Of a stretch of 35,649 nucleotides of DNA, positions 1 to 35,649 are shown one piece after another. A program made the position numbers and the translations under genes. The stretch is from Candidatus Nanopelagicales bacterium. Lineage in GTDB: Bacteria > Actinomycetota > Actinomycetes > S36-B12 > CAIYMF01. A model generated the notes under the pieces. That model saw nothing but the letters and a program-made list of their open reading frames with translations, was not told the DNA's origin and made no database searches. Every line of letters starts with the position of its first letter. The first letter of the stretch is position 1. The stretch spans positions 1 to 35,649 of the forward strand of contig JADGOZ010000032.1 of assembly GCA_017882705.1 (NCBI GenBank). The letters are read 5' to 3'.

Positions 1-1109
1 ACCGAGACCGAGCCCGGAGCGACCGTGACGGTCGGTGCGGCCGACGTCGTCGGCGTGGCGGGCGCGACGATCGGGGTGTCGTTCTTGATGGCGCTGAAGA
101 GCTGCTTGGACTTCACCGGATCCCACACGAGCACGTCGCCGAGACCCTGCACGCGCTTCGGCGCGCCGAGCGGGACGGTCGTGAAGGCGACGTTGCCGGG
201 GTTCGTGCCCTTGAGGCGATCCGCGAGGGCGAGGATCTGGTCCTTGCCGAGCCCGGAGTCGGTGGTGATGCTGCCGGCCACCGCGGACAGGAACCCGTTG
301 AGCTTCACCGGGTTGAGGATCGTGCCCGCGCTCGTCGCCTTCTTCACGATCGAGGCGACGAACTTCTGCTGGCGCTTCATCCGGCCGAGGTCCGCCGTCG
401 GGTCGATGTAGCGGGCGCGCACGTAGGCGAGCGCCTGGGGACCGCTGATCGTCTGGCGCCCGGCGGGGAGGTTCAGCCCGGACTTCTTGTCCGTCAACGG
501 TTTCGCGAGGCACACCTCGACACCGTCGACGGCGTCGACCATCTGCAGGAAGCCGTTGAAGTTGACCTCGACGTAGTGGTTGATCGTCACGCCGGTCATG
601 GCCTCGACGGTGGAGACCATGGCGCCGGCACCACCCTCTGCATAGGCGGCGTTGAGCTTCGCCTGGTGCGCGGGGTGCACCTTCCCCTTGGCGTCGGTGC
701 GCGCGGGGATGGTGGCCAGCGTGTCGCGCGGCAGGGAGACCACGGTGACGGCGTCGGCGTTCGCGCTGACGTGGACGAGCATCATCGTGTCGGTGCGCGG
801 GCCGCCGTAGTTCGCCTGACCGAGGTGCAGGGACTGGGTCTGGCTCGTCGTCAGGCCGGACCGGCTGTCGCTGGCGACGACGAGGATGGTCATGGGTGCT
901 GTGGCGTCGTCGCCCGACCCGCTCCCCGACAGGCCGGGGATGCTGATCTGGGTGATCTTCGCGGCGTACTGGGACACGCCCGCCCATGCCACGCCGCTGG
1001 TGAGCAGCACTCCGACCGAGACGACGGTCGCGGCGACGCGCAGGCCGCGACGACGGCGCGGCGCCAGCGCCGAGACGGCCGAGCGGCCGGTCGTCGGTGC
1101 GTTCGACAC
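1..1109 (-). CDS. LytR-CpsA-Psr (LCP) family glycopolymer ligase, 3'-partial
   Basis: LCP proteins transfer undecaprenyl-pyrophosphate-linked glycopolymers onto peptidoglycan at the outer face of the membrane. I translated the minus strand from GTG at 1109. It gives a basic N-terminus (LAPRRRRGLR), one membrane segment (about residues 28-46) and then an extracytoplasmic domain. That domain holds the family's substrate-binding motifs: GGPRTDTMML, VVSLPRDT, KLNAAYAEGG and, later, LAYVRARYIDPTADLGR with its conserved arginines. The frame stays open to base 1, so about 369 codons are present and the C-terminus lies outside. The visible tail turns Ala/Pro/Thr-rich (ATPTTSAAPTVTV), like the linker that often follows the LCP domain. 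GTG 1109 was chosen because GGGAGGGA lies about 5 bases upstream. The gene diverges from a GT2 gene. In this locus its job is most likely wall anchoring of the polymer. The family is certain; the exact substrate is not. Confidence 0.93.
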   Translation of the reverse strand, partial: MSNAPTTGRSAVSALAPRRRRGLRVAATVVSVGVLLTSGVAWAGVSQYAAKITQISIPGLSGSGSGDDATAPMTILVVASDSRSGLTTSQTQSLHLGQANYGGPRTDTMMLVHVSANADAVTVVSLPRDTLATIPARTDAKGKVHPAHQAKLNAAYAEGGAGAMVSTVEAMTGVTINHYVEVNFNGFLQMVDAVDGVEVCLAKPLTDKKSGLNLPAGRQTISGPQALAYVRARYIDPTADLGRMKRQQKFVASIVKKATSAGTILNPVKLNGFLSAVAGSITTDSGLGKDQILALADRLKGTNPGNVAFTTVPLGAPKRVQGLGDVLVWDPVKSKQLFSAIKNDTPIVAPATPTTSAAPTVTVAPGSVS

Positions 1110-1143
1110 GAGTTCCCTCCCAGGCCGGACTGGACGTCCGTCC

Positions 1144-1149
1144 ACGGTA
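1144..1149 (-). promoter_or_regulatory. Candidate -10 box for the LCP gene
   Basis: TACCGT on the minus strand fits the TANNNT -10 pattern of actinobacterial housekeeping promoters. It lies 34 bases upstream of GTG 1109, which leaves a short leader containing the GGGAGGGA ribosome site (1114-1121). No clear -35 box was seen. Confidence 0.4.
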
Positions 1150-1216
1150 CGACGCAGCCCGGCGGCGGGCCGTGCCGCAACGCCGGGTGAGGTCGATCAC
1201 GCCGCCGCCCTGCGAC

Positions 1217-1222
1217 TACCGT
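1217..1222 (+). promoter_or_regulatory. Candidate -10 box, leaderless start of GT2 gene
   Basis: TACCGT, embedded in TGCGACTACCGTG, ends 5 bases before GTG 1228 and 8 before ATG 1231. No Shine-Dalgarno sequence precedes these codons. This spacing fits a transcript beginning at or next to the start codon. The TGCGACTAC core recurs just before the -10 box of rmlB (12571-12579). Confidence 0.45.
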
Positions 1223-1230
1223 GCTCCGTG

Positions 1231-2286
1231 ATGTCCCCGAACCCCGCGCCCCGCGACGAGCAGGCGGCCGAGAGCGACCCGACGCCGGCGCACGGCGTCT
1301 CCGTCGTGGTACCCGTCCTCGACGAGGAGGACCATCTGCGCGCCGCGGTGGACCGGCTGCTCGCGCAGACGTACGGCGGACCGCTCGAGGTGGTGCTGGC
1401 GCTCGGGCCCAGCAAGGACCGCACTGATGCCGTGGCCGCGGAGCTGGCGGCTGCCGACGGGCGGGTCAGGCTGGTGCCCAACCCGACGGGGCGCACTCCC
1501 GCGGGCCTCAACGCCGCCATCGCCGTGGCGTCCTACGACATGATCGTGCGCGTCGACGGCCATGCCTTCGTGCCCGAGGACTACGTTGCCGTCGCGGTCG
1601 AGGTGCTCGAGCGCACGGGCGCCGACAACGTCGGCGGCATCATGGCGGCGGAGGGCGAGACCCCGTTCGAGCAGGCGGTTGCGCGGGCGATGACGTCGAA
1701 GCTCGGGGTCGGTGCCGCCTCTTTCCACGTCGGCGGCGACGAAGGTCCGGCGCTCACCGTCTACCTCGGTGCGTTCCGTCGATCGGCGCTCGAGCGCGTC
1801 GGCGGCTACGACGAGAGCATGGTCCGGGCGCAGGACTGGGAGATGAACCGGCGTATCCGCGAGTCGGGCGGCCAGATCTGGTTCACCCCCGGGATGCGCG
1901 TCACCTACCGGCCCCGGTCGAGCGTCCGCGCACTCGGCAAGCAGTACTTCGAGTACGGCCGGTGGCGTCGCGAGATCGTGCGGCGTCACCCCGAGACCGT
2001 CAGCGCCCGCTACCTCGCGGCACCGGTCGCAGTGCTGGGGCTCGTGCTCGGCACGCTGCTGGGGCTGCTGTCGATCGGCGGGGCGCCCTGGCTGGCGGTC
2101 GGCTGGCTCGCGCCGCTCGGCTATCTGCTGCTGATCGCCGCGGGGTCGGCGGTCGCGGGGCGCGGGCTGCCCGTCGCGGCGTGGGTTCGGCTCCCCGTCG
2201 TGCTCGTCACGATGCACCTGTGCTGGGGCATCGGCTTCCTGACCAGCCCGCGCCGACTCGTCGATGACCAGGGCGGACCCGCCTGA
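1231..2286 (+). CDS. Membrane-associated family 2 glycosyltransferase (ExoA-like)
   Basis: A GT-A fold transferase that probably adds a sugar to a lipid-linked intermediate at the cytoplasmic membrane face. From ATG 1231 it has 351 residues. VSVVVPVLDEEDHL (about 23-36) opens the nucleotide-binding fold, NPTGRTPAGLNAAI follows, and VRVDGHAFV supplies the metal-binding acidic position. GGYDESMVRAQDWEMNRR carries the ED/QDWE-type catalytic region. Three hydrophobic segments (about 258-340) end the protein and include TMHLCWGIGFL, as in ExoA-type GT2 enzymes of succinoglycan synthesis. The frame is open far upstream, but the divergent LCP gene occupies that DNA. A leaderless start at GTG 1228 or ATG 1231 is the best explanation. 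Sugar specificity cannot be read from the sequence. Confidence 0.87.
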   Translation: MSPNPAPRDEQAAESDPTPAHGVSVVVPVLDEEDHLRAAVDRLLAQTYGGPLEVVLALGPSKDRTDAVAAELAAADGRVRLVPNPTGRTPAGLNAAIAVASYDMIVRVDGHAFVPEDYVAVAVEVLERTGADNVGGIMAAEGETPFEQAVARAMTSKLGVGAASFHVGGDEGPALTVYLGAFRRSALERVGGYDESMVRAQDWEMNRRIRESGGQIWFTPGMRVTYRPRSSVRALGKQYFEYGRWRREIVRRHPETVSARYLAAPVAVLGLVLGTLLGLLSIGGAPWLAVGWLAPLGYLLLIAAGSAVAGRGLPVAAWVRLPVVLVTMHLCWGIGFLTSPRRLVDDQGGPA

Positions 2287-2288
2287 CG

Positions 2289-2579
2289 TCAGCCCGCCGG
2301 AGCCGCCGCCAGACGCTCCGCCACGAGGACGAACTCGTGGTAGGGGAACACGGTTCCCACGCGTCGCGGGAACGAGAACGATCGCGTGGGGACGAGCCCC
2401 GCGTTCCGGGCCGTGCGGTCGAGCGCGCGGTCGGTGCCGGGCTGTGCGCCCTGACGGGCGCCCGTGTTCGTCGTCGCCCTGCTGCTCCACTCCTCGCAGG
2501 CGCCGTCGTGTCGGGGGTGCTGCCGCGCGTCCTGACCCGAGGTCAGCGTCGGCAGGCCAGTCCTTCTTCGGCTCTCACC
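2289..2579 (-). pseudogene. Probable 5'-truncated SAM-methyltransferase remnant
   Basis: The roughly 308-base gap between two plus-strand GT2 genes holds, on the minus strand, an open frame with a protein-like C-terminus. It reads ALDRTARNAGLVPTRSFSFP, then RRVGTVFPYHEFVLVAERL, then a stop at 2289-2291. This resembles the ends of class I methyltransferases, where an 'AGL..' strand is followed by '..YNEFVVVA'. The frame is closed upstream by a stop at 2580-2582. I see no plausible start codon before the conserved part, and no SAM-binding motif. I read it as the tail of a gene whose front has been deleted or replaced. A chance antisense frame in GC-rich DNA is possible, and only a homology search can settle it. 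Confidence 0.35.
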
Positions 2580-2580
2580 C

Positions 2581-2586
2581 TAGTAT
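2581..2586 (+). promoter_or_regulatory. Candidate -10 box of DPM1-like GT2 gene
   Basis: TAGTAT is unusually AT-rich for its surroundings and ends 8 bases before ATG 2595. No ribosome site lies between, so the mRNA is probably leaderless or nearly so. No convincing -35 box. Confidence 0.45.
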
Positions 2587-2594
2587 TCGGGTCC

Positions 2595-3329
2595 ATGGAG
2601 CGAAGTTCGGTCGGCCGGGTGCTCGTCGTCGTCCCGGCGTGGAACGAGCGCGAGGCTCTGCCGGAGCTGCTGGCCGAGCTGCACGACGTCGTGCCCGATC
2701 TCGACGTGCTGGTGGTGGACGACGGATCCAGGGACGGCACGGCCGACGTCGTGCGGACGTCGGGCAGGGCGCAGGTCCTGGTTCTGCCGTTCAACGTCGG
2801 TGTCGGAGGTGCTATGCGCGCCGGGTTCCGCTACGCCCGCAACCATGACTACGCGACGGTCGTCCAGGTCGACGCCGACGGCCAGCACGATCCCCGCGAC
2901 ATCGCCGGGCTGCTCGCACTCATCGACGACGGGCACGACGTCGCCATCGGTGCCCGCTTCGCAGGCGTGGGCGACTACACGGTGCGAGGCCCGCGCTGGT
3001 GGGCCATGCGCGTCCTCGCCCGTTCCGTGTCGAGGCTGGCGAAGGTCCCGCTCACCGACGTGACGTCCGGATTCCGAGCGAGCGGCCCGGCGGCGGTCCA
3101 CCTGTTCGCGACCGAGTACCCGCCCGAGTACCTGGGCGACACGGTCGAGTCGCTCGTGCTCGCCGGCCGCTCGGGTCTGCGGCTCGGCCAGGTCCCCGTG
3201 GCCATGCGCGCCCGGCGCGGCGGCCAGCCGTCCCAGTCGGCGGTCCGAGCGACCGTCTACCTCGCTCGTGCTCTTCTTGTCCTGGCTCTCGCGGTCGTTC
3301 ACACGAAGCCTGCGGTGTCGGTCGCATGA
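2595..3329 (+). CDS. DPM1-like family 2 glycosyltransferase (polyprenyl-phosphate sugar synthase type)
   Basis: Enzymes of this type move a sugar from a nucleotide donor to a polyprenyl phosphate or related lipid. The 244-residue product has VLVVVPAWNEREALPELL (9-26), VLVVDDGSRDGTADVV, LPFNVGVGGAMRAGF and the metal-binding VDADGQHDPRD. Later come VTSGFRA and a short hydrophobic stretch near the C-terminus (YLARALLVLALAVV). Its length and lack of a large membrane domain match soluble or peripheral DPM1-like members. The stop overlaps the next start (ATGA at 3326-3329), so the DUF2304 protein is translationally coupled. GT2/DUF2304 pairs are common in actinobacterial and archaeal polysaccharide loci. 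The start at ATG 2595 is set by the TAGTAT box just upstream. Confidence 0.9.
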   Translation: MERSSVGRVLVVVPAWNEREALPELLAELHDVVPDLDVLVVDDGSRDGTADVVRTSGRAQVLVLPFNVGVGGAMRAGFRYARNHDYATVVQVDADGQHDPRDIAGLLALIDDGHDVAIGARFAGVGDYTVRGPRWWAMRVLARSVSRLAKVPLTDVTSGFRASGPAAVHLFATEYPPEYLGDTVESLVLAGRSGLRLGQVPVAMRARRGGQPSQSAVRATVYLARALLVLALAVVHTKPAVSVA

Positions 3330-3706
3330 GCCTGACCGTGACGGGTCTGCTCGCCGGCATCCTCGTGCTGCTGCTGACGTTCGAGCTGCTGCGACGTCGC
3401 GCGCTCCGCGAGAAGTACGCGGCGCTGTGGCTGCTCGTCGCGTTCGTCGCCGTCGTCTTCGCGCTGTTCCCCGCCAGCCTCGACCGGCTAGCGTCCCTCC
3501 TCGGCTTCCAGGTCCCGGCGAACCTCCTCTTCGCGCTCGCGGCGCTCGTGCTGCTCGCGGTGTCCATGCAGCTCTCGCTCGAGCTCGGACGGGTCGAGGA
3601 CCAGAGCCAGCGGCTCGCCGAGGAGGTCGCGCTCCTGCGCCTCGACCTCGAGCAGCTGCGTCACGAGCCGCGTCCGGCGCCGCCCCAGGAGCCGGACGGC
3701 GACTGA
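3326..3706 (+). CDS. DUF2304 family small membrane protein
   Basis: A 126-residue protein of unknown biochemical role. It shows three hydrophobic segments (about 5-22, 34-52 and 65-85), with LRRRALREKYAALWLLVAF between the first two, a DUF2304 hallmark. A charged helical tail follows (about 90-115, RVEDQSQRLAEEVALL, likely coiled coil), then a Pro-rich end. It overlaps the upstream GT2 gene by four bases, which suggests equimolar synthesis and a membrane complex with that enzyme. A function as membrane anchor or partner of the glycosyltransferase is inference from this constant pairing. Confidence 0.82.
   Translation: MSLTVTGLLAGILVLLLTFELLRRRALREKYAALWLLVAFVAVVFALFPASLDRLASLLGFQVPANLLFALAALVLLAVSMQLSLELGRVEDQSQRLAEEVALLRLDLEQLRHEPRPAPPQEPDGD
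3671..3698 (+). terminator. Candidate hairpin at the end of the DUF2304 gene
   Basis: CGTCCGGC (3671-3678) pairs perfectly with GCCGGACG (3691-3698) around a 12-base loop, just before the stop codon at 3704-3706. A smaller hairpin, GCCG-CCAGG-CGGC, follows at 3718-3730. Neither has a T tract. The 231 bases from here to the convergent rmlC gene (3707-3937) hold no gene that I can support. Confidence 0.3.
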
Positions 3707-3937
3707 CCTGACGCGCTGCCGCCAGGCGGCCGTCCAGCGAGATCATGACGGGTCCCCGGTTCGCGGAGGATCGTGCCTGGTTCCGGGAGACGCGCGCGGC
3801 CCGCTGCGCCGCGGCTGGCGAAGGGCCGCCCGAGCAGCGATGCTCCGGCCGACGTCCCGCCTCCAGGCCGTGGCCAGTCTGCCGCTGCCCCGCAGCGCTG
3901 GCAGCGTCGCGGTGCTGCTCCGCCACGCGGTCGGCGC

Positions 3938-4555
3938 CTAGGACGACAGAGTCACCGAGCGAGCGAGCGACGCGACGTGGGCGTCGACCGCCTCGAGCGT
4001 GGGCAGCCGACCCAGGTCTGCGGCCTCGGCCAGGGTGGGGGCGGCGGCATCCTTGGGCGACAGCAACGGTTCGACCCCGGTCGGCCAGGCGATGCCGATG
4101 GCCGGGTCGAGCGGGTGGATCTCGTGCTCCCGGCCGGGGGAGTAGCCCGTGCTGCACAGGTAGACCACGGTCGAGTCGTCCTCCAGGGAGAGGAACGCGT
4201 GGCCGAGGCCTTCGGAGAGGTAGATGGCACGGCGGTCCACGGTGTCGAGCAGGACCGAGTCCCAGGCGCCGAACGTGGGCGACCCGACCCGGATGTCGAC
4301 GGCGACGTCGAGCACCGCACCGCGCACGCAGGTCACGTACTTCGCCTGCCCCGGCGGGACGTCGGCGTAGTGGATGCCACGCAGGACTCCGCGGCGGCTC
4401 ACCGAGCAGTTCGCCTGCGCGAGGTCGAGGTCGTGCCCGACCGCTGCGCGGAAGCCCTCGTCCTTGAACCACTCCAGGAAGGTGCCGCGGTCGTCGCCGA
4501 ACTGTCGCGGGGTGATCTCGAAGGCGCCGGGCACCTTCAGCTCGCGGAACTCCAT
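3938..4555 (-). CDS. rmlC: dTDP-4-dehydrorhamnose 3,5-epimerase family protein
   Basis: RmlC converts dTDP-4-keto-6-deoxy-glucose to dTDP-4-keto-rhamnose in the cytosol, third step of dTDP-L-rhamnose synthesis. The 205-residue protein has the RmlC cupin pattern: ITPRQFGDDRGTFLEWF (14-30), QANCSVSRRGVLRGIHY with the catalytic base His62, YVTCVRGAVLDVAVDIR, and IYLSEGLGHAFLSLEDDSTV. The start ATG 4555 follows GGGAGTCACC. It lies 14 bases after the end of ugd, so both are probably one minus-strand transcript. A related 3,5-epimerase acting on another 4-keto sugar is possible, but rmlA, rmlB and rmlD nearby support the rhamnose role. Confidence 0.9.
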   Translation of the reverse strand: MEFRELKVPGAFEITPRQFGDDRGTFLEWFKDEGFRAAVGHDLDLAQANCSVSRRGVLRGIHYADVPPGQAKYVTCVRGAVLDVAVDIRVGSPTFGAWDSVLLDTVDRRAIYLSEGLGHAFLSLEDDSTVVYLCSTGYSPGREHEIHPLDPAIGIAWPTGVEPLLSPKDAAAPTLAEAADLGRLPTLEAVDAHVASLARSVTLSS

Positions 4556-4569
4556 GGTGACTCCCGTGC

Positions 4570-5889
4570 TCAGGGTCGGCCGAGGCCGCGGTAGGTCCAG
4601 CCGGCGGCGCGCCAGGCGGCGGGGTCGAGCACGTTCCGCGCGTCGATGATCCGCGGCTGAGCCACCACGTCGCGCAGCGCGACGGGGTCCAGGTCCCGGA
4701 ACTCCTTCCACTCGGTCAGCAGGAGGACGACGTCGGCACCGGCCACCGCGTCGGCCGCGGACTCCGCCAGCGCCAGCGTGGGGAACTGGCGGCGCGCGTT
4801 GGCCATCGCCTTCGGGTCGTAGACGTGGACGTCGGCGCCCTCCACCTGCAGCGCCGAAGCGACGTGCAGGGCGGGGGAGTCGCGGACGTCGTCGCTGTCG
4901 GGCTTGAACGCCGCGCCGAGGCAGGCGATGCGGACGTCCAGCACGTCGCCGCCGGCGAGCTCGCGCGCGATGTCCACCGTGCGCTGGCGTCGACGGAGGT
5001 TGACCTCGTCGACCTCGCGCAGGAACGCGACGGACTCACCGACACCGAGCTCTCCCGCGCGTGCCATGAAGGCGCGGATGTCCTTGGGCAGACAGCCACC
5101 GCCGAACCCGAGTCCCGCGCGCAGGAACTGCTTCCCGATCCGCTCGTCGTGGCCGATCGCCTCGGCGAGCTTCGTGACGTCGGCCCCGGTCACGTCGCAG
5201 ATCTCGGCCATCGCGTTGATGAAGGAGATCTTCGTCGCGAGGAAGGAGTTCGCGGCCACCTTGACCAGCTCCGCGGTCGCGAAGTCGGTCACCACGAAGG
5301 GAACCCCGTTGGCGAGCTGCGTCGCGTAGACCACGCGCAGCGTGGCCTCGGCGGCGGCGGAGCGCACGCCGACGACCAGCCGGTCGGGGGCCACGGTGTC
5401 CTGGACCGCGTATCCCTCGCGCAGGAACTCCGGGTTCCAGGCGAGCTCGGCTCCCACCCCCACCGGTGCCAGCTCGGCGAGCCGCCCTGCGAGCCGGTCG
5501 GCCGTGCCGACGGGGACCGTGGACTTGCCCACGACCAGGCACGGGCGGGTGAGCTCCTTCGCGAGGCTCTCGAGCGCGCCGTCGACGTAGGTCATGTCCG
5601 CCGCGTGCGACCCGCGCTTCTGCGGAGTGCCGACGCAGAGGAAGTGGATGTCTCCGAACTCGGCCGCCTCGGCGAAGGACGTGGTGAACCGGAGCCGGCC
5701 CGAGGCGATCGCCCGTGCGAGCACGTCGTCGAGCCCGGGCTCGTAGAACGGCGCCCTGCCCGAGGACAGGGACGCCACCTTGGACGTGTCGGTGTCGAGA
5801 CCCAGGACCTCGTACCCGAGGTCGGCCATGCAGGCGGCGTGGACCGCCCCGAGGTAGCCGGTACCGATGACGGTGACGCGCAGGGCCAT
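4570..5889 (-). CDS. ugd: UDP-glucose 6-dehydrogenase
   Basis: Oxidises UDP-glucose to UDP-glucuronate using two NAD+ in the cytosol, supplying uronic acid for an acidic polysaccharide. The 439-residue protein begins VTVIGTGYLGAVHAACMADLGY (NAD-binding GxGYLG). It contains VGTPQKRG, GKSTVPVGTADRL, WNPEFLREGYAV, ELVKVAANSFLATKISFINA and the catalytic loop GLGFGGGCLPKD with nucleophile Cys266. The C-terminal UDP-binding domain has CLGAAFKPDSDDVRDSPALH. Length and motifs are those of a complete family member. ATG 5889 has GGAG about 9 bases upstream (5895-5900 region). rmlC follows on the same strand. GDP-mannose dehydrogenase is a related alternative, but GYLG and the overall pattern favour UDP-glucose. 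Confidence 0.93.
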   Translation of the reverse strand: MALRVTVIGTGYLGAVHAACMADLGYEVLGLDTDTSKVASLSSGRAPFYEPGLDDVLARAIASGRLRFTTSFAEAAEFGDIHFLCVGTPQKRGSHAADMTYVDGALESLAKELTRPCLVVGKSTVPVGTADRLAGRLAELAPVGVGAELAWNPEFLREGYAVQDTVAPDRLVVGVRSAAAEATLRVVYATQLANGVPFVVTDFATAELVKVAANSFLATKISFINAMAEICDVTGADVTKLAEAIGHDERIGKQFLRAGLGFGGGCLPKDIRAFMARAGELGVGESVAFLREVDEVNLRRRQRTVDIARELAGGDVLDVRIACLGAAFKPDSDDVRDSPALHVASALQVEGADVHVYDPKAMANARRQFPTLALAESAADAVAGADVVLLLTEWKEFRDLDPVALRDVVAQPRIIDARNVLDPAAWRAAGWTYRGLGRP

Positions 5890-5921
5890 GAGAGGTCTCC
5901 AGGGAAATCGAGGCGGACGCG

Positions 5922-5927
5922 AGTCTA
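5922..5927 (-). promoter_or_regulatory. Candidate -10 box of ugd-rmlC
   Basis: TAGACT on the minus strand lies 32 bases upstream of ATG 5889, in the 79-base gap after the membrane-protein gene. It fits TANNNT and leaves room for a leader with the GGAG ribosome site. Confidence 0.4.
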
Positions 5928-5968
5928 GGCCAGCGCGGCGTGGCTGCTCGGCCGCACGCCGACGCCGC

Positions 5969-8068
5969 TCAGCGTCGGCGCGAGATGACCACGGTGGTGC
6001 CGAGGTCGTGGACCGTCGCCACGGCGACGAAGCACGCGGGGACGGTGGTGGCCGAGGTCACCGCGTAGCGGATGTCGAGGAAGGCGACATCCGGGTTGCA
6101 CACGTCGATCCGCAGCCGGTGCAGGCTGCCGCGCACGGGGAGGATCTGAGCCGGCTTCTCCGTCGGGTCGTTCACCCAGATGTACTTCGCGAAGTTGTTC
6201 CACTCGGCCTCCTGCGCGGGGGCGAGTCGCTCCCAGACGCTGCGGGTCGGGTAGACGGTCATGCCGGTCACCAGTTCGTTGCCCGAGGCCGCGACCACCG
6301 AGGCCGAGCCGACCCCGGCGGTGTCGATCCATCGGGTCGGGCCGTCCTGATGCTCGATCGCCGCGACGGCGTTCGCCAGGGGGCCGTGGGTGAGGGGGCC
6401 GAGCCCGCGGTAGAGGGGGTTGACGATCACGAAGTTGTAGAGGACCACGGCGACGAGGAGCACCGCCGCCGGCCACGTGACGCGGCCCAGGCAGAGGACG
6501 GTCAGGCAGCCGGCCACCACGGCGCCGGCCACGGCGGCCCGCCCGACCCCCTGGGTGCCGGGGTTCAGCAGCTGCGTGGCGGACCACCAGGTCAGTGCCG
6601 CGGCGCCCGCCGCGGCCAGCACCGTGAGCAGGACGACGAGCCACGTCCGACGGATCCGGACCCGTCCTGCGGCCAGGTAGACGAGCAGGGCGGCGCCGAC
6701 GCCGAGCGCCAGGGTCATGCGCGGGCCCGGCACCCGGTCGAGGAGGGTGATCCGCCCGACCAGGTCCGGCACGGGCGCGAGCATCCAGAGCAGCTCCACG
6801 ACCAGCACCACGGTGACCGCCAGGAACGGTGCCCAGCTGCGCATGCTGTCGCCCGCCGGAGGGGCTGCGGCGGCCGCGTCAGCGGTCCCGGCCGCGAGCG
6901 CGTGGTCCGTCGTGCGGCGCCCGCGGATCGTCCGCACGAGCACGACGATCACGAGGATCAGGACGATGAGGAGGACCGGGAGCGAGAACCAGGGCGCGCT
7001 CACCTCGCTCTGGTTGAGCTGCACGGGGGCGCCCGGGTCGAGCGCCAACGCCGTCGGGTCGTCGCTGAGCACCGTGTTGAGCGCCGAGCCGACGAGGACC
7101 GAGGCGTGCCCCTCGCCGGACCCGGACACGCGGTTCCCCGGGTAGATCGTGCCGGCCGTGGCCGCGAGGGCCACCGAGGACTGGTGGGCCCACAGGCCGA
7201 GGACCGCGACCGTCGGGACCAGGGCGCTGACGGCCACGAGCATCACGCGGAGCACGGACGGGCGCCTCGCGACCACGTCGCCGACGACGACCGCCGCCAT
7301 CACCAGACCCACGGACAGGAGCCACGGGGGGTAGAGCACGAAGAACGCCGTGCAGGCGAAGTAGGCGACGACCACGCCGAGCGAGGTCGCGGCCCAGGGT
7401 GACCGGACGCGCAGCGCGACGAGCAGCGCCGCGGTGGCCGCGGCGAGGTAGCCGATGGTCAGGGCCGGCCCGTTGCTCCACCACGCCACGATCGGTCCGA
7501 GCCCCACGACGGCAGCCATGGCCGCTGCGAGCAACGGCTTGCGACGCAGGGCCAGCAGCAGGGCGTACGTGCCGAGCAGCCCGACGGCCACGACCAGCCA
7601 CCAGCGGGCGGCGAACGCGCGCTCGACGCCGAGCACGAAGTAGGGGAAGTTCACCGGCTGGAACGCGGTGGTCAGCGACAGGACCGGAGCAGCCTGGCCG
7701 GCGACGTCCATGTCGGTGTCGGTGAGCCCGATCCACGCGTGCGCCGGGAAGTCCCTGCGGGCGTTGCCGATCTGGACCGGCGTCGCGAGCGCGAACTCGT
7801 CGCCGCGGACCACCCGCGGCGTTCCCGCCACGATGTTCGGGTCGGTGTCGGCGAGCCGGCTGTTGAGCGCCACCGAGCTGCCGTTGAGGTTCAGCCCGGC
7901 GAGGACGCCGACGGCGACGAGGACGAGGACCGGGAGGGCGAGCACGGCGGACCATCTCAGGACACGTCGCTCGCGATCAGGTGCCCCGGCGCCCTGGGTC
8001 CGATCTGCGTCGTCGTCGCGCCCCTCGGTCGTGGTCCCCGGTGTCGACGGGCGGTCTTCGTCCGTCAC
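5969..8068 (-). CDS. Large polytopic membrane protein, probably GT-C-like/DUF7657-type
   Basis: A 699-residue protein that I cannot assign to a reaction. It starts with a charged, disordered-looking cytoplasmic tail (1-45), then a membrane segment. A long first extracytoplasmic loop follows, with [20 protein letters not shown] and [13 protein letters not shown]. About a dozen more hydrophobic segments come after, and a soluble C-terminal domain (about 590-699, including [12 protein letters not shown]). The RGDEF motif after the first helix resembles the actinobacterial family labelled DUF7657, whose layout recalls GT-C transferases with an acidic catalytic site in loop 1. The start GTG 8068 overlaps the rmlA stop (GTGA), so the two are co-translated. 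A role in extracytoplasmic glycosylation or export of the rhamnose-containing polymer is inference. Confidence 0.7.
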
Positions 8069-8934
8069 TCGTCCGGGCCGAGCAGCGCGAGCAGGTAGTC
8101 GCCGTAGCCGCTCTTGCGCAGCGGCTCGGCGAGGCTGCGCAGGGCGTCGTCGTCGAGGAAGCCTTCGCGCCAGGCGATCTCCTCGATGCAGCCGATCTTG
8201 AGGCCCTGCCGCTGCTCGACGACCTGCACGAACTCGCCGGCGGCCATGAGGGAGTCCACCGTGCCCGTGTCGAGCCAGGCCGTGCCCCGGTCGAGCACGG
8301 TCACGGTGAGGCGCTGCTCGCGCAGGTAGTGGTCGTTGATGGCGGTGATCTCGAGCTCGCCGCGCGCGCTCGGCGTGATCTGCCGGGCGATGTCGACGAC
8401 GTCGGGACCGTAGAAGTACAGCCCGGGTACGGCGTAGCTGCTCCGGGGCGCCGCGGGCTTCTCCTCGATCGAGATGGCGCGGCCGTCGGCGTCGAACTCG
8501 ACGACGCCGTACTCGCGCGGGTTGCTCACGTGGTAGGCGAAGACGTGACCGCCTTCGACGGAGGTGTTGGCCTTGAGCGCCGTGCCCAGCCCGGTCCCGT
8601 AGAAGATGTTGTCGCCGAGCACCAGGCACGCCGAGTCGCCGCCGAGGAAGTCGGCGCCGATGAGGAACGCCTGGGCGAGGCCCTCTGGCCGCGGCTGGAC
8701 GGCGTACTGCAGGTTGATGCCCAGGTCGCTGCCGTCCCCGAGCAGCCGGTGGAACTGCGGTGCGTCCTCGGGTGTCGTGATGATGAGGATGTCGCGGATG
8801 CCGGCCATGAGCAGGGTCGAGAGCGGGTAGTAGATCATCGGCTTGTCGTAGACCGGCAGCAGCTGCTTGCTGACCCCCCGTGTGATCGGGTGGAGTCGAG
8901 TGCCGGACCCGCCGGCGAGGATGATCCCGCGCAT
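8065..8934 (-). CDS. rmlA: Glucose-1-phosphate thymidylyltransferase
   Basis: RmlA joins dTTP and glucose-1-phosphate to give dTDP-glucose, the first step of dTDP-L-rhamnose synthesis. The 289-residue protein starts [18 protein letters not shown] with the nucleotidyltransferase signature (GGxGTRL). It continues with [62 protein letters not shown] and [13 protein letters not shown], all standard for RmlA. Upstream codons are open for 25 more residues, but ATG 8934 matches the family start. It also sits 7 bases after a TAGTCT -10 box, so the mRNA is probably leaderless. Its stop overlaps the GTG of the membrane-protein gene. Confidence 0.96.
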
Positions 8935-8941
8935 GCCGCCC

Positions 8942-8947
8942 AGACTA
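8942..8947 (-). promoter_or_regulatory. Candidate -10 box of rmlA, leaderless
   Basis: TAGTCT on the minus strand is separated by exactly 7 bases (8935-8941) from ATG 8934. Those bases lack a ribosome site, so transcription probably starts at or next to the A of ATG. Confidence 0.5.
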
Positions 8948-9034
8948 ACCGGTTCACAGGGTTTCTCCGGCCGGCCCCCTGGCAGGTCGACGGGCTCGAC
9001 CAGGAGCACTTCAGCGACGTTCGCCTGCCCTGGG

Positions 9035-9040
9035 TAGGTT
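9035..9040 (+). promoter_or_regulatory. Candidate -10 box for the GT fusion gene
   Basis: TAGGTT lies in the 165-base divergent region between rmlA and the GT4-GT2 fusion gene, 59 bases before ATG 9100. AGGAGG at 9086-9091 provides a strong ribosome site for that start. The -35 is unclear. Confidence 0.35.
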
Positions 9041-9099
9041 GGCCCCCGCGGTGCCGCCGGTGACCAGCCGGCTCAGACGTCGGTGAGGAGGTGCCACGC

Positions 9100-11553
9100 A
9101 TGCCTGAGCGTGCCTGGCAGGCCCGGTTGCGTCGCCTCTCCACGTCCCGTGCGAGGTCCCGTGGACCGCTTGATGCGCTGACCCCGAGCCCGCTCGAGGG
9201 CACGCTCCGGATCGCCTACGTCGTGTGGGACTGGCCGGCCCTCTCCCAGACCTTCGTGCTCAACGAGATCCGTGAGCTCCTGAGGCGCGGTCACGACGTG
9301 GTCGTCTACTTCAAGACCAGCGCCGACCCGCAGGCACGACTGACCTTCGAGATCGACGCGCACCAGGTCGAGGACGCGGACGGGCTGTGCCGCTTGCTCG
9401 TGGAGCACGACCGGCAGGTCATGCACTCCCCCTTCGCCTACCCGAGCACGACGCTGCTGGTCTGGCCGGCGTCGACGGCGACCGGGCTGCCCTTCACGTT
9501 CATGGCCGGCGGTGTCGACGTCGCGCACTACGGCAACATCAAGCGGAACCGCGTCGGGGAGATGGCGTCCTCGCCCAGGTGCCTCGGGGTGGTGACGCTC
9601 GGCACGTTCCACCGCGACCTGCTGCTCGAGTGCGGCGTGCCCTCCCACCGCATCGTGATGGAGCGGCAGTCGGCCGAGCTCCCCCGGCCTGCACCGGCGA
9701 GGACGGGCACGACGCGACCCAGGCTCGTCAGCGTCGGACGGTTCATCGAGAAGAAGGGGCTCGAGTTCCTCGTCCAGGCGGCGCCTCAGCTGCCCGACGT
9801 CGACGTCGTTCTCTACGGCTACGGCCCGCTGGAGGAGTCGCTGCGCGCGCTGGCCCTCGACGTCGGCGCCGTCAATGTCGAGTTCGCCGGCCCGATCGAG
9901 GGCCAGGAGCAGCTCGAGGCCGCCTACGGCTCCTCGGACCTGTTCGTGCTGCCCTGCGTGCGTGCCGAGAACGGCGATCTCGACGGTCTGCCGACGGTGA
10001 TCCTGGAGGCCATGGCGGCAGGCGTGCCGGTGGTCACGACCGATGCCGCGAACATCCCGGACCTCGTCATCGACGGCGTCACCGGCTTCATCAGCCGGCA
10101 GCGCGACGTCGACTCGCTCGTCGCCGCCGTACGTCGGGCCCTCGGCATGTCGCCGGAGCGCCGTGGTGCCCTGGTCGGCGCTGCGCGTCGCCAGGCTGAG
10201 GCCTATGCGAACCCGTCGCGGACGACCGAGACGCTCGTGCGGCTCTGGCGCCGGGACTCGATGGACATCGTGCTCGTCACGTTCGATCGCGCGGGCCAGC
10301 GGAGCAGTGCGGACACGTTCGCGATCATCGACCGGCTGCTCCGCTTCACGTCCGTGCCGTTCGGGATCACGGTCGTGGACAACCGGAGCGACGCGAGCTT
10401 CGTGCGCGAGCTGTCCCAGCGATACGCCGCCGAGCCGCAGGTCGACGTCGTCCCGCTGAGGAGGAACGTCTACTGCGGGCCCGCGACCAACATCGGCTTC
10501 GCCCGCGGGCGTTCGCCGTACCTCGTCTACGTCTGCAGCAACGAGGGCTTCGTCCTGCGCCACGGCTGGGATCACCAGATGATCCGTACGATCGACCGGA
10601 CGGGTGCCGCGATGGCCGGGTTCCCCGTCGAGCTCGGCGGGTACCGGACCGGGGCCGAGCTCGCGACGTACCCGTCGTTCAAGCGGTGGCGTTCCCGCGC
10701 GTTCGCGCTCGATGCCCCGGACCGTCGGTTCCGGCACATCCAGGGGGGCCTGTTCATCCTGCGCCGCGACGCCTTCGAGTCGTCCGGAGGGTTCAACCGC
10801 AAGGTGCCGCAGGCGGGGACGGACATCGAGTACAGCCACTACCTCGAGAGCCTCGGGCACACGCTCGCCGCCGTCCCGGGCCTCGTCGGCTGCAGCGCGA
10901 AGACACGACCTCCGGTCCTCAGCCTCGTCGACGAGTTCACGGTCGCGGTGCACCCGTCGAGGGCTGCGACCGTCGGGGTCCTGGACTCCGTGGTCGCACG
11001 GTCGGTGCACCTGTGCCCGTTGTGCGAGTGGACTGGGCCGGCGTTCAACGACGACCACTGCCCGCGCTGCGGCTCAAGCCCTTTCTCGCGGACGGCGATC
11101 CGGCTGCTGAGCCTGAGCGGGCAGCTCCAGACCAGCCCTCGGGTTCGGGTCGTCGCGCGGGAGGACAGCCTGCGGCGGGCCCTGGGGCAGCTCTCCCCGA
11201 ATCTCGTCGTCGACGTGGTCCACGACGAGTCGGCTGCGGCTGCGGTCCTGGACGACCTGAGCGCGAACCCCCCCGGTCTGCTGGTGGTCGACCGCTACTG
11301 GCCGACCGAGGACGGGTTCGCGGGCGTCCTCCCCGGACTCGTGGGACTCGCGGAGCGCGGCGTGCTCGTCGCCGCCGCCGCCGACGTCGGCGCCACGCAG
11401 GATCGGGTCCAGCGCCGGCTCGCGGAGGTCGGCACGTGCGTCAGGGGCGACGTCCTCGACCTCGTGAGCGGGGTCTGCTCCTTCGACCCCTACCCTGCGG
11501 TGCTTCTCGGCTTCCCCTACGGCGACGGTGCGCTCCAGGGGATCGAGTGCTGA
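9100..11553 (+). CDS. GT4-GT2 fusion glycosyltransferase with C-terminal zinc-knuckle domain
   Basis: An 817-residue protein with three parts. Residues about 30-385 form a GT-B/GT4 transferase like WcaL/AmsK: VWDWPALSQTFVLNEIRELL, FTFMAGGVDVAHY, LVSVGRFIEKKGLEFLVQA, then the donor-binding VLEAMAAGVPVVTTDAANIP. From Met388 (MDIVLVTFDRAG) a GT2-like domain begins: ITVVDNRSD, VYVCSNEGFVL, IQGGLFILRRDAF. From about 635 a CPLC...CPRCGS zinc knuckle (Cys639, 642, 654, 657) precedes about 160 residues with VVDVVHDESAA. That end resembles the zinc-knuckle methyltransferase at 14501, but with no intact SAM motif. The start ATG 9100 has AGGAGG 8 bases upstream. The sugar epimerase gene follows after 13 bases. 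Two transferase domains suggest two successive sugar additions; specificities are unknown. Confidence 0.85.
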   Translation: MPERAWQARLRRLSTSRARSRGPLDALTPSPLEGTLRIAYVVWDWPALSQTFVLNEIRELLRRGHDVVVYFKTSADPQARLTFEIDAHQVEDADGLCRLLVEHDRQVMHSPFAYPSTTLLVWPASTATGLPFTFMAGGVDVAHYGNIKRNRVGEMASSPRCLGVVTLGTFHRDLLLECGVPSHRIVMERQSAELPRPAPARTGTTRPRLVSVGRFIEKKGLEFLVQAAPQLPDVDVVLYGYGPLEESLRALALDVGAVNVEFAGPIEGQEQLEAAYGSSDLFVLPCVRAENGDLDGLPTVILEAMAAGVPVVTTDAANIPDLVIDGVTGFISRQRDVDSLVAAVRRALGMSPERRGALVGAARRQAEAYANPSRTTETLVRLWRRDSMDIVLVTFDRAGQRSSADTFAIIDRLLRFTSVPFGITVVDNRSDASFVRELSQRYAAEPQVDVVPLRRNVYCGPATNIGFARGRSPYLVYVCSNEGFVLRHGWDHQMIRTIDRTGAAMAGFPVELGGYRTGAELATYPSFKRWRSRAFALDAPDRRFRHIQGGLFILRRDAFESSGGFNRKVPQAGTDIEYSHYLESLGHTLAAVPGLVGCSAKTRPPVLSLVDEFTVAVHPSRAATVGVLDSVVARSVHLCPLCEWTGPAFNDDHCPRCGSSPFSRTAIRLLSLSGQLQTSPRVRVVAREDSLRRALGQLSPNLVVDVVHDESAAAAVLDDLSANPPGLLVVDRYWPTEDGFAGVLPGLVGLAERGVLVAAAADVGATQDRVQRRLAEVGTCVRGDVLDLVSGVCSFDPYPAVLLGFPYGDGALQGIEC

Positions 11554-11566
11554 GCAGGGAAGCGAC

Positions 11567-12496
11567 GTGAGATACGTCGTCACATCCGGCGCCGGGCTCC
11601 TGGGCTCGGCCCTGTGCGCCGCGCTCGCCGAGCAGGGCCACGATGTCGTCTGCGCCGACCGTCGCGATCGCCTGACCAGCGCCACGGCCCCGCAGCCCGG
11701 CGTGGTGACGGCGGAGTTCGATCTCGCGCGCGGGTCGGCGCCCGACGACCTGCTCGAAGGCTGCGACGTGCTCGTGCACCTGGCGCACCGAGGCCTGCCC
11801 TCCTCGCCCATGCAGGCGGCGGCGCAGGAGGCGGCGGACAACGTCGGTGGCGGACTCCGCCTGCTGGAGGCGGCGCGTCGGCACCGCGTCGGTCGGGTCG
11901 TGTTCGCCTCGAGCGGCGGGACCGTCTACGGCCGCGTGGCGCAGCTGCCGGTCCCCGAGTCGGCCCCTACCGAGCCGATCAGCGCCTACGGCGTCGGCAA
12001 GCTGGCCCTCGAGCACTACCTGCAGCTCTACGCGGCGGACTTCGGGCTGCGGTGCCTGAGCCTGCGGGTCGGCAACGCCGTCGGGGAGGGGCAGTTCCGC
12101 GGCGCGGGGGTCGGGGCGCCCGCGAAGTTCCTCGCCGCCGTCGCGGCCGGGGAACCCCTGTACATCTGGGGTGACGGCTCCGTCGTCCGTGACTACATCC
12201 ATGTCGACGACATCGTCCGAGCCTTCGCCGTCGCGTCCACGGCCGACCTCGAGAGCGGGCCCTACAACGTCGGCTCGGGAGTCGGTCACAGCCTCCAGCA
12301 GGTCATCGAGATCGTCCGCGACGTCTCAGGCCACGACCCGGACGTCCGGCTCGGCGCGTCGCGCGTCTTCGACGTCCCGTCGATCGTCCTCGACGCGACA
12401 CGGTTCATGGCGGCGACGGGCTGGCGCTGCGAGGTCGACCTCCGCGACGGCATGGCCCGGATGTGGGAGCACCTCCGCGCCGAGGCGAGACCGTAG
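11567..12496 (+). CDS. NAD-dependent epimerase/dehydratase (GalE-like SDR)
   Basis: An extended short-chain dehydrogenase/reductase that modifies a nucleotide sugar, probably by C4 epimerisation. The 309-residue product starts RYVVTSGAGLLGSALCAALA (Rossmann GxGxxG). FASSGGTVYGRVAQ holds the catalytic Ser/Thr and YGVGKLALEHYL the YxxxK pair. SLRVGNAVGEGQ, YIWGDGSVVRDYIHVDDIV and YNVGSGVGHSLQQVIEI follow, as in UDP-glucose 4-epimerases. The canonical TGGAGFIG reads TSGAGLLG, a tolerated variant. The start GTG 11567 follows AGGGA and lies 13 bases after the fusion glycosyltransferase, so they probably share a transcript. The product sugar could be UDP-galactose, UDP-galacturonate (with Ugd) or another; the sequence does not decide. 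Confidence 0.85.
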   Translation: MRYVVTSGAGLLGSALCAALAEQGHDVVCADRRDRLTSATAPQPGVVTAEFDLARGSAPDDLLEGCDVLVHLAHRGLPSSPMQAAAQEAADNVGGGLRLLEAARRHRVGRVVFASSGGTVYGRVAQLPVPESAPTEPISAYGVGKLALEHYLQLYAADFGLRCLSLRVGNAVGEGQFRGAGVGAPAKFLAAVAAGEPLYIWGDGSVVRDYIHVDDIVRAFAVASTADLESGPYNVGSGVGHSLQQVIEIVRDVSGHDPDVRLGASRVFDVPSIVLDATRFMAATGWRCEVDLRDGMARMWEHLRAEARP

Positions 12497-12540
12497 TCAG
12501 CGACCTCCTCCGGCCGGTGCCGACCCGACCGACGGGGGGC

Positions 12541-12563
12541 GGCCCCAGGGCGGCCCGGGGGCC
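12541..12563 (+). terminator. Candidate GC hairpin after the epimerase gene
   Basis: GGCCCC (12541-12546) can pair with GGGGCC (12558-12563) in the 122-base gap before rmlB. The stem is short, there is no T tract, and the rmlB promoter starts 8 bases later. Weak support. Confidence 0.25.
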
Positions 12564-12576
12564 ACGAGCCTGCGAC

Positions 12577-12582
12577 TACGAT
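12577..12582 (+). promoter_or_regulatory. Candidate -10 box of rmlBD
   Basis: TACGAT within TGCGACTACGATG lies 36 bases before ATG 12619. The nine bases TGCGACTAC are identical to those ahead of the GT2 gene at 1231. The leader contains CGGGAA (12605-12610) as a modest ribosome site. Confidence 0.42.
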
Positions 12583-12618
12583 GGTCCGACTGTCCGCTTC
12601 TCGACGGGAATCCCTCGC

Positions 12619-13608
12619 ATGCGCATCCTCGTGACCGGGGGAGCCGGCTTCATCGGCTCCCACTTCATCCGCACGGCCCTGTCCACCGCCTACGCAGGGC
12701 TCGAGGGCGCGGAGATCGTCGTGCTCGACGCCCTGACCTACGCCGGGAACCGCGCGAACCTCGACCCGGTCGCCGACAGTCCGCGCCTGCGCTTCGTCGA
12801 GGGCGACATCCTCGACGTCGATCTCGTCGACTCCCTCGTGGGCGAGGCCGACGCCGTCGTGCACTTCGCTGCGGAGTCGCACGTCGATCGGTCGATCACC
12901 GGCGCGCGCGACTTCGTGATGACCAACGTCGTCGGCACCCAGACCCTGCTCGACGCCGCGCTGCGCCGGAACCTCGGGCGCTTCGTGCACGTGTCCACCG
13001 ACGAGGTCTACGGGTCGATCGACGAGGGCTCGTGGCCCGAGACCCACCCGCTGGAGCCGAACTCGCCGTACGCCGCGTCCAAGGCGTCGAGCGACCTGAT
13101 CGCCCGCTCCTACGCGCGCACCCATCACCTCGACGTGCTCGTCACGCGCTGCTCGAACAACTACGGGCCCTACCAGTTCCCCGAGAAGGTCATCCCGCTG
13201 TTCGTGACGAACCTCATCGACGGCGGCACCGTGCCGCTCTACGGCGACGGTCTCAACGTCCGCGACTGGCTGCACGTCGACGACCACTGCCACGGCATCG
13301 CGCTCGTGCTCGCCGGCGGTCGCGGCGGCGAGGTCTACAACATCGGCGGCGGCACCGAGCTCACCAACAAGGAGCTCACCGAGATGCTGCTGGAGAAGAC
13401 GGGCGCCGACTGGAGCCGCGTCGTACCGGTCGAGGACCGCAAGGGCCACGACCGCCGTTACTCCGTCGACATCAGCAAGATCTCCGCAGAGCTCGGGTAC
13501 GAACCGCGCGTGCCGTTCGGCACGGGCCTGTCCGACACCGTGGCCTGGTACCGCGAGAACCGCGCGTGGTGGGAGCCGCTCAAGTCGCGCGCCGCGCTGG
13601 CCCGATGA
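12619..13608 (+). CDS. rmlB: dTDP-glucose 4,6-dehydratase
   Basis: RmlB removes water from dTDP-glucose to give dTDP-4-keto-6-deoxy-glucose, using tightly bound NAD+. The 329-residue protein starts MRILVTGGAGFIGSHFIR. It has VVLDALTYAGNRANL, FAAESHVDRSI and the dehydratase-specific STDEVYG with Thr127-Asp128-Glu129. SPYAASK follows with Tyr151 and Lys155, then RCSNNYGPYQFPEKVIPLF and GDGLNVRDWLHVDDH. These are textbook RmlB features, complete in length. The stop overlaps the rmlD start (ATGA at 13605-13608). The gene has its own candidate promoter upstream. Confidence 0.97.
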   Translation: MRILVTGGAGFIGSHFIRTALSTAYAGLEGAEIVVLDALTYAGNRANLDPVADSPRLRFVEGDILDVDLVDSLVGEADAVVHFAAESHVDRSITGARDFVMTNVVGTQTLLDAALRRNLGRFVHVSTDEVYGSIDEGSWPETHPLEPNSPYAASKASSDLIARSYARTHHLDVLVTRCSNNYGPYQFPEKVIPLFVTNLIDGGTVPLYGDGLNVRDWLHVDDHCHGIALVLAGGRGGEVYNIGGGTELTNKELTEMLLEKTGADWSRVVPVEDRKGHDRRYSVDISKISAELGYEPRVPFGTGLSDTVAWYRENRAWWEPLKSRAALAR

Positions 13609-14459
13609 GCACCGCCCGCTCCGACGGTCGCTGGCTGGTCGTCGGTGCGCTGGGGATGCTCGGCACCGACGTCGTGTCCGCGCTCGCGGGCCGCGAGGTG
13701 ACCGCGCTCGACCGGCCCGAGATCGACATCACGGACGTCGCGTCGGCCACGGCCGCGGTCGCGGGGCACGACGTCGTCGTGAACTGCGCCGCGTGGACCG
13801 CCGTCGACGACGCCGAGACCCGCGAGGGCGACGCGTTCGCGGTCAATGCCGTCGGGCCTGCGAACCTCGCCCGTGCCTGCGCGGACACGGGGGCGTGGAT
13901 GGTCCACATCTCGACCGACTACGTCTTCGCCGGTGACGCCACCGCGCCCTACGCCGTGGACGCGCCCATCGCCCCGCGCTCGGCGTACGGCCGCACGAAG
14001 GCGGCGGGGGAGTGGGCGGTCCGCGCGGAGCTGCCGGAGCGCTCGCTCATCCTGCGCACGGCGTGGCTCTACGGCGCGAACGGCCCGAACTTCGTCCGCA
14101 CGATGAAGGATCTCGAGTCCTCGCGCGAGACCCTCGAGGTCGTCGACGACCAGAGAGGCCAGCCGACCTGGTCGGGCGACCTCGCTGCCCGTCTGGTCCA
14201 GGCGGTCGACGTGGGTGCACCGCCCGGGACCTACCACGCGACCTCGTCGGGCGAGACCACGTGGTTCGGCCTGGCCCGTCGGGTCTTCGAGCTGCTCGGC
14301 GCCGACCCGGAGCGGGTCCGACCCACCACCTCCGACAGGTTCGTCCGACCTGCGCCGCGCCCCGCCTACTCCGTCCTCGACCACCGCGGCTGGGCTCGCG
14401 CGGGCCTGGCTCCGATGCGGCAGTGGGACGAAGCCCTCCAAGCGGCGTGGCCCGTCTGA
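13605..14459 (+). CDS. rmlD: dTDP-4-dehydrorhamnose reductase
   Basis: RmlD reduces dTDP-4-keto-rhamnose with NAD(P)H to dTDP-L-rhamnose, the last pathway step. The 284-residue protein has WLVVGALGMLGTDVVSALAG (Rossmann), VVNCAAWTAVDDAE, FAVNAVGPANLARAC, HISTDYVFAGDATAPY and SAYGRTKAAGEWAV with the YxxxK catalytic pair. LRTAWLYGANGPNFVRTM and DDQRGQPTWSGDLA follow, all typical of RmlD. Translation is coupled to rmlB through the ATGA overlap. The C-terminus ends near a small hairpin at 14454-14471, so rmlBD may form a two-gene transcript. Confidence 0.96.
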   Translation: MSTARSDGRWLVVGALGMLGTDVVSALAGREVTALDRPEIDITDVASATAAVAGHDVVVNCAAWTAVDDAETREGDAFAVNAVGPANLARACADTGAWMVHISTDYVFAGDATAPYAVDAPIAPRSAYGRTKAAGEWAVRAELPERSLILRTAWLYGANGPNFVRTMKDLESSRETLEVVDDQRGQPTWSGDLAARLVQAVDVGAPPGTYHATSSGETTWFGLARRVFELLGADPERVRPTTSDRFVRPAPRPAYSVLDHRGWARAGLAPMRQWDEALQAAWPV

Positions 14460-14471
14460 CGTGAGTCGGAC
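14454..14471 (+). terminator. Small hairpin overlapping the rmlD stop
   Basis: GTCTGAC (14454-14460) pairs with GTCGGAC (14465-14471) through six Watson-Crick pairs and one G-T wobble around loop GTGA. A ten-base palindrome AGCCCGGGCT follows at 14474-14483. With no T run it may be a weak terminator ahead of the next promoter. Confidence 0.3.
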
Positions 14472-14488
14472 CCAGCCCGGGCTCTCGG

Positions 14489-14494
14489 TAGGGT
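14489..14494 (+). promoter_or_regulatory. Candidate -10 box, leaderless start of a four-gene operon
   Basis: TAGGGT ends 6 bases before GTG 14501. The intervening GACCGC holds no ribosome site, so transcription likely begins at or next to the GTG. The downstream operon runs to 19892. Confidence 0.5.
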
Positions 14495-14500
14495 GACCGC

Positions 14501-15523
14501 GTGGATCCCCAGTCGCTTCTCTGCCCGTGCTGCGGGACGGCCACCGACGCCTTCGGTCCTGGTCCGGGTCGTCGCCCGAACGCGTGCTGCCGCACGTGCG
14601 GCAGCCTCGAACGGCACCGCTTCCTCGCGTTGCTGCTCGCCGCGATCCGGAACCAGGTGCCCGCCTCCGGGACGGTGCTGGACGTCGCACCCTCGACGCA
14701 GATCAGCTCCCTCATCCGGGACATCGCGCCCGATCGCTACCTGTCCATCGACTTCGACCCCGATGCCGACGGCCGCCTCGTCGACCTGAGGGCGAGCCTG
14801 ACGAATCTTCCGCTGCCTCCTGCGTCGGTGGCTCTGCTCGTCTGCTACCACGTCCTCGAGCACATCCCGGACGACGCCCTCGCGATGCGGGAGATCGCGC
14901 GCGTCCTCGCGCCCGGGGGGATGGCTGTCATCCAGGTCCCCTTCCGCGACTCGGCCCCCACCGACGAGGACCCGTCGGCCTCCCCCGAGGAGCGTGCACG
15001 TCGTTTCGGCCAGGCCGACCATGTGCGCTTCTACGGCACGGACTTCGTCGCGAGGCTCGAGGCCGCCGGACTCACGGTCTCCGAGTACCGCGTGGGGGAC
15101 GTCCTTCCCGACGACCTCAGGTCCGTGATCGCCGGCGTCTCGTGGGAGCGGGTCTGGATCGGCACCTCGGCCGGCACGGTCCCACCCGACCCGGCCGTCG
15201 TGCAGCAGCGTGTCACCTCCGCGCTGGCCGAGGCGATCGCGGTCGAGATCGAGGCGACGACCGGTGTGGTCACCACGGGTCCGGTCGGGTTCGGTGCGAC
15301 CGGGCTCTCCGGGGTCGAGAGCGAGCTGGCCGAGCGCGACGCGGAGCTCGGACGCCTCGCGATGCTGGCCCGGTTCCGGGCCGATCGCGCCGAGGCCGTG
15401 GCCGTCGCGGCCGGTGCGCCGCCCCGGAGCTCGGCTCGCCGTCGGCCGGCGTGGCAGCGCCGGCTCGCGCACGTGCTGCCGGCGAGAGTGCGACACCGCC
15501 TGCGGCAGGGGCGTCGTCCGTGA
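14501..15523 (+). CDS. Zinc-knuckle class I SAM-dependent methyltransferase
   Basis: A 340-residue probable methyltransferase of the sort found among polysaccharide genes, possibly capping or decorating a glycan. An N-terminal zinc knuckle is formed by CPCC (Cys8, Cys11) and CRTCGSLERHR (Cys30, Cys33). The methyltransferase fold follows. Motif I is the family variant VLDVAPSTQISSLI in place of the usual GxGxG. Then come YLSIDFDPDADGRLVDLRAS, LLVCYHVLEHIPDD and VLAPGGMAVIQVPF. The C-terminal third (about 215-340) is acidic, then strongly basic at the end (LRQGRRP), with a helical stretch near 265-295. It begins at a leaderless GTG and overlaps the next gene by four bases (GTGA at 15520-15523). 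The acceptor is unknown. Confidence 0.85.
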   Translation: MDPQSLLCPCCGTATDAFGPGPGRRPNACCRTCGSLERHRFLALLLAAIRNQVPASGTVLDVAPSTQISSLIRDIAPDRYLSIDFDPDADGRLVDLRASLTNLPLPPASVALLVCYHVLEHIPDDALAMREIARVLAPGGMAVIQVPFRDSAPTDEDPSASPEERARRFGQADHVRFYGTDFVARLEAAGLTVSEYRVGDVLPDDLRSVIAGVSWERVWIGTSAGTVPPDPAVVQQRVTSALAEAIAVEIEATTGVVTTGPVGFGATGLSGVESELAERDAELGRLAMLARFRADRAEAVAVAAGAPPRSSARRRPAWQRRLAHVLPARVRHRLRQGRRP

Positions 15524-16341
15524 CGGGCGTGTCCGACGCGGGGACGACGGCAGCCGGACCGGTCCGTCCGCGAGCGACGATCGTCATCCCCACGGCGGGC
15601 GCGTCCGGGCCTGCGTGGGGGGAGGAGCGCGTCTACGTCGTCGGCTGCGTCGAGAGCATCGAGCGCCACAGCTACGAGGTCGACCATGGCTACGTCATCG
15701 TGGCCGACGACCGCGGCGATCTCTCCTACCTCGACGAGGTCACGGCACTCGCCCCTGATCGCGTCCGGGTCATCCTGTTCGACGACGCGTTCCACTTCTC
15801 GCGCAAGGTGAACATCGGCGCCGCCGCCACGGATGCCGAGTACCTCGTCATCCTCAACGACGACATCGAGGCGACCGACCCGGGGTGGCTCGACCGCATG
15901 GTGGCCATTGCCGCTGCGCCTGATGTCGGCGCCGTCGGCGCCGTCCTCCGATATGACGACGGGTCCATCCAGCATGCCGGGCACCGCTACGCCAACGGTG
16001 GTCCGTCGCACGTGCACTACCGCAGCGACATCCCACGCGACTCGGGCCACGAGGCGCTGCGCGACCGCGACGTGTCCGGAGTCACCGCCGCCTGCATCGT
16101 CCAACGCCGTGAGGTCTGGCGAGAGGTGGGCGGGCTCACGCCGATCTTCCCCGTCAACTACAACGACGTTGACTACTGTCTGAAGATCCGGCAGCTCGGG
16201 CTGCGCATCGTGCTGGCGGGATCGGTCGAGCTCGTGCACTTCGAGAGCAAGTCGCGCGACCCCGCGACAACGCCCGAGGAGCGGGCACGGCTGCGCAACC
16301 GCTGGAGCCATATGATGCAGGTCGACGAATTCAGTCCGTGA
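15520..16341 (+). CDS. Family 2 glycosyltransferase, rhamnosyltransferase-like
   Basis: A 273-residue single-domain GT2 enzyme, probably cytosolic or membrane-peripheral. It has ATIVIPTAGASG (about 18-29), VIVADDRGDLSYL, FHFSRKVNIGAAATDAEYLV, the metal-binding VILNDDIEATDPGWLD, then VGAVLRYDDGSIQHAGH and NYNDVDYCLKIRQLGLR with the catalytic DVDYCLK segment. FNYSxKxN- and NDDIE-type motifs are common in rhamnosyl- and related GT2 transferases of O-antigen loci. GTG 15520 overlaps the methyltransferase stop, and GTG 15529 is an in-frame alternative. With dTDP-rhamnose made locally, rhamnose is a reasonable donor, but that is inference. Confidence 0.87.
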   Translation: MTGVSDAGTTAAGPVRPRATIVIPTAGASGPAWGEERVYVVGCVESIERHSYEVDHGYVIVADDRGDLSYLDEVTALAPDRVRVILFDDAFHFSRKVNIGAAATDAEYLVILNDDIEATDPGWLDRMVAIAAAPDVGAVGAVLRYDDGSIQHAGHRYANGGPSHVHYRSDIPRDSGHEALRDRDVSGVTAACIVQRREVWREVGGLTPIFPVNYNDVDYCLKIRQLGLRIVLAGSVELVHFESKSRDPATTPEERARLRNRWSHMMQVDEFSP

Positions 16342-16404
16342 CGGGGTGAGGCTCGGCGGTCTCGTCCGGGCTCGGCTCATGGGGACGCGACGGAGAGGCA
16401 CGAC

Positions 16405-18567
16405 GTGCGGAAACGGCTCGCCCGGGTCGCTCGACGCTACCGGGGGGCCACCGCGGCGGTCGACCGCGTCGTGGCCGCGCGCTACGCGCATCGCGTCGCC
16501 TCGTCAGGTCTCCTCGACCTCGCCTGGTACTCCGAGCTGACCGGGCTGACGTTCGAGTCGCCGAGGCGCGCTGCTGCGCACTACATCTCGGTCGGGCGTC
16601 GTCAGGGCCTCGTGCCGAACCCGCTCTTCGACCCGTCGAGGTGGCGCTCGGGAAACTGGCGCTCGGGCGTGCTGGACCCGGTCGTCCACTACCTCCGGCG
16701 CTCCGGATCGATCTCACCCAGCGCCCTGTTCGACCCGGTGCGCTACCTCCTCGACCACCCTGAGGCGCGCTCGCATCCCGGTGGGCCGCTGGGCCACTTC
16801 CTGTCGAGCGTGCCTGCGCCGCCGTTGCCGGTGACCGATGCCGCGCTCACGCCGCTCCGGGCGTGGGAGGACATCCACCCCGACCTGATCGCCGTCGCGG
16901 CTCGCTGGCGCAACGCCGCCTGGCGAGCACGCCCCCGGCGTACGGCGGACCACGATGCCGCCCTGGGGCGGCAGATCCTCGCCGTGGCCGTCGCTCGCCC
17001 GCTTCCGCAGTCGCCGGACGACCGGCCGCTCGTCTCGGTGATCCTCCCCGCACGGGACCGCGAGGTCGAGATACAGCGGGCGCTCGGCTCGGTGCTGGCC
17101 CAGTCCTTGGGCAGCTGGGAGGCGCTGGTGGTGGACGACGGGTCGACGGACTCGACGCCCGACGTGGTGGAGCGCTTCGCCGCAGCGGATGCACGAGTGC
17201 GCCTCATCCGTCGGCCTCCCCTCGGGGTCTCGTCGGCACGCAACGCCGGCATCGCCGCAGCACGGGGTCACTACGTCGCCTTCCTCGACTCCGACAACCT
17301 CTGGGTGCCCGACTTCCTGAGGGCGATGCTGAGCGAGATGTCGCTGAACGATGCGGACGCGGCCTACTCCGCCGTCGAGCTCGACGACGGCCGCGACGTG
17401 TGGGTGCGCAACTTCGAGGGCGACCTCGAGGACATCAGGTACCGCAACTACATCGATCTCAACGCGCTCGTCGTGCGCCGTGCACTGCTCGACGAGATCG
17501 GGGCCTTCGACGAGACCCTGCGCCGCATGGTCGACTGGGACCTGGCGATCAGGATCGCGCAGGCCGCGTCGATCGGGCACTACCCGTTCGTCGGGGTCCA
17601 CTACGACGACAAGCCCTCCGGCAGCCGCATCACCACCCGTGAGTCCGGCTCGTGGGCCGATGCCGTCATCGCCAAGCACGAGGTCGACTGGATCTCGGCC
17701 GAGGCCGCACTCGACGAGCGCACGACCGGTCGTGTCTCCGTCGTCGTCGTCGGCGGTGAGCCGGCCGAGAGCACCGTGCGGACCGTGCGGTCGGTCCTCG
17801 ACTCGTGCGGAGATGCCGACGTCGAGGTCGTCGTCGTCGGGACGGGTCCGATCCCGTTCTTCTGGGTGACGCTGATCGCCTCCGTGGGTGGCGATCCGAG
17901 ACTGCGGACCGTCAGTCTCGACCAGCCCGTCAACCGGTCGGTCTCGCGGAACCTCGGTGCGACCAGGTCGACCGGCGAGATGATCATGTTCCTCGATCCC
18001 GGGCTGACGCTCGAGCCCGGCTGGGTCACGCCCCTGCTCGACGAGATGGGTGACCCGTCGGTCGTGGGGGCCCAGGCGCTGGTGCTCTCCTCCGACGGCA
18101 CCGTGCGATCGGCCGGGGTCGAGTCGACGGGCGGGTTCGCCCGCCCGCGGCCGGTCCTGGCCGGCGCTCCGGCCGAACGGCTGACGGAACGCGCGCGGGT
18201 CCCCATCGGGGCCGGCAGTCCCGCGGCGCTGCTGATGAGAGCGCGGACGGTGACCGGGATACGCGGTTTCGATCCTGTCCTGTCCGACGGCTGGGCGGAT
18301 CTCGACTTCTGCCTGCGCGCAGCAGAAGGCCGGGCGTCGGGATACGTCCTGCGCACGGACGTACGCGCGACCCAGAGCGTTGATCCGAGCGCTGTGCCGC
18401 CCCCCGAGGAGGTCCGGGACCGAGGCAATCGCCTCGAGTTCGCGCGGCGGTGGGACATCGACGTCGATGCGCTGCTCGCCGGGTCGGCGTCGCAGGTCGT
18501 CAGCCGGCTCGACGCGCCCGCGACGGGATCGACGAGAGGCGCAGGGGACCGGCGGTCCGCTCCGTGA
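16405..18567 (+). CDS. Tandem GT2-GT2 glycosyltransferase with N-terminal WYL/PLFDP repeats
   Basis: A 720-residue protein. Residues about 35-150 hold degenerate repeats: LAWYSELTGLTF, AAAHYISVGRRQGLVPNPLFD, VVHYLRRSGSISPSALFD and PVRYLLDHPEARSHPGGPLG. These match the '..WYL..NPDV..PL.HYL..G..EGR.P.PLFD' repeats of many capsule transferases. A canonical GT2 domain follows (about 210-430): VSVILPARDREVEIQRAL, ALVVDDGSTDSTPDVV, VAFLDSDNLWVPDF, DETLRRMVDWDLAIR. A second GT2-like domain (about 442-690) has VSVVVVGGEPAEST, NRSVSRNLGATRSTGEMIMF and GGxGSPAALLM-like and DGWADLDFCLR segments. GTG 16405 is preceded by GGAGAGG. The gene overlaps the next by four bases. Two sugar transfers, or one active plus one inactive domain, are possible. 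Confidence 0.87.
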   Translation: MRKRLARVARRYRGATAAVDRVVAARYAHRVASSGLLDLAWYSELTGLTFESPRRAAAHYISVGRRQGLVPNPLFDPSRWRSGNWRSGVLDPVVHYLRRSGSISPSALFDPVRYLLDHPEARSHPGGPLGHFLSSVPAPPLPVTDAALTPLRAWEDIHPDLIAVAARWRNAAWRARPRRTADHDAALGRQILAVAVARPLPQSPDDRPLVSVILPARDREVEIQRALGSVLAQSLGSWEALVVDDGSTDSTPDVVERFAAADARVRLIRRPPLGVSSARNAGIAAARGHYVAFLDSDNLWVPDFLRAMLSEMSLNDADAAYSAVELDDGRDVWVRNFEGDLEDIRYRNYIDLNALVVRRALLDEIGAFDETLRRMVDWDLAIRIAQAASIGHYPFVGVHYDDKPSGSRITTRESGSWADAVIAKHEVDWISAEAALDERTTGRVSVVVVGGEPAESTVRTVRSVLDSCGDADVEVVVVGTGPIPFFWVTLIASVGGDPRLRTVSLDQPVNRSVSRNLGATRSTGEMIMFLDPGLTLEPGWVTPLLDEMGDPSVVGAQALVLSSDGTVRSAGVESTGGFARPRPVLAGAPAERLTERARVPIGAGSPAALLMRARTVTGIRGFDPVLSDGWADLDFCLRAAEGRASGYVLRTDVRATQSVDPSAVPPPEEVRDRGNRLEFARRWDIDVDALLAGSASQVVSRLDAPATGSTRGAGDRRSAP

Positions 18568-19892
18568 GCCCGTCACCGACGCGCGTGGTGTTCGCCACCG
18601 GGCGGATCGCGTCGAACACGTTGCGGTACCGCGTCCGGATGGCGGAGGAGCTCCTGCGCTCACGGGGCATCGCCACGGTCGCGGTCCACTCGGAGGACCC
18701 CCTGCTCACGTCCTGGGTGGAGTCGGCCGACCTGCTCGTCGTCTATCGAGCACCCGCGAACCGGCGCCTCCTCGCGGCGGTCGACAAGGCTCGGCAGCGC
18801 GGGATACCGGTCACGTTCGACGTCGACGACCTCGTGTTCCTCCCGTCGATGCTCGAGCACGTGCCGTTCCTGGAGAAGCTCTCCGCGAGGCAGCGTCAGG
18901 ACATGGCGGACGAGGCCAGGCTCCAGGAGCTGATGCTCGGACTCGTCGACGCGTGCACCGGCGCCACGACGCCGCTCGTCGAGGTGCTGCGCACGGTCAC
19001 CGACGCCCCGTGCCAGGTGCTGCCGAACGGACTCACCCGCCTGGGTGCCGGGAACGCCGCAGCCACGAGGCGACGAGCGGACGACGGGCGCCTGCGCCTG
19101 GGTTACTTCGCGGGCTCCGCGACCCACGACGAGGACTGGTCGATGGTCGAGGCGGACGTGGCCGACCTCATGCGCAGGCACGACTTCGTCGATCTCGTGA
19201 TCGTCGGTCCGCTCCGCACGGGACCCGCGCTCGAGCCCGTGGGTGATCGCGTCGCGCGCCGCAGGCCGGTGCCGTGGCCGGCCCTGCCGCAGCTGATCGC
19301 GGACGTCGACCTGAACCTGGCACCGCTGGCGGGCTCTCCCTTCACCGAGGGCAAGAGCGCGCTCAAGTGGGTCGAGGCTGCGGCGGTCGGGACCCCGACC
19401 GTGGCCAGCGACACCGTGCCCTTCCGGGAGGCGATCGTCGACGGCGTCACGGGACTGCTCGTGGACCCGGACTCGGGCTGGGCGTCGATCCTCGACGACC
19501 TGGTGCTGGATGCGGGTCGACTGCGCGACATCGGCAGCGCGGCCCGGGTCGCCGTCCTCGACCAGTTCGGGCCGGAGGTCCAGGCGGACCGCTACGAGAG
19601 CTTCGTCCGTCGCACGATCACGTCGCCGCGCATGCAGATCGGCCCCGAGGCCCTGCAGCGCGTCAGGCAGGTGGCTCCCCGCCCGGGCGGCATCGGCGCC
19701 GCACTGGAGCCCTACCCCTTTCCCGATGACGTCTCCGGGCTGACGATCCCCGCTGCGAGCGGTGCGGCGGCCCTGGACCGGCTCCGGGTCCTGGGGCGGC
19801 GGCAGCGAGCGCGCGCTTCCAGGATCGCGACGTCCGGGCGCCGGCTGCGCTCGCGGGCCGCCCGGGCCGCCCGGTTCCGCCGCGACACCTGA
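18564..19892 (+). CDS. Family 4 (GT-B) glycosyltransferase
   Basis: A 442-residue GT-B enzyme and last gene of the operon. It begins RVVFATGRIASNTLRYRVRM and has a short N-terminal Rossmann half with VTFDVDDLVFLPSML. The C-terminal donor-binding half contains LRLGYFAGSATHDEDWSMVE, DLVIVGPLRTGP, VDLNLAPLAGSPFTEGKSAL, KWVEAAAVGTPTVASDTV and FREAIVDGVTGLLVDPD, the usual GT4 acidic-Gly pattern. The last 80 residues are basic and Arg-rich. GTG 18564 overlaps the preceding stop (GTGA). The donor is unknown. Transcription probably ends at the inverted repeat at 19904-19931. Confidence 0.86.
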   Translation: MSPSPTRVVFATGRIASNTLRYRVRMAEELLRSRGIATVAVHSEDPLLTSWVESADLLVVYRAPANRRLLAAVDKARQRGIPVTFDVDDLVFLPSMLEHVPFLEKLSARQRQDMADEARLQELMLGLVDACTGATTPLVEVLRTVTDAPCQVLPNGLTRLGAGNAAATRRRADDGRLRLGYFAGSATHDEDWSMVEADVADLMRRHDFVDLVIVGPLRTGPALEPVGDRVARRRPVPWPALPQLIADVDLNLAPLAGSPFTEGKSALKWVEAAAVGTPTVASDTVPFREAIVDGVTGLLVDPDSGWASILDDLVLDAGRLRDIGSAARVAVLDQFGPEVQADRYESFVRRTITSPRMQIGPEALQRVRQVAPRPGGIGAALEPYPFPDDVSGLTIPAASGAAALDRLRVLGRRQRARASRIATSGRRLRSRAARAARFRRDT

Positions 19893-19903
19893 AGCCGTCC
19901 CTG

Positions 19904-19931
19904 CCGATCAGGTGCGCTCGGGCCTGATCGG
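19904..19931. terminator. Bidirectional hairpin terminator between convergent genes
   Basis: CCGATCAGG (19904-19912) is the exact reverse complement of CCTGATCGG (19923-19931), with a 10-base loop. It sits in the 60-base gap between the ends of the GT4 gene (19892) and the beta-helix gene (19953), so it can serve both strands. There is no T tract, as is usual in high-GC Actinobacteria. Confidence 0.65.
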
Positions 19932-19952
19932 GGGACGCACGTCCGAGGCGAT

Positions 19953-21116
19953 CTAGAAGCGGCCGTTGCCGTACCGGCCGTAGGCCGCGACCGCCGGGTT
20001 CGTCGCGAGCCAGCCGTTGACCTGGTTGATCGCGGTGAGGTGCGGGTCGGAGGCCTTGGCCGCGCTCAGCCGGTTGGCCGCGTTCGCGACGATCGAGAGC
20101 TGCAGCGCGAAGGGATGCTTGACGTCGAACATGAACATCGACGACCCGAACGCGTAGTTGTACCTGACGTAGTTGCCGCGGCCGGTGACCTCGTGCAGGT
20201 AGATCTGCGTGGTTCTCGGGTCGTGCACGAACGTCTGGGTCGCACGCCAGAGCAGGTTGCCCACGATCTTGTTCGACCGCACGTCACCGTGGAGGAGGAT
20301 CTGCCGTCCGCCGCCGGCGATCGTGTTGAAGGCGACCGTGACGTTCCAGGGGCCGCGGGCGTTGTAGACGCCGCCGTCCCCGAGCTTGATCCCGGCCCCG
20401 TTCGGGTGGCCCCAGATCAGGTTGCGCTGGATGAGGCCACCGGACCCGGCCGACCCGTGGAAGTACACGTAGATGTTGTGCTCGGAGTGGTTGGCCACAC
20501 GGTCGGGGTGCAGGGACGCGGGCGAGTTCGATGCGTCGTGCACGGAGTTGTAGAGGAACTGGAAGCGCGAGGGCTGACCCGGTCGTGCCGGGTTGACGCC
20601 GCCACCGATCTCGACGTTCGCGAGCCCGTGCGAGTTACGAGCACCGAAGAACTCGCAGTTGCGTACCGTCCATCCGATGCCGTCGGTCATCCTCAGGGCG
20701 GGCGAGTCCAGGATCGTCGCCTCGACGCGGAGGTACGACAGGACGACGTGGTCTCCGCCCTGGAAGGACAGGAGGCCTCGCAGGAGGGGGGGATCGCTCG
20801 GCGACGCGGCCGTGATGGTGATGGGGGCGGCCGCGGTGCCAGGGACGAAGTTGCCGGTGCGTCCGACGAAGGGCCCTGCGTAGAACCGCGCGAGCCCGAT
20901 GGAGTAGGTGCCCGGAAGCAGCTGCAGGGTGTCACCCGGGCGCAGCGACGAGACTGCGGCGGCGAAGTTGCTCTGCGGGCCGATGACACGGACCCGCCCG
21001 ACCGCGCTCGAGCTGGACGGGACCAGTGCGATCGAGAAGAGGGAGACCGCGACGGCCACGCACATGATCAATGTGCGGCGTAGGCGCTCCGACAGGCTGC
21101 GAGACATGACACCCAT
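19953..21116 (-). CDS. Secreted right-handed parallel beta-helix protein
   Basis: A 387-residue exported protein. The N-terminus has a basic stretch (SLSERLRRTL), a hydrophobic core and SSSSA before a likely signal-peptidase site near residue 37. The mature part reads like polysaccharide-active beta-helix proteins: FAAAVSSLRPGDTLQLLPGT and GTYSIG, PITITAASPSDPPLLRG, then repeated coil rungs such as VVLSYLRVEA, WTVRNCEFFGARNSHG, FQFLYNSVHDASNSP, GLIQRNLIWGH, VTVAFNTIAGGG and SNKIVGNLLW. This is the DUF1565/pectate-lyase-like fold seen in lyases, C5-epimerases and tail spikes. No catalytic residues can be assigned. ATG 21116 lacks a clear ribosome site; ATG 21107 is an alternative. Trimming, epimerising or binding the exported glycan is inference. 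Confidence 0.78.
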   Translation of the reverse strand: MGVMSRSLSERLRRTLIMCVAVAVSLFSIALVPSSSSAVGRVRVIGPQSNFAAAVSSLRPGDTLQLLPGTYSIGLARFYAGPFVGRTGNFVPGTAAAPITITAASPSDPPLLRGLLSFQGGDHVVLSYLRVEATILDSPALRMTDGIGWTVRNCEFFGARNSHGLANVEIGGGVNPARPGQPSRFQFLYNSVHDASNSPASLHPDRVANHSEHNIYVYFHGSAGSGGLIQRNLIWGHPNGAGIKLGDGGVYNARGPWNVTVAFNTIAGGGRQILLHGDVRSNKIVGNLLWRATQTFVHDPRTTQIYLHEVTGRGNYVRYNYAFGSSMFMFDVKHPFALQLSIVANAANRLSAAKASDPHLTAINQVNGWLATNPAVAAYGRYGNGRF

Positions 21117-21207
21117 GCTGAGTGTTTCGGCCGCCAGCGTCCAATTCTGAAACGAGACGCCGCGCCGATGGGCCGATCGGGTTCCCGGCGTGGAAGTTGG
21201 GCGTTGC

Positions 21208-21213
21208 TACAGT
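21208..21213 (+). promoter_or_regulatory. Candidate -10 box for methyltransferase gene
   Basis: TACAGT in GTTGCTACAGTGTCG fits TANNNT. It lies in the 175-base divergent region between the beta-helix gene and the methyltransferase. The start ATG 21292 has its own GAAGGAG site, so this mRNA would have a leader of roughly 70 bases. Confidence 0.4.
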
Positions 21214-21291
21214 GTCGAGCCACGACGCCGTGGTCCTGCACGGGCTCAGCCTGCGAGCGGCGCTGGCGCCCGCGGCCGACGAAGGAGTGCC

Positions 21292-22293
21292 ATGACCAGC
21301 CCCGATCAGTCGGCGGCGCCGCTCGGCCTCGCGCCTCGCGTGGGCCGGCTGCTGCGCGAACCGGGTCGGATCGGCCCGGCCGTGGCTCACCGCCTGCGGG
21401 CCCGCAGGAGCACTCCGACGGTCGATCACGGCGTGACCACCTACGCGGACTCCGCCACGAGGTTCCGCCTCCTGACGCAGAGCCTCGAGCTCGGCGGTCT
21501 CGGGCTGGAGGTCGGACCCAGTCACCGCCCGCTCGTGCCCAAGGCCAAGGGCTACGACGTGCGTGTCGCCGACCATCTCGACGCGGCAGGGCTTCGGCAG
21601 AAGTACGCGTCGTCCCCGAGCGTCGACCTGATCGAGGAGGTCGACTACGTCGTCACCGGCAACAGGCTGACCGACACCATCCACGACCAGTTCGACTACG
21701 TCATCGCGTCCCACGTGATCGAGCACACGGTGTGCCTGGTGTCCTTCCTCCAGGACACGCACGACCTGCTCCGGCCGGGCGGCGCCGTAGCCCTCGCGAT
21801 CCCCGACAAGCGCTACTGCTTCGACCGCTTCCGAGAGCGCAGCAGCCTGGGCAGGGTCATCGACGTCTACCGCGCGGCTCCGTCGGTCCACAGCGAGGGC
21901 TCGGTCCTCGAGTACTACCTCACCGTGGTCCACAAGGGCGACGCGATCTCCTGGTGGGCCGGAGCGCCCGGCGAGTACGAGCTGCACCACACCCTGGAAC
22001 AGGGGGAGGCGGCCGCCGAGCAGGCGCGGAGCGGCATCTACCACGACCTGCACAACTGGGTGTTCACCCCCCATCACTTCCGGCTGCTTGTCGAGGACCT
22101 GCACACGCTGGGGCTGAGCCCGCTGCGCGAGAAGGCGTTCCACAAGACCATCGGCTCGGAGTTCTTCATCACCCTGAGCGCAGACGGCCGAGGCCCCGAC
22201 GTCGACCGGGACGAGCTGCTGCGGCTCTCGGCCGAGGAGGTCCGCACGACCGACGCGGTCGTCTTCGCGAAGCCCGCGGTGCACGGTCCCTGA
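21292..22293 (+). CDS. Class I SAM-dependent methyltransferase
   Basis: A 333-residue methyltransferase, presumably acting on a sugar or lipid-linked glycan. A basic N-terminal stretch (about 15-45) precedes GLGLEVGPSHRPLVPKAKG, where motif I is LEVGPS. DVRVADHLDA and FDYVIASHVIEHTVCLVSFL follow, then LLRPGGAVALAIPDKRYCFD (the post-motif strand with catalytic-region IPDKRYCFD). This SHVIEH...IPDKRYTFD arrangement occurs in methyltransferases beside polysaccharide glycosyltransferases. HDLHNWVFTPHHFRLLVEDL lies near the end. ATG 21292 was preferred over upstream starts because GAAGGAG ends 4 bases ahead. It ends 3 bases from the convergent transferase gene (TGA-CGG-TCA). Confidence 0.86.
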   Translation: MTSPDQSAAPLGLAPRVGRLLREPGRIGPAVAHRLRARRSTPTVDHGVTTYADSATRFRLLTQSLELGGLGLEVGPSHRPLVPKAKGYDVRVADHLDAAGLRQKYASSPSVDLIEEVDYVVTGNRLTDTIHDQFDYVIASHVIEHTVCLVSFLQDTHDLLRPGGAVALAIPDKRYCFDRFRERSSLGRVIDVYRAAPSVHSEGSVLEYYLTVVHKGDAISWWAGAPGEYELHHTLEQGEAAAEQARSGIYHDLHNWVFTPHHFRLLVEDLHTLGLSPLREKAFHKTIGSEFFITLSADGRGPDVDRDELLRLSAEEVRTTDAVVFAKPAVHGP

Positions 22294-22296
22294 CGG

Positions 22297-24552
22297 TCAG
22301 GCCCCGCCAGGCTCGCGGTGCGAGCCGCTGCGCCTCGGGCGACGCTCGCCACGGCGGGCAAGAAGCTCGAGCGCCACGTCGGACAGCCGGCGCGCGCGCA
22401 CGTCGAACGAGTGCTCGGCGCGGATGCGCTCGGCCGCCTCGCGGACCTCGTGCTCGGACGGGAAGGTGTCCGGCGCCCCGTCCAGCAGCCGGGCGAGCTC
22501 GGCCGCGTCCGACGCCACCCGCCCCTGGGGGAACACCTCGAGCAGGTCGGTGGCGGGGTCGCTCACCCAGCGGGCGCCGGCTGCGGTGAGGTCGAACAGG
22601 CGGTTGGACAGGAACCCCTCCGCCGCCATGTCCGGCCAGTGGTCGTTCAGCACGACGCCGGCCGACCGGTAGAGGCCCGGGAGCAACGCGTTCGCGACGT
22701 ACTCACCACGGATGAGCTGGGGCGGGATGCGGCCCGCCCACCCGCCGCCGATGACCGTGAGGTCGTGCCCGGTCGAGATCGCTGCGTCCACGATCGGGCG
22801 ACGGGCGGAACGGCTGTTGCCGATGAACAGCAGCGGGTAGCCCGTGCCTGGTTCGCCCGCATCGGGGGTGAACAGCTGGGCGTCGGTGCACTGCAGGAGC
22901 GGCTCGATCGGGTGTCCGGCAGCGGTGCGTCGACGCGACCAGGACAGCGAGGCTGCGAACACGGCGTCGAAGTCGTCGAGCTCGTCGTCGTGGACGAGCT
23001 CCGGGTGGCTGATGATCCACGAGAGGTTGACCTGGCCCGGCGACGGACGGTAGCGGCTGAGCCCTCGCAGCGTGAGCGTGACGTGGTCCTCGACGGCGGT
23101 GGGCCTGTACCAGGAATCGAGCGGATCGACGGCCACCTGGTGGCCGAGCTGCGACAGCGACGATGCCAGGGCGAGCGCGAAGTGGTAGTCGCCCCACGCG
23201 TTGCGGCGAGGTCCGGCCGGATGCGGCGACTTGATCGCCCAGCGCTGGATCGGAGGCAGCGCGACGTCGGCATGGACGGGCGCAGCGGTCGGATCGGGTC
23301 CTTCTGGTCGCGGCGGGTCGTCGGCTTCTCGCGGCAGCTCGACGGTGGAGGCCGGGACGATCAGGACCTGGCCACCCGCCTGTGCGACCTGGCGGGAGAG
23401 TCGCGCCGCGGCCCCTGTGGGGGTGTCGTCGCCCGAACCCTGTCGCGCGAACCCGACCGCGACGGACAGCGCCTCGCGGTTCATGACGAGAATCTCGCCC
23501 GAGACCGCGTCGAGGCTGCGTTCCCCCATGCGTTCGGCGTCGGCCAACGGATAGCCCCGCAGGAGCGGCGTCAGCGCGTCGCCGTCGACCACCATGCCGG
23601 CCGCGTGCACGGTGTCGTCGTACGCCAGCACGACGGGGGTGACGACTCGGGCCTGGGACTGTCCCGCGCGGGCGGCGTCGAGGAGCAGCCGCACGTCCTC
23701 GGGGGTGGTCGACATACGGCGCGTCATCAGCAGGATCACGGCGCCGGCGCTGGCGTCGAGCGCGACCTCGAGACCGGCCAGTGCGTCGGGCTGGGCGTCC
23801 CAGATGGCGATGACGGGCGACATCAGCCGGAGCGACGAGGCGCACAGCCGCCCCTCAGGAGTCGGCACGCCGGGCGTGATCACCGCGATCTCGACGACGT
23901 CGCAGCTCGGGTCGAGCAGGACGTCGATCACGCGCCGAGCCGTGTCGATCGGGTCGGACGAGGCGATGACGACGGACACCCCGGAGGCGGCCGGAGCCCG
24001 GTGGGTGGGTGCCTGCGCCGCGGGCTCGTCCTCGCCTCGGACGACCCGCCGACCGAGCTCGACCAGGTCGGTGCCGCCCTGCTGCATCGGCCCGAGCGGG
24101 AAGCCGCTGTGCCGGCCCACCGCTGCGTAGTGGGCGAGGACACCACCGCGGAAGACCCTGGCCTCGGGGTGCGCGTCGGCGTACCAGGTCAGGTCCGCGA
24201 CGGGGAGCCCGGTGGCGGAGGGGAACCGCTGCAGGCGCACCGCGGAGGCCCAGGACGCAGCGGGCCCGAGGCCGACGGGCCGGCTCGTCGCGGGAACCGG
24301 CGGCACGAGCAGGGGACCGGGCACGAGTCCCTGGCGCGAGCCGATCACGACGTAGTGCCACGCGGCGCCGAGACGGGTCAGGAAGTGGCGACCGCGCTGC
24401 TCGTCGTACAGCTCCGGATCGAACAAGCTCGTCCGTGACAGGTCCCAGACGAGGCGGAGCAGCTCGCGCAGAGCTCGCGCATCGCGGACCCAGCGGTGCC
24501 CCAGGGCGCGACGCTTGACCGTGGTCGTGGAGATCATCGACGTCCTCGCCAT
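22297..24552 (-). CDS. Large multidomain glycosyltransferase (repeat domain, GT2-like, CgeB-like GT-B)
   Basis: A 751-residue protein. Residues about 35-155 carry the PLFDP/HYL-type repeats: LFDPELYDEQRGRHFLTR, AAWHYVVIGSRQGLVPGPLL and LTWYADAHPEARVFRGG. A degenerate GT2-like domain spans about 190-420 (VSVVIASSDPIDTARRVIDV, AVILLMTRRM). The C-terminal half is a GT-B 'Glyco_trans_1_2'/CgeB-like unit: AWGDYHFALALASSLSQLGH, NLSWIISHPELVHDDEL, PLLFIGNSRSARRP, VVLNDHWPDMAAEGFLSNRL and FDLTAAGARWVSDPATDLLE. ATG 24552 has no ribosome site; ATG 24537 follows GCGAGGACGTCG and may be the true start. The gene is alone on its strand, convergent with the methyltransferase and divergent from DUF4012. Donor and acceptor are unknown. 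Confidence 0.84.
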   Translation of the reverse strand: MARTSMISTTTVKRRALGHRWVRDARALRELLRLVWDLSRTSLFDPELYDEQRGRHFLTRLGAAWHYVVIGSRQGLVPGPLLVPPVPATSRPVGLGPAASWASAVRLQRFPSATGLPVADLTWYADAHPEARVFRGGVLAHYAAVGRHSGFPLGPMQQGGTDLVELGRRVVRGEDEPAAQAPTHRAPAASGVSVVIASSDPIDTARRVIDVLLDPSCDVVEIAVITPGVPTPEGRLCASSLRLMSPVIAIWDAQPDALAGLEVALDASAGAVILLMTRRMSTTPEDVRLLLDAARAGQSQARVVTPVVLAYDDTVHAAGMVVDGDALTPLLRGYPLADAERMGERSLDAVSGEILVMNREALSVAVGFARQGSGDDTPTGAAARLSRQVAQAGGQVLIVPASTVELPREADDPPRPEGPDPTAAPVHADVALPPIQRWAIKSPHPAGPRRNAWGDYHFALALASSLSQLGHQVAVDPLDSWYRPTAVEDHVTLTLRGLSRYRPSPGQVNLSWIISHPELVHDDELDDFDAVFAASLSWSRRRTAAGHPIEPLLQCTDAQLFTPDAGEPGTGYPLLFIGNSRSARRPIVDAAISTGHDLTVIGGGWAGRIPPQLIRGEYVANALLPGLYRSAGVVLNDHWPDMAAEGFLSNRLFDLTAAGARWVSDPATDLLEVFPQGRVASDAAELARLLDGAPDTFPSEHEVREAAERIRAEHSFDVRARRLSDVALELLARRGERRPRRSGSHREPGGA

Positions 24553-24752
24553 GACACCGTGCGGTCCATGCTCGACCTGGCGTGAGAGAACCGACGGCCG
24601 AGGCAGCCCACGCCGAAGATCGCGAGGTCCTCGGCCACTTGCCCTCCACTGCTCACGTACGCGGACGTCATCGTCTCACGGCGCGGTGATCCGCCTCGAA
24701 GGCTGGTGACGCAGGGGAACCCTGCTGCAGTGCCGCGCGTCCACTCTGATGA

Positions 24753-24770
24753 GCGCACGTCGACGTGCGC
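24753..24770. promoter_or_regulatory. 18-bp perfect palindrome, candidate operator
   Basis: GCGCACGTCGACGTGCGC equals its own reverse complement over 18 bases. It lies 54 bases before the TATGAT box of the DUF4012 gene and about 200 bases from the start of the divergent glycosyltransferase. Symmetric dyads of this size and position commonly bind dimeric regulators. No regulator gene is in the window, so its partner is unknown. Confidence 0.45.
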
Positions 24771-24824
24771 AGGCGCCACTCCGCCGCAGCCCGTGAGCAC
24801 GCTCGATGGGGTGGGCGCCTCGCG

Positions 24825-24830
24825 TATGAT
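24825..24830 (+). promoter_or_regulatory. Candidate -10 box of the DUF4012 gene
   Basis: TATGAT is close to the TATAAT consensus and lies 44 bases before GTG 24875. The leader contains AAGGGAGGA 8 bases ahead of the start. No clear -35 box. Confidence 0.5.
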
Positions 24831-24874
24831 GCGGACTTCGCCCGTCGGGGTGGGGCCAAGGGAGGACGACGATC

Positions 24875-26833
24875 GTGCCGGACACGACCGCGCCCGATGC
24901 GGCCTCGACGCCCGGGGCGCGACGCCTTCGGCGGCGCGTGTACGTGCGCCGGTGGATCGGGCTGCTCGCTCTGGTGCTCCTGGTGATCCTGCTCCCCCTC
25001 GGGGTCTGGCTCGGACTCGGGCTGCGCTCGGCCGCCGGCTCGATCCAGGCCGACGCGTCGGCGGCCCAGACCTCCATCGAGGCGGCGAAGACCCAGCTCG
25101 AGGCCGGTGACTACGCCGCCGCGTCGGCGTCGGCGACCGCCGCCCAGGAGCGGGTGTCGCAGGCCGCCGACGCCGCCAAGGCAACCCCGGTGCGACTGGT
25201 CGGCAGGCTCCCGGTCGTCGGCGCGGCCGTGCAGGACCTCGACCACCTGATCGCCGCGGCGACCGACCTCGCGAACGCCACCAGCCGGATCGTGGTGGTC
25301 TACGGCGCCGCGACCGGCAAGGCGGCCACCGGCCCCAAGCTGTTCGGCGGCGGCCACGTCAACTTCGGCGTGCTCGACCGCACCACCGCGGCGGTGGACG
25401 AGGCGCTGACCGAGATCGCCGACGCGCAGGGCAACCTCGGCGCGGTCCAGGGCACGCTGCCCGGGACGCACTCCATGGCGGCCGCGCGCGACAAGGCGCT
25501 GGCCCAGGTCGAGCCGCTCGTCGGGACGCTCACGACGATGAAGCAGGTCCTCGCGCGCGTGCCCGACGCGGTCGGGAAGGGCGGGGTGAAGCGCTACCTG
25601 CTCGTGACGCTCAACCCGGCCGAGCTCTATCCGGGCGGCGGCGCAGCCCTGAGCGCGGCGCTGGTGCAGTTCAAGAACGGCGTCTTCTCCGTCCCCATCA
25701 AGGGATCGGTGAGCACCAAGCTCTTCCCCGGCAACCCGCGGGTGGTCTACCCGCACGTCGTCGGGCTGCCGTACTTCAACCCCGGCGGAGGGGCGGCCTT
25801 CGCGTGGTCCGACGTCTATCCGGACTTCAACGCCACGGCCGTCGAGATGGAGCGGTCCTGGGTGGCCAACGGCATGAAGCCGGTCGACGGCGTGATCACG
25901 ATGGACCCGACAGCACTGTCGGCGGCGCTGCGCGTCACCGGGCCGGTCGCGTCGCCGGTCTACGGTCAGATCAACGCCGACAACCTCGTGCAGAAGCTGC
26001 TGGTCGACGGATACGCCGACTTCGCGACGAACCAGGACGCCCGGCACGCGCTGAACGAGCAGCTCATGAACGCGGTGTTCGGCCGCCTCACCGGCGGCGG
26101 CGGTGCGATGCAGCTGCTCAAGGCGCTGGCCAGCACGGCGCCGGGGCTCCACTTCCGGGTGCACGTCGAAGACCCGCTGCTGCAGCGGCAGGTCGCCGTC
26201 GCCGGCCTGGCCGGCGCCCTGCCGACGCGGCCGGGCGACCTCCTCGCGGCCTTCACCGAGAACCAGAACGGCAGCAAGGTCGACATCTTCCAGAAGCGCA
26301 CCGTGACCCACGACGTCGCGGTCGCCGCTGACGGTTCCGCGACCGTGACGACGACGCTGACCGCGCACTACGACGTGCCGAAGAGCGGCCGCAACCCGAG
26401 CGACCGGGTCGGCTACCTCACCGACTGGTCGTACAACTGGTACCTCGCGCACATCCCGAAGGGCGGCACGCCGCTGTCCTGGACCGCTCCGGTCACGGAT
26501 CCCGGGGACCGCAACGACCACGTGGTCTACCCGGACCGCTTCGGGCGCTCGGTGGTGCGGGTCGGCCGGTGGACGGCTGCCGGCGGCTCGACGACGGTGA
26601 CGTTCCGCTACTCGTTCCCGGCCGGGACCTTCCTCGCGGGCTCCGTCGTCCGGTATCAGCTCACGACGGTGCCGCAGCCCCTCACCCAGGACGCGACCGT
26701 CACGATCAGCGTGCACGGCCCGGGTGTGGCCGCCGTCACGTCGGACCTGCCCGGATGGTCGGTGGCCGGAGGCGTGGCACGCATGTCGGGCACATTCGGG
26801 CAGGTAGCATCGACGAGCATCGAGTGGCATTGA
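24875..26833 (+). CDS. DUF4012 family membrane-anchored extracytoplasmic protein
   Basis: A 652-residue protein of unknown function, recurrent in actinobacterial exopolysaccharide loci. A basic stretch (RRLRRRVYVRR) precedes one membrane helix (about 29-52). The rest should be outside. Residues about 55-110 are Ala-rich and helical (SIQADASAAQTSIEAAKTQL, SASATAAQERVSQAAD). The DUF4012 core follows: RLVGRLPVVGAAVQDL, YLLVTLNPAELYPGGGAALS, PGGGAAFAWSDVYPDFNATA, GVITMDPTALSAALRVTGPV and KVDIFQKRTVTHDV. Beta-rich C-terminal segments end at 26833. GTG 24875 is preceded by a strong ribosome site. The secreted glycosidase gene follows 40 bases later on the same strand and may share its transcript. 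No catalytic motif is recognised. Confidence 0.85.
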   Translation: MPDTTAPDAASTPGARRLRRRVYVRRWIGLLALVLLVILLPLGVWLGLGLRSAAGSIQADASAAQTSIEAAKTQLEAGDYAAASASATAAQERVSQAADAAKATPVRLVGRLPVVGAAVQDLDHLIAAATDLANATSRIVVVYGAATGKAATGPKLFGGGHVNFGVLDRTTAAVDEALTEIADAQGNLGAVQGTLPGTHSMAAARDKALAQVEPLVGTLTTMKQVLARVPDAVGKGGVKRYLLVTLNPAELYPGGGAALSAALVQFKNGVFSVPIKGSVSTKLFPGNPRVVYPHVVGLPYFNPGGGAAFAWSDVYPDFNATAVEMERSWVANGMKPVDGVITMDPTALSAALRVTGPVASPVYGQINADNLVQKLLVDGYADFATNQDARHALNEQLMNAVFGRLTGGGGAMQLLKALASTAPGLHFRVHVEDPLLQRQVAVAGLAGALPTRPGDLLAAFTENQNGSKVDIFQKRTVTHDVAVAADGSATVTTTLTAHYDVPKSGRNPSDRVGYLTDWSYNWYLAHIPKGGTPLSWTAPVTDPGDRNDHVVYPDRFGRSVVRVGRWTAAGGSTTVTFRYSFPAGTFLAGSVVRYQLTTVPQPLTQDATVTISVHGPGVAAVTSDLPGWSVAGGVARMSGTFGQVASTSIEWH

Positions 26834-26873
26834 CCCGCCGGTGCGCTAGACACTGGACACACGGAGGAACCCC

Positions 26874-28118
26874 ATGCGTCGCGCCCTTGCCACCATCGCC
26901 GCGGTCGCGGCTCTGATCGCTCCTCTCGCGATCGTGCCGTCAGCCTCGGCCGCCGTCGGACCGGTCGTTCCCGCGGCGCAGTTCGGCGTGACGGTGAACG
27001 GGATCGGTGGCGTCGCCGGGACACGAACTGGAGCGGGCTCCATCCGGCTGTGGGACACCGGAACTCGGTGGGACCAGATCGAGACGGCGCGCGGCGTCTA
27101 CAACTGGGCGCCGCTCGACGCGGCCGTCACGCGGGCTCGCGCCGCGGGGATCCGCGACATCCTCTACGTCATGGGAAGCACCCCGCTGTGGGCCGCCAGC
27201 CGTGCTAGCACGGCGGTCGAAGCCGGTGATCTCAACGCGCCCGGCACCGCGTCGCATCCCAGGAACGACGCCTACTACCTCGAGTACCTGAAGGCCCTCC
27301 TCGCCCGGTACCGGGGGAGGATCACGTCGTACGAGGTCTGGAACGAGTCGAACCTGCCGATGTTCTACCGGGGAGGCGCGGCCCAGATCGCCCTGCTGAC
27401 CGCGAGGGCCTACGCCGTCATCAAGGCGCAGCCCGCACCCCGCCCGATCCTGACGTCACCCTCGTGGCTGCTGCGATTCTGGAACGTGAACCGGGAGAGC
27501 CAGCTCAGCCAGCTGAGGGCGCGCGGATGGCCTTTCGACGTCGCCAACGTCCATGCCTACCCCTTCGCCGTGCAGGGCCCGGACGACCGGGTGCGCTTCC
27601 TCGTGGCGTTCAAGGCGCGGCTCGCTGCTCTCGGGGCCAAGCGAGCGGTATGGGACACGGAGGTCAACTTCGGTGACCGGCGGCCCGGCTACGCCTACCG
27701 CGTGTACACAGGCGCTGCTGCGGCCCGCTTCGTGGCCCGCGGGTACATCGACTCGCTGCGCTACGGAATCGCTCGCACCTACTGGTACTCCTGGGACTCC
27801 CACATCCTGGGGATCGACATGATCGACGCGCTCGGCCGGCCGACGGCGGGCGGAGTCGCCTTCACTGTCGTGCGCGGGTGGGTCGGTGGGCTGCACTGGA
27901 ACGGTTGCGTGACCGCGGCGAACAAGATCAGCCGCTGTGCGCTCTCCACTGGCACGGGCGCCAAGCGCACGATCATCTACACCTACGGCCCGACGATCAA
28001 GACCGTCGTGCCGCCGCACGCGCTGGTCGCCTGCACCCTCGACAACAAGTGCCGCGCCATCAAGCCCGGGACGACGTTCTACGCGACCGGCAACCCGCAG
28101 TTCATCGTCGGCGCGTGA
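26874..28118 (+). CDS. Secreted glycoside hydrolase, clan A (GH39/GH5-like TIM barrel)
   Basis: A 414-residue exported enzyme. The signal peptide (MRRALATIAAVAALIAPLAI then VPSASA) ends near residue 26. The barrel contains SIRLWDTGTRWDQIETARGV, ILYVMGSTPLWAASRAS and the acid/base motif SYEVWNESNLPMFY with Glu158. FDVANVHAYPF follows, and KRAVWDTEVNFGD gives the probable nucleophile Glu263. Two catalytic Glu on strands 4 and 7 fit clan GH-A, with beta-xylosidase-like GH39 relatives. A beta-rich C-terminal part has two Cys pairs (GCVTAANKISRC and ACTLDNKC) that may form disulphides. ATG 26874 has GGAGG 6 bases upstream. In a biosynthetic locus it may trim the exported polymer or control its length. 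The substrate is unknown. Confidence 0.84.
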   Translation: MRRALATIAAVAALIAPLAIVPSASAAVGPVVPAAQFGVTVNGIGGVAGTRTGAGSIRLWDTGTRWDQIETARGVYNWAPLDAAVTRARAAGIRDILYVMGSTPLWAASRASTAVEAGDLNAPGTASHPRNDAYYLEYLKALLARYRGRITSYEVWNESNLPMFYRGGAAQIALLTARAYAVIKAQPAPRPILTSPSWLLRFWNVNRESQLSQLRARGWPFDVANVHAYPFAVQGPDDRVRFLVAFKARLAALGAKRAVWDTEVNFGDRRPGYAYRVYTGAAAARFVARGYIDSLRYGIARTYWYSWDSHILGIDMIDALGRPTAGGVAFTVVRGWVGGLHWNGCVTAANKISRCALSTGTGAKRTIIYTYGPTIKTVVPPHALVACTLDNKCRAIKPGTTFYATGNPQFIVGA

Positions 28119-28148
28119 GCTCTGTCGCCTGCGCCGCGGGCAAGTACG

Positions 28149-29117
28149 TCAGGCGTCGGTGAGCCGCTCCAGGTCGGCGTCCACCATCGACTCCACGAGA
28201 TGGCGGAAGTCCGTCGTCGGGCGCCAGCCGAGCTCGGCCGCCGCCTTCGACGGGTCTCCGACCATCGATGTGATGTCGGTGGGTCGGACGAGACCCTGGT
28301 GGGTGGTCACGAGTGTCTCCCAGTCATGGATCCCCACGCGGTCGAAGGCGACGGCGATGAGCTCCCTGAGCGTGTGGAGATCTCCCGTCGCGACGACGTA
28401 GTCCCCAGGCGTGTCCGAGCGTGCGGCGCGCACCATCGCGTCGACGTAGTCGCCCGCGAAGCCCCAGTCGCGCGACACCTCGATGTTCCCCAGCACCAGG
28501 CCGTCCTGAAGCCCCAGCGAGATGGCCGCCACCGCCGACGTGATCTTGCGGGTCACGAAGGCTGTCGGCCGGATCGGGCTCTCGTGGTTGTACAGGATCA
28601 GCGCCGAGGCGTGGACGGCGCGCGCCTCGCGCACCATCCCGACGGCCTGGTGGGCGCACGCCTTGGCCAGCCCGTAGGGGGACCGCGGTCGCAGCACGGT
28701 GGTCTCCCGCTGCGGGGACTCGTGCGGCTCTCCGAAGATCTCGGCGCTCGAGGCCTGGACGAACCGGGTCTCGTGGCCCGCCGACGCACGCTCTGACACG
28801 ATCTGGAGAAGGCCCATCACGGCGGTGGCGTTCACGTCGAGCGTGAGCACCGGATCATCCCAGGATCGCGCGACGGAGGAGATGCCGGCCAGGTTGTAGA
28901 CCTCGTCGGGGTTCGAGTCCTGGACGAGCTCCGTCAGCACGCGCTGATCCGTGATGTCGCAGTCGACGAGCTCCGCCCCGGACAGGAACGGCGCCAGCTC
29001 CGCCGGGATCGCCCCGGGCAGCTTGAGACCTACGACTCGGCTGCCCTCGGCCAGCAGCTGCCGGGTGAGGTAGGCGCCGTCCTGGCCCGCGACTCCTGTG
29101 ATGACCGCGGTGCGCAC
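28149..29117 (-). CDS. GDP-mannose 4,6-dehydratase paralogue (divergent SDR)
   Basis: A 322-residue extended SDR related to Gmd. It has RTAVITGVAGQDGAYLTRQL, DEVYNLAGISSVARSW, FVQASSAEIFGEPHESP with the catalytic Glu, PRSPYGLAKACAHQAV (Tyr/Lys), ALILYNHESPIRPTAFVTRK and NIEVSRDWGFAGDYVDAM. Compared with its neighbour, the T/S-S-E triplet reads S-A-E, and the NHESPRRG substrate loop reads NHESPIRP. That suggests altered substrate or reaction, for example reduction (RMD-like) of the Gmd product or dehydration of another GDP-sugar. It starts at GTG 29117, 3 bases after the gmd stop, so the two are co-transcribed. It converges on the glycosidase gene, whose end is 30 bases away. The exact reaction is open. 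Confidence 0.78.
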   Translation of the reverse strand: MRTAVITGVAGQDGAYLTRQLLAEGSRVVGLKLPGAIPAELAPFLSGAELVDCDITDQRVLTELVQDSNPDEVYNLAGISSVARSWDDPVLTLDVNATAVMGLLQIVSERASAGHETRFVQASSAEIFGEPHESPQRETTVLRPRSPYGLAKACAHQAVGMVREARAVHASALILYNHESPIRPTAFVTRKITSAVAAISLGLQDGLVLGNIEVSRDWGFAGDYVDAMVRAARSDTPGDYVVATGDLHTLRELIAVAFDRVGIHDWETLVTTHQGLVRPTDITSMVGDPSKAAAELGWRPTTDFRHLVESMVDADLERLTDA

Positions 29118-29120
29118 GAG

Positions 29121-30110
29121 TCAGCGTCCGAGCGGGGCGTCGAGCATCGCGACCTCGGAGTCGACCATCATGGCCACGAGCTCGGGCAGCTTCACCTTGG
29201 GCTTCCACCCGAGCCGCGTGTGCGCCTTGGTGGAGTCGCCCACGAGGAGGTCGACCTCCGCGGGGCGGAGGAACGCCGGATCCTGGATCACGTAGCGCTC
29301 CCAGTCCTCGATGCCGACGTGCCGGAACGCCAGGTCGACGAGCTCCCTGATCTGATGGGTCTCGCCGGTCGAGATCACGTAGTCGTCGGCCTCGTCCTGC
29401 TGAAGCATGAGCCACATGGCTTCGACATAGTCGCCGGCGTAGCCCCAGTCGCGTCGGGCGTCGAGGTTGCCGAGGCGCAGCTCCGACTGGAGTCCACGGC
29501 TGATGCGCGCGACCGCCTGCGCCACCTTGCGGGTGACGAACTCGGGCCCGCGGCGCGGTGACTCGTGGTTGAAGAGGATCCCGCTCGACGCGTGCATGCC
29601 ATAGGACTCGCGGTAGTTGATCGTCATGTAGTGGCCGAAGACCTTGGCGACGCCATAGGGCGAGCGGGGCCACAGCAGGGTCGACTCGTTCTGCGGAACG
29701 CTCTGCACCTTGCCGAACATCTCCGAGCTCGAGGCCTGGTAGAAGCGGGCCTTGGCGACGTCGTCGTGCGCCCACAGCCGGATGGCTTCGAGCATGCTCA
29801 GCACCCCGATGCCGGTCACCTGGCTCGTGAGTGCGGCCTGCTCCCAGGAGTAGGCGACGTAGGAGATGGCTCCGAGGTTGTACACCTCGTCGGGCTGGGA
29901 CTTCTCGAGCGCCCGGAGCAAGCTGGACAGGTCCTGCAGATCACCGCTGATGAGGGAGACATCGGGCACGGTCTCGCGGACGAGACCCTCCTTCGGGTTG
30001 TTCTGCCCGCGGATGAGGCCGTGGACCTCGTAGCCCTTGGACAGCAGCAGCTCGGACAGGTAGAGCCCGTCCTGGCCGGTGATTCCGGTGATCAGTGCTC
30101 GCTTCGACAT
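29121..30110 (-). CDS. gmd: GDP-mannose 4,6-dehydratase
   Basis: Converts GDP-D-mannose to GDP-4-keto-6-deoxy-D-mannose in the cytosol, precursor of GDP-L-fucose, GDP-D-rhamnose and related sugars. The 329-residue protein starts KRALITGITGQDGLYLSELL. It contains LIRGQNNPKEGLV, NLGAISYVAYSWEQ, FYQASSSEMFGKVQSVPQNE, PRSPYGVAKVFGHYMTINYR, GILFNHESPRRGPEFVTRKV, GNLDARRDWGYAGDYVEAM and RPAEVDLLVGDSTKAHTRLG, all characteristic. It is shorter than the 373-residue E. coli enzyme because the late insertion is missing, as in many bacterial Gmds. ATG 30110 follows GAGGGGCC at a good distance. The upstream GT4 ends 86 bases away, and a TACGGT box lies between. Confidence 0.92.
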   Translation of the reverse strand: MSKRALITGITGQDGLYLSELLLSKGYEVHGLIRGQNNPKEGLVRETVPDVSLISGDLQDLSSLLRALEKSQPDEVYNLGAISYVAYSWEQAALTSQVTGIGVLSMLEAIRLWAHDDVAKARFYQASSSEMFGKVQSVPQNESTLLWPRSPYGVAKVFGHYMTINYRESYGMHASSGILFNHESPRRGPEFVTRKVAQAVARISRGLQSELRLGNLDARRDWGYAGDYVEAMWLMLQQDEADDYVISTGETHQIRELVDLAFRHVGIEDWERYVIQDPAFLRPAEVDLLVGDSTKAHTRLGWKPKVKLPELVAMMVDSEVAMLDAPLGR

Positions 30111-30140
30111 GTAGGCCCCTCGAGAGTTCATCGGATCCCC

Positions 30141-30146
30141 ACCGTA
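30141..30146 (-). promoter_or_regulatory. Candidate -10 box for gmd
   Basis: TACGGT on the minus strand lies 30 bases before ATG 30110, in the 86-base gap behind the GT4 gene. It could give the gmd pair its own transcript. No clear -35 box. Confidence 0.3.
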
Positions 30147-30196
30147 TCGCCCTGCCGTGGCGCTTCCGGGTCCTGGTGGGTCATGCGGGTCGAGGG

Positions 30197-31477
30197 TCAA
30201 TCCCGCGCCACCAGGCGATTCCAGCGACGTCGGGCAGGAGTCGTTTGTCCCAGTGCTACGACTATCTCGACGATCTGCGATCGATATCGTTCTGGGGAGA
30301 ATCGCTCGCGTGCTTCAGCGGCGGCAAACATGGCCCGAGTCCGCGCCTGTGGCCAGTCGGCAAGCAGTCGTTTGACCCCTTCCGCGAGACTCGCAGGGCT
30401 GCCCGACTCCACGAGCTCGCCGTTGATGCCAGCGGTGACGATCTCTCGCAGACCCTGTGCGTCGGCCGCCACCAGGGGGCGTATCGCCAGCTGGGCCTCG
30501 ACTGCGGTGTTGCCGAAGGGCTCCTGTCTTGACGGCACTAGCGCGATATCACACTCCTCAAGAGCACCCCAAGGGTCGCGGGTGACGCCTCTCCACGAGA
30601 CGCGATCATCGAGAGCGGCCATGTGTACCTGCTCGCGGACCTGGGCCTCGAACCATTCGTACCCGACGAAGACGCTCCCCACCAGATCGAGCGTGACGTC
30701 CAACCCTGCCGCAACGAGCAGCTGGAGCGCTGACACCGCTATGTCGGTCCCCTTGCGGGGGGAGACCCTCCCGACAAGGACGAGGCGGATCGGGTCCGTG
30801 AGCAGCGTACGAGGTTCGGTCGGGGACTCGGGTCCTTCGACGCCGTTGTACAGCACGCGGATCCGTTCGCTCATGAAGGGAAGGCTGCGGACAAGAGCGG
30901 CTCTGCTTGCGAGGCTATTGGCGATGACCACACTCGACAGGGCTAGAGGCGCGGATAGTCCGAGTCGCACGGCAGGGTGAAGGTCATCCTCCGCCTCGTG
31001 AACATGGCACAGCACCGACATCCCGCGAACGCGTGCAACGCCGATCCAGAGCGGGATGGTCAACGTATTGACGTAGATGACGTGAGCCTGGACGTGACTG
31101 ATCGTCTGCCACATTTTCGGCAAGGCTCGAACTGCCTCCGTGACAAGGCGAACGATGCCGAGTGGCGAGATGGCGGACTTGCGGAGGATTGGGCTGGCAG
31201 CGAAGGTGATTTCGGCGCCGAGTCGACGAAGCTCGCCAACGAGTGGGCCCTCGTGGGGTAGGACAACAACCGCACGCATGCCCGCCTGGACCATCGCTCG
31301 GACAGACTCCAGCAGCATCCGGTCGGCGCCATACATCTCTACGGATGGATGAACCACCAGCACGGTTATGGGACCACCGCCCTCAGGCTCGCGCGTGGAT
31401 CCGCCGAAGGTCGCCGGGCGCACGGACTGGCTGCTGGTCGAGGACGATGTCGTCGTCGGTCGACCTGCGTCGCTCAT
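30197..31477 (-). CDS. Family 4 (GT-B) glycosyltransferase
   Basis: A 426-residue GT4 enzyme. After a low-complexity Ser/Thr-rich N-terminus (about 1-32) come ITVLVVHPSVEMYGADRMLL (acceptor-side Rossmann fold), VLCHVHEAEDDLHPAVRLGL and RVLYNGVEGPESP. The donor-binding half has IRLVLVGRVSPRKGTDIAVS, WRGVTRDPWGALEECDIALV and PSRQEPFGNTAVEAQLAIRP, with the E-x7-E pattern. ATG 31477 is preceded by GGAGAGAG. It lies 34 bases after the methyltransferase gene on the same strand, so both probably belong to a minus-strand operon leading into gmd. Its GC content is clearly lower than that of gmd (one hand-counted line is 60%), which suggests later acquisition. The donor may be a GDP-sugar but is not proven. 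Confidence 0.87.
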   Translation of the reverse strand: MSDAGRPTTTSSSTSSQSVRPATFGGSTREPEGGGPITVLVVHPSVEMYGADRMLLESVRAMVQAGMRAVVVLPHEGPLVGELRRLGAEITFAASPILRKSAISPLGIVRLVTEAVRALPKMWQTISHVQAHVIYVNTLTIPLWIGVARVRGMSVLCHVHEAEDDLHPAVRLGLSAPLALSSVVIANSLASRAALVRSLPFMSERIRVLYNGVEGPESPTEPRTLLTDPIRLVLVGRVSPRKGTDIAVSALQLLVAAGLDVTLDLVGSVFVGYEWFEAQVREQVHMAALDDRVSWRGVTRDPWGALEECDIALVPSRQEPFGNTAVEAQLAIRPLVAADAQGLREIVTAGINGELVESGSPASLAEGVKRLLADWPQARTRAMFAAAEARERFSPERYRSQIVEIVVALGQTTPARRRWNRLVARD

Positions 31478-31511
31478 CGCTCTCTCCGTCGCGAGTCTCG
31501 GATGCCCCTGT

Positions 31512-32396
31512 TCATGACTGAGATGTCGACGTCCGGTCGATCACGACTGGCGTGGCCTGGTCTGTGCTCGCGGTCGGGACCAGTGGAATGGTTGCTCCGG
31601 CGCCACTCGGTCTTGCTCCCTTGGCGACGATGCCGAAGGTGGTCGCAAGGCCAACGCGACCACCAGCCGCCTGAAGCCAGCGAGACTGGGTTGACCAATA
31701 CGGGATCAACTCGACGGACGCGAAGTGCCGGCGTGCCAGCACGCAGATCTCCTCCTCGTCGACTCCATCCCGAACCACGTGATACTCAACGGTGTCAGCC
31801 GGATTCGTGTCGTCGTAGACGTGCCGGAGACGTCGCCACCGGGTCTGCACTCCCTTCCGGAAGTTGCCCTGAGTCGCGCGCCACAGGAAGTAGGAGGCCT
31901 TGTCAGCGGTGAGGTTCCACGTCTCACGTCGCGGGTACCACATCGGGTCCTGCCACGAGACGAAGCTGCCCCCATCGACCGTGTGATCGAAGGCCAGCTC
32001 CAGAAACGCGACGTAGTCAGGAATGTGATGCAGAACCGAAATGCAGGCGATGACGTCGAACTCGTCGGTCGTGCGAGCGAGCCAATCGCCATCCCCGTCA
32101 TGAACTACCGTGACATTGCTGTTGAGTCGATAACGATCCGTCAGGGACTGGGCCGAGGGACGGCTCATCTCAGTGATCGTGACGGCGGCCCCTGCCCCCA
32201 GAAGCACATCGGTGAAATCGCCGTGCCCGGCACCGACCTCGAGCACGTGGCATTTTCCAGTCCGCTCCAGTTGCTCGGCAACCATCGCACGCAAGCAGTC
32301 GGAGATGAGTTCTCTGAGTCGTGCGTGCTTGAGATGCGGACTGCCTGATTCGTAGTCGTAGTCCTGAGGATGTCCCAGTTCTTGAAAGTTCGTCAC
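31512..32396 (-). CDS. Class I SAM-dependent methyltransferase
   Basis: A 294-residue methyltransferase with CHVLEVGAGHGDFTDVLLGA (motif I), VTITEMSRPSAQSL, DWLARTTDEFDVIACISVLH then HIPDYVAFLELAF, and DGGSFVSWQDPMWYPRRETW. The frame is open for 62 codons further upstream, but that part looks non-coding. GTG 32396 was chosen because GAAGGAC lies 6 bases ahead and VTNFQELGHPQDYDYESGSP then begins a sensible fold. The last 30 residues (GAGATIPLVPTASTDQ) look disordered. The gene belongs to the lower-GC block and heads the minus-strand operon. The acceptor, perhaps a sugar hydroxyl, is unknown. Confidence 0.83.
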   Translation of the reverse strand: MTNFQELGHPQDYDYESGSPHLKHARLRELISDCLRAMVAEQLERTGKCHVLEVGAGHGDFTDVLLGAGAAVTITEMSRPSAQSLTDRYRLNSNVTVVHDGDGDWLARTTDEFDVIACISVLHHIPDYVAFLELAFDHTVDGGSFVSWQDPMWYPRRETWNLTADKASYFLWRATQGNFRKGVQTRWRRLRHVYDDTNPADTVEYHVVRDGVDEEEICVLARRHFASVELIPYWSTQSRWLQAAGGRVGLATTFGIVAKGARPSGAGATIPLVPTASTDQATPVVIDRTSTSQS

Positions 32397-32503
32397 CAGT
32401 AGTCCTTCGGGTAAGGGGCAAGCGCTGGCTCGGGCTTGGTCTGCAAGCCATGAGTTGCGAGAGGACCCGCGATCTTCACTTCCGGACCTGCAGGACGATG
32501 TTA

Positions 32504-32529
32504 CGCGGGAGACAACTTCGTCTCGTGCG
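32504..32529. repeat. Imperfect inverted repeat in the divergent region
   Basis: GAGAC (32509-32513) pairs with GTCTC (32520-32524) around AACTTC. After one mismatch, the stem extends by a G-T wobble and three G-C pairs out to 32504 and 32529. It lies in the 284-base, lower-GC gap between the methyltransferase and the first plus-strand GT4. It could be a leader structure or an operator; nothing more can be said. Confidence 0.25.
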
Positions 32530-32638
32530 CGAGCGCCGTCCAATCGAGTGTCGCTCCATCGAGCAGGAGTCCGTAATGGCAAGTTGCGTGTGGGGAGGTG
32601 CGACTGTCAGCGATGTCGATGTGACCGTTAGGGTTCTC

Positions 32639-32644
32639 TAGACT
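32639..32644 (+). promoter_or_regulatory. Candidate -10 box of the GT4 pair
   Basis: TAGACT lies 36 bases before ATG 32681. TAGGGT, ending at 32635, is a second possibility a few bases upstream. The ribosome site before ATG 32681 is weak (GCGGG, adjacent to the start). Confidence 0.33.
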
Positions 32645-32680
32645 CCGGTTCGAACAGGTCCAAGGCGGTGCGGTCGCGGG

Positions 32681-33706
32681 ATGAGGGTGCTGCTTGAGGC
32701 AACAGCGAGGACGAGACCTGGATTCGACCGCGGCATCGGGCGCTATCTAGCCGCCGTCGTATCGGCCAACCAGGCTCTCGGCAACGATCTGGTTGAGACT
32801 GTTGTTCCGTTCGGTCACCGTCGGACGTCAGAGCTCACCGCGCTCGCCAGGCGATCTCTGACTGTCTCGCGGGGGACTTTCGATGTCTTCCACGCACCCA
32901 CCGCGTACTTCGCGTCACCTGACCTGCGGAGGCGACCCTCCGTGGTGAGCGTACTCGACGTCATTCCCCTCGAGTTGCGCGAGCACCGGCAGACAGGCCT
33001 GAAGGCCCGGGTCTTCCATGGGCTCGCGTCGCGAGCGGACGTCGTCTTGACCCTTTCTCACCACTCGGCCGGCAGGATCAGCGAGCTGCTACGAATCCCC
33101 ACGGGCCGGATCATCGTCGCGCCCCTGCCGGTCGCTCCCGCCTTCACCCCCGGCCTACCGGCAGATCCGAGTCATCACCCCGGTGCCTACGTCGCCATGT
33201 TGTTCGATCTCAGAAGTCCCGATCCGCGGAAGCGAACTGACTGGCTGCCGGAGATCGCTGAGCTCCTTCGGCGACAGAACATCGGCGTGGTCGTGGCGGG
33301 CGGCGGTACTGAGACGCTCTCGATCCCAGGCGTTGTCGGCTTGGGGCGCATCCCAGACGCAGAGTGGGCCAGCGTTCTCCGCGGGGCCCTGGCCTTGGTC
33401 TACACGTCAGCCTACGAGGGACAGGGCATGCCTCCCCTTGAGGCGATCGCTTGTGGAACCCCGGTCGTCGCGATGGCAAATACGGCCATTCCGGAAGTCG
33501 TGGGTGCTGCAGGTGTACTCATCGCCGAGTCAGCGGGTGACTCTGCACCAGGCCTGCTGGCAGAGGCAGCTCTCCGGCTGGAATCGGAGCCGGTTCTCCG
33601 TGCGCAACTGGTGCGAGCCTGCGGCACCCAGTCGGACAGGTTCTCGCCGGCCATGTTCGCCGAACGACTGAGCGGCGCATACTCGCAGGCTCTGGAGGTT
33701 TCGTGA
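32681..33706 (+). CDS. Family 4 (GT-B) glycosyltransferase, mannosyltransferase-like
   Basis: A 341-residue GT4 enzyme. N-terminal half: MRVLLEATARTRPGFDRGIG, RYLAAVV, FDVFHAPTAYFASP and VVSVLDVIPLELREHRQTGL, then ADVVLTLSHHSAGRISELL. C-terminal donor half: LVYTSAYEGQGMPPLEAIAC then GTPVVAMANTAIPEVVGAAG. The YEGxGMPPLEA and ISxHSA-like motifs recur in mannosyl- and rhamnosyltransferases of O-antigen loci (WbaZ/WbdB type). ATG 32681 has a poor ribosome site, so a leaderless or weakly initiated mRNA is possible. The stop overlaps the GTG of the next GT4, indicating coupled translation. GC content is lower than in the left part of the window. Confidence 0.87.
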   Translation: MRVLLEATARTRPGFDRGIGRYLAAVVSANQALGNDLVETVVPFGHRRTSELTALARRSLTVSRGTFDVFHAPTAYFASPDLRRRPSVVSVLDVIPLELREHRQTGLKARVFHGLASRADVVLTLSHHSAGRISELLRIPTGRIIVAPLPVAPAFTPGLPADPSHHPGAYVAMLFDLRSPDPRKRTDWLPEIAELLRRQNIGVVVAGGGTETLSIPGVVGLGRIPDAEWASVLRGALALVYTSAYEGQGMPPLEAIACGTPVVAMANTAIPEVVGAAGVLIAESAGDSAPGLLAEAALRLESEPVLRAQLVRACGTQSDRFSPAMFAERLSGAYSQALEVS

Positions 33707-34746
33707 CGACGAAGGTGGCAGTTAACGAGGCAATCCTCACGAGGGGAATCTCAGGTTCTGCGAGGGTCACTGACCATCTGATTGCTGCCCTCAATGAGCG
33801 CCCCGACACGCTGGTTCGTGGCGTTCGTCCCGTGCGCGCGCGGGGACATTCGAAGCTGCTCAATGCGGTGAGTGACGCGCGATGGGATCTCCTACGGGCC
33901 GGGCGGGCAGGGCGTGGCTCTGACCTCCTCGTCTCACCCTGCAACATTGGTCGTCCATTCGGTAGCCAACGACACATGCTCATGGTGTTCGACGTGATGG
34001 TGTGGGAGGCCCGCGAGCTCTTCGATCCGGCCTGGGCGGCGTACGCCCGGGCACTCATCCCGTTGTCGATGCGAACGGCTGACTGCGTCCTGACGATCTC
34101 AGAGCATTCGCGGGCCGCCCTTTCTGCGATCGTTCCCGGGGTCCCTATCCGCATCGTGCAGCCCCCGGCACCGCAGCGACTGAACAGACCGGCGAGCTTC
34201 TCCACCGAGCGCCGCACAGTACTGGTGCTCGGCGAAACGGCTCCTCACAAGAACCATGCGGCCGCCATCGCCGCGGTGGCCGAGGCGCGACGGCTCAGCG
34301 GGGCGGACCTGAGACTCAGGCTGATTGGCCAGCCGGGCCGGGCTGAGGGGTCAACGATCGAGTCCCTTCATGCAGCAGATCCCTCCGGCATCTGGAGCAC
34401 TCGGGAGTCGGGACTGACGGATGATCAGCTGGCTGATGCCCTCGCCAGTGCGTGGGTGCTGCTCCAGCCTAGCTACCACGAGGGCTACGGACTGCCACTC
34501 ATCGAGGCGGCACAGGTCGGACTCCCCGTCGTCCACTCCGGTCGAGAAGGAATGATGGACATCCTCCCCGAGTCGTCCGTGGGCTCGACCGAGAGCGAAG
34601 CCTTCGCGGCGGGCCTGCTGACACTGCTCGACGAACCGGCGTGGAAGGCCTCGTCCGCCTATGGGCTCGCCCGATCGGGTCTGTTCACTTGGGGCAATTT
34701 CAGCGCGGCGGTAGGACGGGCAGTCGACGAGACGCTGGCCCATTAG
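33703..34746 (+). CDS. Family 4 (GT-B) glycosyltransferase
   Basis: A 347-residue GT4 enzyme. It begins KVAVNEAILTRGISGSARVT and has DLLVSPCNIGRPFGSQRHML, ADCVLTISEHSRAALSAI, TVLVLGETAPHKNHAAAIAA and LRLRLIGQPGR. The donor-binding loop is LLQPSYHEGYGLPLIEAAQV then GLPVVHSGREGM. GTG 33703 overlaps the preceding stop (GTGA) and has GGAGG 5 bases ahead. Similar fold and length to its upstream partner suggest two consecutive sugar additions by a co-expressed pair. Its last 47 bases overlap, on the other strand, the end of the polymerase-like gene. Confidence 0.87.
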   Translation: MTTKVAVNEAILTRGISGSARVTDHLIAALNERPDTLVRGVRPVRARGHSKLLNAVSDARWDLLRAGRAGRGSDLLVSPCNIGRPFGSQRHMLMVFDVMVWEARELFDPAWAAYARALIPLSMRTADCVLTISEHSRAALSAIVPGVPIRIVQPPAPQRLNRPASFSTERRTVLVLGETAPHKNHAAAIAAVAEARRLSGADLRLRLIGQPGRAEGSTIESLHAADPSGIWSTRESGLTDDQLADALASAWVLLQPSYHEGYGLPLIEAAQVGLPVVHSGREGMMDILPESSVGSTESEAFAAGLLTLLDEPAWKASSAYGLARSGLFTWGNFSAAVGRAVDETLAH

Positions 34747-35649
34747 GCGTCCCGAACTGCTGGTTGGTTGGTCGCATCGCGAGCGCGATGAGGATCCATG
34801 TCGTGCTGAACCACAGAGTGCTGGTGAACGTCGCAGTCACGGCATACGTAACCGCCAGAGCGATCGCCAACGACCGACGGTTGGCCGGCACTCGGCGGGC
34901 GACCAAGACGACGAACCCGACGAGCAGGCCCACGCCCGCCACCCCCGTGTCGTAGAAGACCTGTACGGGGAGGCTGCCGATGTACCCGGGGACGCCGGGC
35001 AGCGTGGGGTCGTCATGCCTCTGACCGAACGTGTTCACGCCGTTGCCAATGAGCCAGTGCACACCGTGCATGTCGGCCAGCGCCATGGACGCGACGAGAC
35101 GACGGTATTCGAAGTTGTCGCCGAATCCGAAGTGGGTGATCTTGTCGGGCTCTGCCGGAGCAGTGAACGTCGGTGTGGGAGTCGGGCTTGGACTGCTCGA
35201 CGTCGGTGACGCAGATGGCGTCGCATCAGGCCCGGTGCTCGCAGTCGAGGACGCCACAGCAGTTGGCGACGCGATTGGCGCGCTACCGATCTGCCTGATG
35301 GGGCCAGAGAGGGACACGACCGCGAGCCCGATGAGAAGCAGCACCGGCGCCTGCGTGGCCCGCCTCCAGTTGGTGGTCCTCCACCACGAGCGATAGGTGG
35401 CAAGGAGCATGGCCACGAGCCCAAGAGCGAGTCCGACCAGTGAAGCGCGGGTCTGACTGGCGACGATGGCCAGAGGCACGACGAGTGCGGTCGCGACTGC
35501 GACCCAGAGCCTGTCGCCCGCCCTCCAGATCAGGACAAGCGCCCAGAGACCGACGAAAGCAGCGAAGATGTTCGCCTCATACGCCGTGACGTAGGCCGCG
35601 TAGACGTCGAAGACGCCGTCGAACTGAACGCCCCAGAGGAACAGTGAGT
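34700..35649 (-). CDS. O-antigen ligase/polymerase-like (Wzy_C) membrane protein, 5'-partial
   Basis: The minus-strand frame runs open past base 35649, so the N-terminus is missing and 316 codons remain. The visible start (LWGVQFDGVFDVYAAYVTAY then EANIFAAFVGLWALVLI) and VVPLAIVASQTRASLVGLAL match the Wzy_C region, with its conserved S-x-TR-x3 segment. Several membrane helices follow. Between two of them lies an extracytoplasmic loop with a Pro/Ser/Thr-rich stretch (TPSASPTSSSPSPTPTPTFT), then LIGNGVNTFGQRHDDPTLPG and YDTGVAGVGLLVGFVVLVA. Wzy/WaaL relatives polymerise repeat units or ligate glycans on the outer membrane face. Which of the two cannot be told. The end overlaps the convergent GT4 gene. 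Confidence 0.82.
   Translation of the reverse strand, partial: SLFLWGVQFDGVFDVYAAYVTAYEANIFAAFVGLWALVLIWRAGDRLWVAVATALVVPLAIVASQTRASLVGLALGLVAMLLATYRSWWRTTNWRRATQAPVLLLIGLAVVSLSGPIRQIGSAPIASPTAVASSTASTGPDATPSASPTSSSPSPTPTPTFTAPAEPDKITHFGFGDNFEYRRLVASMALADMHGVHWLIGNGVNTFGQRHDDPTLPGVPGYIGSLPVQVFYDTGVAGVGLLVGFVVLVARRVPANRRSLAIALAVTYAVTATFTSTLWFSTTWILIALAMRPTNQQFGTPNGPASRRLPVLPPR

Follow-up and report, generated by a model that had tools for sequence, protein, structure and literature searches.

The window, that is, the whole 35,649-nt stretch of DNA analysed here, contains a gene of 817 codons (9100..11553, + strand), free of stops in translation, which joins a GT4 unit, a GT2-like unit, a zinc ribbon and a methyltransferase-like tail (hereafter the fusion gene), as defined by its open reading frame, Pfam searches and an orthologue. 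The sequence directly 5′ of its ATG at 9100 is GAGGAGGTG, and the Shine-Dalgarno-like GAGGAGG ahead of this codon is a good ribosome-binding sequence. The third-position G+C content is even along the gene, amounting to 83–98 % in each 50-codon block. Upstream and divergent lies a gene for an RmlA-like nucleotidylyltransferase (8065..9009, − strand; PF00483, E = 5.5e-71). Downstream, and on the + strand, there are genes for a GalE-like, NAD-dependent sugar epimerase (11567..12496, directly after the fusion gene; PF01370, 2.2e-49), an RmlB-like dehydratase of the dTDP-rhamnose pathway (12463..13608, with its true start near 12619; PF16363, 2.1e-75), an RmlD-like reductase (13605..14459, within a longer frame that is open from 12171; PF04321, 1.4e-91), a stand-alone zinc-ribbon class I SAM methyltransferase (14501..15523, start codon uncertain; PF08241, 1.4e-10), situated 3 kb downstream of the fusion gene, and a GT2 protein (16405..18567).

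The fusion occurs in five carriers: the window genome, its congener G002, and the alphaproteobacteria Aquamicrobium sp. LC103, G610 and Dinoroseobacter shibae. Comparison of the two actinobacterial copies gave dN/dS values of 0.27 for the GT4 unit, 0.40 for the GT2-like unit, 0.25 for the ribbon (46 codons) and 0.49 for the tail, which shows the weakest constraint; judged from these ratios, every segment of the fusion is under purifying selection. The host assembly, with 3.56 Mb in 194 contigs, is a draft, which would leave room for separate genes having been joined by an assembly error or a frameshift. However, the same junctions occur in G002, whose full-length orthologue is 69 % identical, and in the three distant genomes. 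Because of this orthologue in the genus, the purifying selection on all segments and the recurrence of the core order in the three alphaproteobacteria, the fusion is not an artefact of this kind; the orthologues rule it out, and the probability that we leave to it is negligible.

Two glycosyltransferase units

The GT4 (GT-B) unit covers residues ca. 36–380 (9205..10239, + strand) and is matched by PF00534 (residues 204–356 of the 817-aa product, E = 1.7e-31) and PF13692 (1.1e-30). The Glycos_transf_1 score, 109.5 bits against a cutoff of 26.4, bears out the complete GT-B unit proposed in a preliminary description made from the DNA alone. The E-x7-E motif appears as D295-x7-E303, a conservative change of Glu to Asp that is the same in all five carriers, and the nearest solved structures are GT4 mannosyltransferases.

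The second unit (residues 388–627; 10261..10980, + strand) is a divergent GT-A domain. Its match to PF00535 (residues 410–560, E = 5.9e-5) is weak and borderline, with 23.5 bits against a cutoff of 23.3, and the orthologue from G002 scores 13.1 bits, below that cutoff. Alignment with canonical GT2 proteins showed that their NND is replaced in the fusion by C-S-N-E-G (479–483) and that DNxSD is retained. Across the five carriers, [SG][NK]E uniformly takes the place of the metal-binding triad NND/DxD, with G and a conserved HGW coming next; on account of this replacement we designate the unit GT2-like. The GT2-like unit that the preliminary description had placed from Met388 is thus supported by a Pfam score above cutoff, but not by the metal-binding triad typical of the family, and it may not be a normal catalyst. 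The channelling of a growing glycan between two active sites, as suggested in the preliminary description, is a speculative possibility. If it were also non-catalytic, the protein would be a single-activity GT4 enzyme with two accessory domains; the altered triad and the reduction of the ED pair to xD, the preceding Glu not being conserved, are consistent with this. Nevertheless, an acidic residue (E) is still found at the third metal-binding position, conservation extends to the DN..S motif and to D575, the catalytic-base Asp, and the dN/dS of the unit is 0.40; we consider a non-catalytic second unit somewhat unlikely.

The zinc ribbon and the tail

The four cysteines of the ribbon (C639, C642, C654 and C657; 11014..11070, + strand) are invariant in the five carriers. 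The C-terminal part of the fusion gave no Pfam match above cutoff. A hand-written consensus of zinc-ribbon methyltransferases, used as a query, retrieved real enzymes of this type in plasmids; in the host genome its best match was at position 14522 of the window, and it also matched the fusion's own ribbon at 11014. Profile comparison of the five tails with four stand-alone zinc-ribbon methyltransferases gave a probability of 92 (E = 6.7e-7), rising to 95.5 (E = 1.6e-8, 67 columns) with eight of them, compared to E = 0.6 for an epimerase control. The 67 columns take in the ribbon together with the helix that follows and the first strand, extending ca. 35 residues past the ribbon. Like the zinc-ribbon class I SAM methyltransferases, the fusion has a CxxC...CxxC ribbon with a following Arg and helix. 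The preliminary description had taken this region as a zinc-knuckle end domain that might act as a substrate or partner module; the ribbon is real, but it opens a methyltransferase-like module that had been missed.

The remainder of the module, without the ribbon (residues 658–817; 11071..11550, + strand), did not show significant sequence similarity to the zinc-ribbon methyltransferases in profile comparison (E = 0.11), and methyltransferase ancestry beyond the ribbon region therefore rests on the fold. An AlphaFold2 model built from four tail sequences, leaving out the row from the plasmid collection, reached a pLDDT of 76 and a pTM of 0.75 and is Rossmann-like, with alternating strands and helices, although one strand-helix unit of the usual class I fold is apparently missing. 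Among its best matches with Foldseek and VIA-align, class I methyltransferases predominated, one of them the sugar C3-methyltransferase KijD1. VIA-align Z values were at most 7.7 for what is a modest model, and values in this range may reflect a common arrangement. A full-length model from two sequences was poor (mean pLDDT of 42) and was used only for the secondary structure of the tail. The tail does not appear to be an extension of the GT2 fold, since the Pfam GT2 match goes no further than residue 560 and the tail forms a domain of its own in the model, in agreement with the separate C-terminal part described previously.

The ribbon and tail could instead be an unrelated zinc-ribbon/Rossmann-like module, of other than methyltransferase ancestry, that recognises the glycan or a membrane partner, as might fit the absence of a significant profile match for the tail alone and the weak likeness of the ribbon profile to generic zinc ribbons (RecR, rubredoxin). 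This appears improbable, given that the profile match does not stop at the ribbon but takes in the helix and strand that come first in the tail, and that the structural neighbours are mostly methyltransferases.

All eight stand-alone enzymes contained a motif situated after the central strand, HVxEH, which none of the five fusion tails has. Because this otherwise invariant motif is absent, the tail is probably a non-catalytic or altered relative of the methyltransferases, although the loss of HVxEH does not prove a loss of activity. The ribbon and first strand do match active-looking enzymes, and WsaE unites two rhamnosyltransferases with a methyltransferase (PMC2943079), so the tail might still methylate sugars and thereby cap or decorate the chain, like the N-terminal domain of WsaE. 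We regard this as quite improbable in view of the missing motif in every carrier, the strand-helix unit apparently missing from the fold and the full methyltransferase encoded nearby in four of the carriers.

Distribution and gene neighbourhood

Only one of the ten other genomes of the genus, G002, carries a fusion orthologue; apart from it, the orthologue was absent from the remaining relatives among the 148 genomes searched. The same core order was found in Aquamicrobium sp. LC103 (46 % identity), in G610, which belongs to the same family, and on plasmid pDSHI02 of D. shibae, where the product (WP_012187257.1) is annotated only as ‘glycosyltransferase’. N-terminal to the core there is an ordinary GT2 in Aquamicrobium and G610 and a second GT4 in D. 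shibae. These three homologues (L068:13806-17753, − strand; L067:9069-12866, − strand; L050:9379-13287, + strand) also contain, ahead of their first GT unit, N-terminal repeats with the pattern YL..NPDV..AG.NPL.HYL.HG..EGR. The fusion architecture is rare, since no further example was identified in nearly 2000 genome searches, which rest on overlapping samples and a partial sampling of genomes. Searches at class and phylum level yielded other GT2 or ribbon matches and no additional fusion, and no relative was found in the viral contigs and phages searched. Weak tail matches in other genomes (L012–L015) had interruptions, lay out of frame or proved unrelated.

The single polypeptide of the preliminary description, with GT4, GT2-like and zinc-ribbon parts and ca. 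160 further residues (ca. 155 in the present analysis), agrees with the Pfam matches, the conserved cysteines and the orthologue. Its order recurs in G002 and the three alphaproteobacteria, and few homologues share this architecture, which had been called unfamiliar; none of known function was found, and we found no paper describing a GT4, GT2-like, zinc ribbon and tail arrangement.

The preliminary description overlooked that the gene clusters with those of an epimerase and of a true zinc-ribbon methyltransferase, as it does in four of the five carriers. The neighbouring epimerase is conserved in G002 (67 % identity), G610 (37 %) and Aquamicrobium (32–33 %). The methyltransferase of the G002 cluster is 56 % identical to that of the window; in G610 the gene immediately follows the epimerase gene, and in Aquamicrobium it lies about 2 kb further on. 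None was found on the plasmid searched in D. shibae. A second zinc-ribbon methyltransferase of Aquamicrobium (L082:499-2148, − strand) lies in an open frame of 550 residues, the second half of which resembles another methyltransferase. Among the 11 genomes of the genus, a methyltransferase match including the ribbon occurred only in the two fusion carriers, the other nine matching at most the generic methyltransferase core; were both genes distributed independently, the chance of finding them in the same 2 of 11 genomes would be 1 in 55, and the two are also linked.

When the GT2 domains fused in Aquamicrobium and G610 were compared with the window proteins, the product of 16405..18567 was by far the best match (E = 1.7e-44, next 1e-3; and 1.8e-33, next 1.8e-9), and its homologue is likewise a separate gene in the G002 cluster. 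Its occurrence as a fused domain in one lineage and as a gene of its own in another suggests that this GT2 acts jointly with the fusion protein.

The surroundings of the fusion gene are rich in GT, rml and UDP-sugar dehydrogenase genes. The nearby rmlA, rmlB and rmlD, together with the dehydrogenase gene, suggest a surface polysaccharide that contains rhamnose, although these genes do not reveal the donor of the fusion protein. The same cluster encodes a protein with DUF7657 and DUF7654 (5969-8629, − strand). Elsewhere in the window, a GT2 gene (2337-3706, + strand) is overlapped by a DUF2304 gene, a notable pairing for a polysaccharide cluster, and a weak Wzy_C/O-antigen ligase match (34700-35479, − strand; 28.1 bits against a cutoff of 31.7) lies by the contig end.

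Proposed function and closest known systems

We propose, with a probability of about 0.65, that the fusion codes for a cytoplasmic multidomain polysaccharide glycosyltransferase whose C-terminal module descends from zinc-ribbon SAM methyltransferases and serves in recognition or docking rather than in methylation. The GT4 unit would add one of the sugars in the repeat unit of a surface glycan, and the diverged GT2-like unit would either form a second linkage or hold the acceptor chain. The ribbon and the Rossmann-like domain, having probably lost methyl transfer, would recognise or dock a partner, possibly the stand-alone zinc-ribbon methyltransferase. The protein would most plausibly work with this enzyme, with the GalE-like epimerase for donor supply and with the GT2 encoded alongside. 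Tentatively, and we think this more specific proposal rather unlikely, the tail could be a pseudo-methyltransferase that derives from the same family as the neighbouring enzyme and, by pairing with it, directs methylation to the growing chain end bound by the GT units; elongation would then be coupled to modification or to chain-length control. If the tail does dock the methyltransferase, this would provide a testable route for coupling the growth of a glycan to its methylation in bacteria. The small conserved gene set comprising the fusion, the epimerase, the zinc-ribbon methyltransferase and the GT2 is common to actinobacteria and alphaproteobacteria.

Joined GT units and methyltransferases are known to make and terminate such chains (PMC2943079, PMC11231755). 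WsaE, from the S-layer glycan of Geobacillus stearothermophilus, has two rhamnosyltransferase domains and an N-terminal methyltransferase (PMC2943079), and thus resembles the fusion, by its described architecture, in uniting two GT units and a methyltransferase-type domain within a rhamnose-containing glycan cluster. However, the methyltransferase of WsaE is N-terminal and active, whereas the fusion carries its module at the C-terminus, with a zinc ribbon in front and no HVxEH. Likewise, ORF6 of the Klebsiella pneumoniae O7 cluster is a large multidomain protein with a methyltransferase and two GT modules, encoded beside rml genes (PMC11231755) as is the fusion, but it has an N-terminal methyltransferase-kinase and a coiled coil, and its GT modules are C-terminal. 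The stand-alone zinc-ribbon class I SAM methyltransferases (from Aureibacter, Salinibacter and Leisingera, and that of the window) share the ribbon, the conserved Arg, the helix and the first strand with the fusion, whose tail differs in being shorter, in the absent motif and in being joined to two GT units. A further close system, WP_012187257.1 from D. shibae, has the order GT4, GT2-like unit, zinc ribbon and tail with 37 % identity over 653 residues, but an additional GT4 stands at its N-terminus, and no zinc-ribbon methyltransferase gene lies near it on the plasmid. Since a few distant bacteria share the core order, in most cases with the same partner genes nearby, the fusion is best read as a real, rare and conserved domain combination, a variant with a new tail of the known multidomain polysaccharide glycosyltransferases of the WsaE and ORF6-O7 type. 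It widens the range of multidomain polysaccharide polymerases by a previously undescribed set of domains and, as it stands, represents a modest extension of known biology.
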